Positions 1 through 64,000 of a stretch of DNA of 64,000 nt are shown piece after piece. Below the pieces are notes generated by a model. That model was not told where the DNA came from and made no database searches. It saw only the letters and a program-made list of their open reading frames with translations. Position 1 is the stretch's first letter, and the number at the start of each line of letters is the position of its first letter. Both the position numbers and the translations under genes were made by a program. The DNA is from Flavobacteriaceae bacterium (GTDB taxonomy: Bacteria; Bacteroidota; Bacteroidia; Flavobacteriales; Flavobacteriaceae). The stretch is taken from the NCBI GenBank assembly GCA_003443635.1, contig CP031964.1, forward strand, positions 1,954,321-2,018,320. Direction: 5' to 3'.

Positions 1-273
1 CAACGTGGCGCCGGAGAAATCTTATTTACTTCTATGGATAATGACGGCACAAAAGATGGCTTTGCAAATAAAGCTTTAGCAAGACTTTCTAATGAAGTTA
101 ATATCCCTATTATTGCCTCTGGAGGAGCAGGCAATGTGCAGCATTTTATAGATACGTTTAAATTGGGTAAATCAGATGCGGCTTTGGCTGCAAGTGTATT
201 TCATTTTGGAGAAATAGGGATCCCAAAATTAAAAGAAGAATTGAAAGCGAATGATATCGCTATTAGAATATAA
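1..273 (+). CDS. hisF: Imidazole glycerol phosphate synthase cyclase subunit HisF (C-terminal part)
   Basis: This is the last 90 codons of HisF, cut by the left edge of the window; the frame is open from base 1. HisF is the (beta/alpha)8-barrel cyclase that, with the glutaminase HisH, makes imidazole glycerol phosphate and AICAR in histidine synthesis. The visible part has the signature of the second half-barrel: [12 protein letters not shown], with the catalytic Asp of the half-barrel loop, then [10 protein letters not shown], which forms a phosphate-binding loop, and [12 protein letters not shown]. The next gene, hisIE, follows after about 107 bp on the same strand, the usual order at the end of the Bacteroidota his operon. 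Identification is firm; only the N-terminus is missing. Confidence 0.95.
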
Positions 274-380
274 TGTTATTACCAAAAATAACGATGAAGT
301 AGAGTTTTACGATTAGATGTTGAAACTAGTATATTGTTTTTACACTTATTAAAGTATGATTCGCAATGATAATATAGATT

Positions 381-980
381 ATGAAAATAGATTTTGATAA
401 AAATAACGATGGGCTTGTACCAGCAATCATCCAAGATGCAATTACAAAAAATGTATTAATGCTTGGATATATGAATATAGAAGCTTATGAAAAAACAATA
501 ACTACAAAGCAAGTCACATTTTTTAGTAGAACTAAAAAACGTTTGTGGACTAAAGGTGAAGAAAGCGGAAACTTCTTAAATTTAGTTGATGTAAAATTAG
601 ATTGCGATAATGATACCTTGTTAATTCAGGTAAATCCAATTGGTCCAACTTGTCATAAAGGTTCTGATACGTGTTGGGATGAAAACAATATTCAAGATTT
701 TGGGTTTATTTCTAAATTAGAAAAAACTATTGAAAATCGTGTAAAAAATGCTGATAGTTCAACATCTTATGTAGCGTCTTTATTTGCTAAGGGAATTAAT
801 AAAGTAGCTCAAAAAGTAGGAGAGGAAGCAGTAGAAGTTGTTATTGAAGCTAAAGATGATAATGATGATTTGTTTTTAAACGAAAGTGCAGATTTATTAT
901 TTCATTACTTGATGCTATTACAAGCAAAAGGGTTTAAATTAAATGATATTGTAAATGTATTAAGAGAAAGAGAAAAATAA
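381..980 (+). CDS. hisIE: Bifunctional phosphoribosyl-AMP cyclohydrolase / phosphoribosyl-ATP pyrophosphatase HisIE
   Basis: The 199-residue protein carries out steps 2 and 3 of histidine synthesis. Residues 1-105 are the HisI cyclohydrolase. They show FFSRTKKRLWTKGEESGN, the metal-binding Asp-rich stretch at D74-D78 (DCDND), and the zinc-type cysteines C91 and C98. Residues 110-199 are the HisE pyrophosphatase, an all-alpha MazG-like fold with the acidic helices around EEAVEVVIEAKDD and SADLLFHYL. The length matches fused HisIE proteins. It follows hisF on the same strand and is closed by a hairpin terminator, so it is the last gene of the operon. Confidence 0.96.
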   Translation: MKIDFDKNNDGLVPAIIQDAITKNVLMLGYMNIEAYEKTITTKQVTFFSRTKKRLWTKGEESGNFLNLVDVKLDCDNDTLLIQVNPIGPTCHKGSDTCWDENNIQDFGFISKLEKTIENRVKNADSSTSYVASLFAKGINKVAQKVGEEAVEVVIEAKDDNDDLFLNESADLLFHYLMLLQAKGFKLNDIVNVLREREK

Positions 981-1008
981 AAGCACTAAATTTTTTATTT
1001 AATGCTTT
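980..1008. terminator. Intrinsic terminator at the end of the his operon
   Basis: A 12-base stem with one mismatch (AAAGCACTAAAT paired with ATTTAATGCTTT) starts at the last base of the hisIE stop codon and runs into T-rich sequence. A-rich sequence on the other side means it could also stop transcription of the convergent gene at 1029-1445. Confidence 0.75.
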
Positions 1009-1028
1009 TATTTAAATCAATATTATTT

Positions 1029-1445
1029 TTAAGATATCAAATCTTTATTGGATGCCATACGAGAGAACCATACAAGAAATATAGAAAATACGACAACTAC
1101 AATAGGCATTATAGGTTCACCAATTTTAATTACTAATAGTAAATACCCCATTTGTATAACTACAGCTATTGCAGAAATTAATAACATCGTTTTTGCGACA
1201 TTCTTTCTTAATAAAAGAAAAAGAGAACCTAAAACACCAGCAAATACCGCAATAGCAAATACAGCAATATACCAACTAGGAAGATTATTCATGATTTCGA
1301 GCTCTTCGGCAGTGTAAGCCGCTTGGTAACTTTCTGTTTTATAGGTGAATATTAAATATTGAAATACTCCCATAGCATTCCAAATAAGAGAAATTACAGC
1401 TACAACCCAAAACCAGATTGCAGGCTTGTTTGATGAATTAGTCAT
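1029..1445 (-). CDS. Four-helix membrane protein of unknown function
   Basis: A 138-residue protein with four hydrophobic segments at roughly residues 10-32, 58-80, 86-107 and 112-130, so it should span the inner membrane four times. Between helices 1 and 2 is a soluble loop with a run of acidic residues (AYTAEELEIMNNLPSWY). Proteins of this layout are common in Flavobacteriia and are sometimes labelled sugar transporter by automatic annotation, but no transport motif is visible. It is convergent with hisIE and monocistronic. Function unknown. Confidence 0.75.
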   Translation of the reverse strand: MTNSSNKPAIWFWVVAVISLIWNAMGVFQYLIFTYKTESYQAAYTAEELEIMNNLPSWYIAVFAIAVFAGVLGSLFLLLRKNVAKTMLLISAIAVVIQMGYLLLVIKIGEPIMPIVVVVFSIFLVWFSRMASNKDLIS

Positions 1446-1592
1446 TTTTTAATAGTTTAGTTTGGTTAATAAAGTAAGTTACAATTTAAGAAATTTTAAT
1501 TTAATTAAGATTTAAGAATCGGATTGTAATAAAACCGATAAGTAATCATTTAAATATTTTGCAATACATAATTTAATAACTTACTTGCCCTG

Positions 1593-2381
1593 ATGTTTAA
1601 TGAAAAGAAATATTTTTACCTTATTAAAGTCCAATATTTAGGATATCGTTTTCATGGCTGGCAAAAACAGCCTAAACTTAAAACGGTACATTTGATGATA
1701 GATCGCACACTTAATTTTATATTAAGTGGAGCTACATTTAAAACTTTGGGTTCTGGACGTACAGACGCTATGGTATCTGCAGAAGAGGCAGCTTTTGAAT
1801 TGTTTTTAAGCCAACCAATTGAAGATTTAGATGAGTTTTTAGCACTTTTTAATCATAACCTCCCACAAGATATAAGAGCTTTATCTATTAACAAAATAGA
1901 AGATGCTAATTTCAATATTATTCAAAGTTCTAAAACTAAAGAATATCTTTATTTATTTACGCATGGACAAAAGCAGCATCCATTTTGTGCGCCAATAATG
2001 ACAACTATTTTAGATAAGTTAGATATAGAAATTATGAAACAAGGAGCCCAGCTATTTGAAGGGACTCATAATTTTAAAAGTTATTGTTATAAAGCAACAG
2101 ATAATGGTATTTATGAAAGAACACTTATTAAATGTGAATTAGTTGAAAACACTATTTATAAAGCTAATTTTTTTCCGGAAACTTCTTATCTGTTAAGAGT
2201 AAAAGGAAAAGGATTTATGCGTAATCAAATTAGACTAATGATGGGAACTTTGTTAGATTTAGGTAGAGGAGAAATTACATTAGATTATATTAAAAACAGT
2301 TTAAAACTAGAAAGCCAAGAAGTGATGAGCTCTATAGCACCAGCATCAGGACTAATATTACATAAACTCGATTTTGAATAA
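1593..2381 (+). CDS. truA: tRNA pseudouridine synthase A-like protein
   Basis: A 262-residue TruA-family enzyme, which isomerises uridines in the anticodon stem-loop of tRNAs (positions 38-40 for TruA itself). The catalytic motif GSGRTDAMV is present, with the nucleophile at D58, and the N-terminal core strand reads YLGYRFHGWQKQP. The C-terminal part has the family's KGKGFMRNQIRLMMGTL. It is a little divergent from housekeeping TruA (GRTDAMV instead of GRTDAGV), so a second, specialised TruA paralog is possible. ATG at 1593 gives the expected start just ahead of the first strand. Confidence 0.85.
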   Translation: MFNEKKYFYLIKVQYLGYRFHGWQKQPKLKTVHLMIDRTLNFILSGATFKTLGSGRTDAMVSAEEAAFELFLSQPIEDLDEFLALFNHNLPQDIRALSINKIEDANFNIIQSSKTKEYLYLFTHGQKQHPFCAPIMTTILDKLDIEIMKQGAQLFEGTHNFKSYCYKATDNGIYERTLIKCELVENTIYKANFFPETSYLLRVKGKGFMRNQIRLMMGTLLDLGRGEITLDYIKNSLKLESQEVMSSIAPASGLILHKLDFE

Positions 2382-2419
2382 GATTTTTCTTTTTGTAATT
2401 TCATCAAAAATTAACACCT

Positions 2420-3097
2420 ATGAGTATTAAAGTTCCTAAAGCTGCATTAGATTTTTTTAAGCAACTAGAAATTAATAATAACAGAGAATGGTTTACAGAA
2501 CATAAAGTTGAATTTAAAACTGTTGAAACTGAAGTTAAACAATGTTATGCAGCAATTAATAATGTTTTAAATACTCATGACGAGATTGAAAAATTTAAAC
2601 TCTTTCGTATTTATAGAGATGTGAGGTTTTCTAAAGATAAAACGCCGTATAAAACACATTTTGGAGGAAGTTATGGTAGAAAAAAACCAGAATTAAGAGG
2701 AGGGTATTATTTGCATATTGCACCTAATGACAAATCTTTTATAGCTACTGGGTTTTGGGAACCAAGTAAAGAAGATTTATATAGAATTCGTAAGGAATTA
2801 GAAATGGACGATGAAGAACTTCGAGGTATAATCAATAAAAGCTCATTTAAAAATATTTGGGGGGATTTAGTAGGAGATGAATTAAAAACTGCTCCTCGTG
2901 ATTTTAATAAAGAGCATAAAGCCATTGATTTAATAAAGAAGAAGCAATTTATCTTCACTAAGAAATATACAGATAAAGAAGTATTAGGCGATAATTTCTT
3001 AGATGAAGTGAATATAGCTTTTAAAGCCATTCGTCCATATTTTGATTACATGAGTGATGTATTAACTACCGATTTGAATGGCGAATCCTTATTGTAA
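2420..3097 (+). CDS. DUF2461 family protein
   Basis: A 225-residue cytoplasmic protein matching the DUF2461/TIGR02453 family over its full length. Family landmarks are FRIYRDVRFSKDKTPYKTHFG near residues 63-83, GGYYLHIAP near 95-103 and the C-terminal FDYMSDVL. The biochemical role of the family is not established. It lies 38 bp downstream of the truA-like gene on the same strand, so the two are probably co-transcribed. Confidence 0.9.
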   Translation: MSIKVPKAALDFFKQLEINNNREWFTEHKVEFKTVETEVKQCYAAINNVLNTHDEIEKFKLFRIYRDVRFSKDKTPYKTHFGGSYGRKKPELRGGYYLHIAPNDKSFIATGFWEPSKEDLYRIRKELEMDDEELRGIINKSSFKNIWGDLVGDELKTAPRDFNKEHKAIDLIKKKQFIFTKKYTDKEVLGDNFLDEVNIAFKAIRPYFDYMSDVLTTDLNGESLL

Positions 3098-3104
3098 TAA
3101 TAAG

Positions 3105-3527
3105 TTAAATTATTTGTAATATACCTTCAGGCTTTTCAAAAAGTTGAATACTACTTAAAAGCCTATCTTTTACCATATTCATCATTCGTTTATTCAATGC
3201 TGAAGAATTTAGAGTATATACTTTATACTCATCAACAGTAAATTGACCTATTACCATCCCTTTAACACTATTTCTAAACTTCATATCCTTATGAATAGCA
3301 TTTTCGATATAATCAATACGCTTTTCTAAAGATAGATCATAAAATACACTTTTGTGCTTTGTGATGTAGTTTCGAAACACTTCAATAAATAAAGAATGCT
3401 GTAGTTTTAAAATAGGACGGAGCGTAACATTTTGAAATCGTTCATCATCACTCATCTGATTATTAACTGAAGCTGCTAAAATTTGAGGGCGAATACTTAA
3501 CAAATCGTGAAGTCTTTTATCATTCAT
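3105..3527 (-). CDS. Conserved hypothetical protein, about 140 residues
   Basis: A soluble, mostly helical protein with no signal peptide or membrane segment. It begins MNDKRLHDLLSIRP and contains DERFQNVTLRPILKLQHSLF near residues 27-46. The later part (FTVDEYKVYTLNSSALNKRMMNMV) looks like a helical regulator or binding module. I do not recognise a characterised family. It is convergent with the DUF2461 gene, with only 7 bp between the stop codons. Confidence 0.75.
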   Translation of the reverse strand: MNDKRLHDLLSIRPQILAASVNNQMSDDERFQNVTLRPILKLQHSLFIEVFRNYITKHKSVFYDLSLEKRIDYIENAIHKDMKFRNSVKGMVIGQFTVDEYKVYTLNSSALNKRMMNMVKDRLLSSIQLFEKPEGILQII

Positions 3528-3616
3528 TTTGCTTAGATTTGTATCTAAAGTTATGAATTAACCTAATTGAAAATAATTTCAAAACCTATTGTTGTTAACT
3601 AGGTTATTAACATTTA

Positions 3617-3640
3617 ATTCCCGCAAACAAAGGCGGGAAT
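3617..3640. repeat. Short GC-rich intergenic hairpin
   Basis: A perfect 8-base inverted repeat, ATTCCCGC and GCGGGAAT, with an 8-base loop. It sits between the divergent genes ending at 3527 and starting at 3692. The GC-rich stem stands out from the AT-rich surroundings and resembles the short dispersed hairpins seen between genes in Flavobacteriia. No T-tract follows, so it is not an obvious terminator. Confidence 0.6.
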
Positions 3641-3691
3641 CTCAAAATATGAACTTAATTTAAAAGATACTCGCCTTCGTGAGTAATTAAT

Positions 3692-4579
3692 ATGAAATTT
3701 GGAAGCGTCACTAATCCAGAGCAAATTGATTTTACTTTACCTGTAGATCACCCAAAAACGAAAGTTACTTTAGAGCGATTTAAAGATGATAATATTCCAG
3801 AAATATATGTAGGCTGTGCTAAATGGAATAAAGCAGATCTTAAAGGATTTTATCCAAGAGGGACAAAAGATGAGTTAAGTTATTATTCGCGTCAATTTAA
3901 TTGTATTGAACTCAATGCAACATTTTATAGGATTTTCCCAGCAGAACAATTTTCTACTTGGTACGATAAAACTCCTAATGGTTTTAAATTTTTCCCAAAA
4001 CTCAATCAAGAAATCAGCCATTGGAAGCGTTTAAATGAGGTTAAGGATGTAGTTGAGCATTATGTGTATAATGCCTCTAATCTTAAAGAAAAACTAGGTG
4101 CTATCTTCTTGCAAATGCATACAAATTTTGAACCTAAAGATTTTAATAGAGTTGTTCAATTTATTGAAGCTTGGCCTAAAGACGTAGATTTAGCTGTTGA
4201 ATTCAGGCATACAGATTGGTATAATGACATTGCTGTTGCTAAAGAATTATATCATTTACTAGAAACTAATGGTATCTCAAATGTAATTGTAGATACAGCT
4301 GGTCGTCGTGATTTGATGCATATGCGATTAACAAATGAAACTGCGTTTGTACGTTATGTAGGCGCTAATCACAAAACAGATTATACAAGATTAGACGATT
4401 GGATAATCAGATTAAAAGAATGGAAAGAACAAGGTATTAAAGAGATTGATTTTTTTATTCATCAAAATATTGAAAAAGAATCTCCATTATTGGCAGCGTA
4501 TTTCACAGAAAAATTAAATAAAGAATTGGGGTATAATTTAACTATTCCAAATCAAAATTTACAACAAAAACTACTCTAA
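3692..4579 (+). CDS. DUF72 domain protein
   Basis: A 295-residue protein of the DUF72 family, which has a TIM-barrel fold related to endonuclease IV-like enzymes but no proven reaction. Typical family features are YVGCAKWNKADLKGFYP near residue 38, CIELNATFYR near 71, and the later FFIHQNIEKESP with the conserved His/Asn of the barrel end. It is monocistronic, with AT-rich sequence on both sides. Confidence 0.9.
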   Translation: MKFGSVTNPEQIDFTLPVDHPKTKVTLERFKDDNIPEIYVGCAKWNKADLKGFYPRGTKDELSYYSRQFNCIELNATFYRIFPAEQFSTWYDKTPNGFKFFPKLNQEISHWKRLNEVKDVVEHYVYNASNLKEKLGAIFLQMHTNFEPKDFNRVVQFIEAWPKDVDLAVEFRHTDWYNDIAVAKELYHLLETNGISNVIVDTAGRRDLMHMRLTNETAFVRYVGANHKTDYTRLDDWIIRLKEWKEQGIKEIDFFIHQNIEKESPLLAAYFTEKLNKELGYNLTIPNQNLQQKLL

Positions 4580-4692
4580 TGTTGCTGTTAAAATAGAGTT
4601 AATTGACGCTTAATCTAGTTTGTCAAGATGAATAAATATTATTTTTATAGAATTATACTATACTAATAATTAAACCATTAAAATATATTAAG

Positions 4693-5820
4693 ATGAAAAA
4701 ATTAATTTTAGGTATCGTTATTTGCGGAATGGCATTTATTACCATTTCTGCGATAAGCAAAAAAGATACCCCTACAACAACAAATCCATTAACTGCAAAT
4801 TTCACAGTTGGGAATCCTGGAATAGCTTCAATTAATGCACTTAGCTTTGGTCCGGATGGTATTCTTTTTATAGGTGATTCTAAAAATGCTGCAGTTTATG
4901 CATTGGATACTAAAGACAATGCTACAAAAAGCAATACAGATCGTATTGTTGTAAGAGAAATTGATAACAAAATTGCTGCATCATTAGGAACTACTTCAGA
5001 CAAAATAAGAGTAACGGACATGGCTGTTAACCCTGTGTCAAAAACAGTATACTTTTCTGTAAATGTAGCAGATGGAACTCCAGTGGTTTTAAAGCTAAAC
5101 GGAGAAAATCTAGAAAACGTTAACTTAAAAGATATTGGTTATTCAAAAATAAATTTAACAAATCCAATTTCTGAAGATAAGAAAGATAGAAGAGGGCGTT
5201 CGCAACGTGCTTCAGCAATTTCAGATTTAAAATATCATGATGGAAAAGTAATGGTAACTGGTTTGTCTAATGAAGAGTTTAGCTCTACATTCAGAAGTAT
5301 GCCTTTTCCTTTTACAGATGCTCAAGATCACGCGTCTTTAGAAATATATCACGCAGCTCATGCACGCTTTGAAACCTATGCACCGATTAGAACTTTTAGT
5401 GTTGTAAATATTGAAAACAAAGACTATTTAATGGCTAGTTATACGTGTACTCCACTAGTATTATTCCCTATGGATGATTTAAAAGGAGGAACACACGTAA
5501 AGGGGAGAACAGTTGCTGAGTTAGGTGCTGGTAATGCACCTTTAGATATGATTACCTTTGAAAGAGATGGGAAACCACATTTTTTAATGTCAAACTCTAA
5601 TCGTCCAGTAATGCGTATTGATTATGAGGATATCATCAGCTTTAAATCTGAATTAACAGAACCTGTAAAGGGCTATGATACTGAAGGAGTTTCATACACA
5701 AATTTACCAATGGTAAATGTTTTGCAATTAGATAATTTAGATGCAAATAACATTGTTTATTTACAACGTACAGCTGGAGGTGAGCTTATTTTAATTAGCC
5801 GCCCAACTAATAGAGTATAA
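4693..5820 (+). CDS. Exported beta-propeller-like protein of unknown function
   Basis: A 375-residue protein with a Sec signal peptide (MKKLILGIVICGMAFITISA). The first mature part has NHL/SMP-30-like propeller phrasing: INALSFGPDGILFIGDSKNAAVYAL near residues 48-72, then SDLKYHDGKVMVTGL and the later PLDMITFERDGKPHFLM. No catalytic motif is evident. The gene overlaps the start of the following lipoprotein gene by one base (TAATG), so the two products are probably translationally coupled partners in the periplasm or on the outer membrane. Confidence 0.75.
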   Translation: MKKLILGIVICGMAFITISAISKKDTPTTTNPLTANFTVGNPGIASINALSFGPDGILFIGDSKNAAVYALDTKDNATKSNTDRIVVREIDNKIAASLGTTSDKIRVTDMAVNPVSKTVYFSVNVADGTPVVLKLNGENLENVNLKDIGYSKINLTNPISEDKKDRRGRSQRASAISDLKYHDGKVMVTGLSNEEFSSTFRSMPFPFTDAQDHASLEIYHAAHARFETYAPIRTFSVVNIENKDYLMASYTCTPLVLFPMDDLKGGTHVKGRTVAELGAGNAPLDMITFERDGKPHFLMSNSNRPVMRIDYEDIISFKSELTEPVKGYDTEGVSYTNLPMVNVLQLDNLDANNIVYLQRTAGGELILISRPTNRV

Positions 5821-6887
5821 TGATATTAAATAATAATATAAAAACGACTAAAGTTTTCTTCTTAGTCGTTTTTTGCTTTTTATTAGGTTGTAAAAATGAA
5901 CATGACACGCCTGTAGAAGTTATATATAATAAATCAGGCAAAGCCACTGCAATTACATTTTCTTCTAGTCTAGCAACAAAAAATGCAAAAGTATTTTTAA
6001 ATAGTAATTTAGAAACACCTGTTTTGGGGTCTTATAGTGCAAATGGAAACAATTATACTTTTGAACCAATTATTGCTTTTTCATCTGGAAAAACCTATAT
6101 ATTGATTGAGAATGATAATCAAAAATCTAGCTTCACTATAAACAATAATAGCAATGTGATTGCTCCAGAACTTGTTGCAATTTATCCATCTACCAATACA
6201 GTTCCTGAAAACTTATTGAAGATGTATTTTCAGTTTTCGAAACCAATGCAAGAGGTTGATTCTGCTTTAGATTTTATTAAAATCACTAACAATACAACAG
6301 GGGAAGAAGTAGATGTTTTTTTAGAGCTAACTACAGAACTTTGGAATAAAGAACATACAAGGTTAACGCTATGGTTAGATCCAGGTAGAATTAAAACCGA
6401 TTTAATTCCGAATAAAGAAAAGGGATTGCCCATTTTAAAGGGAAATGAATATACATTGACGATTGATTCCAATTGGAGTGATGCTGAAGGAAATACATTA
6501 GGTAAACCTTATCAAAAAACATTTAGTGTTATTGAACGAGATGCTAAAAAGCCACGCTTAGAAGATTGGGAGTTATTAGTAAATCTTGATGTGTTAACCG
6601 TTCATTTTAACGAGCCTTTAGATGGTGTATTGGCTTCAAAATCATTTCAAGTTAAAAATATTAATAATGAAATAGTAGCTGGAAATTTTGAATTGATCAA
6701 TAAAGAACAAACACTTAAATTCCAACCAGAACATCCATTTGCTTTAGGTGAATATACACTCATTGTGGAATCAAAATTAGAAGATTTAGCTGGTAATAAT
6801 ATGAATCACCCGTTTGATAATGACTTAACTATTGCGGAAAATCAAAACCCTACAGAAACAAAATCTCTTCAATTCATTGTAGAATAA
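5820..6887 (+). CDS. Lipoprotein with Ig-like (SbsA/Big_5-type) domains
   Basis: A 355-residue lipoprotein with lipobox LLGC and acylated Cys at residue 24. Two beta-sandwich segments follow. The first begins near residue 115 (PELVAIYPSTNTVPENLLKM) and the second near 240 (RLEDWELLVNLDVLTVHFNEPLD). Both have the 'stress peak, FNEPL/FSKPM' pattern of bacterial Ig-like SbsA domains. ATG at 5820 is chosen because it is the only Met before the lipobox and it overlaps the previous stop. A terminator-like hairpin lies inside its first codons. Probably a surface or periplasmic partner of the upstream protein. Confidence 0.8.
   Translation: MILNNNIKTTKVFFLVVFCFLLGCKNEHDTPVEVIYNKSGKATAITFSSSLATKNAKVFLNSNLETPVLGSYSANGNNYTFEPIIAFSSGKTYILIENDNQKSSFTINNNSNVIAPELVAIYPSTNTVPENLLKMYFQFSKPMQEVDSALDFIKITNNTTGEEVDVFLELTTELWNKEHTRLTLWLDPGRIKTDLIPNKEKGLPILKGNEYTLTIDSNWSDAEGNTLGKPYQKTFSVIERDAKKPRLEDWELLVNLDVLTVHFNEPLDGVLASKSFQVKNINNEIVAGNFELINKEQTLKFQPEHPFALGEYTLIVESKLEDLAGNNMNHPFDNDLTIAENQNPTETKSLQFIVE
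5841..5874 (+). terminator. Intrinsic-terminator-like hairpin inside the 5' end of the lipoprotein gene
   Basis: A perfect 11-base stem (AAAACGACTAA with TTAGTCGTTTT) with a 10-base loop is followed immediately by a T run. It covers codons 8-18 of the lipoprotein gene, that is, part of the signal peptide. By structure it is a classical rho-independent terminator, but by position it would act as an attenuator between the two overlapping genes. Confidence 0.65.
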
Positions 6888-6895
6888 AGATAATT

Positions 6896-8146
6896 TTATT
6901 TAACGATAAAACTTTTACTATTAGGTTGCTCAAACAATTCTAGACCAAAATAAGGGATAGCAGCAATCAAATGATCAAAAATATCAGACATAATATATTC
7001 ATAATTCTCCCATCGTTTATCGCTACTAAACGCATAGATCTCTAAAGGAATTCCTTGAGTTGTAGGAGCTAATTGCCTCGCCATGATCATCATTTCTTTG
7101 TTAATAGCAGAATGTGATTTTAAATAAGATTCAATATATTTTCTAAATACACCAATGTTGGTCAGGTTTCTACCGTTGAGTAATAAATCTTTATTTATAT
7201 TATTTTCATTATTAAACTCATTAACATCTGTTTCTCTAATATTTAAATATGAAGTTATTAATTCAATTTTTTTAAGATTATCTATTTCATTTTTAGATAG
7301 ATACTTTATACTATCTAACTTTATACTTAAAGCACGTTTTATACGTCGACCATCTGAGTTTACCATCCCTCTCCAATTTCTAAAAGAATCAGAAATTAAT
7401 GCATAAGTAGGAATAGTTGTTATAGTTTTATCGAAATTTTGAACCTTAACAGTCGAGAGGTTAATTTCCGTTACATCTCCATCAGCATCGTATTTATCCA
7501 TGGTAATCCAATCTCCAATACGAACCATATCGTTAATTGAAACTTGTATACTAGCCACAAAACCTAAAATAGTATCTCTAAATACTAAAATAATAATTGC
7601 AGATGCAGCTCCTAAACCAGTAAGAAAATCTCCAAATTCTATATTATATAAAATAGCAACCGAAGACATCATTCCTATTAACCACGCAAAAATCATAAAC
7701 ACCTGAATATAGCTATCTATAGGTTTATCTTTTAAACGAGGTAAAGTTTTAAAGTAATCTTTTAAAGCATTTAATAAGCTTCTAGCTATCCATAAGATTA
7801 ATATAATACCAAATACTTGTAATGCTTTAGTTATAAATACTTCTACATCATTGTGGAAATCTGTAAGCACATAAGGCAATGCTTTTAATGTAATGATGAG
7901 AGGAATAATATGGGCTATATTTCTAGAAACTTTATTTGCTACTAAAATATCATCAAACTGAGATTTAGAACGCTTCGCATAACGTGTAAATGTAGTTAAC
8001 AATAGTTTTCGAATTAAAAAATCAATTCCAAAAACTACAATCAATAAAGCAATAATTAGCGCAAAAAGATTCAAGTAAATCGCTACGTTCTCAGAAACAT
8101 CAATAGAAATTAAATAATCGTATAAAAGGTGTTTTATTTTATTCAT
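6896..8146 (-). CDS. MscS-family mechanosensitive ion channel
   Basis: A 416-residue inner-membrane channel with about five hydrophobic segments in the first 200 residues. The MscS pore helix and beta domain come next: GLGAASAIIILVFRDTILGFVASIQVSINDMVRIGDWI near residues 172-210, then TVKVQNFDKTITTIPT, the family's beta-domain signature. The C-terminal half is a soluble vestibule. The size and the long insertion resemble YbdG-type channels. It releases solutes on hypo-osmotic shock. The DUF3817 gene lies directly upstream with a 1-bp gap, so they form one operon. Confidence 0.9.
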   Translation of the reverse strand: MNKIKHLLYDYLISIDVSENVAIYLNLFALIIALLIVVFGIDFLIRKLLLTTFTRYAKRSKSQFDDILVANKVSRNIAHIIPLIITLKALPYVLTDFHNDVEVFITKALQVFGIILILWIARSLLNALKDYFKTLPRLKDKPIDSYIQVFMIFAWLIGMMSSVAILYNIEFGDFLTGLGAASAIIILVFRDTILGFVASIQVSINDMVRIGDWITMDKYDADGDVTEINLSTVKVQNFDKTITTIPTYALISDSFRNWRGMVNSDGRRIKRALSIKLDSIKYLSKNEIDNLKKIELITSYLNIRETDVNEFNNENNINKDLLLNGRNLTNIGVFRKYIESYLKSHSAINKEMMIMARQLAPTTQGIPLEIYAFSSDKRWENYEYIMSDIFDHLIAAIPYFGLELFEQPNSKSFIVK

Positions 8147-8147
8147 A

Positions 8148-8435
8148 TTATGCTTTTTTCAAATAAGTTCTATCTATATAAAATGTTCCAAAAGGTATAA
8201 TAGAGGCTACTAAAACAATTCCAAAAGTTTTACCAGTCCATTGCATTTCAGGTTTTATCAAAAATGCTAAAGCAATATATCCTATAAATAATATACCGTG
8301 TGGCATCCCTAATAATTTTACAAACTGCGGTTCATCCAACAAGTATTTTACAGGAGTTGCTATACCTAATAGTAAAATGTATGATAAGCCTTCTAAAAAG
8401 GCAACAATTCTGAATATTTTAAACAATGAAAACAT
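8148..8435 (-). CDS. DUF3817 membrane protein
   Basis: A 95-residue protein with three hydrophobic segments and the DUF3817 pattern: RIVAFLEGLSYILLLGIATPVKY near residues 9-31, GMPHGILFIGYIALAF near 43-58, and a final helix. The family's function is unknown. It is the first gene of a two-gene operon with the mechanosensitive channel and faces away from the metalloprotease gene at 8598. Confidence 0.85.
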   Translation of the reverse strand: MFSLFKIFRIVAFLEGLSYILLLGIATPVKYLLDEPQFVKLLGMPHGILFIGYIALAFLIKPEMQWTGKTFGIVLVASIIPFGTFYIDRTYLKKA

Positions 8436-8597
8436 AAGCTTTAATTAATGATTGCAAAAATACTATAGATAGATTAAAATTAAGAGGTTAACAAGAGTTA
8501 TTTTGATTAAAAAAGTCCTTAAAGTTTTGTGAAAAGAGATAAAAACTAAGCTTCTTTAATTACTTTTAGCGGCTAATCACACCAAAATTATCCAATT

Positions 8598-11081
8598 ATG
8601 AAAAAAACGTTGTTTTTGACATTAGCATTATTAATATGTCTAATGCCAATTTCTAATCAAGCGCAATCCAAACGAAAAAAGAAAAAACAAGCAGCTATAG
8701 CTGCTGCAAAACCTGCTCCCAAGAAAAAAGAGGGAAAAATAAAATCTTACGATAAAGTTATCACTAAAGATGCTATCTCTGATGATGGCTTATTTACAGT
8801 ACATAAAGTAGGAGAGAAGTATTTTTTTGAAATACCTAAAGAACATTTAGGTAAAGATATGTTATTAGTAAGTCGTATCGCTAAATTACCAGCTAATTTA
8901 GGTGGAGGATTTTTTAATGCCGGCACAAAAACAGGTGAACGTTTAGTTGCTTGGGAACGAGTTCATGATAAAATTTTAATCAAAGAGCGTTCTTATAATT
9001 CTGTTGCAGATGAAGAATTACCAATAAGCATTTCGGTAAGATCTAATAACTACGAGCCTACATTATATGCTTTTGATATTGCTGCATTTAGTAAAGACTC
9101 TACCAACATAGTAGTAGATGTTACTAAATTTTACAATAGTGATGTTAAAGCTATAAGTGGTTTGGCTGGGCGTTTACGTACACAATATAGAGTTCGTAAT
9201 TTAGATGGATCTCGAAGCTTTATCAATTCTATGAAGAGTTTTCCTCAGAATATAGAAGTGATTCAAGATATGACTTATAATGCTTCAGCACCACCATCGG
9301 CTAGAGCTGCAGAATCAATTAGTTTACAAATGAATCAATCGATGATTTTACTTCCTGAAGAACCTATGCAACCTCGTTTTGCAGATGATCGTGTTGGGTG
9401 GTTTACAATGAATCAGGTTGATTATGGTAGTGAAGAGCTAAAGGCAGATACTAAAACTTATATTCGTAGATGGCGAATGGAACCCAAAGATCCTGCAGCT
9501 TATGCAAGAGGAGAGTTGGTTGAACCTGTAAAACCAATCGTTTATTATTTAGACCCTGCAACACCTGAAAATTTACGTAAATACATTAAAGAAGGTGTTG
9601 AGCTATGGCAAGGACCATTTGAAAAAGCTGGATTTAAAAATGCAATTATTGCTAAGTATCCACCAAGTAAAGAAGAGGATCCTGATTTTAGCCCAGAAGA
9701 TGTACGCTATTCGGTTATCCGTTATGTAGCAAGTACAACTAGAAATGCAACTGGACCAAGTGTATCAGACCCACGAAGTGGTGAAATTATTGAAAGTGAT
9801 ATTATTTGGTATCATAATCATTTACGTTCATATAGAAATCGTTATTTATTAGAAACAGGAGCTGCAAACCCATCAGCAAGAACTTTAAATACGCCTGCTG
9901 AAGAAATTGGAGAAATGATGAAAATGGTAATTGCCCACGAAGTTGGACACGCTTTAGGTTTACCTCATAATATGAGTGCTAGTAAAGCTTATGATGTTGA
10001 AAGTTATCGAGATGGAGCATTTACTCAAAAATGGGGAATAGCAGCTACAATAATGGATTATGCGCGTTATAATTATATTGCACAACCAGGAGATACAGGT
10101 GTTCGTTTTGTTCGTCAAATGGGGCCTTATGACGATTATGCTATTAATTGGGGGTATCGTCATATTCCAGGAGCTAACTCTCCAGAAGCTGAAAAAAGTA
10201 AATTAGATGCATGGATTCTTGAAAAAGCTGGTGATCCAAGATATGTTTTTGGAAGACAAGGCAGTCGTTTTGATCCTATTTCTCAAACCGAAGATATTGG
10301 AAATGATGCTTTAAAAGCTGGAGATTATGCTTTAAGTAATTTGAAATATGTTGCAGAACATTTACCAGAATGGACGAGTGATGTCACTAATAATTATGAT
10401 GATTTAGAAGAATTATATGGCGAGTTATTAGGTTCTTGGAATCGCTATATTGGACACGTCGCTACTAATGTAGGTGGAGTTTATGAAAACTTAATTAACC
10501 CAAACCAGGAAGGTGTGCCTTATCAAGCGGTTCCCAAAGAACTACAGAAAGCATCCATACAATGGTTACATAAAAATGCTTTTGCTACACCAACATGGTT
10601 GGTAGATAAAAAATTGCTAACAAATATTGATTATGCTGGATATACAGAACGTTTAAGACGTTTACAAAATAGATTCTTAAATGGATTATTAAGTTTTGAT
10701 CGTTTAGGGCGTTTAATTGACCACGAAACGATAGATACTAATAATTATACTGCCTTAGCAATGCTTCAAGATATTAGAAAAGGAATTTTTAGTGAAGCCA
10801 ATACAACACGGAATGTGGAAGTATATCGTCGTAATTTACAACGTTCTTATATCGATCGTATGGGATTTTTAATGACAGGAGAATTAAACCCTCAAACACA
10901 GCGATTTGGTGGACAATTTTTTAGTGTATCTCAATCAGATATCCGTGCTTTAGTACGTGGTGAATTAAATACATTAAAACGAATTATAAATACCGCAGCA
11001 AACCGTAATGTAAATACAATTACTAGATATCATTATAGAGATTGTTTAGAGCGTATAAATGCTATTTTAGACCCTAAATAA
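8598..11081 (+). CDS. Exported zinc-dependent metalloprotease (DUF5117/DUF4953 type)
   Basis: An 827-residue protein with a Sec signal peptide (MKKTLFLTLALLICLMPISNQAQ) followed by a Lys-rich linker. The metzincin zinc site HEVGHALGLPHN is at residues 447-458, with ligands H447, H451 and H457 and catalytic E448; the Met-turn is probably the downstream ATIMDYARYNY. Large exported proteases of this plan, with DUF5118/DUF5117 N-terminal and DUF4953 catalytic parts, are widespread in Bacteroidota and act in the periplasm or outside. It is monocistronic and closed by a strong hairpin terminator. Confidence 0.9.
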   Translation: MKKTLFLTLALLICLMPISNQAQSKRKKKKQAAIAAAKPAPKKKEGKIKSYDKVITKDAISDDGLFTVHKVGEKYFFEIPKEHLGKDMLLVSRIAKLPANLGGGFFNAGTKTGERLVAWERVHDKILIKERSYNSVADEELPISISVRSNNYEPTLYAFDIAAFSKDSTNIVVDVTKFYNSDVKAISGLAGRLRTQYRVRNLDGSRSFINSMKSFPQNIEVIQDMTYNASAPPSARAAESISLQMNQSMILLPEEPMQPRFADDRVGWFTMNQVDYGSEELKADTKTYIRRWRMEPKDPAAYARGELVEPVKPIVYYLDPATPENLRKYIKEGVELWQGPFEKAGFKNAIIAKYPPSKEEDPDFSPEDVRYSVIRYVASTTRNATGPSVSDPRSGEIIESDIIWYHNHLRSYRNRYLLETGAANPSARTLNTPAEEIGEMMKMVIAHEVGHALGLPHNMSASKAYDVESYRDGAFTQKWGIAATIMDYARYNYIAQPGDTGVRFVRQMGPYDDYAINWGYRHIPGANSPEAEKSKLDAWILEKAGDPRYVFGRQGSRFDPISQTEDIGNDALKAGDYALSNLKYVAEHLPEWTSDVTNNYDDLEELYGELLGSWNRYIGHVATNVGGVYENLINPNQEGVPYQAVPKELQKASIQWLHKNAFATPTWLVDKKLLTNIDYAGYTERLRRLQNRFLNGLLSFDRLGRLIDHETIDTNNYTALAMLQDIRKGIFSEANTTRNVEVYRRNLQRSYIDRMGFLMTGELNPQTQRFGGQFFSVSQSDIRALVRGELNTLKRIINTAANRNVNTITRYHYRDCLERINAILDPK

Positions 11082-11113
11082 GTCTAAATAAGTTAAAAGA
11101 TTTAGCTATTATT

Positions 11114-11150
11114 AAAAAGCCTTTTTGTGTAAAAACAAAGAGGCTTTTTT
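11114..11150 (+). terminator. Intrinsic terminator after the metalloprotease gene
   Basis: The stem AAAAAGCCTTTTTGT pairs with ACAAAGAGGCTTTTT (one G-T pair) around a short A-rich loop and ends in a T run. It lies 33 bp after the stop codon. Confidence 0.85.
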
Positions 11151-11259
11151 CATTATAAAACGAGGAAAAAGCTGTAATTTTATAGAAATAGTAAAAGCTT
11201 AGGTTTTATTTTTTGTAATATTTTTTTATAAGGGATAAAATGCTTAAAAACTGTTGTTT

Positions 11260-12537
11260 ATGGAAATGAATATCCCAGAAATTGAGTTGCCAAGAATTGT
11301 AATTATTGGATGTGGTTTTGCTGGCCTTAAACTTACCAAAACTTTAAATGATAAAGTTTTTCAAATTGTTTTATTAGATAAGAATAACTATCACACATTT
11401 CAGCCTCTTATGTATCAGGTAGCTAGCTCTGGATTAGAACCTGATTCAATAGTCTATCCAATTAGAAAAATCTTTAAAGGCAAAAAAAACTTCCATTTTA
11501 GGATGGCTTCGGTTAACAATATAAATGATGAACAGAAAGAAATTCATACAGATATTGGTGCATTAAGATATGATTATCTAGTTATTGCAACAGGGGCAAC
11601 TTCTAATTTTTTTGGATTAAAAAATATAGAAAAACACGCTTTTACCATGAAAAGCCTAGTAGATTCTTTGGATTTAAGAAGTATTATTCTTCAAAATTTT
11701 GAGAAAGCTCTAAATACATCTGATCTTAAAGAAAGAGAAAGCTATATGAATTTTGTTATAGTAGGTGCTGGTGCTACTGGGGTAGAATTAGCTGGAGCTT
11801 TAGCAGAACTTAAAAAATATGTGCTCCCTAAAGATTACCCAGACTTAGATATAAGACTGATGCAGATTCACGTTATTGAAGCTGCAGATAGAGTTCTTGC
11901 AAATATGAGTGAAAAGGCATCAACAAAATCTATTAAATTCTTAAAAGATTTAGGAATTAATGTTTGGTTAAATACAATGGTTAAAGATTATGATGGAAGC
12001 ATAGTTAGTACTAGTGTAAATAATATTACTACAAAGACTTTAATTTGGTCGGCTGGGGTAAAAGGAACCTCTATTCCCGGATTAGAAGCTAAACAAACTA
12101 AAAGTAGCCGAATTGTTGTAGATGATAAAAATAAAGTTTTAAACCATGATGCAATTTTTGCAATAGGGGATATTGCCTCTATTGAATCTGAGCAAAATGG
12201 TATTGGACATGCAATGCTAGCATCTGTTGCTGGACAACAAGGAAAGCATTTAGGAAAAAATTTTAATGCTTTAGCTAAAAATTTAGAAATGAAACCCTTT
12301 CAATATAAAGACAAAGGGACAATGGCTACTATTGGGAGGTTTAGAGCAGTGGTAGATCTTTCGTTTGCAAAATTTGGCGGTGTATTTGCTTGGTTTATCT
12401 GGATGTTTTTACATTTAATGCTTTTAATTGATTTTAGGAATAGGCTAATTATTTTTGCTAACTGGAGCTGGAGCTTTTTTAATTATGATAAAGGGATTAG
12501 ATTGATAACTCGTAATGTAAAAAGAATTGATGATTAA
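11260..12537 (+). CDS. ndh: Type II NADH dehydrogenase (NDH-2 family FAD oxidoreductase)
   Basis: An NDH-2-like flavoprotein of about 425 residues that oxidises NADH and reduces menaquinone without pumping protons. It has the FAD-binding Rossmann motif GCGFAGLKL near residue 15, the second dinucleotide motif VIVGAGATGVELAGALAEL near 170, and IFAIGDIAS near 300 for the FAD. The C-terminal hydrophobic stretch (FAWFIWMFLHLMLLIDF) anchors it to the inner membrane. An open frame extends to a TTG at 11254, but the ATG at 11260 (or 11266) is the likely start. It converges on the nitrate reductase operon and could supply reduced quinone to it. Confidence 0.88.
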   Translation: MEMNIPEIELPRIVIIGCGFAGLKLTKTLNDKVFQIVLLDKNNYHTFQPLMYQVASSGLEPDSIVYPIRKIFKGKKNFHFRMASVNNINDEQKEIHTDIGALRYDYLVIATGATSNFFGLKNIEKHAFTMKSLVDSLDLRSIILQNFEKALNTSDLKERESYMNFVIVGAGATGVELAGALAELKKYVLPKDYPDLDIRLMQIHVIEAADRVLANMSEKASTKSIKFLKDLGINVWLNTMVKDYDGSIVSTSVNNITTKTLIWSAGVKGTSIPGLEAKQTKSSRIVVDDKNKVLNHDAIFAIGDIASIESEQNGIGHAMLASVAGQQGKHLGKNFNALAKNLEMKPFQYKDKGTMATIGRFRAVVDLSFAKFGGVFAWFIWMFLHLMLLIDFRNRLIIFANWSWSFFNYDKGIRLITRNVKRIDD

Positions 12538-12557
12538 TGAAAAAGGGAAATTAATTA

Positions 12558-13775
12558 CTATTTATTAAAACGCAATTTCCCTAACTCAATATTGATCGCT
12601 GTTTTTGCTAATATAGTGAACACAAAAGCTCCCATTGCCCAAATACCAATAGTAACTCCAACCTCTATAAGTGTAGGTGTATATTCGACAATTTTACCAT
12701 AAGGACCAGGAATAAAGCCTGGTACAATAAGCCCGAAACCTTTCTCAATCCAGATAGCTACAAAAAGTAAGAAACAGCAGAAATATAAAACTTTAAGGTT
12801 GTTTCTTAATTTTCCGAAGGTTAGCATTATAGTAGCTATGATATTCATGGAAATTGCCGTCCATATCCAAGGAAGAAGTACTGTTTTACCTTCGAGTCCA
12901 AAGAATAGGTAATAAGCACTTTCACTGTGATGTGTAGGTGCATAAAACTCTTTGAATAATTCAGAAATAAGCATAATAATATTTATTTGCGCAGCTATAG
13001 TGACAATCAATGCAATTTTTTTGATGGTTTTATCTTCTATTTTAAATGATGTGAATGATCGAATAACTGCCAAAACTAAAATAATTAATGCAGGACCAGC
13101 TGCAAATGCTGATGCTAAAAATCGAGGACCTAATAATGCATTATTCCAAAAAGGGCGTGCTTGTAAGCCCTGATATAAAAATGCTGTTACTAAGTGGATT
13201 CCAACAGCCCACAATACTGAAAGAATTGCTCCAGGAACATATATTTTTGGATTGGGTGTTTTTCCTTGATAACGTCTAAAGAGAATATAGAAAGGAATAC
13301 TAATATTTAAAAATAAATAACCATTTAAAACAATAACATCCCAAGTTAACATAGAGTTAGGGAAATTAAATATACCTATACCAGGAATCATATGCCAAAG
13401 CACAGATGGACCTCCCATATCTGCTACAACAAAAGCGAGACACATAATAAGTGCAGCCACAGCCAATCCTTCTCCAATAAGTACAGCTTGTTTAAAGTCT
13501 ATATCTTTAAGAACATAAGTGGGCATTACAAGCATTACAGCAGCAGCAGCAACACCTACTAAAAATGTAAAATTCGAGATGTACAAGCCCCAGCTAACAC
13601 GATCTGTCATACCGGTAACACTGAGTCCATGCTCTAACTGAATAGAATAACAATACATTCCTATTAACATCACAAATGTTAAGAATCCCATCCAGATATG
13701 ATATTTGCCAGATCCTTTTGTAATGATATCTAAACTATCTATAATTAAACTTTTAAAAACTTTTAATCGTCTCAT
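12558..13775 (-). CDS. nrfD: NrfD/PsrC-family quinol dehydrogenase membrane subunit
   Basis: A 405-residue integral membrane protein with about ten hydrophobic segments and the NrfD/PsrC pattern, including WGLYISNFTFLVGVAAAAVML near residue 48 and PFWNNALLGPRFLASAFAAGPA near 205. This family oxidises menaquinol in the membrane and passes electrons to an FeS partner. It is the last gene of the nap operon, 43 bp after the FeS subunit. Here it most likely replaces NapC or NapGH as the quinol-oxidising module of periplasmic nitrate reduction. The gene symbol is by family, not proven orthology. Confidence 0.88.
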   Translation of the reverse strand: MRRLKVFKSLIIDSLDIITKGSGKYHIWMGFLTFVMLIGMYCYSIQLEHGLSVTGMTDRVSWGLYISNFTFLVGVAAAAVMLVMPTYVLKDIDFKQAVLIGEGLAVAALIMCLAFVVADMGGPSVLWHMIPGIGIFNFPNSMLTWDVIVLNGYLFLNISIPFYILFRRYQGKTPNPKIYVPGAILSVLWAVGIHLVTAFLYQGLQARPFWNNALLGPRFLASAFAAGPALIILVLAVIRSFTSFKIEDKTIKKIALIVTIAAQINIIMLISELFKEFYAPTHHSESAYYLFFGLEGKTVLLPWIWTAISMNIIATIMLTFGKLRNNLKVLYFCCFLLFVAIWIEKGFGLIVPGFIPGPYGKIVEYTPTLIEVGVTIGIWAMGAFVFTILAKTAINIELGKLRFNK

Positions 13776-13818
13776 TGTTATATTAAATATGTAATTTTAA
13801 TTGTAATGATATTGCAGG

Positions 13819-14943
13819 TTAATCCATAAAATACCAGAACTTTGGTTCAGTACCTAAATCTTCTTTAAGCCTAAATACTTTTTTGTTTTCTAATACCCAA
13901 CGTATGGTACTATTTGGATCTAAAAGGTTTCCAAATATTCTAGCCCCGGTAGGACATGCTTCAACACAGGCAGGGTTTTTGCCTTTTCTGGAGCGTTGTA
14001 CACAAAAGGTGCATTTTTCCATAACTCCTTTTTTACGCATTCTATTCCCTAAATAATGTTGATTTTTGTTGATTTCTGCTTCAGGAACTTCGGGCTTACT
14101 CCAATTAAATCGCCTTCCATCATAAGGGCATGCAGCCATACAATAGCGACACCCTACACACCAATCGTAATCAATTACTACAAGACCGTCATCTTCTCTC
14201 CAAGTGGCCTGCACAGGGCAAACTTCAACACAAGGTGGATTGTCGCAATGAAAGCATTGTGTACCCATATAAAAATGACCTTTTGCTGGTACTTCATGAT
14301 AGTAATTATCGTCCGCTTCATTAAACTTAAAACCTTTGCCATCTTTCATTTCATGAATTCTGATATATTGCATTTGAGAATTTCTATCTTGATTATTCTC
14401 TTCCACACAAGCACTCACACAATCCATATAACCTTGGCACTTAGAAATATTAAAGGCATACCCAAAAAGCACATCTTCTTTAGAGTTTTCAGCAGTCATA
14501 CTAATATTTTTTCCTGTTCGCAATTCATAAGATCTCATTAACCGCTCTACAGTGGCTTTTCTTTCTTCATCTGTCATTACTTTATAATTACCTTTAAATT
14601 GCTCTTCCCAGTCAATTTGTGCTTTCTCTTTGGTGTCATCATCTGTAACAACACTACAAGCAGTGCTAGCAGCGCCTGCGCCAATAAGTAAGCTTGCAGT
14701 TAATTTTCTAAAAGCTGTCCTTCTATCCATTTTAACATCAAACACTTGATCAAAACCATCTTTATGACGTTCTTCTCCAATAGAAACATCGATGGTTGCT
14801 TCAAGAAAAGCATCATCACTCATTCCATTTTCATGACTATTACAACAACCTCCAGAGGTATTTCCGCATCCACAAGCTTTAGAAGTTTCCTTTTTTTTAT
14901 GAAACCCTAAATCGAGAGTATACCATTTTTTACTTTCACCCAT
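13819..14943 (-). CDS. nrfC: Tat-exported four-cluster ferredoxin subunit (NrfC/PsrB type)
   Basis: A 374-residue FeS protein. Four Cys-rich groups are visible in the usual order: CQGYMDCVSACVEEN, CFHCDNPPCVEVCP, CVGCRYCMAACPYDG and CTFCVQRSRKGKNPACVEACP. Together they would hold four [4Fe-4S] clusters linking NrfD to the cytochromes. A twin-arginine motif (DRRTAFRKL, Arg74-Arg75) precedes a hydrophobic stretch ending STAC, so it may be a Tat-exported lipoprotein anchored at Cys96. The 70-residue segment before the twin arginines is unusual and contains CGCG and GGCC. It sits between the tetraheme lipoprotein (10 bp) and nrfD. Confidence 0.87.
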   Translation of the reverse strand: MGESKKWYTLDLGFHKKKETSKACGCGNTSGGCCNSHENGMSDDAFLEATIDVSIGEERHKDGFDQVFDVKMDRRTAFRKLTASLLIGAGAASTACSVVTDDDTKEKAQIDWEEQFKGNYKVMTDEERKATVERLMRSYELRTGKNISMTAENSKEDVLFGYAFNISKCQGYMDCVSACVEENNQDRNSQMQYIRIHEMKDGKGFKFNEADDNYYHEVPAKGHFYMGTQCFHCDNPPCVEVCPVQATWREDDGLVVIDYDWCVGCRYCMAACPYDGRRFNWSKPEVPEAEINKNQHYLGNRMRKKGVMEKCTFCVQRSRKGKNPACVEACPTGARIFGNLLDPNSTIRWVLENKKVFRLKEDLGTEPKFWYFMD

Positions 14944-14953
14944 ACCTTATATT

Positions 14954-15586
14954 TTAGTGTTCTATTTGTTCTTCTCGTTCTTTAACTTTTTCTGTATTAT
15001 ATCTTTTTGGCCATCGTGTTTCAAATCCTGGTTTATGAGGATTATGGCAATTAACACAGGTAAATGATGCTCTTGGAGGCGCCCATCCTGCAACTTTTTT
15101 ACCATGAGCACCACCTTTCCAATCTTCAAATTGTGAAGAATGACATTGTGCACATAGTTTATAACTTGCATTAAAATCTATAGCATTACCTGTAATTGTA
15201 TTGAGATTGTTCATATCATTTCCGTTATGACACGTAATACAATTCATTGTAGTATTGCTAGCATGATTGAGCTTTATATCCCAATGTGCTTTTTTTCCAT
15301 TTAAGCCTTTCATTTGCTTTAAAGGTTTGTTGTGACACTCAATACAAGCAAATGATTTTAATTGCCCTTTTCGTTCTGGAATTAAAAACGTGTGGTCTCC
15401 TTCAGTAATCTTAATAAGATCTGTGCCTTCAAGCAATGCTTCAGAACTTATTGATGTACCATGATAGTTTTCGCTTTCAGCTTCTATTTTATCTATGATA
15501 CCATGATATTCATTTTCTTTATGTTTGCAAGAGGTTAGAAGTACTAGTAATACTGCTAATACATATATGTTATTTTTTTTATTCAT
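14954..15586 (-). CDS. Tetraheme cytochrome c lipoprotein
   Basis: A 210-residue lipoprotein (lipobox LLTSC, Cys20) with four CxxCH heme sites: C81-H85 (CIECH), C116-H120 (CITCH), C145-H149 (CAQCH) and C177-H181 (CVNCH). It lacks the membrane-anchored NapC/NirT fold pattern. By position it should carry electrons from the NrfCD module to the NapB-like cytochrome at the outer face of the inner membrane or in the periplasm. It overlaps the napB-like gene by 8 bp, which suggests translational coupling. Confidence 0.87.
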   Translation of the reverse strand: MNKKNNIYVLAVLLVLLTSCKHKENEYHGIIDKIEAESENYHGTSISSEALLEGTDLIKITEGDHTFLIPERKGQLKSFACIECHNKPLKQMKGLNGKKAHWDIKLNHASNTTMNCITCHNGNDMNNLNTITGNAIDFNASYKLCAQCHSSQFEDWKGGAHGKKVAGWAPPRASFTCVNCHNPHKPGFETRWPKRYNTEKVKEREEQIEH

Positions 15587-16289
15587 TAGTAAATTGCCTT
15601 ATAAATGTATCGGTATGTATACTCATTGATTGGTGTTCTACTTTTTTTGGTAAATGGCATTGTCTACAATTAATGCGCTCTGGATGCAATACTCTAATTT
15701 CTTTTGGAGCACTGGGCCCAGCATGACAAGACAAACAATTTTCCCTCATTTGCAATTGGTGAGGAATCATAGGAGGGCTTCCAGCTAAAGCATTATTGGC
15801 ACCTTTACCTACACTTGGTGGTTTCATTTTTATAAAAGCGGTTTCTCGAAATTGAGCGTTTGTCTTTTTTGTAACATGACATTGTCGACAATTAATCATT
15901 TCTGGATGCGGTGTTACGGGAGCATAGGCGTTAAATTTTTGTACAAATCCACCATTTTGATGACATTGTAAACAAGTATTACCTCCCATACTTCGTTCTT
16001 TTACAATAGGGTGTGGTATGCTGGGAGGAGCGCCCAGATATGCCCTGTTTTCATAATAATTATCGATAGAACGTTGATGATTTTCGTCGATAGGCATATT
16101 TGAATAATCCAATGCGAAATTAGATCGCCTGAAAACACCACTTTCGGAAGGTATAGAAGGTATAGACGACTCTTTAACTATTGGGATATAAGCTTCTTCT
16201 AAACCTTTTTGATAGCTAAAATTCCAAATGATGATAAAAGCTATAAAAATGACAACAAAAAATGATATGATTCCTAATCTTTTTCGCAT
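15579..16289 (-). CDS. napB: NapB-like cytochrome with two tandem diheme modules
   Basis: A 236-residue protein with an N-terminal membrane anchor (residues 7-23) and four CxxCH sites: C106 (CLQCH), C134 (CRQCH), C185 (CLSCH) and C208 (CRQCH). Canonical NapB is a diheme protein with a PPxIPH stretch before its first heme and CxQCHxP at the second. Here that pattern occurs twice: GAPPSIPH ... CLQCH ... INCRQCHVT, then GSPPMIPH ... CLSCH ... INCRQCHLP. The protein is therefore best read as an internally duplicated NapB. It starts 3 bp after napA and would be the direct electron donor to NapA. Confidence 0.85.
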   Translation of the reverse strand: MRKRLGIISFFVVIFIAFIIIWNFSYQKGLEEAYIPIVKESSIPSIPSESGVFRRSNFALDYSNMPIDENHQRSIDNYYENRAYLGAPPSIPHPIVKERSMGGNTCLQCHQNGGFVQKFNAYAPVTPHPEMINCRQCHVTKKTNAQFRETAFIKMKPPSVGKGANNALAGSPPMIPHQLQMRENCLSCHAGPSAPKEIRVLHPERINCRQCHLPKKVEHQSMSIHTDTFIRQFTNE

Positions 16290-16292
16290 AAT

Positions 16293-18620
16293 CTAAGCTT
16301 TTTCAACTCTTACAGAGCATTTTTTATAATCAGGTTCTTTAGAAATCGGACAAAAAGAATCGAGGGTAATGTCGTTAATGAGCATACTCTCATCAAAAAA
16401 GGGTACAAATACTTGTTTTCTGGCCGGTACACCACGCTGATTAACAGATGCTGGTAATATAATGTCGCCACGCCTTGTTGTCAATTTTACTCGATCTCCG
16501 GTTCTTATTTGCATCTCTTTAGCATCTTCTGGATGCAACTCTACATAGGCTGCAGGCATTGCTTGATGTAATACTGGTATTCGTCGTGTCATAGAGCCTG
16601 TATGCCAATGTTCTACAACGCGACCTGTACATAACCAAAATGGAAATTCTCCATCTGGCTCTTCTGCAGCTGGTTCATAGGGGCGTTGCCATATTACAGC
16701 TTTACCATCAGGTTTTCCATAAAAATGAAAATCCTCTCCATTAGAACAAGCTGGGTCGTATTTAGAATTAAATCGCCATTTTGTTGACTTTCCATCCACA
16801 TAAGGCCATAATGCTCCAGATTGTGATTTTAAAACCTCTAAAGGCGCCATGTTATGTTTTTTACCCACGTGATGCTTACGATATTCATTATAAATTTCTT
16901 CAATATGAGTATCATCTTTATAATAAAATTGTTTTTCAAAACCCATACGTTTTGCCACTTCTATAAGCTGTTTGGTATCACTCATTGCTTCTCCAGGTGG
17001 CTCCACCATTTGTTCGAAATATTGTGTGCGGCGCTCAGAATTACCATACATACCTTCACGCTCTATCCACATGGCACTTGGCAGAATAACATCTGCTATA
17101 TCTGTAGTAGGAGTAGGGTATATGTCTGAAACAACTATAAAGCGTCCTTCTTTTTTTGCACCATCGCGATAACGCTTCAATTTTGGCATCGTTACCATTG
17201 GGTTAGTTACTTGAATCCACATAAAACGAATATCTCCACGATCGAGTGCTCTAAACATTTCTACAGTATGATATGTGGGTTTAGAAGGGATATTATCAAC
17301 AGGAACATCCCATATTTTCGCCGCAAATTCACGATGTTCTTTATTGGTTACTAAACCATGAGGAAGTTTATGTGTTAAAGTACCCACTTCTCGTACTGTA
17401 CCACATGCACTTGGTTGCCCAGTTAATGAAAAAGGACTATTACCAGGTTGCGATATTTTTCCAGTTAGAAGATGAATATTGTAAACAATATTGTTCATCC
17501 AGGTGCCTCTAGAGTGTTGATTCATCCCCATACACCATAAAGACATCACTTTTTTATTAGGGTCTCCATAGTAAGATGCTAAGTGTTTTATGTCTTTGGC
17601 AGATACGCCTGTGAGTTTTTCTACTTTCTCAGGACTATAATCTTCGAGGAATTTCTTGTAATCTTCAAAAGTGATGGCTTCTGGTTGATCTTTAAAACTA
17701 TAATTATCTTCAAGGCCATAGCCCATTTGTGTAAGTCCTTTACTAAAGTTACAGTGTTTCTCAATAAAAGAATTATTTACCCAATTATTTTTAATAATCT
17801 CATAACAAATAGCATTACCAATAGCTAAATCTGTTTGTGGAGTAAATATGATAGATTTATCTGCCGCCATACTTGTACGAGTAGTGCGAGTAGCTAAATC
17901 AATAATTTTCACACCTCTTTTAAGGCGCTGATCTAAGAGCCTTGAAAATAGTACAGGGTGCATTTCGGCCATATTATTTCCCCAGAGTACAAATACATCT
18001 GCATAATCTATATCTTCATAACAACCCATAGGTTCATCAAGGCCAAAAGATGTTAAGAAACCTGTTACGGCGGTAGCCATACATAAGCGTGCATTAGCTT
18101 CTACATTATTGGTACCTATACATCCTTTAAATAGTTTAGATGCCACATAACCATCTGGGATGGTCCATTGCCCAGAACCATATATAGATACTGAGTCTTT
18201 TCCGTAACCTTTTATCGTTTCTTTCATTTTAGAGGCAATTAGATCTAAAGCTTCTGGCATTGAGGTTTCTATATATTCCCCATTCTTTTTAACTAATGGT
18301 TTTGTTAAGCGGTCCTTACCATATAATGCCATGATAGAATGGTATCCTTTTACGCAACATAACCCTTTATTAACGGATGAGTTTGGATCTCCTTTTACAG
18401 CTACAGCTTTACCTTTTTCTGTTCCTATTAATACACCACAACCTACACCACAAAATCGACAAGGTGCTTTTTTCCAATCTAGGTTTGCATTTTTAGGGAT
18501 ACCTTTTTCTTGCTCACTAGCAAATAAGATTCCGGGAAACATTGTAGCAGCAGCTGTCATTGCAGACATCATGGCCATTTTTTTTATAAAGCTTCTTCTG
18601 TTGGATAATGAATTGTACAT
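16293..18620 (-). CDS. napA: Periplasmic nitrate reductase catalytic subunit NapA
   Basis: A 775-residue molybdoenzyme that reduces nitrate to nitrite in the periplasm. The Tat signal is NRRSFIKK at residues 7-14. The [4Fe-4S] site is C54, C57, C61 and C89 (CRFCGVGC ... LCCVKGY), with K91 as the usual electron-relay Lys. The Mo-ligating Cys is C180 in NARLCMATA, as in NapA and unlike the Asp ligand of NarG. The C-terminal molybdopterin domain holds CTGRVVEHWHTGSMTRR. Length is close to known NapA proteins. It follows napD by 7 bp and leads the nap electron-transfer genes. Confidence 0.96.
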   Translation of the reverse strand: MYNSLSNRRSFIKKMAMMSAMTAAATMFPGILFASEQEKGIPKNANLDWKKAPCRFCGVGCGVLIGTEKGKAVAVKGDPNSSVNKGLCCVKGYHSIMALYGKDRLTKPLVKKNGEYIETSMPEALDLIASKMKETIKGYGKDSVSIYGSGQWTIPDGYVASKLFKGCIGTNNVEANARLCMATAVTGFLTSFGLDEPMGCYEDIDYADVFVLWGNNMAEMHPVLFSRLLDQRLKRGVKIIDLATRTTRTSMAADKSIIFTPQTDLAIGNAICYEIIKNNWVNNSFIEKHCNFSKGLTQMGYGLEDNYSFKDQPEAITFEDYKKFLEDYSPEKVEKLTGVSAKDIKHLASYYGDPNKKVMSLWCMGMNQHSRGTWMNNIVYNIHLLTGKISQPGNSPFSLTGQPSACGTVREVGTLTHKLPHGLVTNKEHREFAAKIWDVPVDNIPSKPTYHTVEMFRALDRGDIRFMWIQVTNPMVTMPKLKRYRDGAKKEGRFIVVSDIYPTPTTDIADVILPSAMWIEREGMYGNSERRTQYFEQMVEPPGEAMSDTKQLIEVAKRMGFEKQFYYKDDTHIEEIYNEYRKHHVGKKHNMAPLEVLKSQSGALWPYVDGKSTKWRFNSKYDPACSNGEDFHFYGKPDGKAVIWQRPYEPAAEEPDGEFPFWLCTGRVVEHWHTGSMTRRIPVLHQAMPAAYVELHPEDAKEMQIRTGDRVKLTTRRGDIILPASVNQRGVPARKQVFVPFFDESMLINDITLDSFCPISKEPDYKKCSVRVEKA

Positions 18621-18627
18621 GGGCTTG

Positions 18628-18867
18628 CTAATTTTGTGAAGGGGTATTAAATCCTGAAACCATAGCTAATAGTTTTAAGCTTTCAATTTTTTCTAATTTT
18701 TCTTTAAGAATTTCTTCAGATACTTTGTTTAAAGTATCTGTTATTAAGATCAAAACATCTTTGTTTTTTGAAGGAATCACTTCACACTCTTCTAATGCTG
18801 ATAAAGCAAGTATTAAATGCTCTTTTTGACCATCGCAAGGGTGTGCTAAATAGCTTTTTATAGGCAT
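18628..18867 (-). CDS. napD: NapD-like chaperone for the NapA Tat signal
   Basis: A 79-residue cytoplasmic protein that is the first gene of the nap operon. The sequence follows the small ferredoxin-like NapD fold: an initial strand, a helix ending LEECEVIP, then KDVLILITD and a helix with IESLKLLAMVSGF at the end. NapD binds the NapA twin-arginine signal and holds NapA back until the cofactor is inserted. Similarity is by pattern and size; the position directly before napA makes the call likely. Confidence 0.78.
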   Translation of the reverse strand: MPIKSYLAHPCDGQKEHLILALSALEECEVIPSKNKDVLILITDTLNKVSEEILKEKLEKIESLKLLAMVSGFNTPSQN

Positions 18868-18891
18868 GGTTTTGTGTTAATTTTCTCTTAA

Positions 18892-18899
18892 ACAAGGTA
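18892..18899 (-). promoter_or_regulatory. Probable -7 element of the nap operon
   Basis: On the minus strand the bases read TACCTTGT, an imperfect match to the Bacteroidota -7 consensus TAnnTTTG. The first T lies 30.5 bases from the centre of the FNR-type palindrome at 18923-18936. That would put the palindrome near -41 to -43 relative to transcription, the usual place for class II activation. Confidence 0.45.
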
Positions 18900-18922
18900 C
18901 AAAAAAAAGAAGTAGACAGAAC

Positions 18923-18936
18923 ATGATTTTTATCAT
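18923..18936. promoter_or_regulatory. FNR/CRP-type palindrome between napD and the ModE-like gene
   Basis: ATGATTTTTATCAT is a perfect inverted repeat with a four-base spacer. It matches the core TGAT-N4-ATCA of FNR, DNR and NnrR operators. It lies in the divergent napD / ModE-like intergenic region, and the same 14 bases occur upstream of the porin gene at 20900-20913. Anaerobic control of nap genes by FNR-family proteins is known in other bacteria. The regulator itself is not in this window. Confidence 0.7.
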
Positions 18937-18958
18937 AAAATAAAGATTATCAGGGCGG

Positions 18959-18966
18959 TATCTTTG
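18959..18966 (+). promoter_or_regulatory. -7 element of the ModE-like gene
   Basis: TATCTTTG is a perfect match to the Bacteroidota TAnnTTTG element, 62 bases before the ATG at 19028. No clear -33 TTG is present at the usual distance. Instead the FNR-type palindrome is centred 29.5 bases upstream of the element, consistent with an activator-dependent promoter. Confidence 0.6.
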
Positions 18967-19027
18967 TGAAGAGATAGCGCTATATCATAAAATATCTTTA
19001 GATCAAGAAGTTAAATAATTGAAAAAA

Positions 19028-19378
19028 ATGCATATGAATATGAACTATACTATAAAAAGTAGGATTTGGATAGAAATTAATGATAAAATCTTCCTTGGAG
19101 AGGGGAGAGTTCAACTTTTAAAAGCGATAGAAACGACAGGTTCTTTATCAAAAGCTGCACAAAACTTAAAGATGTCCTATCAAAAAGCGTGGAATTTAAT
19201 CGACTCTATAAATAGAGTAACTGAAAAACCTGTTGTGATAAAAAACATTGGAGGTAAAAATGGAGGAGGAGCAGAGTTAACACTCTATGGACAAGCCTTG
19301 ATTAAAGCGTTTGAAAAGATTAATAAGAGTTGTTGGAAATATTTAGATAAGCAAATAAGCAAAATATCAGATTTATAA
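19028..19378 (+). CDS. One-domain ModE-like transcriptional regulator
   Basis: A winged-helix protein of about 116 residues matching only the N-terminal DNA-binding domain of ModE: GEGRVQLLKAIETTGSLSKAAQNL, then MSYQKAWNLIDSIN and KNIGGKNGGGAELTLYGQALI. The C-terminal molybdate-binding TOBE domains of full ModE are absent. It may regulate molybdenum-related genes or the nap operon, which starts on the other strand 160 bp away. An open frame reaches a TTG at 19019, but ATG at 19028 is preferred. Confidence 0.82.
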   Translation: MHMNMNYTIKSRIWIEINDKIFLGEGRVQLLKAIETTGSLSKAAQNLKMSYQKAWNLIDSINRVTEKPVVIKNIGGKNGGGAELTLYGQALIKAFEKINKSCWKYLDKQISKISDL

Positions 19379-19426
19379 TGTTTAATCAGAAAAGCATTTT
19401 ATTTATTTAAGTAAGTGTATTAATTA

Positions 19427-19462
19427 AAATAGAAACAGGAATTTAAGTTCCTGTTTCTATTT
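19427..19462. terminator. Bidirectional terminator between the ModE-like and porin genes
   Basis: A perfect 15-base stem (AAATAGAAACAGGAA with TTCCTGTTTCTATTT) and a six-base loop lie between two convergent genes. A-rich and T-rich flanks allow it to work in both directions. Confidence 0.85.
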
Positions 19463-19581
19463 ATATATTATTTTAAATCTTAAACCTGTTAAAAGCCTCT
19501 TTTTCTAATGTTTCTCTATGACCTAGATGAGAAATAGCTGTAATGGAGGTCTATTACTTTTATATTCATTATGTATGATGC

Positions 19582-20844
19582 TTATTTAGTTACAAATAAT
19601 GTAGGTTTTATGGTAAGCATCACCCATGCCCAGTTGTTGGTATTCCCATCAAAGTTATTCCGTAATATTTCAAGTCCGTTTACTTCAAAAAGATGAGAAT
19701 ACCCGGCTTTTAATACTACATCTTTATAAATCTTTCTAGTGTAAACTATATCGATTTCAGTACCTAATTGTTTAGAATTATCACCAGGGATATTACCATC
19801 AGCAGAAAAATTATGAAAAGCAATTGTTCCATTAGAAACCTTATCTAACTTCACGTTAATTTTAGCATTGAGATCTAATAAACCTACATTATTAATATGG
19901 TTACCAACAAAAAAATAATCCATGAGACCGTTAAACTTATGGTTAGTACCAAAAAAAGGATTAAAAGCGTCATTATTTCCGTTAGAAGGAGTAGCATCAT
20001 CATTACCACTAATTAACTCTATTCCTAAACCAGCATTCCATGTTTTAGACAAGGCATAATTTGCATCTAAAGATAGGAGGTAAGCACTTAAATCATTATT
20101 GTTTAGATCATTTCCAAACTGATAATATAAATTGGATTGTAACTTGAGTTTAGATTTATTATAAACCAAATGAGTTCCTACAGTTTGACTATATCTGGTA
20201 TCTGTATTACTATTGTCTGCAGGATCAATAAATTGCAATCCATTGTTTAAAAATAGGAAACTAACATTAAAATTAGACCAATCCTTATGTAACCATAAAT
20301 ATTGGATTGCTTTATAGTTGTTAGAAACAGTTAATACAGTTCCTGTTAAACTCTCATTATCTTGATTAAACCCAAAACCGAGTTCAAATCTTAGTTTATC
20401 CTTTTTAAATTTTAAAAGTGCTAAATCATGACTTCTTGCTTGTTGAGCCCAATCTACATTTCCGAAAATACGGCTATCATCATATATTACTTCTTGTCGA
20501 CCCAGTTTTATAGAAAAATTTGAATCGAGGAGGAGCTCAGCCCAAGCTTGATGTAATGAAAAACCGTTATTATCTCTTCTGTTAAGTTGTGGAACATCAC
20601 CCCAAACTCGAATATCTTGAACGCTTAAAAAAAGTTTTAATTTCTCTAGTTTATAGGCAGTATTAATTCTTGTTCTTTGTGAAACAAAGGCTGCAGGATC
20701 TTCACCATCTGCAAATAAGTTTGAAAAACCGTGTCTGTACTCAAAACGAGGGCGTAATTCTGTATCAATTTTTAATTGTTGTGCATTTATATTTAAAAAA
20801 AATAAAATAAAACACACGAGAAGAAATGGTTGATTTAATTTCAT
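19582..20844 (-). CDS. Outer-membrane porin (alginate-export-like beta barrel)
   Basis: A 420-residue protein with a Sec signal peptide (MKLNQPFLLVCFILFFLNINAQQ), many alternating amphipathic strands and a C-terminal strand suited to a beta barrel. The layout (LRPRFEYRHGF near the start, NRRDNNGFSLHQAWAELLL, and FSIKLGRQEVIYDDSRIFGNVDW) is that of the alginate-export / OprD-like porins common in Bacteroidota. The substrate is unknown. Because its promoter has the same FNR-type site as the nap region, a role in nitrate uptake or nitrite release is plausible, but this is inference. Confidence 0.82.
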   Translation of the reverse strand: MKLNQPFLLVCFILFFLNINAQQLKIDTELRPRFEYRHGFSNLFADGEDPAAFVSQRTRINTAYKLEKLKLFLSVQDIRVWGDVPQLNRRDNNGFSLHQAWAELLLDSNFSIKLGRQEVIYDDSRIFGNVDWAQQARSHDLALLKFKKDKLRFELGFGFNQDNESLTGTVLTVSNNYKAIQYLWLHKDWSNFNVSFLFLNNGLQFIDPADNSNTDTRYSQTVGTHLVYNKSKLKLQSNLYYQFGNDLNNNDLSAYLLSLDANYALSKTWNAGLGIELISGNDDATPSNGNNDAFNPFFGTNHKFNGLMDYFFVGNHINNVGLLDLNAKINVKLDKVSNGTIAFHNFSADGNIPGDNSKQLGTEIDIVYTRKIYKDVVLKAGYSHLFEVNGLEILRNNFDGNTNNWAWVMLTIKPTLFVTK

Positions 20845-20869
20845 ATTTTTTGGTTAATTGTTTGTTCTA

Positions 20870-20877
20870 CAAAATTA
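20870..20877 (-). promoter_or_regulatory. -7 element of the porin gene
   Basis: The minus strand reads TAATTTTG, a perfect TAnnTTTG match, 26 bases before the start codon. Its first T is 29.5 bases from the centre of the palindrome at 20900-20913, the same distance as for the ModE-like gene. Confidence 0.6.
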
Positions 20878-20899
20878 AATATAGAGAGTATACATTTAT

Positions 20900-20913
20900 A
20901 TGATTTTTATCAT
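20900..20913. promoter_or_regulatory. FNR/CRP-type palindrome upstream of the porin gene
   Basis: ATGATTTTTATCAT, identical to the site between napD and the ModE-like gene. The inverted repeat extends one base further on each side (T at 20899, A at 20914). Confidence 0.7.
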
Positions 20914-20914
20914 A

Positions 20915-21318
20915 CTTGTAAAGTTTGTTGGGAGTGTAGTATAGTTTATAAAATTCTATTTTACATAATATAAATTATAGTACATTTTATAATATTGCTT
21001 CATCCACTGGATAAACCAATATTATAAGAATGATGGCGTGCTGGGGATTAACGTGCATATTCTATGTAGCTATAATGATACTATGTAAAATAGAGCTTCA
21101 CGTTAACTTTAATATTCTGTACAAATGAGCAAGATTTTATTTTTTAAGCGATTCTCAGCGATTAGCTTTTTGTATAATTAAAATGTAACTATAATTTGAC
21201 GTTATGTAAAATATCCGCTGCCAACGCTTATTGTTTTTACAAATCAAATTGCTTAATGCAATTTATTTTAAACACAATTTCCAACCGCTTGCCAGCTACA
21301 AAGTAAAAGTTAATCTTC
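20915..21318. other. Gene-free stretch with inverted repeats and a degenerate repeated element
   Basis: No coding frame is supported in this 404-base region. It holds an 8-base inverted repeat, TTAACGTG at 21048-21055 and CACGTTAA at 21099-21106, with 43 bases between the arms. At about 21228-21300 is an element (TTATTGTTTTTA ... CACAATTTCCAACCGCTTGCC) that recurs in degenerate form at about 26068-26110. Such elements may mark past recombination at the left border of the accessory region. Confidence 0.4.
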
Positions 21319-21780
21319 TTAAGTCACCACTTTAATATTAAGAATATTGAAGTTCATTAACAGAATTAATAGCACTAATAAAAACCCAAAAAGTATTAGA
21401 AACTTTTTTGGATTTATATTTACCTCATATCTATAATTTTTAGGCTCTACTTTTAAAGAAAGTTTATATCCTCTCCCACGTATTGTTTCTATATTAATTG
21501 AGTCCTGATAATTTTCTGAAAGTAATTTTCTTAAATCTGATACTGCCCTAGTTAATGATTCTTCGTTTACAATAGTATCTGCCCAAATGTTATCAACTAA
21601 ATAATTTCGTGAAACATTAGTATTGACATTATAACTTAAAAAATAAAGAAGCTTCGAAAGTCGAGGCTCAATTAAAAGCGCTTTCCCTTTTGGGCTTTTG
21701 GTAATCCCATAGGTCGAAGAAAACTTCCATTTTCCAACTTTTGCAATACCCTCCATTTTAGTATCTGCTTCAATTTTCAT
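21319..21780 (-). CDS. ToxR/CadC-like membrane-anchored winged-helix regulator
   Basis: A 153-residue protein. Residues 10-112 form an OmpR-type winged helix: LSKLLYFLSYN, LVDNIWADTIVNEESLTRAVSDLRKLL and the wing IETIRGRGYKLSL. A single hydrophobic helix follows at about 127-149, leaving only a few periplasmic residues. The layout is that of ToxR/CadC one-component regulators with the sensor part almost missing. It is transcribed divergently from the aspartyl protease lipoprotein gene at 21926, a likely target. Confidence 0.83.
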   Translation of the reverse strand: MKIEADTKMEGIAKVGKWKFSSTYGITKSPKGKALLIEPRLSKLLYFLSYNVNTNVSRNYLVDNIWADTIVNEESLTRAVSDLRKLLSENYQDSINIETIRGRGYKLSLKVEPKNYRYEVNINPKKFLILFGFLLVLLILLMNFNILNIKVVT

Positions 21781-21925
21781 ATTAATTGGATGTTTAATTC
21801 ACATTTTTTTTAATTCTATCTAATAAATTTAAACACTTATAACGAATAAATACTTGTTCATTAACACACGTTAACACTGATTAACATAAGCATAATTAAT
21901 ATTAATATTAGCAAATACAATAAAA

Positions 21926-23152
21926 ATGAATATAGAAACAAAAATCACGACATTACTAATTTGCCTAACATGCTTTTTAAGCTCATGTCAAACTAGAAAA
22001 CAAAAACAGATTAATACTACTGTACAAGAACAAACCAATGAACAAATAAGAAAGCAAAGTACACAAAGCATAGTTATTCCAATGGATTTAAGTTCCCGTC
22101 GTCCTGTTGTAGAATTAATGATTAATGGTAAAGGGCCATACAAATTTATTTTTGATACTGGATCTATGACACATGTTATTGATGAAAAATTAGTTCGAGA
22201 AATGGAATTAGAAATCGTTGGAGAAGATCCATTAATAACACCTGGATCTAGTAGCAAATTGGTGTCTAAAAGATACCTCGTTCCTAAAGTTGGGTTCTCT
22301 CAAACAAATTTATTAAAGGATTTGGAAATGAATGCCATAAACTTAAGGTCAATGTTACCATATGATGGTATTTTAAGTGGTATGTTCTTTGAAGACTATT
22401 TATTAACTATGGATTATCCAGATTCTAAATTAGAAGTTGCATTGGGAACATTAAATCAAAATGACAATGATGTCGTATCTTTTTTACAAAAACCAAGAGT
22501 ACTTAACTTAAATATTGATATCGCTGGTAATACTATAGAAGCACATTTAGATACTGGAAATCCAGCTTTTATTACACTTCCTTATGAGTTGAAAGATAAA
22601 TTAAAGTTTAAAAAACAACCTGAAAAAGGCAATGGAATTAGAACACCAGCAGCAACTTTTAAAACGTGGAATGCCCAAATAGATGGTGATATAAAAGTGG
22701 GAGGTGTTATATACAAAGATGCAAAAATTATTCTTGCTGAAGGGCCAAAAACAGCAAACCTAGGTTTTGGAGTACTCAAAAATTTACGAACTACTATAGA
22801 TAGAAAAAGTAATTTAATAAAGTTTGAAAAACAGGAGACATCCAATATAACTAACGAAAAACAAACACCTATTCAATCACCTACTTATGCTGGAATTTAT
22901 GAAGGTGATAGAAAAATATCAAAAAACGATAATGGAGACTGGGTTTATAGAAATGCAGCAGCTCCAATTGATTTAAAACTTGTAGAAATAGAAAAAGATC
23001 TTTATGAAATGAAAATACCAGAAGGTGTAAGAGCTCCAATAGAAATTCCTAAAATTCAATTTATAAGGAACGATAAAAACCTAATAACTAGCTTAGCTTT
23101 TATTTATAAAGATGGAAGAAAAGATGGGCCTCATAAAAAAATCTCAAATTAA
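21926..23152 (+). CDS. Retropepsin-like aspartyl protease lipoprotein
   Basis: A 408-residue lipoprotein (lipobox LSSC) with two aspartyl-protease half-sites. The first is FIFDTGSMTHVID near residue 77 and the second is AHLDTGNPAFITLP near 211. Two DTG motifs in one chain suggest an intramolecular pepsin-like pair rather than a homodimer. The C-terminal 90 residues (YAGIYEGDRKISKNDNGDWVY) look like an added beta domain. It stands apart from its neighbours and faces the ToxR-like regulator. Confidence 0.8.
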   Translation: MNIETKITTLLICLTCFLSSCQTRKQKQINTTVQEQTNEQIRKQSTQSIVIPMDLSSRRPVVELMINGKGPYKFIFDTGSMTHVIDEKLVREMELEIVGEDPLITPGSSSKLVSKRYLVPKVGFSQTNLLKDLEMNAINLRSMLPYDGILSGMFFEDYLLTMDYPDSKLEVALGTLNQNDNDVVSFLQKPRVLNLNIDIAGNTIEAHLDTGNPAFITLPYELKDKLKFKKQPEKGNGIRTPAATFKTWNAQIDGDIKVGGVIYKDAKIILAEGPKTANLGFGVLKNLRTTIDRKSNLIKFEKQETSNITNEKQTPIQSPTYAGIYEGDRKISKNDNGDWVYRNAAAPIDLKLVEIEKDLYEMKIPEGVRAPIEIPKIQFIRNDKNLITSLAFIYKDGRKDGPHKKISN

Positions 23153-23310
23153 ATTTTTTAATTAACTTCATAATTATGAAAAAAATGTTTTTATAAGTGT
23201 AAGATTTAGTTTTGACCTTGATGTAAAAATTAAGAATAGTACACTAGTTTTTGATAACAGAAAGAATACTCAAAATCCATTTAAAAGCTAAATAATTAAA
23301 ATAAATTGAT

Positions 23311-24063
23311 ATGATATTTAAAACGTTTACACTTCGTAGAGCTTCAGTTCTGATTTTTTTAACATTATTTATAGTATGTAGAGGCTTTGCTCAAAATCAA
23401 AATGATGGCGCCAACATTAATCTTTTAGATGATGTCATTTCGCAATATCATTCAAGTGTAATTGGTATCTCAAAAACTGATCTTATTAAAGGCCAAGAAG
23501 CTATGAAGACTTATCTACTTAATCTTTATGGCAATCGAAACAAATTATTAAATTATAAAAGCCATTTTACAATACCAGTTTATGAATTGCTAGAATATGA
23601 AATTGGTTTATCTCAAACAGAAAATGATAATCAGTTTGCACATTTGATAATTTGGTCAAAAGAGAATGGATCTAAACAAAGAATAGCTGAAGTAATCTTT
23701 GAAAAATCTATAGAAAAAGGTGATGATATTCCGAATGAACTCGCTAAAGCTCGTGAAAAATGGATGAAGTTATGCAACTCTAATAAATCAGGAAAATTGG
23801 TAAAGGAACTTTATACGGAAAATGCTATATATTTTAATAGAGGAAGAATTCTAAGAGGCCATACCCAACTAGCAAACGAATATAGTTATATGGACAGTCC
23901 TACTTACAAATTACAGCTAAAACCAGAACATATAGAAATGGTGTCAGAAGATATTATATTTGAAATAGGAATGTGTAGTGGATCTTACCCTTTGCCTTAT
24001 GTCTTGGTTTGGAATAAACAGCCAGATGGAGTTTGGAAGATATATTTTGATTCGAATTATTGA
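23311..24063 (+). CDS. Exported NTF2/SnoaL-like protein
   Basis: A 250-residue protein with a signal peptide (FLTLFIVCRGFAQ). Two copies of a nuclear-transport-factor-2-like fold seem to be present: one in residues 40-135 and a clearer one in residues 145-250 (KWMKLCNSNKSGKLVKELYTEN, IYFNRGRILRGHTQLANEY, GVWKIYFDSNY). These domains bind small ligands or act as isomerases, but no catalytic residue can be named. It is monocistronic, 158 bp after the aspartyl protease gene. Confidence 0.7.
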   Translation: MIFKTFTLRRASVLIFLTLFIVCRGFAQNQNDGANINLLDDVISQYHSSVIGISKTDLIKGQEAMKTYLLNLYGNRNKLLNYKSHFTIPVYELLEYEIGLSQTENDNQFAHLIIWSKENGSKQRIAEVIFEKSIEKGDDIPNELAKAREKWMKLCNSNKSGKLVKELYTENAIYFNRGRILRGHTQLANEYSYMDSPTYKLQLKPEHIEMVSEDIIFEIGMCSGSYPLPYVLVWNKQPDGVWKIYFDSNY

Positions 24064-24201
24064 TTCTAATAGAATAATCACATTCCACACACATTACGCT
24101 TCCCTCCTACGTCGTCGCATAATAAGCGTTCTATTAACTTCAGTAAAGTGTTAATGAAGTCATTAAACTATATAATCGAAATTCTAAAAAGCAATAAAAA
24201 A

Positions 24202-24222
24202 GCTCGAGTATTATACTCGAGC
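24202..24222. terminator. Bidirectional terminator
   Basis: The inverted repeat GCTCGAGTAT / ATACTCGAGC has only one base between the arms. It is flanked by A-rich sequence on the left and a T run on the right. It separates the NTF2-like gene from the convergent TPR fragment at 24233. Confidence 0.8.
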
Positions 24223-24232
24223 CTTTTTATTG

Positions 24233-24530
24233 TTATGATGTCTTTGTTAACTTACTTAAAACTGATTGTGCATTTTTATTATTAGGGTTCAACTCTAATG
24301 ATCTTTTGTATGCTAGCACCCCTTCTTTTCTATATTTTTCTCCAAACTTAAGGAAACACTCACCTAAACTATCAAAGGCATTAGAGCTTTTTGGATAAGA
24401 AATGGTTAGATATTTGAAAATCTGTAAGGCTTCTTCTTTTTTATTTTGTTTTAAGAGCTCATAACCAAAGTTTGTAATACTATTTTCATAAAAATCATCA
24501 ATTAAGTATTTTGATTTAGGATTCTTTAAA
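24233..24530 (-). pseudogene. TPR tail of the serine hydrolase, out of frame
   Basis: The minus strand reads in one open frame NPKSKYLIDDFYENSITNFGYELL, then EALQIFKYLTISYPKSSNAFDSLGECF and YKRSLELNPNNKNAQSVLSKL before a stop. These are two TPR repeats of the kind often fused behind beta-lactamase-like or esterase domains in Flavobacteriia. There is no start codon or separate promoter. The frame joins the serine hydrolase gene at its stop codon by a one-base shift near 24525-24535. The simplest reading is a single frameshift that removed the TPR tail. Confidence 0.7.
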
Positions 24531-25677
24531 GAGCAATTATTTCATCAACACTTTTTCCTTCAGAATATAGTGTTTCCATCGTTTTAGGCAACTGCATTCC
24601 ATAAAGAATATTTCTAACCTCTTGTTTTGGCATGGTTCTGTTGTAATGGTTTTGTAATATAATTACGGTTTTATCAGTATCTAAATTTCTTTCAATATAA
24701 GTTACATAACCAGGCCAACCACCACTATGTCTTGCAATTTTACCAAATGGAACTGTCTCTAATACACGCCAGCCAAAAGCATGCTTTGTTAAACTTCCAT
24801 CATTTAAACTTCCGTTTTTAAAAATATCTTCCATACTTTCTTTAGAAACCAAAGTATTGGTATACAGTGCTCTATCCCATTTTAATAAATCTATTGTGGT
24901 AGAATTGATACTTCCGTCGCCAACAATACCATCTAACCATATTACAAATTTTGTTCTATCAAAATCATCTGGTAATATGTATTTACCTCCTACATAAATA
25001 TAACCCGAAGCATAATTGCTGATTTTTCTAGTAGAAAGCCTGCCGTTATTTACAAAAGTACGAGTCATTTTTAGTGGCTTAAAAATAGCAGTGTCCAAAA
25101 AATCGGCATAGGTTGTACCAGAAACCCTTTCTATGATCGAAGCCAGTAATACATAGCCCGTATTGCTGTATGCTACCTTTGTATTTGGTTCAAAAAGAAC
25201 AGTAGGGTGTAATTCTTTCAACATGTTGATTACATCCGTATTGGTTGCAATTTTGTTTACATCCCAAATGGGGTTCATTAAAGTCATATAGTCTGGAAGA
25301 CCGCCTGTATGGTGTATTAAATTCCTAATTGTTATAGTGTCGTAATTAGATAACTCAGGAAGATGTTTTGTTATTTTATCATCAATATTCAATTTTCCTT
25401 GTTCCTTCAATATCATTATTGCCATCGCTGTAAATGGTTTAGTAACAGATGCTAATTCAAATATTGAATTCTCATTCAGTTTTTCCTTAGTATCTTCATT
25501 GGCAAGTCCAAATGATTTTTTGTAAATGATACTACCTTTTTCGGCGATTAGTATATTTCCATTAAACTGATTGGTATTATAAAGGTTTAAAAAAATGCTA
25601 TCTATTTTTTGAATACGTTCTTGGCTGAAAATTGCTAAAGAGAACATGAATAATAATAAGGTAAGTATTGATTTCAT
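24526..25677 (-). CDS. Exported beta-lactamase-like serine hydrolase, truncated by frameshift
   Basis: A 383-residue class C beta-lactamase / penicillin-binding-like enzyme. ATG at 25677 is chosen because it begins the signal peptide MKSILTLLLFMFSLAIFSQ; the frame is open further upstream. All three active-site elements are present: S77-V-T-K80, YSN in VAYSNTGYVLL, and HSGG in RHSGGWPGYV. Family members act on D-amino-acid peptides, beta-lactams or esters. The last residues (GKSVDEIIAL) are followed by a TPR tail in another frame, so the protein is probably shorter than its ancestor but keeps its catalytic domain. Confidence 0.82.
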   Translation of the reverse strand: MKSILTLLLFMFSLAIFSQERIQKIDSIFLNLYNTNQFNGNILIAEKGSIIYKKSFGLANEDTKEKLNENSIFELASVTKPFTAMAIMILKEQGKLNIDDKITKHLPELSNYDTITIRNLIHHTGGLPDYMTLMNPIWDVNKIATNTDVINMLKELHPTVLFEPNTKVAYSNTGYVLLASIIERVSGTTYADFLDTAIFKPLKMTRTFVNNGRLSTRKISNYASGYIYVGGKYILPDDFDRTKFVIWLDGIVGDGSINSTTIDLLKWDRALYTNTLVSKESMEDIFKNGSLNDGSLTKHAFGWRVLETVPFGKIARHSGGWPGYVTYIERNLDTDKTVIILQNHYNRTMPKQEVRNILYGMQLPKTMETLYSEGKSVDEIIAL

Positions 25678-26191
25678 ACTATTTATTTTTAAAGTTTTAA
25701 TTCTAATTTGTCTATTGTTTAATGTGTGCATATTGCTTATAATTTTAATTCGAAGCAAACATATCCTTACTGTTGCTACTACTCAATTAAAACTGACAAA
25801 GAGAATGAAAATCGAGTTACATTATTAAATAATTGTAATCAATTAGGTTCATCTAAAAAAAGAGTTGGTTTGTATAAATTTTTATGGTGTATAGATTATT
25901 TAGTAGCAAATACCAGATAACATATTAACTTTTGACGCATGATACAAGATTTAAAAAAACAAGAAAATAGTATTTAGAATAGTAACTTTAATAATATTTC
26001 TTTAGTAGTAAACCGCTTAATAGATTTACAAAACAACTCAATAACACTAATTCTTTTAATGATATCTTTATTGTTTTTAAACCCAATTTCCCACCGCTTG
26101 GCACGCCAAGAAAAGAAAAATCTTTTAGATTTATTCAAAATTCGCATATGTGATAAAAAATATAGAAGTTTCAATATATCTAATATCCAAT
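25678..26191. other. Gene-free AT-rich stretch with a repeated hairpin element
   Basis: About 510 bases without a supported gene. Short open frames on both strands here have no start context or family resemblance. At 26068-26110 is a degenerate copy of the element seen near 21228-21300, containing the 14-base palindrome CTTGGCACGCCAAG at 26097-26110. The rest appears featureless. Confidence 0.35.
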
Positions 26192-26755
26192 CTATTTAGG
26201 CAATCGATTCTTTATAGTTAAAATTTGCCCCATATGATTGGCCGAATGTTCCATCACGTGATACCAAATATAATGATAGTTAAGTCCATCTTCTAGACTC
26301 GAAGCAAACCAATCATCATCTTTAGTTTTGAGTTCTTTTAGTGTTATTGCACGGACTTGATCCCATAAATCTAAATAATGCTGAATTGGCATACCTTTGA
26401 GCATGTTTTTAACCTCTTTGTTAATTTCGCCTGCAATCCCAAATTTATTTTGCTCATTTTCTGTCCACTCGCGACCTTTTAATGTTGCCGTTTGGTAATA
26501 GAATTCTGTAGAGACCAGATGCATAATCAACGATCCTATGCTATTGGCATTGTCATCATACAAGAAATCAGTTTGTGATTGATCTAAATCTTTAACGTGC
26601 TCGGTAATTCTGTCTTTTAAATCTTCCAACATATAGATCATTATACCAATGTTTGGTGAATAACCCTCAACTGGTTTCATTTCACCTTGCGCGTTCAACA
26701 ATATCATTGGTAATAAAAGTAGTAAAAGGCTGGTTTTTGTTTTCAAAGATTTCAT
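26192..26755 (-). CDS. Exported DinB-family protein
   Basis: A 187-residue protein with a signal peptide (TSLLLLLLPMILLNAQG) and a DinB/YfiT four-helix bundle. The metal-binding His triad is visible: H in SLIMHLVSTEF near residue 79 and two in HVMEHSANHMGQI near 166-174. DinB proteins are metal-dependent transferases or hydrolases; the substrate here is unknown. A secreted version is unusual, since many family members are cytoplasmic thiol S-transferases, but exported copies occur in Bacteroidota. Confidence 0.82.
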   Translation of the reverse strand: MKSLKTKTSLLLLLLPMILLNAQGEMKPVEGYSPNIGIMIYMLEDLKDRITEHVKDLDQSQTDFLYDDNANSIGSLIMHLVSTEFYYQTATLKGREWTENEQNKFGIAGEINKEVKNMLKGMPIQHYLDLWDQVRAITLKELKTKDDDWFASSLEDGLNYHYIWYHVMEHSANHMGQILTIKNRLPK

Positions 26756-26950
26756 GGTGTCATTTTAAAATCAAAATCTATATTCAAAGATACTATTTAT
26801 AATCAGAAGTTTTATGGCCATTCCATACACATTCCTCCCCCTATTCTGTAAATTCGTTAAAATAGGTATTCCATTATTTTTTATCTTCAAAGTAGATAGT
26901 TTCAAATTTCATCTATTTTTTCATTAAAGTTAATGAGTAAAGTTAAATTC

Positions 26951-26982
26951 AAAAAAAATGACTGTTATTTTTAACAGTCATT
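26951..26982 (-). terminator. Intrinsic terminator of the first precursor-peptide gene
   Basis: A perfect 10-base stem (ATGACTGTTA / TAACAGTCAT) with a four-base loop. On the minus strand it is followed by eight T residues. It begins 8 bases after the stop of the peptide gene at 26990-27175. Confidence 0.85.
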
Positions 26983-26989
26983 TAGCTTT

Positions 26990-27175
26990 TTATAATCCAA
27001 ATTGGGAACAATCACAATCTGTACCAAATTGTAAAACTCCTTGTCCAGAACCAAACAATTCACATGCTTCACGGCATAACTCCGTAATAGTTCCTCCTGA
27101 ATTTGAACAGGAACCATTTATTAATTGTAATTCTAGTTTGTTTAAAGTTTTACCTAATCCTTTTAAATTTTTCAT
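26990..27175 (-). CDS. Cys-rich precursor peptide with double-glycine-type leader (type A, copy 1)
   Basis: A 61-residue peptide. The leader is MKNLKGLGKTLNKLELQLINGS, which ends in a Gly-Ser cleavage-like site, and the core has five Cys residues. This leader (MKNLK.LGK.L.K.E....INGG) is typical of bacteriocin-like or RiPP precursors in Bacteroidota. The frame extends upstream to another ATG, but the MKNLK start matches the sister gene at 28089-28268. No maturation or C39 peptidase gene is nearby. Function unknown; likely a secreted peptide, signal or toxin. Confidence 0.78.
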   Translation of the reverse strand: MKNLKGLGKTLNKLELQLINGSCSNSGGTITELCREACELFGSGQGVLQFGTDCDCSQFGL

Positions 27176-27193
27176 AATTAAAGTTTTAATATT

Positions 27194-27246
27194 AAAACCA
27201 TGAACATTTAATGGCATTCACGATATCTGCCAATTCCTCGCGCGAT
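27194..27246 (-). promoter_or_regulatory. Repeated leader upstream of type A peptide gene 1
   Basis: A 53-base block ending 19 bases before the start codon that is nearly identical to 28292-28344 upstream of the second type A gene. On the minus strand it contains TTGGCAGATATCG and, 20 bases after the TTG, TAAATGTT, which may be a weak Bacteroidota promoter. GGCA and TGCC can also form a small hairpin. Confidence 0.6.
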
Positions 27247-27312
27247 TAGTTAAAAGTAAGAAACAATGTACAGGTATTTATATAAGAATTTGTTAAAACT
27301 ATAGTACGGTAG

Positions 27313-27465
27313 TTAAGTAAAAACTCTAAGAACTAAAAATATAAGAAAGAATATAATACAAATTATGAAAACTGCTCTTGATTGAAAGGATTCAAATAAA
27401 CTATAAATCGGTATTATAAAAAGTATTATTAAAATTAATATAAGTTTATTCCCAATTTTTTTCAT
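27313..27465 (-). CDS. Small two-helix membrane protein, 50 residues
   Basis: A short open frame that is almost entirely hydrophobic: MKKIGNKLILILIILFIIPI, a short polar turn (SLFESFQSR), then a second hydrophobic stretch ending LRVFT. It lies in the precursor-peptide cluster, 137 bp upstream of type A gene 1 and 34 bp downstream of another tiny membrane frame. Size and location would suit an immunity or export accessory. T-rich minus-strand DNA can give hydrophobic frames by chance, so this is tentative. Confidence 0.42.
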   Translation of the reverse strand: MKKIGNKLILILIILFIIPIYSLFESFQSRAVFIICIIFFLIFLVLRVFT

Positions 27466-27499
27466 AATCCAAATAGAAACAAACTAAAAATAGTAAGTT

Positions 27500-27637
27500 T
27501 TAACTTTTTTGTTTTTTTAAATTAGTAAATAAAAAAAATAGTCCCGTAAGAAAAAATGGAAGACTTATTAAAAAATTAGAAGTAAGCCAATAATTCAAAA
27601 AAGAAAAGAAGAAAAAAATAATAGAAAAGATTTTCAT
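27500..27637 (-). CDS. Small hydrophobic protein, 45 residues
   Basis: A second tiny frame beginning MKIFSIIFFFFSFLNYWL, with a short break (TSNFLISLP), a second hydrophobic run and a basic tail KKQKS. The positive C-terminus and two-helix plan are like small membrane immunity proteins. Composition bias makes a chance frame possible; the basic tail and the neighbouring similar frame are the reasons for listing it. Confidence 0.4.
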   Translation of the reverse strand: MKIFSIIFFFFSFLNYWLTSNFLISLPFFLTGLFFLFTNLKKQKS

Positions 27638-27696
27638 AAATAATAATGATTTAATCAAAAATACAAACTTTTATAATAAAAAAAGGTTTCGTAAAA

Positions 27697-27718
27697 GTAA
27701 AAGCGAACCGAAGCTCGC
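27697..27718 (-). terminator. UUCG-loop terminator after type B peptide gene 1
   Basis: On the minus strand GCGAGC-TTCG-GTTCGC forms a six-pair stem (one G-T pair) closed by a C(UUCG)G loop and followed by TTTTAC. It begins 8 bases after the stop of the peptide gene at 27726. Confidence 0.8.
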
Positions 27719-27725
27719 TAGTTAT

Positions 27726-27863
27726 CTAAGGCCTAGTATTGGTTGTTATACTATTAGTGCCTCGGACACGGATTTGTGGAGGAGGTGAAGTAATTAAACC
27801 TACAGAACCTCCATACACTTTAATGGGGTTCTTAATTTCGAATTCTTTGAATTTTTCTAGCAT
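27726..27863 (-). CDS. Short precursor peptide with MLEKFK-type leader (type B, copy 1)
   Basis: A 45-residue peptide. The leader MLEKFKEFEIKNPIKVYGG is nearly the same as that of the gene at 28431-28565, while the core after the GG differs completely (TSPPPQIRVRG, then several Thr and Asn and a final Pro). A conserved leader ending in GG with a variable core is the hallmark of a ribosomally made, post-translationally modified or processed peptide. No modifying enzyme lies in the window. The core has no Cys, unlike type A. The gene is closed by its own UUCG-loop terminator. Confidence 0.75.
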   Translation of the reverse strand: MLEKFKEFEIKNPIKVYGGSVGLITSPPPQIRVRGTNSITTNTRP

Positions 27864-28050
27864 AAATATATTTTTAAGAATTTAATAAAACTACTAATTT
27901 AAAAAAGGATTAACTAATTGAGAGATTAAAAAAGTTAATACTATAAATAAATGTTTAAATTAAACATATAACCAGTGATGTAAATATTGAAATACTGTAG
28001 AATTAATGAAAATTATGGAATGAAGAAAGTAGTAACAACTTCGATCTATT

Positions 28051-28072
28051 AAAAAAGCGAGCCGAAGCTCGC
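28051..28072 (-). terminator. UUCG-loop terminator after type A peptide gene 2
   Basis: On the minus strand GCGAGC-TTCG-GCTCGC is a perfect six-pair stem with a UUCG loop followed by six T residues, 16 bases after the stop of the gene at 28089. Confidence 0.85.
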
Positions 28073-28088
28073 TAGTATCTAATCTTTC

Positions 28089-28268
28089 TTATACACATAT
28101 ATGACACCCATCAGGCATAATTTGACATACATCAGATCCTGCACATGCGAAATAACTTTCAGGAGGAACACCAGGTAGGCATTCAAAGCATTCATTGCCT
28201 TCTCCTCCATTAATTTGTTTCTGTTCGTTTTTGTTTAGGGATCTTCCTAAAGTTTTTAAATTTTTCAT
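28089..28268 (-). CDS. Cys-rich precursor peptide with double-glycine leader (type A, copy 2)
   Basis: A 59-residue peptide. The leader MKNLKTLGRSLNKNEQKQINGG has a proper Gly-Gly end and is clearly related to type A copy 1. The core of 37 residues has six Cys (CFEC, FAC, DVC, GCHIC), enough for three disulfides or thioether cross-links. Like copy 1 it is preceded by the 53-base repeated leader. Its product is probably exported and cleaved after GG, but no peptidase-exporter is encoded nearby. Confidence 0.78.
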   Translation of the reverse strand: MKNLKTLGRSLNKNEQKQINGGEGNECFECLPGVPPESYFACAGSDVCQIMPDGCHICV

Positions 28269-28291
28269 AATAAAAAGTTTTAAAATTATTT

Positions 28292-28344
28292 AAAACCGTG
28301 ATCATTTAATGGCATTCACGATATCTGCCAATTCCTCGCGAGAT
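28292..28344 (-). promoter_or_regulatory. Repeated leader upstream of type A peptide gene 2
   Basis: The second copy of the 53-base block at 27194-27246, with about four differences. In this copy the ATG inside the block opens a nine-codon frame (MPLNDHGFK) that ends before the real start, whereas in copy 1 the same ATG is in frame with the peptide. Confidence 0.6.
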
Positions 28345-28401
28345 GAAATAATAATACATCTAAAATAAAAAATAAAATTAATATGTTAGTATATAAGAAA
28401 A

Positions 28402-28424
28402 TAAAAAAACGAACCGAAGCCCGC
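28402..28424 (-). terminator. UUCG-loop terminator after type B peptide gene 2
   Basis: On the minus strand GCGGGC-TTCG-GTTCGT forms a stem with several G-T pairs and a UUCG loop, followed by a run of T residues. It starts 6 bases after the stop of the gene at 28431. Confidence 0.7.
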
Positions 28425-28430
28425 TTTTCT

Positions 28431-28565
28431 CTATGTTAATGGAGTACCGGCAGAACCAGGATATTTGGCAATAACAAGCTGGTCCTCTTCTAAAAGATTC
28501 GAAGAACTACCTCCAAAAACTTTTATAGGATTTTGAATTTCAAATTGTTTAAATTTTTCTAACAT
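28431..28565 (-). CDS. Short precursor peptide with MLEKFK-type leader (type B, copy 2)
   Basis: A 44-residue peptide with leader MLEKFKQFEIQNPIKVFGG, differing from type B copy 1 at only a few positions. Its core is unrelated: SSSNLLEEDQLVIAKY, then PGSAGTPLT. The sharp change from conserved to variable sequence at the GG supports a leader/core design. It is the first gene of the four-peptide series on the minus strand (order B2, A2, B1, A1). Confidence 0.75.
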   Translation of the reverse strand: MLEKFKQFEIQNPIKVFGGSSSNLLEEDQLVIAKYPGSAGTPLT

Positions 28566-28666
28566 AACTATAATTTTTTTAAATTATTAATAACTCAAGA
28601 TAATAATTATAACAACAATCAACAACTGCTTTTAAAAAAGATAATTCGCATATAATATTATCACGT

Positions 28667-28762
28667 TTATAAATCAACAGGCCTTACCTTATGAATGACT
28701 TCTGTACTTATCCAATAAATGTTTGACAACTCACCTTCTTCTATAAAGTCGGATTTTTTCAT
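28667..28762 (-). pseudogene. Collapsed PD40 lipoprotein gene (31 codons)
   Basis: The frame runs MKKSDFIEEGELSNIY, then WISTEVIHKVRPVDL and a stop. The last 23 residues match the C-terminus of the PD40 protein at 30055-30981 ([19 protein letters not shown]), and MKK matches its signal peptide start. Everything between has been lost, leaving start and end joined in frame. It sits between the peptide cluster and the beta-lactamase-like gene and marks the left border of the PD40 array. It could still be translated, but not as a functional propeller. Confidence 0.75.
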
Positions 28763-28786
28763 TGCTTAATTTTATACTGTTTATTG

Positions 28787-29983
28787 TTACTTAATAAAAG
28801 CGGGCAGGATTCTTGTCGCTACTACAGATACAGGATCATCAACTTCACGATGGGTAGTAGTCACAATAACCAGATCAAGCTCTTCAATCACAATGATCGT
28901 TTGTCCACTGCCGCCTCTGGCTGCTTTACTCAAATAACTTTTACCTCCTACAAACAAATCGGCCTGCCACCAGAAATAACCATAAGCTGTACCAGAAACA
29001 CCACCAGCGGTACGATCATGTTCATCACTTTGATCAACAATTTTACTGGTCGCTCTTGCAATAAATGTTTCCGGAACAAGTTGTTCTCCATTCCATTGGC
29101 CTTTGTTGATCGTCAATATTCCCCATTTGAGCATATCTCGAGATATCATGCTCGTACCACTTCCTGATCTTGGCAAGCTACTAATATCATCAGTCAGCCA
29201 ACTATAATTAGTGATGGACATTTTGTCAAGGAGTTCATGTTTAATAAAATCTTTGGCCATCCCCGGTACGACAGCGTCAATAACTTGCATTACCAATCTT
29301 GGGTTGAAATTGCCGTATAAAAAGTTTTGAGACTCTAAGGTAATAGGCGAACTATATTCAAGAAGAGTCTGAACTAGGCCTTGACCCTTTAACGAAGCAG
29401 AAGTTTTTTTGAATCTTTCTCTCTGTTCTTTACTGATGTTAAGCCCTCCACGCATTGTCAATGCTTGGTGTAGTGTAATCTTTTCTACACCTTTCACAAA
29501 TTTTGTTGAATCTAAGTTTTTGAGAAAACTGACCAGCGGCTTGTCTAAATCGGCCATAGTAAGATATCCTAACTGGATAGCACGACCAAGTGCTAGACTA
29601 GTATAAGATTTGGTCACTGACGCTTGTGAATGAGGGAGGTTTATACGACCACGTCTATAGTAGGATTCAAACAAGAGCTTGTTCTTGTGAACAATAAGGA
29701 AACTGTCAAAGTTACCATATTTATTATCTGCAATATCCTGCGCCAGTTTAAGAATCATTGCTCTATTTCCACCATCTACACCTAATTTGCCTACTAATAT
29801 ATCATCTTGTCTTTCCATTGGTGCTGCATCAATAAAGGCTTTTTTGAGATAAGGAATCTCACTGTATGAGAGCATGGTTTCGGCGACTGTAACCTCCGGT
29901 GCACGGTTATCACTTTGTTGGGCAAAGCCATTATTTGTTAGTATAAGAAGTATTAAAATTAGAAATTCTGTTTTGCTTTTCAT
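28787..29983 (-). CDS. Exported beta-lactamase-like serine hydrolase
   Basis: A 398-residue protein with signal peptide MKSKTEFLILILLILTNNGFAQ. The nucleophile motif is S122-V-T-K125 in SQASVTKSYTSLALGRAI. The typical helix after it and TLHQALTMRGGLNIS follow the class C / esterase pattern, and ARGGSGQTIIVIEEL is the third motif. The Tyr motif lies near GNFNPRLVMQVID and is less clear. Such enzymes cleave D-Ala peptides, esters or beta-lactams in the periplasm. It lies between the PD40 remnant and the PD40 gene at 30055. Confidence 0.82.
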   Translation of the reverse strand: MKSKTEFLILILLILTNNGFAQQSDNRAPEVTVAETMLSYSEIPYLKKAFIDAAPMERQDDILVGKLGVDGGNRAMILKLAQDIADNKYGNFDSFLIVHKNKLLFESYYRRGRINLPHSQASVTKSYTSLALGRAIQLGYLTMADLDKPLVSFLKNLDSTKFVKGVEKITLHQALTMRGGLNISKEQRERFKKTSASLKGQGLVQTLLEYSSPITLESQNFLYGNFNPRLVMQVIDAVVPGMAKDFIKHELLDKMSITNYSWLTDDISSLPRSGSGTSMISRDMLKWGILTINKGQWNGEQLVPETFIARATSKIVDQSDEHDRTAGGVSGTAYGYFWWQADLFVGGKSYLSKAARGGSGQTIIVIEELDLVIVTTTHREVDDPVSVVATRILPAFIK

Positions 29984-30054
29984 AGTTTTTACTATTTCTA
30001 TTTTCGTTGTTTGACAGCATTAATTTTTAAAATTTTGCATATTAAATATTACAC

Positions 30055-30981
30055 TTATATATCAGATGGCTTTACTTTATGAATAACTTCTGTACTTACC
30101 CAATAAAAATTTGATAACCCACCTTCTTCATTATATCTACCAAAAAATAAATATTTACCATCTGGAGTGATGCTAGGACATGTTTCACCAAAGGTAGAGT
30201 TTACCGATTCTCCAAGGTTAATTGGTTTTGACCATGTTCCGTTTTTTTTCTTAAAACAGACATAGATTTCGTTGTCATTTCTTGCCTCATCTTCTTTGTT
30301 TCTAGCATTTACTACTAAATAATCTTGAGAAGGAGCAATAAAAGCGTGTACCCCAAATTCAATATTAACCTCCTGAGTTTCTGGAAACCTGCCATTCTTG
30401 TTGAATGCATTTTGTATTTTAATATTTCGTCTATCTGATATGTTGGTATAAAAAAAGTCTCCGTTTTTTGCTTGATTCGGATAAAAAACTTTGTCATCAT
30501 TTATAGGTGAATCAAGTCTTCTTGCATTGCTCCAGGAATTCTCTAAACGATCTACATGCCAAATTTTAACATCTGTATTATCTGCGTTAAGCCCTACAAA
30601 ATAAATCTTTTTACCATCTAAGCTAACGAATGGATGCATTTCCTCGTCTTTCTCGCCTTTGGTAAACTTTGCTTTTTTTACAGGCGTCCATTTTTCACCT
30701 TCGAGTTTTGAGAAATAAATATCTGTAAGCCCTCCGTCTTTATTGGCTGAAAAATATACTTCATCTAAATTGGGAGAAAACGAAATACCATGCTCATATC
30801 TTCCGTTAAGTGAGATGGTTCCAGGAGCAAAAATTTCTGGAATCAACCTTGGCGGTTTTTGTCCAAAATAAAGATTTTGTATGGCTGATGATTTGTTGTT
30901 GTTTTTCTTTTGTTTTTTAGTAGTACAAGCGTTTAGAAATACTGTGAATACTATAAATAAAATATAATAGATTTTTTTCAT
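30055..30981 (-). CDS. PD40 (WD40-like) exported lipoprotein, subfamily I
   Basis: A 308-residue lipoprotein (lipobox LNAC, Cys19). After the anchor comes the family signature [19 protein letters not shown], then propeller repeats of PD40 type: [49 protein letters not shown] and [19 protein letters not shown]. Each is a 'S/TPDG-K-xhFF' blade. No enzymatic site is seen; PD40 propellers usually bind peptides or sugars. It differs from subfamily II members of the array by the HVDRLENSWSNA segment and ends STEVIHKVKPSDI. Confidence 0.85.
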   Translation of the reverse strand: MKKIYYILFIVFTVFLNACTTKKQKKNNNKSSAIQNLYFGQKPPRLIPEIFAPGTISLNGRYEHGISFSPNLDEVYFSANKDGGLTDIYFSKLEGEKWTPVKKAKFTKGEKDEEMHPFVSLDGKKIYFVGLNADNTDVKIWHVDRLENSWSNARRLDSPINDDKVFYPNQAKNGDFFYTNISDRRNIKIQNAFNKNGRFPETQEVNIEFGVHAFIAPSQDYLVVNARNKEDEARNDNEIYVCFKKKNGTWSKPINLGESVNSTFGETCPSITPDGKYLFFGRYNEEGGLSNFYWVSTEVIHKVKPSDI

Positions 30982-31018
30982 TTTTTAAACTTTTTAATTA
31001 TTACAGAAAAATATAAGG

Positions 31019-31915
31019 TTATAAATCATCAGGCCTGACCTTATCAATAACTTCTGTGCTCACCCAATAAATAAAATTATCATCATCTTCGTTCCATCTA
31101 CTAAAAAATAAATATTTACCATCTGGAGTGATCCGTGGACCTGCTTCATCAAAAACAGAATTTATCTTATCTCCAAGGTCAAATGGTTTTGTCCATGTTC
31201 CGTCTTGCTTCTTGAAATAGACATAAAGATTAAGGTCCTCAGTTTTATTTCGAGCATCTACCACTAAATAGTCTTGAGATGGGGAAATACACGCGTGAAC
31301 CCCAAATTCAATATTAACTTCTCGTGCTTCGGAAAATTCACCGTTTTTGTTGGGTGCATAATACAGTTTCCTTTTTGAAATATTAAAATAATAAAGATCA
31401 CCGTTTTTAGCTTCAATCGGATTAAAAATGTTATCATCATTTATAGGTGAATCAAGTTGTATTGCATCGCTCCAAGAATTTTCAAGACGGTTTACGTACC
31501 AAATTTTGCTATAATCATTTATAAAATAAATTCTTTTACCATTAGGACTCATAGATGGATGTGATTCATTACTGCTCTTTCCTTTTGTGAAATTTATTTT
31601 CTTAAGATTAGTCCATTTTTTGTTTTCTAGTTTTGAGAAATACACAGTTCCATCCCAGTTTTCGCTTTTTTTCTTAGCCGAAAAATAGAGTTCATCTAAT
31701 TCAGGTGAAAAAGAAATAGCAGCTTCATTTCTTCCTTCTAAAGAAACAATACCAGGAGCAAAAACTTCGGGAATCATGCCTGGTGGTTTTTGTCCAAAAT
31801 AAGGACTTTCTATAATTAGTGAATCATTTTTTTTTGATTCTTGCTTTTTAGGGTTGCAAGCGTTTAAAAAGGATATCAGTGCAAGTACTACAATTATAGA
31901 ATTATAATTTCTCAT
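31019..31915 (-). CDS. PD40 exported lipoprotein, subfamily I
   Basis: A 298-residue sister of the gene at 30055, 37 bp upstream of it, so both are probably on one transcript. Lipobox is LNAC (Cys20). It shares [71 protein letters not shown] and [18 protein letters not shown]. The blade in the middle is slightly shorter than in its neighbour. The AraC regulator gene ends 58 bp upstream and may control this pair. Confidence 0.85.
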
Positions 31916-31973
31916 TGTTCTAAGTATTATTGAATGTTTCTAATTAAGAAAACAAACATACTTCTTAAGAAGA

Positions 31974-32765
31974 TTACCAGTCTTGTAAAATCTTGCTGTT
32001 CTTTTTATAATTGCCAGGAGTTACTCCAACATATTTTTTAAAACTATGCGTAAAATGACTTTGATCATAAAATCCAGATTCAAGTGCAATCTCTACCAAA
32101 GGAACATCACTATAAAAAAGCTTTTTTGAGTTCTCTATTCTAATGGCAGTTAGATATTCCAGAGGAGTTAAACCAATATTCTTTTTAAAGTTTTTTTGTA
32201 GTGAAAATTTATTTACTTTAAATTCTTTTTGTAATGACTCTAAAGTGATTGATTGGTTGTAATTTAGAGACAAGTAATTTAGAATATCGTCAAAAGGTTC
32301 ATTAGTATTTTTCTTTAAGTAAGATGGTTTAACATCGTTTAAAGTATCTAAGAAAAGATTTTCAATGATCTTAAAAATTGAGGTTTCATTTATTTCAAAA
32401 TCACTATTACGATAGGTGATAAAATAAGGAAAGCTTGCCAGGTAAGAATACTCAATATTTATTTTTTTTGAAACATTTTTGATGACATCGTCACTTATAT
32501 AAAGTGCTTTATAAGCCCAAGTATTGTTTTTATTGCTCCAGTTTTTATGGATGGAATAAGGAGGGATTAATTGTAAAGCATTCTTGCTGACCAAAAAATT
32601 TGTATTGTTAAATGCAATGTTTTCACTACCATATTCTATATAAGCCAAACTCCAAGATTGATGAAAATGAAAAGGGAATTTTTTATCAATAAACGTAGCA
32701 GATTTAAGTTCAATGCCGTCTAGTATTGATAGTTTTGTGGTCTTTACTTTGTTTATTTCTATCAT
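31974..32765 (-). CDS. AraC-family transcriptional regulator
   Basis: A 263-residue regulator. The N-terminal 150 residues form a cupin-like ligand domain (PFHFHQSWSLAYIEYG near residues 31-46). The C-terminal part has two helix-turn-helix units: ITLESLQKEFKVNKFSLQKNFKK near 177-199 and PLVEIALESGFYDQSHFTHSFKK near 227-249, ending VGVTPGNYKK. It lies among the PD40 genes in the same orientation. The ligand is unknown. Confidence 0.9.
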   Translation of the reverse strand: MIEINKVKTTKLSILDGIELKSATFIDKKFPFHFHQSWSLAYIEYGSENIAFNNTNFLVSKNALQLIPPYSIHKNWSNKNNTWAYKALYISDDVIKNVSKKINIEYSYLASFPYFITYRNSDFEINETSIFKIIENLFLDTLNDVKPSYLKKNTNEPFDDILNYLSLNYNQSITLESLQKEFKVNKFSLQKNFKKNIGLTPLEYLTAIRIENSKKLFYSDVPLVEIALESGFYDQSHFTHSFKKYVGVTPGNYKKNSKILQDW

Positions 32766-32822
32766 TTACACTAATACTTGAATTATGTATCCAGTTGATT
32801 TTATATAATTATTTTTAGAAAT

Positions 32823-32959
32823 ACCTAAACTATAAAAAAAGAGACTCTGTTTATTAAACTTTTACGTATTTACAATTTCTTTAACCTTTAGGTATGAAGC
32901 AAAATAAATACTTTCATTATTTGATTTTAATGGCTGTTCTCGATCAATAAGGATTTGTA
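32823..32959. repeat. Spacer repeat A with an esterase 3' remnant
   Basis: This 137-base stretch is a close copy of 37302-37439, with small indels. The first part is AT-rich noncoding spacer (TTTACGTATTTACAATTTCTTT). The last part, 32917-32958 on the minus strand, reads TNPY-stop-SRTAIKIK-stop and matches the C-terminus TNPHRSRTVIKIK of the esterase at 37397-38518. A complete PD40-esterase pair therefore once stood here and the esterase was deleted, leaving only its last 13 codons with a nonsense change. Confidence 0.75.
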
Positions 32960-33001
32960 TCATGATATGTACAAGTAGTTTCAAAATTATGAATACTAAA
33001 T

Positions 33002-33925
33002 TTATTGTTCCTTCTTAAAATAAGCCGTTTTTAACTTATGAATAACCTCTGTGCTCACCCAATAAAAGTTTGGTAGTCCACCTTCATCGTTATATCGACT
33101 AAAAAATAAATATTTACCATCTGGAGTGATACTCGGGCTTGTTTCACGAAAATTAGAATTTACTTCATTTCCAAGGTTAATTACTTTTGACCATATTCCG
33201 TTTTTCTTCTTAAAATAGACATAAATATCGCTGTCATTTCTTCCATCTTCTCTGTTTCGAGCATTTACCACTAAGTAATCTTGAGATGGGGAAATAAAAG
33301 CGTGAGCACCACCAATTTCAACTTCTTGTACTTCGGGAAATTTACCATTTTTATTGGGAGCATAATACGTTTTTAGTTTTGAAATATTAAAATAAAAAAG
33401 ATCTCTATTTTTGGTTAGATTCGGATGAATAACTTCATCATCATTTATTGGTGAATCAAGTTGTATTGCATTGCTCCAGGAATTCTCGAAACGGTTTACA
33501 TACCAAATTTTACCGTTCTCAAAATTAGAATCGTAAGCGGTAAAATAAATCTTTTTACCATTAGGGCTGACAAAAGGATGCAATTCTCCAGCTTTTTTGT
33601 CTTTTGTAAAATTTACTTCTTTAGGATTTGTCCATTTTTTGTCTTCGAGTTTTGAAAAATATACACTTGGATTTCCGTCTTCTTTAAATACTCCGAAATA
33701 TACTTCATCCAAATCAGGAGAAAACGAAATACTACCTTCACCTCTTCCGTTGATTGAAACAATACCAGGCGCAAAAATTTCAGGAATTAAGCCTGGGGGT
33801 TGTTGGCCTAGATAGCGATCCTCTAAGGGTGGAAAATCAGAAGTGTTTTTTTTCTGCTTCGTAGTATTGCAAGCATTTAAAAACATTACAAATACAAGTA
33901 TTAAAATAAAATACGGTTTTTTCAT
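33002..33925 (-). CDS. PD40 exported lipoprotein, subfamily I
   Basis: A 307-residue lipoprotein (lipobox LNAC, Cys19) with [19 protein letters not shown] and the blades [51 protein letters not shown] and [19 protein letters not shown]. It is closest to the gene at 30055. Its 5' coding region ([11 protein letters not shown]) is the parent type of the fragment fused to a response regulator at 37083. Downstream is the deleted esterase remnant. Confidence 0.86.
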
Positions 33926-34083
33926 TATTTAAACTTTTTTAATTATTGAGAATGCATAGCTACAATTGCTCTCGTTATATATTGGTTACTATTATTCGAT
34001 TTATTTGTTTTATGATTTTAAGTTTCAGTCAATTTCTACTCATAAAAAATGATTAAAATAAAGCATATTGTGTTTTAGATTCG

Positions 34084-34872
34084 TTATTCTTTTATCAAGT
34101 CTGATAACCAAATCACACTCCGGAGTGTAGTCATAGGAAATGATGTTTGATGATTACCCTCAACCACAATGTGTTGTAAGGTTAAACTCTCATCGTTTAT
34201 GCTTTTAAGCATGGTAATAAATTTTTCGAAATTAGAGGTGTTTTTTTCCTCCAATATACCATAGGAAATAAAAACATTTGCGTTCAGTTTTTTTCGCTCT
34301 TCAGCTGTAGTAGACTCAAGTTTGTAAATTTTCTGTATAACTTCATGATCAACCCCAAGATCAGGACTACCAAGAATGAAATTTTTAAAGGTATTGGGGT
34401 GATTCGATAATATGTAAGCACCAACTACACCACCCCAAGAATATCCAAAAAAAGTACGTCTTTCATCATCAGCACGGTACTTGCTTTCTACCGTCTTAAA
34501 GACATCTTGACGAAGAAAGTCGTTCACATAACTGTCCAAATTCCCATAGTTCATTCCTTTTGGCCAGCTAAGCCCAACAATAATAACGTCTTCTATCAGA
34601 TTTTCAGTGGCCGCAGATAATATTTCGATATGCTGCACCGGAGAAGTAAAATAGAGTACAGGGTATTTTAAATCTGTGTTTTCTTCATATCCTTCCGGCA
34701 GTTTTATGTAAAGTGTATTTAGTGTATCTGTTTCAGAATTACTGACCTGAATGACCTGGGTTCTGGGCATTTCATATGCCATTGGTGTATCATCGTTTAC
34801 CTTATTTTCTTGAGCAAAGACAGTGTTTAGCGATAATACACAGGTCAATATTAATAATTTTGTTGTTTTCAT
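34084..34872 (-). CDS. Exported alpha/beta-hydrolase, esterase D-like
   Basis: A 262-residue esterase with signal peptide MKTTKLLILTCVLSLNTVFAQ. The nucleophile elbow is GYSWGG in FFGYSWGGVVGAYILSNHP near residue 142, and the entrance strand reads YPVLYFTSPV. The final His is probably in VEGNHQTSFP. Proteins of this family (putative esterase, Fes/IroE-like) cleave esters of siderophores, sugars or feruloyl groups. It sits between two PD40 genes. It lacks the TPR tail seen in other members. Confidence 0.82.
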   Translation of the reverse strand: MKTTKLLILTCVLSLNTVFAQENKVNDDTPMAYEMPRTQVIQVSNSETDTLNTLYIKLPEGYEENTDLKYPVLYFTSPVQHIEILSAATENLIEDVIIVGLSWPKGMNYGNLDSYVNDFLRQDVFKTVESKYRADDERRTFFGYSWGGVVGAYILSNHPNTFKNFILGSPDLGVDHEVIQKIYKLESTTAEERKKLNANVFISYGILEEKNTSNFEKFITMLKSINDESLTLQHIVVEGNHQTSFPMTTLRSVIWLSDLIKE

Positions 34873-34994
34873 GTTTTCTTTCTTTTTGTAATTTTATTGA
34901 ATATTGGTTTGATAATTGGTAGTTAAACTATCTGCACTTAAAGCGATTCGCAACCAATCTTTTTTCTGCATTGATGAACATGTTCTATGGCTTA

Positions 34995-35864
34995 CTATTT
35001 GGGCCTAAGTGTCTCAATAATTTGCGCATCCACCCAGAATATCTCTCCCATTAATGAGCTATCAAGATCAAGACTGAAATAGAAAAGATATTTTCCATCT
35101 GGCGTTACGTACCCTCCCTTCTGTGAGATACTTGTGTTTACCTTATCACCTAAGTTAATAGCAGTTCCCCAAGAGCCGTTCTCCTGCCGAAAACTAACGT
35201 AGATATCAGTACCACCATAGCCACCATCTCTTCTACTCTCCCACAAAATATAGGACTCATCAGGTGCAATGAAGGGGTGGATGTTCACTTTTCCCGCATT
35301 TATCTCTTTACTAAATGGCTTCGGCGCTTCACGTACACCATTTATCAGTCGAGAATATCGAAGAACAAAATTTCCATCTTTAGCATATTCATCAAAAACA
35401 TAAGTGCCTTTGGACGAAGTCGTAAGACGCATGATGTCGATGTCTTCAAATGCGGGACCAAGACTTTTAGGCTCTGACCATCCATCATCGGTTCGCTCCC
35501 TATATTGGTTTTTAAAAAACCTAGTTTTACCATCAGGAGAGAAAGACCCACGCACCCCAGGTTCCGCTTCTGATTCGTGCCATCGATTATTCTCGAATTT
35601 AAAAGCCAAATCCGAAATTTTTCCGCTTTTGTTGTTTCTCCTACCAAAGTACACCTCTTTCATGTCGGGTGAGAAGAAAAGGCCCCACTCATGATCCTCT
35701 GTCGAAACAATACCCGGAGCAAAAACTTCGGGAGTTAAGCCTGGTGGCTTTTGTCCGAAATACCGATCTTTTAAAGGTGGAAAATCAACATCGTTTTTAG
35801 TATTGCATGAAGCGAAAAAGATTGTAAATACAAGTATTAAAAATATAAATTTGTTGTTTTTCAT
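34995..35864 (-). CDS. PD40 exported lipoprotein, subfamily II
   Basis: A 289-residue lipoprotein ([20 protein letters not shown]). It has [52 protein letters not shown], the core [43 protein letters not shown] and [14 protein letters not shown], ending [15 protein letters not shown]. It is divergent from a LytS-type sensor kinase gene at 36045, with the conserved 66-base block between them, so the kinase system may regulate it. Confidence 0.86.
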
Positions 35865-35924
35865 GTTTATTTGTTTACTTAAATTTTGAATAAATGTATG
35901 GTATATTCAATGTGTAAATTCATC

Positions 35925-35990
35925 AATAGGGTAAACACAACAATTAAATGATAAAGTCATTTCGTCATTGATATACCGCTTTTGTAAGAA
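35925..35990. promoter_or_regulatory. Conserved 66-base block upstream of sensor kinase 1
   Basis: Runs from AATAGGGTAAACAC to TTTTGTAAGAA and contains AATGATAAAGTCATTTCGTC followed by ATTGATA. Ungapped relatives lie at 40155-40220, upstream of kinase 2, and at 60435-60500. AATGA and TCATT form an inverted repeat, and TCATT repeats after three bases. It lies between the divergent PD40 and kinase genes and is a candidate operator for the LytTR regulator. Confidence 0.65.
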
Positions 35991-36044
35991 ATTAAAGAAT
36001 ATTGTTTTTGTAAATAGTATCTTCATTAGCTATTAAAATAGTTT

Positions 36045-37064
36045 ATGCTTAAAAAGTCAATAAAGAATACAATTTTTATAAACATAGGCGCCTTTTTATT
36101 GGTGCTTATTCTTGAACTAATGAGTAATTGGTTATTCATAGATCGATATGAAACTAATTATTCTTTTTTCTTACATGATCTTAATTATACAATAGCCATT
36201 ATGGCCATCATTTGGATGAATCATTTTGTTCTCATTCCTTTTTTTTTAGATAAGAGACGCTATTTTTTATATGGCATCTTACTCATTGGGATCATATTTT
36301 TTATTTCTTATTTAAAGGGAAATAAGAAAGATGGCTGGTTAGATGTTTCTAAATACTTTTTCTATTTTATTTATACTACTGGAGCCGGAATGGCTGCCTT
36401 TTTTTTAAGAAGAAATATGATCATCCAAAGAGAAAACGCCGAGAAAGAAAAATTACAAAAAGAAATGGAGCTTAATTATTTAAAAGCACAGGTAAATCCA
36501 CATTTTTTATTCAATTCTTTAAATAGTATTTATTCGCTTTCGCGGAAACAATCATTAGAAACCCCAGACCTTGTAATGCAACTTTCAGAATTAATGCGGT
36601 ATCAATTAGAGAGTTCTAAAAAAGAGACCGTTTTATTAAAAGAAGAGCTTGAGTTTATAGAAAACTATTTATTTCTTGAAGAAAAAAGACTAAGCAAGCG
36701 TTGTACTATTGAGTTTTTAATTGACGGAGATTTGTCGGACTTAAGAATTTCTCCGATGTTGCTCATCCCTTTTGTTGAAAATGCTGTTAAACATGGTGCC
36801 CAAAGTACGAATAAACAGAGTTCCATTGATATTTCTGCCACTATAAAAAACTCCACTCTTCACTTTAGTGTTGATAATTCAAAGCCTCACAAAGTTTCTT
36901 CATTGAAAAGAACAGGACTGGGTCTCGAAAATGTGAGAAGACGTTTAAATCTTTTATATCCTAATTCTCACGTATTAGAAATTGATGATAACGAAAAAGA
37001 ATATTATGTAAATTTATCTATTGATTTATCAGTTTCAAAATTTAAAAAAACAGTTAATGATTAA
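36045..37064 (+). CDS. LytS-type sensor histidine kinase, orphaned
   Basis: A 339-residue membrane kinase with four hydrophobic segments in residues 10-125, a short coiled coil (ENAEKEKLQKEMELNYLKAQ) and a His_kinase domain with phospho-acceptor in NPHFLFNSLNSIYSL. The ATPase part has PFVENAVKHGAQ (N box) and GLGLENVRRRL (G box). It closely resembles the kinase at 40276. Its stop codon overlaps the start of a response regulator gene, but that gene is destroyed after 12 codons, so this kinase has no cognate regulator and may signal through the paralog at 41287. Confidence 0.88.
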   Translation: MLKKSIKNTIFINIGAFLLVLILELMSNWLFIDRYETNYSFFLHDLNYTIAIMAIIWMNHFVLIPFFLDKRRYFLYGILLIGIIFFISYLKGNKKDGWLDVSKYFFYFIYTTGAGMAAFFLRRNMIIQRENAEKEKLQKEMELNYLKAQVNPHFLFNSLNSIYSLSRKQSLETPDLVMQLSELMRYQLESSKKETVLLKEELEFIENYLFLEEKRLSKRCTIEFLIDGDLSDLRISPMLLIPFVENAVKHGAQSTNKQSSIDISATIKNSTLHFSVDNSKPHKVSSLKRTGLGLENVRRRLNLLYPNSHVLEIDDNEKEYYVNLSIDLSVSKFKKTVND

Positions 37065-37149
37065 AGTTGGTATTATAGATGACGAAATACTACCTTCACC
37101 TCTTCCGTTGATTGAAACAATACGCAGGAGCAAAGATTTTAGGGGTTAA
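37057..37149 (+). pseudogene. Truncated LytTR response regulator
   Basis: The frame starts with ATG overlapping the kinase stop and reads MIKVGIIDDEIL, which matches MIRIGILDDEIL of the regulator at 41287 and includes the acidic pair of the receiver. It then continues as [18 protein letters not shown] and stops. From base 37083 onward the DNA is instead a PD40 gene fragment in the opposite orientation. The receiver and the LytTR domain are lost. Confidence 0.8.
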
Positions 37150-37283
37150 ACCAGGTAATTTTTGACCAAAATAGGGATTTGCTATAATTGATACCTCATT
37201 AACTATTGCTTGCTGTTTTTTCTATTACAAGCATTTAAAAACAGAGCTCCTATAAATATTAAAATAAAATATGTTTTTTTCAT
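37083..37283 (-). pseudogene. PD40 lipoprotein N-terminal fragment
   Basis: From an ATG at 37283 the frame reads MKKTYFILIFIGALFLNAC, then NRKNSKQ and a stop. A shifted frame resumes with NPYFGQKLPGLTPKIFAPAYC, and a third piece ends at the response-regulator junction with coding sequence for [11 protein letters not shown]. It therefore covers the lipobox and first signature of a subfamily I gene, most like 33002-33925, with two frameshifts and no C-terminal two thirds. Confidence 0.75.
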
Positions 37284-37301
37284 TTTTGGTTGTTTTAAAG
37301 T

Positions 37302-37439
37302 ACCTAAACTATAAAAAAACTAACTCTATTTATTAAACTTTTACGTATTTACAATTTCTTTTAACCTTTAGATAGCAAAGCAAATAAATCTTTTTATTAT
37401 TTGATTTTAATGACTGTTCTGGATCGGTGAGGATTTGTA
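37302..37439. repeat. Spacer repeat B
   Basis: The partner of repeat A at 32823-32959. Here its right part is the intact 3' end of the esterase gene (coding from 37397 upward) and its left part is the spacer downstream of that gene. The two copies show that a PD40-esterase-spacer unit was duplicated. Confidence 0.75.
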
Positions 37440-38518
37440 CTTTGTTGGCTGTAGAAACCAATGACCTCACCTTTTTCATTTCTATTAAAATGAAAATCAA
37501 AGTACCTCCCTAAAACCGCAAATTCAGATTTTCTGATTGCTTTAATTTTTTCACCCTGTAGTTCTCCTTCTCGTTTTAAACTTAATTCACCATCTTTAAT
37601 TACAATCTCACGAATGTAATTACCATCTTTATAGGTCCCACAATATTCTTTTAATTCTTCTTCAGGTAACTTAATAGTTGGTCGTTTAAAAGCAAACCTC
37701 ATACCTTGATTAATAGCCTCTGCTTCACCACCCAAATGCCCCATATTTTCTACTATTCGAAAATCTATAATCATATTATCATAATCGTGTTTCTTTATCT
37801 GATCAACCATCTGAGTAGCACTAGCCATATCATTGAACTCACTATTTAAATATATTACATTAGCATTTAGACTTTTATTGTTTCGGTAAAATTCTTCTTC
37901 AAGTTTATATGAATAGCGGTTATCCCACCATAAGGTGGGATTATTAATAATATAGTTATTGAATAAATCAGGTTCTGTAAAAAGTGTATAATGAGTAAAT
38001 AAACCTGCAAATGACGTACCTGCTAGTGTTCTGTTTGTTTTATCTGAATGATAAAGACTGTCTATTAACGGAATTATTTCATCACTCAATACTTTCAAAA
38101 ATTTTGAAGCACCACCTGAAGATTCTATTCTTTCTATTACTGTAGGTGTTAAATCTCTTGTTCTATGTAATGTTGGACTTGTTTTTGTACCGTTAGTAAT
38201 TCCAACAATAATCATTTCAGGAGCAAAACCATCATCCCAGATACCATTATAGACTAACGTAGAAGCACCAAATATACGGTAACCGTCCAGTGCATAAAAT
38301 ACAGGGTATTTTTTCGTCGTATTATTTTTATCATAACTCTCAGGTAGATTGATATGCAATTTATATTCACTACCAGTAATCTTAGATTGAAAGTTGACAG
38401 ATTCACTACCAACAACGAACAAGTCTTTTCGGTCTTTTGAAATAACTTGAGCACCTCCTAACAAAGGAAGTAGAAATGCTAAAAAAAATAAATTGATATG
38501 ATTTTTGATAACTTTCAT
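37397..38518 (-). CDS. Exported alpha/beta-hydrolase, esterase D-like
   Basis: A 373-residue esterase. ATG at 38518 is chosen because it begins the signal peptide (INLFFLAFLLPLLGGAQ); the frame is open 16 codons further. The entrance strand is YPVFYALDGYRIFG near residue 70, and the nucleophile elbow is GTSFAG in RTLAGTSFAGLFTHYTLF. The catalytic His is probably H in NMGHLGGEAEA. The last 70 residues (LKEYCGTYKDGNYIREIVIKDG) are a beta domain of DUF3471 type. It follows the PD40 gene at 38529 by 10 bp and forms an operon with it. Confidence 0.84.
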   Translation of the reverse strand: MKVIKNHINLFFLAFLLPLLGGAQVISKDRKDLFVVGSESVNFQSKITGSEYKLHINLPESYDKNNTTKKYPVFYALDGYRIFGASTLVYNGIWDDGFAPEMIIVGITNGTKTSPTLHRTRDLTPTVIERIESSGGASKFLKVLSDEIIPLIDSLYHSDKTNRTLAGTSFAGLFTHYTLFTEPDLFNNYIINNPTLWWDNRYSYKLEEEFYRNNKSLNANVIYLNSEFNDMASATQMVDQIKKHDYDNMIIDFRIVENMGHLGGEAEAINQGMRFAFKRPTIKLPEEELKEYCGTYKDGNYIREIVIKDGELSLKREGELQGEKIKAIRKSEFAVLGRYFDFHFNRNEKGEVIGFYSQQSTNPHRSRTVIKIK

Positions 38519-38528
38519 ACTTAATGAT

Positions 38529-39419
38529 TTATTCTTTTGGTCTGAGTGTTTCAATAAACTTCGCATCTACCCAATAAGATTTCCCAACCCAATACGCGGT
38601 ACCATCTTCTTTAGGTTTCCATTCTCCTCTTATAAAAAATAAATATTTTCCATCTTGTGTCACCTTTGGACTACTTTCACTTAATGATGTATTTATCTTA
38701 TTTCCCATGTTAATTGCTTCTCCCCATGAACCATCCTTCTGCTTAAAACTAATATAACAATCGTTATCACCATATCCTTCTTCTCTTTCAACATCCCATA
38801 ATAAATAAGATTCATCTGGAGCAATAAAAGGGTGTCCAATATATTCTCCTTTATTAATAGACTCGTTTAGTTTCTGAGGAGCTTCATACTTATCATTTAT
38901 AAGACGTGAATATCGGATAGAACCAGGTTTGTTGTCTTCTTGGTTATTAAAACCAAAATAATAAGTTCCTTTAGATGAAAGCGAAATACCATGAGCCTGA
39001 TCTTTCAAAAATTCTCCTTGTTTTTTGCGCTCAGACCAACCCGTATCGGTTCGTTCTCGATACCACTTTTCACCATACATCATAGCACCATCTTCAGAAA
39101 AATGAGGCCATTCTATATCTGTCTCAGATTCGTTTCCCCAAATGTCATTTTCATAACGAATCACAAAAAATGTACGTTGTTTATATTTCCCGTTCGTTCT
39201 TGTGAAGTAATACTCTTTCATATCTGATGAAAACGAACCTTCTTCAAAAAGCCCTTCTGGAGAGACAATTTTAGGATCAAACAGTTCGGGAATTAAACCT
39301 GGTGGCTGTTGTCCAAAATAGCGATCTTCTATAGGTGGAAATTTAGTATGATTTCTAGTATTGCAAGCATTAAAGACTAATACTGTTGCAAGGGTCAAAA
39401 TAAAATATATATTTTTCAT
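38529..39419 (-). CDS. PD40 exported lipoprotein, subfamily II
   Basis: A 296-residue lipoprotein; ATG at 39419 starts the signal peptide MKNIYFILTLATVLVFNAC, while the open frame reaches into the upstream gene. It has [19 protein letters not shown], then [58 protein letters not shown] and VTQDGKYLFFIRGEW, ending IETLRPKE. It is very like the N-terminal half of the fused gene at 45519. The gene is upstream of, and coupled to, the esterase. Confidence 0.86.
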   Translation of the reverse strand: MKNIYFILTLATVLVFNACNTRNHTKFPPIEDRYFGQQPPGLIPELFDPKIVSPEGLFEEGSFSSDMKEYYFTRTNGKYKQRTFFVIRYENDIWGNESETDIEWPHFSEDGAMMYGEKWYRERTDTGWSERKKQGEFLKDQAHGISLSSKGTYYFGFNNQEDNKPGSIRYSRLINDKYEAPQKLNESINKGEYIGHPFIAPDESYLLWDVEREEGYGDNDCYISFKQKDGSWGEAINMGNKINTSLSESSPKVTQDGKYLFFIRGEWKPKEDGTAYWVGKSYWVDAKFIETLRPKE

Positions 39420-39456
39420 TTTTTTAAATTTTTTAGAGTTACCCTTCTTTTCATTT

Positions 39457-40092
39457 TTATTTAGAAAATGAAAATTCACCCCAAGTCGACTTATCATCAC
39501 CTACTCCATTTTTAGGATAAAAAATACGTCCATCACTATCATGACTAATTCCTCCAAGACCAATCATCATTTTCCATGTATTGCCAGGGAATTTTTTACG
39601 TGATATTTGCATTTGTCTATGTGTTCCTTGCGCAAATTTAGGTCCAATTCTTTTTTCAACATCCTCAAGCCCATTATAAGGCACCCAGAATCCTGCATAA
39701 TCTTTAAGTTCCCACTTACCAGATACAGGTTTCCATCCATCTTCTGTTAGCATACTTTCACCCATTTGAGCAGAAAGATGAAATTTGTGTAGACGGCCTG
39801 TTTCTACATTTTCTATATAAAGATCTAAGATTGTGTAATCTTCTGATTTGCCTTTGGCTCCAAAGTAGAAGTACTCTTTATCGTGCATAAAATAAATGGA
39901 AGCTTCTCCTGGTAAATCGATCTTTGTTGCTGTATCCCATTCATCATTGCCACAATGCCCGTCCAAAAGCACTGTTTTGTTGGTTTGATTTATAGTGATG
40001 GTTTTAGGATTTTTATTATTATCCTGTTGAGCAAAGCTATTGTGTGCTAATACTATAAGTATTAGAAGTAACAACCCTATTTTGTTTTTCAT
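39457..40092 (-). CDS. Exported carbohydrate-binding (CBM9-like) protein
   Basis: A 211-residue protein with signal peptide MKNKIGLLLLILIVLAHNSFAQ. The mature part is a beta sandwich of the DOMON/CBM9 kind: VLLDGHCGNDEWDTATKIDL near residues 41-60, then ASIYFMHDKEYFYFGAKG and YTILDLYIENVETG. Such modules bind sugars. The gene lies 37 bp upstream of the PD40-esterase pair and could be the first gene of a three-gene operon. The 66-base conserved block lies in its upstream region, shared with kinase 2. Confidence 0.75.
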   Translation of the reverse strand: MKNKIGLLLLILIVLAHNSFAQQDNNKNPKTITINQTNKTVLLDGHCGNDEWDTATKIDLPGEASIYFMHDKEYFYFGAKGKSEDYTILDLYIENVETGRLHKFHLSAQMGESMLTEDGWKPVSGKWELKDYAGFWVPYNGLEDVEKRIGPKFAQGTHRQMQISRKKFPGNTWKMMIGLGGISHDSDGRIFYPKNGVGDDKSTWGEFSFSK

Positions 40093-40154
40093 GTTTATAA
40101 AATTTTTATTAAATGATGGATAAAATTATAGTATAATTCATGTTTAAAATTTTA

Positions 40155-40220
40155 AATGGGATGAATACTACAATTAATTGACAAAGCCATTTCGTCATTG
40201 ATATATCGCTTTTATAAAAA
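40155..40220. promoter_or_regulatory. Conserved 66-base block upstream of sensor kinase 2
   Basis: An ungapped relative of 35925-35990 with the shared core ATTTCGTCATTGATAT. It lies between the divergent CBM9-like gene and the kinase gene at 40276, at nearly the same distance from both starts as in copy 1. Confidence 0.65.
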
Positions 40221-40275
40221 AATTATAAAAGTTTATTTGTATAGATAGTATCTTTATTTTCTTTTAAAAAAGTTT

Positions 40276-41283
40276 ATGATTACAAAATCTTTGAAACATA
40301 CCATACTCATCAATATAGTAGCTTTTTTATTGGTAGCTATGCTCGAAATATTAAGCGGGTGGTTAATCAGAAATCAATTCGATACTAATTATTCTTTTTA
40401 TTTAAAGGAATTTAATTTTGCAGTTTATATAATGGGTATCATTTGGGTTAATCATTTTATTTTAATCCCTTTTTTTTTAGATAAAAAAAAATATTTCTTA
40501 TATGTACTATTGCTTGTAGGAAGCATCCTTTTAAGTTCTTATATAAAAAAAGGATATGCAAGTGGTTGGCAAGGTATCTATAAATCATTTTTCTATTTTA
40601 TTTATACGACAGGAACTGGTATGGCTGCTTTCTTTTTAAAACGAAACATAATTACCCAAAGAGAAAACGCCGAGAAAGAAAAATTACAAAAAGAGATGGA
40701 ATTGAATTATTTAAAAGAACAGGTAAATCCTCATTTTTTATTTAACTCATTAAACAGTATTTATTCGCTTTCTAGGCAACGATCGCTAGAAACCCCTGAT
40801 GTTGTTATGCAGCTTTCAGAATTAATGCGATATCAATTAGAGAGTTCTAAAAAAGATACTGTATTATTAAAAGAAGAGTTTGAGTTTATAGAAAATTATT
40901 TATTATTAGAAGAAAAGAGGTTAAGCAACCGCTGTACTATTGAATTTTTAATTAGAGGAGATTTATTGGACCTAAGGATTTCCCCAATGCTACTCATTCC
41001 ATTTGTTGAAAACGCTATTAAACATGGTGCTCAAAGCACGAATGAACAGAGTAAAATTGATATTTATGCTTCTATAAAAAATACTACCCTTTATTTTTGT
41101 GTAGAGAATTCAAAGCCTTCTATGAATTCTGAATCTAAAAGAAAAGGATTAGGTCTTGAAAACGTGAAAAGACGATTAAATCTATTATATTATAATTCTC
41201 ATGTATTAGAAATTGATGATCAAGAAAAAGTATATCATGTAAACTTATCTATCGACTTAAGAGTTTCCAATATTAAAAAATAA
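40276..41283 (+). CDS. LytS-type sensor histidine kinase
   Basis: A 335-residue membrane kinase, sister of that at 36045: four hydrophobic segments, linker ENAEKEKLQKEMELNYLKEQ, phospho-acceptor His in NPHFLFNSLNSIYSL, N box PFVENAIKHGAQ and G box GLGLENVKRRL. It is followed after 3 bp by an intact LytTR regulator, so the pair is a complete two-component system. The extracytoplasmic loops are short, so it may sense a membrane-embedded or partner-borne signal. Confidence 0.9.
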   Translation: MITKSLKHTILINIVAFLLVAMLEILSGWLIRNQFDTNYSFYLKEFNFAVYIMGIIWVNHFILIPFFLDKKKYFLYVLLLVGSILLSSYIKKGYASGWQGIYKSFFYFIYTTGTGMAAFFLKRNIITQRENAEKEKLQKEMELNYLKEQVNPHFLFNSLNSIYSLSRQRSLETPDVVMQLSELMRYQLESSKKDTVLLKEEFEFIENYLLLEEKRLSNRCTIEFLIRGDLLDLRISPMLLIPFVENAIKHGAQSTNEQSKIDIYASIKNTTLYFCVENSKPSMNSESKRKGLGLENVKRRLNLLYYNSHVLEIDDQEKVYHVNLSIDLRVSNIKK

Positions 41284-41286
41284 ATA

Positions 41287-41982
41287 ATGATTAGAATAGG
41301 AATTTTAGATGATGAAATATTGGCGCGTAAAGTATTAGAAGAGTATTGTTCTAAAATTGACAATTTTAAACTCGTACTAAGCACGGGTAACCCTCTTGAG
41401 TTTATTAATTTTGCTCAGCAAAATGAAGTTGACCTCATTTTTCTAGATATAGAGATGCCTGAGTTGAATGGTATGGAAATTTTACGTTCTATGATACAAC
41501 CACCTAAAGTTATTTTAACGACTGCCTATTCTGAGTATGCATTAGAAAGCTATAATTATGGTGTTGTAGATTATTTATTGAAACCCATAAAAATTGAACG
41601 TTTTTTGAAAGCCATAAACAAAGTTTCAGCTTCAATAATAACACAGGCTGAAAAGGATAGAGGAAGCAAAGAACTTCAAATAAAACACGATGGAATGCCT
41701 GTTAATATTACATTTAAATCAATTCTATACATTCAAAGTTTTGGAAATTATTTAAAAATATTTACAGATTTAAGAATGTATTTAATTTCTGAAACGCTTA
41801 CTAATATTACCACAATATTATCTGATAATTTTCAACGTACACATAAATCATATATCGCCAATTTGGATAGAATTACAAAGACAACCAGGACACATTTGTT
41901 AATTGAAAATAATAAAGTCCCAGTCAGTGCTATGTATAAGGTTATTGTTTTTAAAAAACTAGAAGATTTAGCAAAATTATGA
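41287..41982 (+). CDS. LytTR-family response regulator
   Basis: A 231-residue regulator. The receiver domain (1-120) has the acidic pair D9-D10, the phospho-acceptor D in LIFLDIEMPELNG near residue 56, T in ILTTAYS near 79, and K in DYLLKPIK near 101. The LytTR DNA-binding domain (135-231) includes DGMPVNITFKSILYIQSFGNYLKIF and FQRTHKSYIANLDRI. It partners the kinase upstream. A strong bidirectional terminator follows. Confidence 0.92.
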   Translation: MIRIGILDDEILARKVLEEYCSKIDNFKLVLSTGNPLEFINFAQQNEVDLIFLDIEMPELNGMEILRSMIQPPKVILTTAYSEYALESYNYGVVDYLLKPIKIERFLKAINKVSASIITQAEKDRGSKELQIKHDGMPVNITFKSILYIQSFGNYLKIFTDLRMYLISETLTNITTILSDNFQRTHKSYIANLDRITKTTRTHLLIENNKVPVSAMYKVIVFKKLEDLAKL

Positions 41983-42042
41983 AATCGTTTTTTGACTTAA
42001 TACTTTGCCAAATTTACATAAGAATTAAGGTTTTAAACAATT

Positions 42043-42081
42043 AAAACAAAGCCCAATGAATTATTTATTGGGCTTTGTTTT
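42043..42081. terminator. Bidirectional terminator after response regulator 2
   Basis: A perfect 15-base stem (AAAACAAAGCCCAAT / ATTGGGCTTTGTTTT) with a 9-base loop, ending in a T run. It lies between the convergent regulator gene and the small secreted-protein gene at 42097. Confidence 0.9.
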
Positions 42082-42096
42082 TCTACTATTTAGACA

Positions 42097-42534
42097 TTAT
42101 GGAATCACTTTAAATGACCTACAAAGAACATTAACTGTTTTACCAGTTGGAAGTTGAGCTTTAACATTACTAAATTCAAAAGTATCACCAATTTTCATTT
42201 CTTTTAATACAGATTTCATTTGTTTGTTGAGTAAATGAGATGTTCCTTTAAGAGTTTGAGCTTTTTTGTTTTTAGACTTTACTTTGAGTGTAAACTGAGT
42301 AACTAATGAACCGGATGCACAACCAGCTACTCCTAATTTATTAGTCGTACTCATTTTTTTGAGTGAAACTTCTCCCCCAAACTCTCCAGCAAATGTCAAA
42401 TAAGCTCCCCCAATTTTAAAGGCCTCGTTTAAAGTGGTTTGAGTATTCGTGTTGTTTTGATCAGTTTTATTTGTAGTAAAAGAAACTAAAAATAAAGAGG
42501 CCATAAGACTAAATAATGCAATGTGTTTTTTCAT
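42097..42534 (-). CDS. Small exported protein of unknown function
   Basis: A 145-residue protein with signal peptide MKKHIALFSLMASLFLVSFT. The mature protein is a short beta-rich chain with GGAYLTFAGEFGGEVSLKKM, GVAGCASGSLVTQFTLKVKSKN and a final VLCRSFKVIP; its two Cys could form a disulfide. I do not recognise the family. It lies alone between two kinase operons, convergent with one and divergent from the other. Confidence 0.7.
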   Translation of the reverse strand: MKKHIALFSLMASLFLVSFTTNKTDQNNTNTQTTLNEAFKIGGAYLTFAGEFGGEVSLKKMSTTNKLGVAGCASGSLVTQFTLKVKSKNKKAQTLKGTSHLLNKQMKSVLKEMKIGDTFEFSNVKAQLPTGKTVNVLCRSFKVIP

Positions 42535-42757
42535 AATTTTAAAGTTTAATGAAACAATATGTTTTAAAACTATTCAATTTTTATAAACGATTTTTTAATA
42601 GTAGACCAATTGTAGAATTCTGTATAGCAATGTTATTTTAAATAGATAAAATCAGTAAATAATGCTAAAAATGTTATTCCTCTACATAGAATGACTGTTT
42701 CTCTACTAAGTTTTGCGCTCCACATAATTTTATAGATATTTAAAAAAAGAATATTTA

Positions 42758-43786
42758 ATGAATCTGATTTCAAGAATCAAGACAAGGCAATTCCTCTATC
42801 ATGTTATTTTTTGGGTACTCTATATTGCTTCAGAATATGGAGCAAATCTTCCACATCTAGAAGGAATAGAGCATAGAAATATGATGCGTTCAATTTTGCT
42901 GTCACTACCGTTATTAATGCTGCCAACGTATTTTTTGATTGGTTATGCAATTCCCAAAGTATTGCGAAAGAATAGAATGTTCTTGTTTATAATTATGATA
43001 GTTATTATTGGGACGGTTATTCTCTTTGGTAGAGTAAAATGGTTAGAACTCATTAATTACTTAAATAGTGGGTATACTGTTGAAATGCCAGTAGGGAAAG
43101 TGTTGAAAAACGTCATCAGAGATTATTCTGTTATTAGCTTGATTATTTGTATTCACATTATTATAGATTGGAGGCAACAGCGTAGCATAAATGAAAAATT
43201 GATGAAAGAAAAACAATCTTTAAATGTAGAGTTATTAAAAAAACAACTGCATCCTCATTTTTTGTTTAATACTCTGAATAATATTTATAGCTTATCTTTA
43301 AAGAAATCAGATAAAACCACAGAAGGAATTTTAAAATTGTCTCATATACTGGAATATTTGGTGTATCAAACTGGAGGAAAAAAAATCGCTTTTAATGAAG
43401 AAATACAGCTGATAACCAATTATATAGAGTTAGAGAAACTTAGATACGGAAAGCATTTAAAACTAGAACTTAAAGTAGATACGTTTAGTGATACTTTAAA
43501 AACTGCTCCATTACTATTATTGCCATTTGTCGAAAATTGTTTTAAACATGGTGGAAAAAATGAAAAAGGTGTTTTTTGGATTTCCATCAGCATTCGTTCA
43601 TTAGCAAATGGGATTCTATTCACTGTAAAAAATAGTAAATCAGTAAAATCTAGAAATAAATCACATAAAGGAATTGGGCTCCAAAATGTTAAACAACGAT
43701 TAGATTTGCTATACAAGGGCACCTATACTTTAACAATTGAAGATAATGCATATTTTTATGAAACAAGATTAGAATTAAAAATCTAA
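42758..43786 (+). CDS. LytS-type sensor histidine kinase
   Basis: A 342-residue kinase with four hydrophobic segments in residues 10-140, then phospho-acceptor His in HPHFLFNTLNNIYSLSLKKS, N box PFVENCFKHGG and G box GIGLQNVKQRLDLLY. It is more distant from the kinases at 36045 and 40276 than they are from each other. The paired regulator starts 3 bp later. No 66-base block precedes it, so it is probably not under the same control. Confidence 0.9.
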   Translation: MNLISRIKTRQFLYHVIFWVLYIASEYGANLPHLEGIEHRNMMRSILLSLPLLMLPTYFLIGYAIPKVLRKNRMFLFIIMIVIIGTVILFGRVKWLELINYLNSGYTVEMPVGKVLKNVIRDYSVISLIICIHIIIDWRQQRSINEKLMKEKQSLNVELLKKQLHPHFLFNTLNNIYSLSLKKSDKTTEGILKLSHILEYLVYQTGGKKIAFNEEIQLITNYIELEKLRYGKHLKLELKVDTFSDTLKTAPLLLLPFVENCFKHGGKNEKGVFWISISIRSLANGILFTVKNSKSVKSRNKSHKGIGLQNVKQRLDLLYKGTYTLTIEDNAYFYETRLELKI

Positions 43787-43789
43787 GCA

Positions 43790-44497
43790 ATGAAAACATA
43801 TAACTGCTTTATTGTAGATGATGAACCTTTAGCTATTGAAGTTATTGAGGATCATTTGACAAAACTTCAAAATTTTGTAGTTGTGGGAAATCATACAGAT
43901 TCAGTAGATGCATTTGTACAGTATAAAAATGCAAAAGTAGATTTGTTATTTATTGATATAGAAATGCCCGATTTTACGGGTTTGGAATTTATTAGATCGT
44001 TAAAGAATAGACCAGAAATCATCATTACAACTGCTTATAGAAATTTTGCTGTACAGGGGTTCGATTTAGATATTTTAGATTACTTAGTAAAGCCCATTTC
44101 TTTTGAGCGATTCATGCAATCCATTAATAAGTTTATTAATAAAAAAGGTAATCAGCATATAATAGAAAGCGTGATTGAAGAACCACAATTTATTATAGTA
44201 AGAGCAGATAGAAAAAATAAAAAAATATTTTTAGACGATATTCTATATGTTGAAGGATTGAAAGACTATGTAAAAATTGTTTTGAAAGATAAACAGGTTC
44301 TCACAAAGCAATCTATTGGTAATTTTGAAAAATACTTACCTTTTAATCGATTTTTTAGAGTTCATAAATCTTTTATTGTGGCTATTGATAAAATAACGGC
44401 TTATACATTAAACGATGTAGAAATTGAACAATTGGAAATTCCGATTGGAAGAAGTTATAAAAAAATATTTTTTGATAGGATGCAACAAAATAAATAG
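43790..44497 (+). CDS. LytTR-family response regulator
   Basis: A 235-residue regulator with receiver residues D10-D11, phospho-acceptor D in LLFIDIEMPDFTG near 58, T in IITTAYR and K in DYLVKPIS, then a LytTR domain with FLDDILYVEGLKDYVKIVL and FFRVHKSFIVAIDKI. It completes the third two-component pair and runs toward the PD40 gene at 44528, which is on the opposite strand. Confidence 0.92.
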   Translation: MKTYNCFIVDDEPLAIEVIEDHLTKLQNFVVVGNHTDSVDAFVQYKNAKVDLLFIDIEMPDFTGLEFIRSLKNRPEIIITTAYRNFAVQGFDLDILDYLVKPISFERFMQSINKFINKKGNQHIIESVIEEPQFIIVRADRKNKKIFLDDILYVEGLKDYVKIVLKDKQVLTKQSIGNFEKYLPFNRFFRVHKSFIVAIDKITAYTLNDVEIEQLEIPIGRSYKKIFFDRMQQNK

Positions 44498-44527
44498 TAG
44501 TAAGAATTTTGTATTATTAGCTGTTGT

Positions 44528-45496
44528 CTATATTCTCAATAATTTCTTTTTTAACTGAATAAAATCTACCCAATAGAGTTTTGATGTCCAATACGTACTT
44601 CCATCTTCTCTTGTTTTTTTCTCACTTCTACCGAAAAACAGATATTTCCCATCTGGGGAAACGGTAGCAGCACCTTCACTTTGCTTGGTGTTTATTTTAG
44701 GACCCAAATTATAAGATTTTGTCCAAGTGCCATTATGATTAAAGCTAATGAACAAATCGTTATTATCAGGCTCAGTAGCTTTTTCAGAATCGTAAATAAG
44801 ATAGCTTTCGTCTGGCGCGATGTAAGGATGAGCTATAAATCTACCGTTAGCATTGATAGCATCATCCATTTTTTCAATAGAAGTGTACTGACCATTCTGG
44901 TTTATGGCATAATAAATACCTTCATCATCAGCTCCTACTCTAGTACCAGACGTAAAATATAGATTGTTCTTTTCTGATGGTATTGCACCCATAATGTAAT
45001 TATCTACAAATGGTTGGCCCATGACAATGGGGTTTCCCCAATCTCCATATTCATTTTTTTCAACGTACCATTGATGCAATCGTCTACGTGGATTTGATGT
45101 TTTGATCGTATCGGGTATAGGCCTTGTACTTCCATAATACAAACGGTTTCCATCTGAAGTAAACCGAGCATGAAAATCTAAATATTCATTACTTGAAAAT
45201 GATGCTTGCTTCGGTTTTGACCATTTACCATTCTTAAATCTTATGGTATAAAGATTGGGAAGCTCTCCTTCTTTTCTATAATTAAAAACCAATTCTGTCA
45301 TATCGGGATTAAATGTTATAGAACCAGGAGTATACTCTTCATTTGTAAGAATTCCTGGCGAAAAAACCAAAGGCGTATCTGTTGGAATATGATTGCTAAG
45401 TAAAGTAAGATTTGAGCGTATATTTTTTTGCCCACAAGCACTAATGCTGAGTATGGATATTAAAAATATTACCCTTTTTATATTTATAAATTTCAT
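44528..45496 (-). CDS. PD40 exported lipoprotein, divergent member
   Basis: A 322-residue lipoprotein (lipobox ISAC, Cys21). The usual GQKPPG signature is missing and replaced by PTDTPLVFSPGILTNEEYTPGS, but the blades remain: [70 protein letters not shown] and [16 protein letters not shown]. It lies first downstream of the LytTR pair at 42758-44497 on the other strand and 22 bp after the fused gene at 45519, so it may be co-transcribed with it. Confidence 0.83.
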   Translation of the reverse strand: MKFINIKRVIFLISILSISACGQKNIRSNLTLLSNHIPTDTPLVFSPGILTNEEYTPGSITFNPDMTELVFNYRKEGELPNLYTIRFKNGKWSKPKQASFSSNEYLDFHARFTSDGNRLYYGSTRPIPDTIKTSNPRRRLHQWYVEKNEYGDWGNPIVMGQPFVDNYIMGAIPSEKNNLYFTSGTRVGADDEGIYYAINQNGQYTSIEKMDDAINANGRFIAHPYIAPDESYLIYDSEKATEPDNNDLFISFNHNGTWTKSYNLGPKINTKQSEGAATVSPDGKYLFFGRSEKKTREDGSTYWTSKLYWVDFIQLKKKLLRI

Positions 45497-45518
45497 AAAT
45501 TAATTCATTAGTTTTAGC

Positions 45519-47246
45519 TTATTTGTTACTTTTTTTAAAGTACCCAGGCTGCCATCCATAAGGTGTCAACTTTTTTTCATCTGAGCCATCTTTATTAATG
45601 ATATAGAGACCATTATCATCTTTCCCCTCTTTTTTCCTTTCTGAATGAAATATGATTTGAGAACCATCATGAGACCAACAGGGCCTACCATCGGATCCTT
45701 CATTGAAGGTTAACCGTTTCTGATTAGATCCATCAATGTTCATTACATAAATTTCACGGTTTCCATCCCTCTTAGACATAAAAGCGATTTGCTTACCATT
45801 AGGTGAAATGTTAGGATCCCACTCTTCAGCTTCATTATCTGTTAAATGGATTATGTTATTGCCATCTATATCTGCAATACTTATTTCACTCTCTTTATCT
45901 TTGTGTTCTGAGTGAAAAAGGAGTTTGCCATCGGACGTAAAAGTAGGGCCACCACCGCTTAATGATTTTATTTGCCGTTGTTCACTACCATCGGAATTCA
46001 TAACCCAGATTTCATAATGCCAAACATTTCCCGAATCTCTATAGTCTCTTCCAAAAATAATTTTTGTTCCGTCTGGTGACCATGTAGGCATATTATCCCA
46101 TTTGTTTTTTGCATGAGTTAATCGTTTCACATTAGTGCCATCGCTATTCATTGTATGAATAGACCACGTTTTATTATTATCGTATTTTCCATAAAAAGCA
46201 ATTCGCTTTCCATCTGGTGACCAAGCAGGATAACCATGATGCCCCTCAGTAAGTTTTATTTTTGATGTGCCTTCAATATTAGTTAAGCAAATTCCATCTG
46301 CTCCATAAGCAACTGGATATTTTGTAGCTGCAGAATTTTGCAGATCAGGATCAGGTCTTAATGTTTCAATCACCTGTGTACTCACCCAATGTCGCTTTCC
46401 TATGTAATTACGACTTCCATCTTCTTTTACTTTCCATTCTCCTCTCGTAAAAAATAGATATTTACCATCGTAGGTCACGCTTGGAGAGCTTTCTTGCATT
46501 TCTGTGTTTATCAAGTTCCCCATGTTCATTGCAGGCATCCAGGAACCATCTTTTGCTTTAAAACTGATATATATATCTGCTTGTCCATAACCATCTTCTC
46601 GTTTCACATCCCACATTAAATAGGATTCGTCTGGAGCGATGAAAGGATGTGAAATATATTCACCTTTATTGATTGACTCACTCAATTTCTGAGGAGCTTC
46701 ATACGTGCCATTTATAAGGCGTGAATAACGAATAGAGCCAGATCCATTGTCTTCTTTTCTATAAAAACCAAAATAATAAGTTCCTATAGATGAACGAGAG
46801 ATACCATGTGCTTGGTCTTTCAAGAATTCTCTTTGATTTTTGAGTTCGGACCAGCCCGTGTCAGTTCGTTCTCGATACCACTTTCCTCCATACATTATAG
46901 TGCCATCTTCAGAAAAAGTCGGCCATTTTATATCTGTCTCAGATTCGTTTCCCCAGCGACCATTTTCATATCGAATTACAAAAAATGTACGATTTTTATA
47001 CTTTCCATTTTTTCTGGAGAAATAGTACTCTTTCATATTTGATGAAAACGACCCTCCCTCAAAAAGCCCTTCTGGAGAGACAATTTTTGGATCAAATAAT
47101 TTAGGAACTACCCCAGGTGGTTTTTCTCCAAAATATCGATCTTCTAAGGCTGGAAAATCAAGCTCATTTGTTTTGTGATCTTTGATATGGCAAGCATTTA
47201 AAAATAGTGTCAATAGCAGTGCTAAAATAAAATGTGGGTTTTTCAT
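45519..47246 (-). CDS. Fusion of a PD40 lipoprotein and a TolB-like propeller
   Basis: A 575-residue lipoprotein (lipobox LNAC, Cys19). Residues 20-300 are a complete subfamily II PD40 protein (FGEKPPGVVPKLFDPKIVS ... YLMWDVKREDG ... VSTQVIETLRPDPD). After a short linker, residues 315-575 are a second propeller with TolB-like blades: AWSPDGKRIAFYGKYDN, TWSPDGTKIIFGRDY, FTSDGKLLFHSEH, ISPNGKQIAFMSKRDGN and CWSHDGSQIIFHSERK. The second half closely matches the free-standing protein at 48561, two genes upstream. The two halves therefore seem to have been joined by local recombination. A tandem propeller could bridge two ligands. Confidence 0.87.
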   Translation of the reverse strand: MKNPHFILALLLTLFLNACHIKDHKTNELDFPALEDRYFGEKPPGVVPKLFDPKIVSPEGLFEGGSFSSNMKEYYFSRKNGKYKNRTFFVIRYENGRWGNESETDIKWPTFSEDGTIMYGGKWYRERTDTGWSELKNQREFLKDQAHGISRSSIGTYYFGFYRKEDNGSGSIRYSRLINGTYEAPQKLSESINKGEYISHPFIAPDESYLMWDVKREDGYGQADIYISFKAKDGSWMPAMNMGNLINTEMQESSPSVTYDGKYLFFTRGEWKVKEDGSRNYIGKRHWVSTQVIETLRPDPDLQNSAATKYPVAYGADGICLTNIEGTSKIKLTEGHHGYPAWSPDGKRIAFYGKYDNNKTWSIHTMNSDGTNVKRLTHAKNKWDNMPTWSPDGTKIIFGRDYRDSGNVWHYEIWVMNSDGSEQRQIKSLSGGGPTFTSDGKLLFHSEHKDKESEISIADIDGNNIIHLTDNEAEEWDPNISPNGKQIAFMSKRDGNREIYVMNIDGSNQKRLTFNEGSDGRPCWSHDGSQIIFHSERKKEGKDDNGLYIINKDGSDEKKLTPYGWQPGYFKKSNK

Positions 47247-47286
47247 TGTTTATTTTAATAAGGTTTATATTTCTCGTTAGATTACT

Positions 47287-48531
47287 TTATTCAAGATCAA
47301 ACAGTCCCGATTTGGAAAGTTGTCGAGAAATGATACTAAGTTGATTCCTTTCACGATCTATATTGGCAGTTCCGAAATAAGCAATAACCAAATCTTTTGA
47401 AGGCGATATATACAATCCTTGACCTCCATGTGCTCCTTTATACAAATCACCATCTTCATACACCGCGCTCCACTGATAGTTACTATAATAGGTTTCTCTC
47501 GAAGTTCGTGACGCTTTTTTGAGATTTTCATTGACATTCCAGATTTTAGATAAGTGTGCATCAGAAATTATTGGAGATTTTCCTTTTCTACCACTAGGAG
47601 TAAATGCAAGCCCAAACCTACCCAAATCTCGTAGTGTTGATGACAAGCCATTTAAATAGGATAATGAAACACCATTTTTACTGATTCCTAAAAGCGCACT
47701 ATATTCTGATCCTATCTTTTTCCATATTTCTTGTTCTAGAAAATCACGAAAAGCAAGTCCACTAATTTTTTCAACTAATAAGGTTAACATAGCAGCATCA
47801 AGGTTCGAAGGCTGGAACTTAGTTCCTGGTGGGTGAACAGATTTTTTTGCAGTAGCCAAATCTTTTAGTAGATCAAACCTTTCAAAATGATTCACCAATG
47901 TTAATGGACGATCAATTCCAGAACTCATAGAAAGTATATCGGCTATTGGAACACCTTTCCAACCAGAATCTTTAAGAATATCAAAGTAGTGATCAATGGA
48001 TTTACTTGTATCAATCAAACCTCTATCTTCTAAAATAGCAATTGCAGTACTGACAAAGACTTGAGTCATTATCAAATGTGTATGCAAATCAGTTGGAAAC
48101 ATTCTGGGATAGCCTTCAAAAACAATTTTTCCTTTATGAATAATAATTAATCCATTCACTTCTACTTGCTGCACATAGTCGTTTAATGATAATCCGCCTC
48201 CTTTTTTTAAATCTGTTGGAACGATAAAGTTTTTTACATCATCTCTAGGTGTTTCTTCAAGAATTTTTGGTGTATCAGATCGAACGATACGTGAGTAGTT
48301 CATTATTTCGGAAGAGTTTAAATAAAAATATCTTTCCTTATCGCCATGTACAGTCCAATTACCACCTTCATAAATATGCTTGTGGAATGCATATTTCTCC
48401 TCTTTTGTAAATCCAGTATAATTATAGGTTTCATATTTGGGTTTGTTAGTATCAGTTTCCTGATGCTTAGTATGACAGGCAGTAAAAAATACTGTCAATA
48501 TGAATATTGTAATTAAATGTGAATTTTTCAT
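47287..48531 (-). CDS. Beta-lactamase-like lipoprotein with degenerate active site
   Basis: A 414-residue lipoprotein (lipobox FTAC, Cys19) with the full class C-like fold: IIIHKGKIVFEGYPRMFP near residue 128, STAIAILEDRGLIDTS after 160, DILSMSSGIDRP near 200, and HGGQGLYISPSKDLVIAYFG near 380. The nucleophile motif SxxK is replaced by I154-M-T-Q157, and the Tyr motif seems to read QPSN. Catalysis by the usual mechanism is therefore unlikely. It lies between the two TolB-like propeller genes and may now act as a binding protein. Confidence 0.83.
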   Translation of the reverse strand: MKNSHLITIFILTVFFTACHTKHQETDTNKPKYETYNYTGFTKEEKYAFHKHIYEGGNWTVHGDKERYFYLNSSEIMNYSRIVRSDTPKILEETPRDDVKNFIVPTDLKKGGGLSLNDYVQQVEVNGLIIIHKGKIVFEGYPRMFPTDLHTHLIMTQVFVSTAIAILEDRGLIDTSKSIDHYFDILKDSGWKGVPIADILSMSSGIDRPLTLVNHFERFDLLKDLATAKKSVHPPGTKFQPSNLDAAMLTLLVEKISGLAFRDFLEQEIWKKIGSEYSALLGISKNGVSLSYLNGLSSTLRDLGRFGLAFTPSGRKGKSPIISDAHLSKIWNVNENLKKASRTSRETYYSNYQWSAVYEDGDLYKGAHGGQGLYISPSKDLVIAYFGTANIDRERNQLSIISRQLSKSGLFDLE

Positions 48532-48560
48532 TATTGCTGTTTAATGTTGAGTGTTATGTA

Positions 48561-49457
48561 TTAAGGTCTTCTATACCAAGCTACTTGCCAACCACCTTGA
48601 GAAGTAATTTTTCGTAGTGAAGAACCGTCTTTGTTTATAATATACACATTGGATTTTCCATTTCCACCCTCCCCTTTTGATTGAAAAATAATTTGAGAAC
48701 CATCAGGAGACCATGACGGGCCACCACTACGAGTATTCGTCAATCTTTTTTGATTAGATCCATCAATATCCATTACATAAATTTTTCGAGTACCATCTTT
48801 ATCTGATGAATAAGCGATTTGTTTACCATCAGGTGAAACCTTTGGATGCCATGCATTCGTATTATTATGTGTCAATTGAGTGATGTTTTTACCATCTATA
48901 TCAGCAATGCATATTTCACTCTTCTTATCTTTAAATTCTGCAGAATAAACAATTCTTCCATCAGGGGTAAAGGAACAGTTCCCTCCTACCAATAGTTTTA
49001 TTTGCTTTTCTTGACTCCCATCAGAATTCATGATCCAAATTTCATATTTTTTAATTCCTTCTGAGTTTCTATATTCTCTTGCAAAGAGAATTTTCTTACC
49101 ATCTGCAGACCATGAAGGCGTGCTATCCCATTTGTCTTTAGCATACGTCAATCGCTTCCTATTGGTTCCGTCGCTATTTACTGTATGGATAGACCATGTC
49201 TTTTTTTCATCGTGATAGGAATAAAAAGCGATTTGTTTTCCATCAGGAGACCAAGCAGGATAACCATGATCGCCGTTGGTAAGTCTCACTTCTGATGTAC
49301 CTTCAACATTCGTAAGACAAATACCTTTAGATCCGTATGCAATTGTATGGGAAATTGATTTTGATTTATCACTGACTTGACATAGAGCAACAGAACTATA
49401 TAATATGAAGTTTAAAATAAATACGATTTTAAGATGTTCTAAATTTTGAATTTTCAT
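48561..49457 (-). CDS. Exported TolB-like PD40 propeller
   Basis: A 298-residue protein; ATG at 49457 begins the signal peptide (LKIVFILNFILYSSVALCQ), and no lipobox is evident. The mature part is a six-bladed TolB-like propeller: AWSPDGKQIAFYSYHDE, SWSADGKKILFAREYR, FTPDGRIVYSAEFKD, VSPDGKQIAYSSDKDG and SWSPDGSQIIFQSKGEGG. It is the free-standing counterpart of the C-terminal half of the gene at 45519. Free TolB works with the Tol-Pal system, but TolB-like PD40 proteins in Bacteroidota are more often extracellular binding modules. Confidence 0.85.
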   Translation of the reverse strand: MKIQNLEHLKIVFILNFILYSSVALCQVSDKSKSISHTIAYGSKGICLTNVEGTSEVRLTNGDHGYPAWSPDGKQIAFYSYHDEKKTWSIHTVNSDGTNRKRLTYAKDKWDSTPSWSADGKKILFAREYRNSEGIKKYEIWIMNSDGSQEKQIKLLVGGNCSFTPDGRIVYSAEFKDKKSEICIADIDGKNITQLTHNNTNAWHPKVSPDGKQIAYSSDKDGTRKIYVMDIDGSNQKRLTNTRSGGPSWSPDGSQIIFQSKGEGGNGKSNVYIINKDGSSLRKITSQGGWQVAWYRRP

Positions 49458-49524
49458 TGAATGTCTTTTTATGATATTTTGTATCTTACAAAAGATGTAT
49501 TTTTCTATCATGTATTCAAACAAA

Positions 49525-49600
49525 ATTTTGTCAACTGCTCTATATTCTAATGAACTGCACTATAAAGTCATTTTATAATGGTTAGTTTGCATTAGTAAAA
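49525..49600. promoter_or_regulatory. Conserved block upstream of the 7TM sensor kinase
   Basis: Ends directly before the start codon region of the kinase at 49605 and is related to 60574-60650. Shared motifs are AACTGCTCTATATTCTAATG and GAAC (AACCGCTCTATATCTTAATG in the second copy), plus AAAGTnnTTTnATAAT. The second copy has no kinase gene beside it. Confidence 0.55.
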
Positions 49601-49604
49601 CCAA

Positions 49605-51293
49605 ATGAAAATAAAGTTGAGATCTTTATATTTTTTTCTAGCACTCTCCATACTACTTGTAACTTCTTGTTCTCAAGAATCTACTATCTCAAAGAAGAAC
49701 GAGACCGTATTTAAAATAGGAGATCAACAAGAATGGGCTTCCTTTAAATTTAATGATCAAAACTGGCAAAAAAGATTACGGTTTGTGTCAGATGGTCAAG
49801 TTTTCTGGTCCAGAACCAAAATAGATATTTTAGAAGAACCAAACGCTTTAAAAACGTATGGCGTTTATTTACATACCTATGGAGAATATGAGGTTTTTTG
49901 GGATGGAGTATTAATTGGAAAAAACGGAAACCCGGGGCAAGAAGCAACGTCTGAGAAATCAGGCAAAATGTGGACTATTTATAATATACCTGATCATCTT
50001 ACAAAAAAAGGCGCCCACGTATTGGCTCTACGATCAAGCCTTTATTATTTTCCTGACCATACAAGGATAACTGATTTACAAATAGATTATTATGATGATC
50101 TATTAACAGATCGAATTATAGAGTCCTCTTATATGCATCTTTTTGCAGGAGCATTTCTTATAGCTTCTTTTTATTTTCTATTTCTCTTTTTAAGTAATAA
50201 AAAGGAGTTTGCTACATTAATTTTCAGCATCAGTTGTTTTTTGTTTTTTGCTTTGATATTAGCGGAATTCATTAAAGCTTATCTTCCTATTCATTATAGT
50301 CAACATGTGATACGGTTACAGGTAATAGGTACTCTGATGTTTGGGATTTCTTTTTTAATCCCTTTTTATTTTTCCATGCAGTTTCCATTTCCTAAACGAA
50401 AATTACTATTTATTATATATGTAGGTCTTTTATTATACATATTTTTTTCAAAATATGTTTTCGAATTGACAACCAATAACATGGTGTTGAGTATGTGGTT
50501 GTTTTCTTTTGGTATTGTGGCATCTGGAGTTTATAAAAAAATAAAAGGAGCTCGATTGGTCCTTATTACTTTATTATTATCAGTACTTATAGGCTTCATC
50601 ACTCCTTTTAATAAAAGTTTATTTGTAGGTTTTAGTTTGATCCTTTTGGGTATGTTTTATTTACTTTCTCTTAGAATTAAAGAACAACGATTAGCGTATG
50701 AAACTTCTTTGGTTCAATCTACACGTCTACGCTTGGAGCTACTCAAAAAGAATATTCAGCCTCATTTTTTAATGAATACACTAACTTCATTAATAGATTG
50801 GGTAGAAGAAACTCCTAAAAAAGGAGTCTTATTTATAGAAGCCTTAGCCAAAGAATTTGATCTCTTTAATCAGATAGAAAATCAAACATTGATTCCTATT
50901 ATGCAAGAGATAGCTCTTTGCCGTTCACATTTAAAGATCATGGAATATCGAAAAGAAATCAATTATTCATGGGAAGAAGAAGGTATAGATGTTAAACAAA
51001 AAATACCACCAGGAATTCTTCACACACTATTAGAAAATGGAATTACGCATAGCTTACCTAAGGAAGACAACAGTATCAAATTTAAGCTTGTTTATGAATC
51101 GAATACTAACTACAAGTGTTATACTTTTTTAACATTTGCTACTTCTATAAAGCAAGAATTGGGCATAAAAAAAGAAGGCACAGGGTTGAAATATATCAAG
51201 GCTCGATTGACAGAGAGTTATCAAGAACAATGGGGATTTACTTCAGAGTCAGTGCATCATGGATGGAAAAATACCATAAAAATATATTCTTAA
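49605..51293 (+). CDS. LytS-type sensor kinase with 7TM-DISM region
   Basis: A 562-residue protein. The first 170 residues follow a lipobox-like signal (LVTSC, Cys22) and form a jelly-roll extracellular domain: VFWSRTKIDI, LHTYGEYEVFWDGVLIGKNG and HVLALRSSLYYFP. About seven hydrophobic segments follow from 178 to 360. The cytoplasmic part has a coiled coil and phospho-acceptor His in QPHFLMNTLTSLIDWVE, then LLENGITHS and GTGLKYIKARL. This is the 7TM-DISMED plus His_kinase plan, suited to sensing a carbohydrate or peptide outside the cell. The regulator starts 4 bp later. Confidence 0.87.
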   Translation: MKIKLRSLYFFLALSILLVTSCSQESTISKKNETVFKIGDQQEWASFKFNDQNWQKRLRFVSDGQVFWSRTKIDILEEPNALKTYGVYLHTYGEYEVFWDGVLIGKNGNPGQEATSEKSGKMWTIYNIPDHLTKKGAHVLALRSSLYYFPDHTRITDLQIDYYDDLLTDRIIESSYMHLFAGAFLIASFYFLFLFLSNKKEFATLIFSISCFLFFALILAEFIKAYLPIHYSQHVIRLQVIGTLMFGISFLIPFYFSMQFPFPKRKLLFIIYVGLLLYIFFSKYVFELTTNNMVLSMWLFSFGIVASGVYKKIKGARLVLITLLLSVLIGFITPFNKSLFVGFSLILLGMFYLLSLRIKEQRLAYETSLVQSTRLRLELLKKNIQPHFLMNTLTSLIDWVEETPKKGVLFIEALAKEFDLFNQIENQTLIPIMQEIALCRSHLKIMEYRKEINYSWEEEGIDVKQKIPPGILHTLLENGITHSLPKEDNSIKFKLVYESNTNYKCYTFLTFATSIKQELGIKKEGTGLKYIKARLTESYQEQWGFTSESVHHGWKNTIKIYS

Positions 51294-51297
51294 TAAA

Positions 51298-51996
51298 ATG
51301 AAGGTTTTAATTATTGAAGATGAATCTCGTATCGCCAAAAGAATTGAACGAATGACTCGTGAAATTCTTGGTGACACCTTACAATCATTATATAATGTTA
51401 ATACACTTCATGAAGCGTTAAGACATATTGAAAGTAATCCATTAGACCTTGTCCTTTTAGATTTGAATCTTAATGGCAAAAACGGTTTTGATCTAATCAC
51501 AACAGCGGTTTCTAAATCGTTTCATACTATTATTATTTCCGCTTATAGAGACCAAGCTATTACTGCGTTTGAATATGGTGTATTAGATTTTGTTCCAAAA
51601 CCTTTTAACAAAGAACGATTAGAACAGGCATTTAACAGAACCATTAAAAAAGAAAAACCAATAACAAGTACAGTTAAATTTTTAGCGGTAAAAAAGCGAT
51701 ATAAAGTACAATTAATAGCTATTGAAAAGGTGCTCTACATTAAGGGCGCTGGCGCCTATACCGAGCTTTTTCTAGCAGATGGAAAAAAAATGTTACATGA
51801 TAAGTCACTTGAAAAATTAGAACAGTTGTTATCTTCCTCTTTTGAGCGCATTCATAAATCTTATTTGGTAAGGATATCTGAGATAAAAGAAATATTAGTA
51901 AAACCTGGAAGCAAGTATATGGCTGAACTCAACAATGGAGAGCTTCTTCCTATCGGAAGAACAAAATACAAAGACATAAAAGCGAAGTGGTTTTAG
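51298..51996 (+). CDS. LytTR-family response regulator
   Basis: A 232-residue regulator. The receiver has E7-D8-E9, phospho-acceptor D in LVLLDLNLNGKNG near 55, S in IIISAYRD and K in DFVPKPFN. The LytTR domain has IAIEKVLYIKGAGAYTELFL and FERIHKSYLVRISEI. It is paired with the 7TM kinase. The ABC exporter genes begin 193 bp later on the same strand and are the likeliest target. Confidence 0.92.
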   Translation: MKVLIIEDESRIAKRIERMTREILGDTLQSLYNVNTLHEALRHIESNPLDLVLLDLNLNGKNGFDLITTAVSKSFHTIIISAYRDQAITAFEYGVLDFVPKPFNKERLEQAFNRTIKKEKPITSTVKFLAVKKRYKVQLIAIEKVLYIKGAGAYTELFLADGKKMLHDKSLEKLEQLLSSSFERIHKSYLVRISEIKEILVKPGSKYMAELNNGELLPIGRTKYKDIKAKWF

Positions 51997-52189
51997 ATTA
52001 GTTTCTTTATTAAAGTACTTAATAGCATATATAGTTTTCAAAAAATCTTTCCTCCTTGAAATGAATTAAGTATAAACTCACTGATTTTATCAAATACGCA
52101 ATTCATCCTTAAAAAAGCGCAATTCAGTACAATCATTTCTGTAAATAATGTAGCTTTCTGGATATTCGAATAACTTAAAACAGTTATTT

Positions 52190-53110
52190 ATGATTCGAGT
52201 ACAAAACCTTTCTAAATCATTTCAAAATATACAGGCTGTAAATGATATTAGTTTTACCATTAAAAAAGGAGAAATTTTCGGGCTCTTAGGTCCCAATGGT
52301 GCTGGAAAGTCTACCACACTCAATATGATGAGTACCATTTTAAAGAGTGATACAGGGCATATTTATGTCGATGGTAAAAATGGAAATGACCATCCAAAAA
52401 AATGTAAACACTTGATTGGGGTTGTCCCTCAAGAGATATCCTTATATGAAGATCTTTCTGCTTATAAAAATTTGCTATTCTGGGGAAATTTATATGGGAT
52501 TCCTTCTCATATATTAAAAGATAGAATTCATACTACGCTAGAGTTGATTGGATTATTAGATCGAAAAAAAGATCTGATCAAAACCTATTCAGGAGGAATG
52601 AAACGAAGGATCAATATTGCTGCAGCATTGTTGCATCATCCAAAAGTATTGTTTATGGACGAGCCTACTGTAGGTATTGACCCGCAGAGTAGAAGTCATA
52701 TTTTTGAAGTTATCGAAACTCTCAATAAACAAGGAATGACGATTGTTTATACTACACATTATATGGAAGAAGTAGAACGCTTGTGTGATCGTATTGCCAT
52801 TATAGATTCTGGAAAAATCATAGCACAAGGGACACAAGCACAATTAAAAGAATTGGTACCAACGAAAGAAAGTATTCAGTTCGAATTTAATTTTCTTTCA
52901 GAAAGTAATGTAAATGAGCTAAGGGAACGTCTTCCTTATACAATGACTCGAAACAAAAACAAGTTGCTAATAGAAAGTACAATAAAAGAACTTTCTAAAA
53001 TAGTTATAGTTTGTAATGAATTGAAACTAAATATCAAAGACATTCAACTAAACAAAGTGAACTTGGAAGCAATCTTTTTAAGTCTAACTGGAAAACAATT
53101 AAGAGATTAA
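52190..53110 (+). CDS. ABC transporter ATP-binding protein (ABC-2 type)
   Basis: A 306-residue ATPase with Walker A GPNGAGKST at residues 34-42, Q-loop VVPQEISLYE, signature YSGGMKRR, Walker B VLFMDEPTVGID and the switch His in YTTHYMEE. The 60-residue C-terminal extension is typical of DrrA/CcmA-like exporters. With the permease 37 bp downstream it forms a two-component exporter. The substrate is unknown; the preceding kinase-regulator pair suggests an inducible export or resistance system. Confidence 0.93.
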   Translation: MIRVQNLSKSFQNIQAVNDISFTIKKGEIFGLLGPNGAGKSTTLNMMSTILKSDTGHIYVDGKNGNDHPKKCKHLIGVVPQEISLYEDLSAYKNLLFWGNLYGIPSHILKDRIHTTLELIGLLDRKKDLIKTYSGGMKRRINIAAALLHHPKVLFMDEPTVGIDPQSRSHIFEVIETLNKQGMTIVYTTHYMEEVERLCDRIAIIDSGKIIAQGTQAQLKELVPTKESIQFEFNFLSESNVNELRERLPYTMTRNKNKLLIESTIKELSKIVIVCNELKLNIKDIQLNKVNLEAIFLSLTGKQLRD

Positions 53111-53147
53111 TAAATATCACAATCATCCATTTATAAAATAAGCTAGT

Positions 53148-54263
53148 ATGATAATCACTATTTTAAAAAAAGATCTGAGATTGTATTTCTCAGATAAAAA
53201 AGGGGTCCTCGTTACCTTTTTATTGCCTATTATTATGATTACGCTATTTGCATTTGCATTTGGAGGTGTCGGGAAAAAGAAAAGTGCTCCCAAACCTTTA
53301 GGAATATTAGTTGTTGATAAAGATTCTACAGCAACTTCTCAAGAATTGATAACTAAATTAAACAACCTCCAAACCATTCGTTTGATTCCTTCTGAAGAAG
53401 AGAAAGCATTAGATCGTGTTAGAAAAGGAGATAATGTTGCTGCGTTAATTTTTGAAAAAGGATTTTCAGAAGCTATTACTACTGATGCAAATCTGCCAGT
53501 AGAATTAAAATACGATGCAGCTAGAGATTTACAAATGCGAATTGTACATACACTTTTAAAAGAAGGTTTTAAATATCATTTAAAAAAAGAAGATGCACCT
53601 AACGAAATAAAACTTAAAACAACTTCTTTAATCAAAGAGAGTTCTACTAAGGCACACCCTGGATTGGTGCAAGCAGTAGGTGGTACAGCAATTATGATGC
53701 TATTATTTAGTATTGCCGCTATTGGCGGTGGATTGCTAGATGAAAAAGAAGCAGGGACTTTAAAACGTTTATTAATTGCTCCTGTAAAGCCATTATACAT
53801 TTTACTAGCAAAAATGGGAACCGCCATGATAGTTTCTATTTTGCAATTAACGGTTATGTTTGTTTTTGCTTGGTTAGCATTTGGATTACCTATTTTTATG
53901 GACATGTCCTCATTGATTATATTGATTTTATGTATCTCATTTGCAGTTTCTAGTTTTGGAGTTTTCTTAGTATCCACGGTAAAAACACGTCAACAATTAC
54001 AAGGAATGAGTACTATTATTATTATTCTGATGTCAGCAATTGGAGGAAGTATGATCCCGATTAGTATGATGCCAGCATTCATGCAAAATATTGCAATAAT
54101 TAGTGTAAATTATTGGGGAATTGAAGGCTTCTTCGATATTTTTTGGAGGCAATTACCTTTGGTAGATGTTCTTCCTAAAATGGGAATTCTGCTAGCTATT
54201 GGTTTAGGAATGACATTGATTTCTACCATATTATTTAAAAAGAATATTATTGCAATAGAATAA
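53148..54263 (+). CDS. ABC-2 type transporter permease
   Basis: A 371-residue permease with an N-terminal helix (VTFLLPIIMITLFAFAFGG), a large external domain (residues 40-165) and five hydrophobic segments in the C-terminal half, including GLVQAVGGTAIMMLLFSIAAIGGG and EKEAGTLKRLLIAPVK, the ABC-2 coupling region. It works with the ATPase at 52190. Directly after its stop codon the decayed PD40 and esterase genes begin on the opposite strand. Confidence 0.92.
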   Translation: MIITILKKDLRLYFSDKKGVLVTFLLPIIMITLFAFAFGGVGKKKSAPKPLGILVVDKDSTATSQELITKLNNLQTIRLIPSEEEKALDRVRKGDNVAALIFEKGFSEAITTDANLPVELKYDAARDLQMRIVHTLLKEGFKYHLKKEDAPNEIKLKTTSLIKESSTKAHPGLVQAVGGTAIMMLLFSIAAIGGGLLDEKEAGTLKRLLIAPVKPLYILLAKMGTAMIVSILQLTVMFVFAWLAFGLPIFMDMSSLIILILCISFAVSSFGVFLVSTVKTRQQLQGMSTIIIILMSAIGGSMIPISMMPAFMQNIAIISVNYWGIEGFFDIFWRQLPLVDVLPKMGILLAIGLGMTLISTILFKKNIIAIE

Positions 54264-54264
54264 T

Positions 54265-54585
54265 TTATTTGTTAGATCTAAGATTTTCAATAACCTGTGC
54301 ATCTACCCAGAAGATATCCATGTTTTCGTATTTATCGGTTGGCTTTACTTTACCTACGTTCCTGTTAAAGAAAAGGTATTTTCCGTCTGGCGTTACACGT
54401 GCGCTAGATTCTGAAGCAGTTGTGTTTACCTTGTCACCTAAATTTATGGCCTCACCCCATGAACCATCTTGTTGGCGAAAACTGACATAAATGTCTGCTT
54501 TGCCATATCCGCTATCTCTTCAACTATCCCAAAGAATGTATGATTCATCATGCGCAATGAAAGGGTGAGCATTTGTGATTTCTTG
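54265..54585 (-). pseudogene. PD40 C-terminal remnant with a nonsense codon
   Basis: The minus strand encodes [20 protein letters not shown], a TGA stop, [52 protein letters not shown] and IFWVDAQVIENLRSNK. This is the last third of a subfamily II gene, most like the C-terminal half of 60677-62374. The TGA stands where relatives have an Arg codon. The upstream two thirds are missing. Confidence 0.82.
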
Positions 54586-54593
54586 AGCGTAAT

Positions 54594-55826
54594 TTAATGT
54601 TGTTTTTTTAATGCATCTATTCTTTCTTTATGATTTTTACTATTACTAATTTCATAGGCTTTTGTGGCATATTTAAGTGCATTTTTAAAATCATTTTGAT
54701 CTTCATAATAATCAATCATTGAATCATAAGCATTGGCATTTTTAGGATAATTTTTAATGTTAAGCTTAAAAAAAGCAAATGATTTTGATTTTGGATTGGG
54801 ATTTAAAACCGATACCCTAATTGATTGATAAACCCTTCATCAGGTTTTACAGTATAACCAAAGTATTCAGATGTTTTTTTGTAATGATTTTCAATAAAAT
54901 TTATCAAATAATCCGGAGTAGCAATTGGTTTTCTGAATTCATCATTAATATTGAAATAATATCAAGAAAAAACAGATTTTAATCCGTCATATTCTGCTAT
55001 GAGAGGAATACTGCCATGATTCTCTTTTTCATAATAATTCCATTCAAATCTCAACTTATTTTGAATATTTTTTGTGGCTGTTTCGTTGAATTTTAAAATG
55101 GATCAAATATGGGTTGTTGCATCTGAGGTATCTTGCTTTACTCGTATAATATCCATATGCTCTCTTAATGTATTTGCTACTGCTAAAAATAGTGATTTGT
55201 TGTCAAACTTTTTTTGTTTTAAAATGTTTGTTGCTTCTTTAAGTAGTTCTTGATTATCCCACCACAAGCTTGGGTCAATCGCTATATAATTACTAAAAAA
55301 TTCAGGATGATGAATTAACGTATTGATAACTAATAACCCACCTAAAGAATGCCCTATAACTGTTCTGTGTGATGTTGCAGGATATGTTTTTCCAATATAT
55401 GGAATGAGTTCTTGATCTAAAAAAGCTGTAAATCTCTCACCGCCTCCATTAGTTCCTTCTGGAATACGACGACCATCCCTAGATACCTCCATAGTTGTTG
55501 GTGTTAAATCTAACATCCGATTTGTATTAGGAATCGCGACAATGATCATTTTAAGGATCTGACTATGTCTAACTAAGTAATTCATTAAAGTTATAGCTCC
55601 TTCAAAATGCACATTTCCATCAAGAAGATAAAGTACCGGGTTTTTTCGATGTATCTTTAGGTATATGAATCCAAATAGGGCGTTCCTCTCCTAAAATTTC
55701 TGAATAGATACGATCAATTTTTCCATTATAAATTTCAAGTATAGTTGTACCCTGTTGTTGAAAAGCATAAAGTTGATAGTTTATACATGAAATAGTGATT
55801 AAAAATAATAGAATAATTTTTTTCAT
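54594..55826 (-). pseudogene. Decayed exported esterase with TPR tail
   Basis: The start is intact: signal peptide MKKIILLFLITISCINYQLYA and IWIHIPKDTSKK. An indel in the A run near 55640 shifts the frame; the catalytic part then continues (LYLLDGNVHFEGAIT, MIIVAIPNTNRMLDLTPT, and nucleophile GHSLGG in HRTVIGHSLGGLLVINTL). In-frame TGA codons follow at 55103-55105 and 54962-54964, another frameshift near 54815, and finally a TPR tail (LNIKNYPKNANAYDSMIDYY) that ends at 54594. At least four lesions make it a pseudogene. It was an Esterase D-like enzyme related to that at 37397. Confidence 0.85.
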
Positions 55827-56013
55827 CAGTATGTTGATTTTTATAGGCATTAAAGTTATATCTCTCTTTAGATATATAAATGATTACTTACTCTTAAATA
55901 TTTTTAAAAAATGTAGAAATCTAACTTAAATTTGATTTAATCTATAATTATCAAAATTAAGGGTTTCCATACAATTAATTATACATTGTGTTTGGTGTAT
56001 TTTTTTTACTCAG

Positions 56014-56481
56014 CTACCAATATTCAAAGATTCTAGATATTTTTCCTTTTTTAAACTCAAAAAATGTCATTTGAGGATCTCTTTTTATAATTTTATTATT
56101 TATTTTATCAATGTAAGCTCTTTCAACTACTACTGCATTTAATCCTGCTATCTTATTTGTTATTTCAATATCTACGGCTGTGCCATCATATCTGCCATTT
56201 TTTTGATTTCTTATATATCCATTATACAAATCTTCTCTGATATATGTTCCTCCATATTTTGGGTGGACATAAGTAAAGTCTTCTGTAAAAAGCTCAAAAA
56301 TTTTATCGATATCTTCTACCATTGAATTTGCTTGAAATACGATTAAGTTTAAATCATAATATTTTTTAACTACAATTTCTAATGAATCTTTATGAGCGCT
56401 TGTAGCATCTTGGGCAATAATTTGATTTGTAGCCAAAAGAATTGAAAAAAGAGTAACTAATGTTTTTAGATGAGTTTTCAT
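56014..56481 (-). CDS. Exported NTF2-like (DUF4440-type) protein
   Basis: A 155-residue protein with signal peptide MKTHLKTLVTLFSILLATNQIIAQ. The mature part is one NTF2-like cone: KYYDLNLIVFQANSMVEDIDKIFELFTEDFTYVHPKYGG, YIREDLYNGYIRNQKNG and the final strand QMTFFEFKKGKISRIFEYW. Such folds bind small ligands; no catalytic pair is evident. It is upstream of the esterase pseudogene and downstream of the serine hydrolase gene, all on the minus strand. Confidence 0.82.
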   Translation of the reverse strand: MKTHLKTLVTLFSILLATNQIIAQDATSAHKDSLEIVVKKYYDLNLIVFQANSMVEDIDKIFELFTEDFTYVHPKYGGTYIREDLYNGYIRNQKNGRYDGTAVDIEITNKIAGLNAVVVERAYIDKINNKIIKRDPQMTFFEFKKGKISRIFEYW

Positions 56482-56596
56482 ATTTAATTTTGGTTGTTTA
56501 TTGAATTTTCACTGATTTACAATTTCTTTAATTCTTAGATTGTATACTAAAAAAAACAGGTTGATATAATTTTTTACAATTTTCATTTTTAATGGT

Positions 56597-58009
56597 TTAT
56601 TCTAATGAGTTAGGCAACGTTTTTCTCACGCTATTAAAATACAAGATGAAAGAAATTCCCAAAGTAAAAATGGTTAATAGTACTGCGGAAACTCCAGTTG
56701 TAATATCGAATTCAAACATAGCTTTTACAGACGCTCTAAAAATACTCGGCAAATAGAAAGTCCAACTTAAAGCAATGATTATTCCAATAGTTAACAAGAG
56801 ATTCGGTACTATTTTTCTTGAAGTTCCTATTGGTTTTCCTTTTCTTAACCATTTTTTACAAACCATTATAAAAATAATCAGAAATAATAAAACTAAAAAC
56901 GGCAGATTTCTTACTGGATTAAAATAAATTTTAGAAGGTTTAAATGGTTCTTTATCTAAAAGAATACTTAAAACACCTAAACTTGTTAAAAATGCACTTT
57001 CTCCATAATTATTGGCTAAGACGATAATAGTTTTTTCTATTTCTGGGACAACTACCATAGCCGTATTGAAACTTTGTGTTAAACCGTTGTGAAAAAAGAT
57101 TTTAGTACCTCTATATTGGTTGGTCGACCATCCTAAAGCATAATCTGCATTATTTTCTTCATTACGCTTAAATAATTGATCTGTTATGTTTTTTGAAATG
57201 ACTGATGTTGAGTCATTATTAAAAGAATTCATAATTTCCCTTAAATACATTGACATGTCATTGGCATTACTATTTATATAGCCCCCAGAGATATCAACTT
57301 TATTATAATTATTTTCTGAAATCGGAATTATAGGATAATACAGAAATGGTTGGTATCCTTGAGCAATATTACTTGGCAATACAGCACTTGTATTTTTCAA
57401 CTTTAATAAATCCGTTATTTCCTCTTTTAAGACTACACTATATTCTTTACCTGTAATTTCCTCTATTATATAAGTAAGAATTTGATAGTTAGTATTTGAA
57501 TAGTCAAAATCTTTTATTGGATATTTATCTACTTTAACACTTTTTAATAATTCAATAAGTTTTAATATAACGCGTTCATCACTCATATCCTTATCGGGGA
57601 AGAAAGCTAAACCTATTTCGGCCGGTTGACCAGAAGCATGATTCAATAAATTTTTTATGGTTACTTTATCTGACACCTCTTTATTTTTATATTCAAACCA
57701 CGACAAATACTTGACTACCGGGTCATGAATACTTAATAGTCCCTTTTCCTGAAGGCGCAATATCATCAAAGCTGTAAATGACTTACTGGTTGAACCAATA
57801 ATAAAATTATCTTCTATAGAGACATTCCCAAAACTTTTAATATATTCTATTCCATCTTTATTTGAAACAGCAACGACCATACCTGGAACATTGTAATTGT
57901 TTTTAATTACTTCAAGATATTGAGTTATCTTATTTTTATTACTCTCAGGTGTACTTTGAGAGAAGGCAATGTTCAGCGTTAAACAAAACAATATTATAAA
58001 ATTCTTCAT
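56597..58009 (-). CDS. Beta-lactamase-like serine hydrolase with C-terminal membrane helices
   Basis: A 470-residue protein with signal peptide MKNFIILFCLTLNIAFSQ. The active site is complete: S73-T-S-K76 in GSTSKSFTALMILRL, YSN in DFDYSNTNYQIL, and HNG in IFFHNGLTQSFN. After residue 360 there are three or four hydrophobic segments (FLVLLFLIIFIMVC, LTIGIIIALSWTFYL, VLLTIFTLGISFILYF), so it is membrane bound with the enzyme outside. It overlaps the S41 protease gene by 4 bp and is translated from the same mRNA. Confidence 0.86.
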   Translation of the reverse strand: MKNFIILFCLTLNIAFSQSTPESNKNKITQYLEVIKNNYNVPGMVVAVSNKDGIEYIKSFGNVSIEDNFIIGSTSKSFTALMILRLQEKGLLSIHDPVVKYLSWFEYKNKEVSDKVTIKNLLNHASGQPAEIGLAFFPDKDMSDERVILKLIELLKSVKVDKYPIKDFDYSNTNYQILTYIIEEITGKEYSVVLKEEITDLLKLKNTSAVLPSNIAQGYQPFLYYPIIPISENNYNKVDISGGYINSNANDMSMYLREIMNSFNNDSTSVISKNITDQLFKRNEENNADYALGWSTNQYRGTKIFFHNGLTQSFNTAMVVVPEIEKTIIVLANNYGESAFLTSLGVLSILLDKEPFKPSKIYFNPVRNLPFLVLLFLIIFIMVCKKWLRKGKPIGTSRKIVPNLLLTIGIIIALSWTFYLPSIFRASVKAMFEFDITTGVSAVLLTIFTLGISFILYFNSVRKTLPNSLE

Positions 58010-59622
58010 ATTTTAATGTTTTTAAATTTTTCTTCTGATTTCTTACTTTTAACCTCTTTGAGTACCCATTCTAATTCTGGATCTCTTTTTTCTAAACGAT
58101 CTTGGACTGTTGGCAAGATTTCTATATCAGGCCTCACACCGTATCCATCCGGACTTACTTTAAAAGGAGTATCCATATAAATTAAACCTATACGAGCTCG
58201 GATTTTAGTATTTGGCAATTCGTAAATTTTAAATTGCCCTGCTACTGTTCCATTATATGCTCCTCCAGTTTCTTCTCCTACAAGAGTAGCGCGTCTATTA
58301 CCTTGTAATTGTGTTGACAATGTTGATGATGCTGAAAATGAATTTCCATTAATAAGCACATAAATAGGACCTCTATAATGTAACAGATTTGGTTCTTTTT
58401 CTTTAGAAGCAGAAAACTTATAGTATAATTTACCTCCCTTTCTATTTGTTTTTAATAAATCTTGAGTAATAATTATTGGAGAAAGAATAACACTATATAT
58501 TTTGCTACCAATTGATCTAGTATTACTCATTAACACTTTAAATGTAAGCATACGACTATTCACTTCTCCATAATTAACCATTTTAAAGATTTTATTAGTG
58601 AGATAGGTATATAAGTGTGTTATTTCTTTTAATCTACCTCCTCCATTATCTCTTAAATCAATTATTAATGCTTTTGAACCACGCTTATCTATTTCAGCAA
58701 AAGTTTCTGCATAAAACTCCTTATATTTTCCATTGGTAAACCCTCTTATTTTTAATACAGCTACTGAGCTATCCTTACCTACAAAATTTAAGTTTCGTGT
58801 ATATTCTTTTCGAGAAGCAATGTAGCCATACTTGCTATTATACTTCTTTAGTGCTTTTCTTTCAGTTTTTTTGACTCGCTTTTCTTCTTTAGTGAGCTTC
58901 TTTTTATTTGAACCTGTTTTAGTTGAATCACTCTTTACTTTTGTTAATTCAGGTTTAAAGGTTTTTCTATATTTTTTAACAAAAATAGAATCAGAATTCT
59001 TAAGAGTTAATGTAATACTATCAAAGCGCCCTTTATCTATCCTATAATACCCCATAAACCATCTACCGACAGCTCTATTTTGACGCGTCTTATTATAACC
59101 ATCTGAACCAATTATTTTTTTATATTTTGTAATCAACTCTTGAGGAGTTTCTTCATTTACTTTTACAACTTCACTACCTATCAATATAGAATCTTTGCCT
59201 CTTGCATTAACAATCCATAGTTTTCCATTTAAATACTCATAATCCAAATTATCAATATCAAACTTAGAATCTTTTAATGCTTTACGTTCTTTTTTTAAAA
59301 GTCGTTTCTCTGGAAGTCTTAAAGTTATATGTCCTTGACCTATTTGTTTTTTGACTGCTGCCAATTGCATAAAAAATGTACGGCTATCAACAGGTTTATT
59401 AATTGCCGTTTTTAAGCTATCAAATTTAAAATCTAAGGTTTCTTTAGATGTAAATTGATATATATGTGGATGGTGACGCTTTAACTGTGTGTAAAATTTA
59501 TTTATATCTTCGTGTAAATCTGCTACAGGATGTAATTTTGTAATTTGAAGATTGTGTTTCTCTACTGATGCGCAAGAGACACATAAAATAATTAAGCAGA
59601 GTAAGGATATTTTTTTTGTCAT
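58006..59622 (-). CDS. S41-family peptidase lipoprotein (tail-specific protease-like)
   Basis: A 538-residue lipoprotein (CVSC, Cys17). A helical N-terminal part is followed by a PDZ-like region and a long Lys-rich insertion (residues 230-265: TKTGSNKKKLTKEEKRVKKT). The S41 core has LIIDLRDNGGGRL near residue 320 and the catalytic Ser in YVLINGNSFSASSTLSTQL near 432, then TLVGEETGGAYNGT. It cleaves peptides in the periplasm. The overlap with the serine hydrolase gene suggests joint action on peptide or peptidoglycan-derived substrates. Confidence 0.86.
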   Translation of the reverse strand: MTKKISLLCLIILCVSCASVEKHNLQITKLHPVADLHEDINKFYTQLKRHHPHIYQFTSKETLDFKFDSLKTAINKPVDSRTFFMQLAAVKKQIGQGHITLRLPEKRLLKKERKALKDSKFDIDNLDYEYLNGKLWIVNARGKDSILIGSEVVKVNEETPQELITKYKKIIGSDGYNKTRQNRAVGRWFMGYYRIDKGRFDSITLTLKNSDSIFVKKYRKTFKPELTKVKSDSTKTGSNKKKLTKEEKRVKKTERKALKKYNSKYGYIASRKEYTRNLNFVGKDSSVAVLKIRGFTNGKYKEFYAETFAEIDKRGSKALIIDLRDNGGGRLKEITHLYTYLTNKIFKMVNYGEVNSRMLTFKVLMSNTRSIGSKIYSVILSPIIITQDLLKTNRKGGKLYYKFSASKEKEPNLLHYRGPIYVLINGNSFSASSTLSTQLQGNRRATLVGEETGGAYNGTVAGQFKIYELPNTKIRARIGLIYMDTPFKVSPDGYGVRPDIEILPTVQDRLEKRDPELEWVLKEVKSKKSEEKFKNIKI

Positions 59623-59827
59623 TCTTAAATTGATGAATTTTAGTTATATAGATATAGACGTTATTTTTATATAAGTAGTTGCCTAAGAAAGAAAACTTAA
59701 CATATCTTTCATTCCTATAATGAAAAAGCAAATTGATGTAATTTTTGATAACCTTATTTTTAATGATTTATTCTTATAAAGTCATTGCAACTATACGTAG
59801 CCTTCCTCTCCTATTGTTTTAATAAGC

Positions 59828-60298
59828 TTACAACCTTCTAAGTGTCCAGGTTTCATCACCTATATCATTATCTCCAAACTCTATGTCTTCTATTAGTCTA
59901 GTTTCAAAAATTAGCGTTGTTTCATTAAGGGTAGTAATTTCAGCAGTCACAGCAAGCGAATCAACAATAAGAGTTAAAGTATTTCCATTAATAATATAAG
60001 TAATATTATCCTCTACAAAGACACATTCTGTAAAACTATCAAAAGCTGTGAGAATACCTGTACTACCATTATTAAACACTATTGAAGGCACGTCATCGCA
60101 ATCGCTCGGAAAAGGTGTTATCTCTCCACTAGAAGTCTCAACAATACTAAGGATTTCAAACTCTCCTACGATAAGCTTTTGTTGGTCATTGTTATCATCA
60201 TCTGACGAACATGATAAAATAAGTAATGCCATAAGGCTACAAAGTAGTCGATAAGGGTTGTTATACAAGTTTGTTGTTAAAAGAAATCGTTTTTTCAT
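59828..60298 (-). CDS. Small lipoprotein, lipocalin-like
   Basis: A 156-residue lipoprotein (LILSC, then SSDDDNNDQQ), a Flavobacteriia-type surface lipoprotein start with an acidic run after Cys. The mature part is beta-rich: KLIVGEFEILSIVETSSGEI, DDVPSIVFNNGSTGILTAFD, NGNTLTLIVDSLAVTAEI and DETWTLRRL at the end, a pattern of lipocalin-like DUF proteins. Function unknown. It is separate from the PD40 genes by a 378-bp gene-free stretch. Confidence 0.78.
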   Translation of the reverse strand: MKKRFLLTTNLYNNPYRLLCSLMALLILSCSSDDDNNDQQKLIVGEFEILSIVETSSGEITPFPSDCDDVPSIVFNNGSTGILTAFDSFTECVFVEDNITYIINGNTLTLIVDSLAVTAEITTLNETTLIFETRLIEDIEFGDNDIGDETWTLRRL

Positions 60299-60434
60299 TA
60301 TTATAAAATATTAAAGGGTTATAAATTAATTGGAATAGAAACACTCGGTGTTCTTACTATCCTGTATCTATCATAGATCAAACTTTATTGATTACGTTTA
60401 TAAAATTATAGTTTAACCCCACTTTAATGTACTA

Positions 60435-60500
60435 AATAGGATAAACACCATAATTAAATGATAAAACTATTTCGTCATTGATAAGCTGATTTTGTAAAAA
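60435..60500. promoter_or_regulatory. Conserved 66-base block without an adjacent kinase
   Basis: The third ungapped relative of 35925-35990 and 40155-40220, sharing AATTAAATGATAAAA and ATTTCGTCATTGATA. Unlike the others it has no sensor kinase beside it; it lies in the 60299-60676 gene-free region, about 137 bp upstream of the small lipoprotein gene. It may still act as an operator or mark a lost kinase gene. Confidence 0.55.
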
Positions 60501-60573
60501 TACAGGCACAAAAAATACTGGGTTTGTAAAATCTTGCAAAAGATGCCTTTTTCTCTTAATCTATTCAATGTAT

Positions 60574-60650
60574 ATTATGCCAACCGCTCTATATCTTAAT
60601 GAACTACTCGAAAAAGTTGTTTAATAATAGTCAAGCTTACATTTATAAAA
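60574..60650. promoter_or_regulatory. Second copy of the 7TM-kinase upstream block
   Basis: Related to 49525-49600. Together with the 66-base block at 60435-60500 it makes the 60299-60676 gene-free region a mosaic of two promoter types that elsewhere stand before sensor kinases. No coding frame was found in this region. Confidence 0.5.
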
Positions 60651-60676
60651 TAAAATGATCTTATACTTCAGCTCTA

Positions 60677-62374
60677 TTATTTTTTAGGTCTATATGCTTC
60701 GATAATCTTTGCATCTACCCAGAAGATATCTGTGTTTTCGTATGTATCGGTTGGTTTTACTTTACCTACGTTCCTGTTAAAGAAGAGATATTTTCCATCT
60801 GGTGTTACACGTGCACCAAACTCTGAAGTATTTGTGTTTATTTTATCGCCTAAATTTATGGCTTCACTCCACGAACCATCTTCTTGACGAAAACTGACAT
60901 AGATATCTGCTTTACCATATCCGTTATCTCTTCTACCATCCCAAAGAATATAGGATTCATCAGGTGCAATGAAGGGGTGAGCATTTGCACTTCCTGTGTT
61001 GATTTCTTTACCAAATGGTTTAGGTTCATCTCGTTTTCCGTTTATAAGTCGTGAGTACCGAAGAATGCCTTCTCCCATAGCGTCAAAAACATAGGTGCTT
61101 TTAGAAGAAGTAGTTAAACTCATAATAGGAATATCTTTAAATGGAACACCAAGACTTTTTATCTCTGACCAATCACCAGATTCAGTTCGCTCTTTATATC
61201 TTCTGCCCAAATGCATGATCTTACCATCGGGTGAGATAAAAGCTTGCCCTACTCTAGGTGATACAACTAATTTTTGCCATTGATTATCCTCTTTTTTAAT
61301 CATCATAAACACCTGTTTTTTATCTTCTTCAGTGTTTCCTATTTCTCTAAGGAAATAAAATTCTTTTAGGTCGGGTGTAAAGACACCACCAATCTCCCAG
61401 TCATCAGTAGTTACAATGCCTGGAGCAAAAGGTTCAGGTGTAAGACCTGGTGGTTTTTGACCTAAATAAAGATTTTCTTTGTTTGAAGAATCATTCTGTT
61501 TTTTAAGATGTTCAATTATAAGTGCATCAACCCAAAATATATTGGCATAACTATCCTCAAAGCTTTCTCCCAATTTTACTCGGTGGAAGAAAAAATATTT
61601 CCCATCTGGAGTAACACTTCCAAAAGCGTCCTCCATATCAGAATTTATTTCTTCTCCCATATTAATAGCATTACCCCATGAACCATCTTCTTGACGAAAA
61701 CTAATATACAAATCAGAGTCGCCATGCCCATTTTCTCTAACACTATCCCAAATTAGATAACTTTCATCTGGTGCAATGAAGGGATGACCTGTATATTTTC
61801 CTTTGTTGAACACTCCATTCATTGCTCGTGGTTTTTCACGAATACCGTCAATTATTTTAGAAACCCTGATAGTACCTATTGTATCTCGTTCATCAAAAAC
61901 ATAAGTTCCTAATGAAGAAGATGTAAGACGCATGATAGGAATTTTATCGAAATTAGATCCTAAACTTTTTTCTTCTGACCAACCAGAAGAGGTTTTCTCT
62001 CTATATTTATTTCCCAAATGCATTGTTTTACCATCTGTAGATATAGCCACTTCCCCAGTGCGATCTTCTGCGTATGTCTCATGCCACTTACCATTTTCAT
62101 ATTTAATAATATGCGTTTTAGGCTTTTCACCTTTTACCTGTCTGGTAAAAAAGAACTCCTTCATACCAAGTGCAAAAACACCCTCAATTTCCAGATTATC
62201 TGTTGAAACCATACCAGGCGCAAACGGTTCTGGAATGAGGCCAGGTGGTTTTTGTCCAAGATAAGAGCTTTCTGAAGCAGAGACATCATTAGTCACAGAT
62301 TCCTGTTTTTTGGTATTGCAAGCATTAAGAAATAATGTTCCTGCAATAAGGAACGTAAAATGTATTTTTTGCAT
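60677..62374 (-). CDS. PD40 lipoprotein with internal tandem duplication
   Basis: A 565-residue lipoprotein; ATG at 62374 begins [19 protein letters not shown] (lipobox LNAC). Two complete subfamily II units follow: the first from [19 protein letters not shown] to [14 protein letters not shown] (about residues 38-265), the second from [19 protein letters not shown] to [15 protein letters not shown] (280-565). The second unit lacks its own signal peptide. Both contain [14 protein letters not shown], SFRQEDGSW and VTPDGKYxFF. The second unit is the closest relative of the remnant at 54265. The gene follows the PD40 gene at 62397 by 22 bp. Confidence 0.87.
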
Positions 62375-62396
62375 TGATGACAATTTGTGTTATAGA

Positions 62397-63257
62397 TTAT
62401 TCTTTAGGCCTTAGATCTTCAATCACCTTTGCATCCATCCAATAAGGGTTACCTGCTAAAACTCTACTTCCATCTTCTTTAGTCTTAAAATATCCTCTCC
62501 AAAAAGTAAAATACTTTCCATCGGGTGTTACTTTAGGGCGTTGTTCATAGACTGGGGTGTTTATTTGATCGCCCATATTAATTGCTGTTCCCCATGAACC
62601 ATCTTTCTGTCTAAAACTAATATAGACATCAGGTCTGTTTTCATTTTCCTTTTCAGCATCCCACATTAAATAGGATTCATCTGGCGCTATAAAAGGATGA
62701 GCAATGTACTTCCCTCTATTAATCGCGCTACTCATTTTCTGAGGGGTTTCGTACTTGCCATTTATAAGACGAGAATACCCCATATAACCACTGCCATCCG
62801 AATCTAAAACATAGAAATAATACGTTCCTATAGCAGATAGTGTCCCTCCCCAAATAGGAATATCCTTGAAAGGCTCTTGACTATTCAATTCTTTATACCT
62901 GGGACTGAACCGCTCTCTATAATTATCGGTGTCAGATGAAGGAATAGATTTTCTAATCCAGTTATCATCTTTGTATTCCATAACAATTAATCTCTCAGGT
63001 TCGCCATTTACTCCACTAGCTCTGGCAAAAGAAAGTTCTGTCATATCTGGTAGAAACAAAACTTCAGTTTCAATATGTTCTTCAGTAGAAACAACACCAG
63101 GTGCAAACAATTTAGGAGTAAGACCTGGTGGTTTTTGCTTCAGATAGCGATTTTCTATAGGTGGAAAATTGGAATTATTTCCTTTCTGTTTTATGCTATT
63201 ACAGGCATTAAGAAATAGTGTTCCTGCAATAAGTAAAATAAAATGTGTTTTTCTCAT
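62397..63257 (-). CDS. PD40 exported lipoprotein, subfamily II
   Basis: A 286-residue lipoprotein; ATG at 63257 begins [19 protein letters not shown], although the frame is open into the neighbouring gene. It has [35 protein letters not shown], then [64 protein letters not shown] and [15 protein letters not shown]. The middle TDTGWSE part is replaced by SPRYKELNSQEPFKDIP. It starts 13 bp after the FGE-like gene, so the three genes at 60677-64000 form one operon. Confidence 0.86.
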   Translation of the reverse strand: MRKTHFILLIAGTLFLNACNSIKQKGNNSNFPPIENRYLKQKPPGLTPKLFAPGVVSTEEHIETEVLFLPDMTELSFARASGVNGEPERLIVMEYKDDNWIRKSIPSSDTDNYRERFSPRYKELNSQEPFKDIPIWGGTLSAIGTYYFYVLDSDGSGYMGYSRLINGKYETPQKMSSAINRGKYIAHPFIAPDESYLMWDAEKENENRPDVYISFRQKDGSWGTAINMGDQINTPVYEQRPKVTPDGKYFTFWRGYFKTKEDGSRVLAGNPYWMDAKVIEDLRPKE

Positions 63258-63270
63258 GGTCATTACTTTT

Positions 63271-64000
63271 TTATTCTGAAGCCACACGAAATCCAAAATA
63301 CTCATATACTTCACCACTACTATCATTACCTCCATAACGAAAAGCAAGATTGGTATTGAAGTTCCAGCTACCACTTCGAATTACCCTGGCTTCTCCTTCT
63401 GCAGCTCCTTTAGGATTTTTTTTAGGACTGTTTGCATAATAATCGGCTGCAAATATATCCATACACCATTCCCAAACATTACCACTCATATCGTAAAGTC
63501 CTAATTCATTGGCTTTTTTACCTGCTACTGGATGAGCTTTATTATTTGAATTGTCTCTAAACCAACCTACTTCATCTATATTGTTTCCTCCACTATGCTT
63601 ATATCCTTTGGATTTTTTGCCTCCACGTGCAGCATATTCCCATTCAGCTTCGTAAGGAAGTCGTACTTTTTTACCTAGTTTATTAGAAAGCCAATTCGTA
63701 TAATTAATAGCATCTTGCCAAGTTACATTTACTATGGGGTAATTATCTTGCCAACCCCAACTAGGTTCTTTGGGCATAGTTACTCCTGTTTCATTGCAAT
63801 AATAGCGATATTGTGCAACGGTAACTTCGGTTTCACTTATACGAAAACTATTTAGATTTACTTTGTGAGTAGGTCGTTGATTTTCTCTACCTAAACCTGT
63901 TTCGTCTCCCATTATAAAAGCTCCGCCTTTTATATGAACAAATTTTGGCAGCTTTTGTCCAAAGCTAATACCTGTTATAAATAGAAGAATTAAACATAAT
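63271..64000 (-). CDS. Formylglycine-generating-enzyme-like (SUMF1-fold) exported protein, N-terminus cut by window edge
   Basis: The frame is open to base 64000 and its visible N-terminal part reads LCLILLFITGISFGQ, a signal peptide end, followed by HIKGGAFIMGDETG. SUMF1/FGE-fold landmarks follow: PTHKVNLNSFRISETEVTVAQY, PIVNVTWQDAINYTNWL, RLPYEAEWEYAARGG, GLYDMSGNVWEWCMD and VIRSGSWNF ... YFGFRVASE. The C-terminal Cys pair that true sulfatase-maturing FGE uses is absent (NFNTNLAFRYGG). It is therefore probably a binding or structural member of the family, like GldJ/GldK-type proteins, rather than a sulfatase activator. It is the first visible gene of the operon with the two PD40 genes. Confidence 0.87.
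   Translation of the reverse strand, partial: LCLILLFITGISFGQKLPKFVHIKGGAFIMGDETGLGRENQRPTHKVNLNSFRISETEVTVAQYRYYCNETGVTMPKEPSWGWQDNYPIVNVTWQDAINYTNWLSNKLGKKVRLPYEAEWEYAARGGKKSKGYKHSGGNNIDEVGWFRDNSNNKAHPVAGKKANELGLYDMSGNVWEWCMDIFAADYYANSPKKNPKGAAEGEARVIRSGSWNFNTNLAFRYGGNDSSGEVYEYFGFRVASE

What the first reader, a model, noticed from the sequence alone, without database searches (positions are those of the whole stretch)
26990..28565. Cluster of four short precursor-peptide genes in alternating types with conserved leaders and variable cores
Genes at 28431-28565 (B2), 28089-28268 (A2), 27726-27863 (B1) and 26990-27175 (A1) encode 44-61 residue peptides. Type A has an MKNLK...INGG/S leader with a 5-6 Cys core. 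Type B has an MLEKFK..EI.NPIKV.GG leader with a Cys-free core. Leaders are conserved and cores are not, as in RiPP or bacteriocin precursors. No modification enzyme or C39 exporter is nearby, so they must use enzymes in trans or represent a new small-peptide system. Their closeness to an array of sensor kinases raises the possibility of peptide signalling.
Basis: partly seen in the sequence, partly recalled or inferred. Interest (0 to 1): 0.72.

Follow-up and report, generated by a model that had tools for sequence, protein, structure and literature searches.

The report
RNA-led secreted peptide gene cluster
Four small genes encode two kinds of secreted peptide whose likely exporters lie elsewhere in the chromosome, and the cysteine-rich kind is preceded by a folded, RNA-like element, seemingly undescribed, that marks such genes across many marine bacteria.

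Summary
The four ORFs are real. Type A (A1, A2) are Cys-rich double-glycine (GG) precursors, at least 19 in this 3.35-Mb genome. Their likely exporters are three near-identical cassettes elsewhere (C39-ABC exporter, HlyD adaptor, C39-like/VKOR/thioredoxin fusion), each with A-type genes inside. 'Enzymes in trans' is thus supported for export and probably disulfide formation. Type B (B1, B2) has a different, Cys-free GG leader; B relatives occur almost only in genomes with C39 exporters, function open. Signalling through the nearby kinases is unsupported.

The surprise lies outside the finding. A ~57-nt element, a hairpin plus H-type pseudoknot with clear covariation, precedes 18 of the 19 A genes (the 19th keeps one helix), about 25 nt before the start codon and in two loci directly after the exporter's stop codon. 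It is in 43 of 397 family genomes. A pattern search blind to the peptides, over 84,980 species genomes, led to a GG-like ORF in 85 of 91 testable matches. No Rfam 15 family matched it in the loci scanned, and my paper searches did not find it. Most likely it is a cis-acting 5'-leader RNA of flavobacterial GG-peptide genes; action as RNA is inferred from covariation, G-U strand bias and position.

The parts
26990..27175 (-). A1: Cys-rich precursor, leader MKNLKGLGKTLNKLELQLINGS, 5 Cys
   Evidence: ORF; A-leader profile E 2.5e-11 (A1 is one of the 12 leaders in the profile)
27196..27252 (-). structured 5' element of A1 (hairpin + pseudoknot; the hairpin is degenerate here)
   Evidence: model R1, 62.2 bits, E 1e-12; it is one of the sequences the model was built from
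27313..27465 (-). 50-aa hydrophobic ORF upstream of A1; candidate immunity protein (guess)
   Evidence: 78% identical paralogue beside the A gene at C1:1702 kb; best match in the 42 other element-bearing genomes searched has E 0.007
27500..27658 (-). 52-aa hydrophobic ORF, role unknown
   Evidence: ORF, TTG start; sub-threshold Pfam DUF7670 match
27702..27719 (-). terminator-like hairpin after B1
27726..27863 (-). B1: Cys-free precursor, leader MLEKFKEFEIKNPIKVYGG
   Evidence: ORF; B-leader profile (B1 is in the profile)
28056..28073 (-). terminator-like hairpin after A2
28089..28268 (-). A2: Cys-rich precursor, leader MKNLKTLGRSLNKNEQKQINGG, 6 Cys; core conserved in two other genera
28294..28350 (-). 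structured 5' element of A2 (hairpin + H-type pseudoknot)
   Evidence: model R1, 70.3 bits, E 1.2e-14; one of the sequences the model was built from
28360..28367 (-). possible -7 promoter box TATTTTAG of A2 (by eye; inferred)
   Evidence: similar boxes before the other window-type A genes (sequences); consensus TAnnTTTG from PMC9723704 passages
28403..28430 (-). terminator-like hairpin after B2
28431..28565 (-). B2: Cys-free precursor, leader MLEKFKQFEIQNPIKVFGG
   Evidence: ORF; B-leader profile (B2 is in the profile)
26956..26983 (-). terminator-like hairpin after A1 (scored on both strands)

Best explanation
The cluster is an outlying set of GG-leader precursor genes served in trans by the genome's C39 export cassettes. 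A1 and A2 are Cys-rich, bacteriocin-like peptides. The leader is cut after GG/GS and the peptide exported by the C39-ABC exporter with its HlyD adaptor; cysteines are probably oxidised by the VKOR/thioredoxin fusion, whose C39-like domain appears to lack the usual catalytic residues and may dock the leader (inference). Each A gene is read from an mRNA whose 5' region folds into a hairpin plus H-type pseudoknot ending about 25 nt before the start codon. This element is a cis-acting RNA that controls translation or stability of GG-peptide messages; its signal is unknown. B1 and B2 are a second class of GG peptide that lacks the element and probably uses the same exporters. Shown by computation: anatomy, leader families, cassettes, element, covariation, spacing, co-occurrence with C39. 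Inferred: that the element acts as RNA, disulfides, antibacterial role, B export.
For: A leader: 19 strong hits in this genome, some within each of the three C39 cassettes. Cassette domains by Pfam: C39+ABC, HlyD, VKOR+Thioredoxin_4+C39-like; the three exporters are 98.8-100% identical. C39 (E <= 1e-5) is present in 23 of 25 A-leader genomes and 13 of 14 B-leader genomes (E <= 1e-3), against 125 of 397 overall. Element: model hits before 18 of the 19 strong A genes; the 19th (L069) keeps one helix. 21 hits in this genome, 20 before a GG-, GS- or GD-ending A-type ORF; 43 of 397 genomes, of which 39 have C39. Pairs: 92.6% of cells on 51 relatives' copies against 83.3% shuffled; helix S1, which was not in the search model, 98.8%. 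Outer three S2 pairs, free on both sides in the search pattern: 92.5% against 67.8% shuffled, maximum 75.7% in 2000 shuffles. In S1+S2, 40 G-U against 7 A-C pairs on the gene strand. Distance to the start codon 20-30 nt in 86 of 89 pattern hits with an ORF, and 83 of those 89 ORFs match a tight GG-leader pattern against 13.8% of 892 other small ORFs of the same loci. The element begins at the base after the exporter stop codon in L013 and L015.
Against: No transcript or peptide data. Pseudoknot-free folding of the two window copies is no better than shuffled sequence (z -1.06 and -0.21). The S0 hairpin pairs in only 79-84% of cells. The relatives' alignment was fitted to S0 and S2, so its S2 and part of its G-U counts lean towards the structure. 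Two A-leader genomes (G093, G200) show no C39 match, and 4 of 43 element genomes show none. A few elements precede other genes: a Peptidase_M56 ORF (L145), lipoprotein-like ORFs (L174, L197), L209, and no ORF in L247. B genes lack the element, so B and A need not share regulation. No antibacterial activity or immunity gene is shown.
Confidence: 0.72

Rival explanations
1. The element is double-stranded DNA, not RNA: a promoter or operator of an alternative sigma factor or activator that switches on GG-peptide genes.
For: It heads many of the transcription units, its TCGCGA part is palindromic (by eye), one cassette is preceded by a Sigma70_r2 protein (L015) and another by a TPR histidine kinase with a LytTR regulator (L014).
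Against: The helix arms change together across many sequences, which one DNA-binding protein would hardly tolerate. G-U pairs exceed A-C pairs 40 to 7 on the gene strand. By eye no conserved box lies just upstream of the copies that abut an exporter stop codon; no motif search was run for one.
Confidence: 0.15
2. The element is a single-stranded DNA recombination site (attC-like) used to shuffle peptide cassettes.
For: Conserved ends with variable cores, and arrays of cassettes; folded ssDNA would also covary and tolerate G-T pairs.
Against: It lies 20-30 nt before the start codon nearly every time and precedes only some genes of an array (L117). No adjacent recombinase was noticed in the cassette loci read, but none was searched for.
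Confidence: 0.05
3. B1 and B2 are peptide pheromones exported by C39 and sensed by a TPR-type membrane regulator.
For: Some B-like genes in relatives sit beside an AraC-type regulator (L098, L099, L101; with TPR repeats in L098 and L101) and, in L098 and L099, a prolyl oligopeptidase (S9); L100 has a B-like gene between a subtilase (S8) and a TPR-CHAT protein, L051 one after a TPR-CHAT protein. Three of these cores share a GP..K/R-rich pattern (by eye).
Against: No such regulator is next to B1/B2 in the window (by eye). B1 and B2 cores differ from each other and from those. One B-like set (G267) lies in a grasp-with-SPASM cassette, a modified-peptide context.
Confidence: 0.25
4. B1 and B2 are enzyme-modified RiPPs (for example graspetides).
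For: B-like leaders in G267 lie beside an ATP-grasp (TIGR04192), a SPASM-like ORF (by eye) and a C39 exporter.
Against: TIGR04192 is absent from this genome and from 8 of the other 12 B-bearing genomes searched. Other maturase families were not searched genome-wide.
Confidence: 0.15

Closest known systems
Bacteroidetocins (Coyne et al. 2019, PMC6671954; passages read)
   Same: GG leader, Cys-rich core, C39-ABC exporter and a thiol oxidoreductase plus a membrane protein in the locus; disulfides likely.
   Different: Those leaders are 15-16 aa, with 42-aa cores in the two studied and one four-gene locus; here leaders are about 21-24 aa, cores diverse, peptide genes scattered and many, VKOR and thioredoxin are fused to a C39-like domain, and a structured element precedes the genes.
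NCBIfam NF047798 leader_Chryseo, 'bacteriocin-like protein'
   Same: Same kind of leader: A2 matches at 19.5 bits, a paralogue in L014 at 24.8 bits.
   Different: A2 is below the 23.5-bit cut-off, A1 and the B peptides do not match; the model is 18 positions long.
Bacteroidales RiPPs with GG motif and PCAT exporter (PMC10352776; passages read)
   Same: GG leader paired with a C39 exporter.
   Different: Passages describe clusters with modifying enzymes such as radical SAM or YcaO; none was noticed beside these genes (window ORFs read by eye).
Graspetides / grasp-with-SPASM (PMC8939145; passages read)
   Same: B-like leaders occur in one such cassette (G267).
   Different: No TIGR04192 match in this genome.
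Small H-type pseudoknot regulatory RNAs (e.g. preQ1-I, SAM-II; recalled)
   Same: Compact pseudoknot in a 5' leader.
   Different: No Rfam 15 family matched the element in the loci scanned; downstream genes are GG peptides; ligand unknown.

Membership tests
C39-processed double-glycine precursors | short ORF with conserved leader ending GG/GA/GS and a separate core | tested here: met
   A1 ends GS
C39-processed double-glycine precursors | cognate C39 exporter encoded in the genome | tested here: met
   three exporters with C39 and ABC domains, in trans; that they accept these leaders is inferred from shared leaders
C39-processed double-glycine precursors | cleavage after the GG site | not testable with these tools
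   needs peptidomics
NCBIfam NF047798 leader_Chryseo | score above 23.5 bits | tested here: not met
   A2 19.5 bits; A1, B1, B2 no match; a paralogue in L014 passes at 24.8
Bacteroidetocins | locus with peptide, C39 exporter, thiol oxidoreductase and membrane protein together | tested here: not met
   not at the window cluster; the cassettes elsewhere have comparable parts
Bacteroidetocins | leader of 15-16 aa | tested here: not met
   A1 and A2 leaders are about 22 aa; literature value
Bacteroidetocins | antibacterial activity against Bacteroidota | not testable with these tools
   no assay
Graspetide (grasp-with-SPASM) | TIGR04192 ATP-grasp in the genome | tested here: not met
   0 matches in G000
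Lanthipeptide | LanB/LanM/LanKC enzyme | not tested
   none noticed by eye among the window ORFs; genome not searched for them
Cis-regulatory structured RNA | covarying helices in a leader upstream of a coherent gene set | tested here: met
Cis-regulatory structured RNA | is transcribed and changes expression | not testable with these tools
   no transcriptome or reporter data
Known Rfam family | match to an Rfam 15 model | tested here: not met
   no match at gathering level in the window; the seven weak matches in 7 own-genome loci (E 0.075-7.2) do not lie on the element; none at E <= 1 in 6 relatives' loci

The most novel reading that the evidence does not exclude
A previously undescribed family of pseudoknot leader RNAs controls, after transcription starts, a whole regulon of C39-exported Cys-rich peptides in Flavobacteriaceae and some other Bacteroidota. 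It coordinates scattered precursor genes with shared exporters, and may sense a signal of competition or redox state.
Probability: 0.55. Interest if true: 0.82.

Novelty: new variant of a known kind. Interest (0 to 1): 0.66.

Why it matters
The element is a leader-independent beacon for bacteriocin-like genes. In the window genome it flagged two precursors that the leader profile scored only at E 0.27 and 0.88, and in named genomes a pattern blind to the peptide led to a GG-like ORF in 85 of 91 testable cases. If it acts as RNA, bacteriocin-like production in a large, mostly marine set of bacteria is under a structured-RNA control whose signal could be identified directly. The chromosome also shows how scattered precursor genes may share a few exporters.

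Tried and rejected
Signalling through the kinase array: no link found, dropped. A new system with no known exporter: rejected once three C39 cassettes were found. Reading the conserved DNA upstream of A1/A2 as a fragment of an old coding gene: dropped when the same block appeared before the other A genes with paired changes. B genes under the same element: rejected; no element hit at B1/B2, nor just before the B genes of 12 relatives' loci; three of those loci (L048, L051, L101) have a hit elsewhere, in L048 and L051 before an A-type gene. Immunity protein: the 50-aa ORF has only one strong paralogue, beside another A gene, so it stays a guess. Thermodynamic support for the two window copies without pseudoknot: none. 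My by-eye label of a subtilase in L101 found no Pfam support in its 272-aa fragment and is withdrawn. First B regular expression was wrong and missed the known B genes; corrected, whose pattern still misses the B-like genes of L102. Scripts stopped with errors; the work was redone.

Counting rules. C39 presence means E <= 1e-5. B-leader genomes: E <= 1e-3 gave 14 genomes, one (G054) an internal match in a 350-aa ORF and the only one without C39; one (G179) has a stop codon inside the match; at E <= 0.02 it is 16 of 21 with C39. Four of the 14 genomes supplied the profile; without them 9 of 10. One search examined 50 element loci (all 21 of this genome, one best locus from each of 29 other genomes): 44 GG-like ORFs by its pattern, 2 near misses (L139 GD, L175 GQ), 2 with an A-like leader but no ATG (L160, L172), 2 other genes (L145, L174). 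One search listed 80 loci for 99 stretches; one search used those 80 and found 95 distinct matches: 85 fit its GG-like pattern (which also allows GA, GS, GC, GN, GD), 2 near misses (L193, L251), 1 frame-disrupted A-like gene (L181), 4 cut by the locus end (L176, L210, L235, L239), 3 others (L197, L209, L247). That loose pattern fits 22.8% of 892 other ATG ORFs of 40-139 aa in the same loci, a tight GG pattern 13.8%, some of these being perhaps further GG peptides, against 83 of 89 (tight) after the element. The 95 are not independent: some loci overlap or come from one genome, and some genomes are also in the family sample. One search used 89 copies; 3 without a recognisable 3' arm were dropped. 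In A6, L071 was left out (same element as L062); for model R1 L069 was also left out.
Full report
OBSERVATION. The four ORFs exist as described. Each has a terminator-like hairpin behind it on the - strand, so they look like separate transcription units. Leaders pair up A with A and B with B. Differences between the B leaders are mostly synonymous: 7 of 10 changed codons; in the A leaders 4 of 11, but the A leader recurs widely. Pfam and NCBIfam give nothing for A1, B1 and B2; A2 has a sub-threshold match to NF047798 leader_Chryseo, 'bacteriocin-like protein', and a paralogue in a cassette passes that cut-off.

MACHINERY IN TRANS. The window lies in a one-contig genome of 3,352,970 bases. A C39 search finds three exporters far from the window and three partner ORFs with a weaker C39-like match. 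Each locus encodes a C39-ABC exporter (730 aa), an HlyD adaptor (430 aa) and a 538-aa fusion of C39-like, VKOR and thioredoxin domains (domains searched on the L013 copies). The exporter copies are 98.8-100% identical. The exporter's C39 domain has the expected Cys and His regions; the fusion's domain appears to lack them (sequence; motif knowledge recalled). A-type genes lie within all three loci. A profile of 12 A leaders gives 19 strong hits in the genome, including A1 and A2.

LEADERS IN RELATIVES. In 397 genomes of the family, A leaders occur in 25, and 23 of these have C39, against 125 of all 397. B leaders at E <= 1e-3 occur in 14, and 13 have C39; the exception is an internal match in a long ORF. 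In G287 and G077 a B-type gene lies about 0.3 and 0.6 kb from an element-preceded A-type gene, an arrangement like the window's. B-type neighbours elsewhere are varied: AraC-type regulators, two of three with TPR repeats, and two with an S9 protease; TPR-CHAT proteins, one with an S8 protease; and one grasp-with-SPASM cassette. So the B leader looks like a general C39 address label rather than the mark of one product class (inference).

THE ELEMENT. A1 and A2 share a 67-nt block upstream that is better conserved than their leader-coding block (88% against 72%). A similar block precedes all 19 strong A genes, but in L069 only the 3' helix is clear and the model does not find it. It folds as a hairpin S0 and an H-type pseudoknot of S1 and S2. 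On 18 own-genome copies S2 pairs in 100% and S1 in 92% of cells. A covariance model without S1, built from 17 of these, finds 21 sites in this genome: 18 before strong A genes, two before precursors that the leader profile ranked only at E 0.27 and 0.88, and one before a Peptidase_M56 ORF. In the window it finds A1 and A2 only; the next hit has E 0.31.

COVARIATION. On 51 copies from relatives 92.6% of cells pair against 83.3% after shuffling, with 80 cells changed on both sides against 23.6. Slid versions fall to 34-49%. That alignment was fitted to S0 and S2, but not to S1, which pairs in 98.8% of cells. A cleaner test uses the named-genome pattern hits, whose three outer S2 bases were free on both sides: 92.5% paired against 67.8% shuffled in 89 copies, and 82% against 50% on 30 distinct arm pairs. 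G-U pairs outnumber A-C pairs 40 to 7 in S1+S2 on the gene strand, as expected for RNA of that strand, though folded single-stranded DNA is not excluded. Against: simple energies of the two window copies are unremarkable, and S0 is less consistent.

POSITION AND SPREAD. The element was found in 43 of 397 family genomes and 36 of 237 genera at E <= 0.001, with stricter filters that lose weak matches; 39 of the 43 have C39. Of 50 element loci examined, 44 lead into a GG-like ORF, 2 more into near misses and 2 into A-like leaders without an ATG. A 27-base pattern of the element, blind to the peptide, was scanned over 84,980 species genomes: 99 stretches, 80 listed. Among 95 distinct matches in those 80, 4 are cut by the locus end, and 85 of the other 91 lead into a GG-like ORF. 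Of the 89 with an ORF, 86 start 20-30 nt downstream, 88 encode two or more Cys, and 83 fit a tight GG pattern against 13.8% of 892 other small ORFs there. Titles are mainly Tenacibaculum, Aquimarina, Bizionia, Winogradskyella, Polaribacter, Dokdonia and Lutibacter, plus four MAG loci labelled Bacteroidales or Bacteroidia whose downstream ORFs are also Cys-rich GG peptides (L190, L191, L205, L237). In L013 and L015 the element starts at the first base after the exporter's stop codon.

MECHANISM. The fixed distance to the start codon, the position between co-directional exporter and peptide genes, and the base-pair constraint fit a 5'-leader RNA acting on translation or mRNA stability. In the window copies a TAnnTTTG-like box lies at or just upstream of the 5' edge, so a transcript could begin near the hairpin (by eye; consensus). 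Which signal it answers is unknown. Downstream ORFs are not all of leader type A (for example L155, L171), so the element marks a wider set of GG peptides.

KNOWN OR NEW. The A peptides work like bacteroidetocins but are not members by the tests made. The element has no match in Rfam 15 in the sequences scanned. My paper searches (open-licence PMC papers only) listed nothing whose title or shown abstract describes it; passages of six papers were read, no paper in full. The 2010 survey of candidate RNAs lists several Bacteroidetes motifs, some without an Rfam number (such as GUCCY-hairpin), whose drawings I did not see, so prior description is not excluded.

Noticed in passing
L013, L014, L015 (G000:C1 744-760 kb, 1758-1777 kb, 3132-3150 kb): Three near-identical C39/VKOR/HlyD cassettes in one chromosome (DNA about 95-99.8% identical over the shared genes) but with different peptide genes and different upstream genes (TPR histidine kinase plus LytTR regulator in L014; Sigma70_r2 protein and TPR-CHAT protein in L015).
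   Followed up: partly
L098 7104-7232, L099 6744-6857, L101 912-1049: B-like GG peptides with similar K/R-rich cores beside an AraC-type regulator (TPR repeats in L098 and L101) and, in L098 and L099, an S9 protease; a possible peptide-signalling module.
   Followed up: partly
window 28667-28762 (-): Short ORF ending NIYWISTEVIHKVRPVDL, like the C-termini of the lipoprotein paralogues at 30-34 kb; looks like a truncated copy next to B2.
   Followed up: no
window 30055-63374: Array of many paralogous PD40-type lipoproteins ([19 protein letters not shown] type; one copy checked) interleaved with His_kinase and LytTR proteins (one of each checked).
   Followed up: no
L145 (G000:C1:3270451-3270506): One copy of the element lies 52 nt upstream of a Peptidase_M56 (BlaR1-like) ORF instead of a peptide gene.
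   Followed up: partly
L160, L172, L181: Elements followed by A-like leaders that lack an ATG or have a broken frame; possible decayed peptide genes.
   Followed up: partly
   Followed up: no
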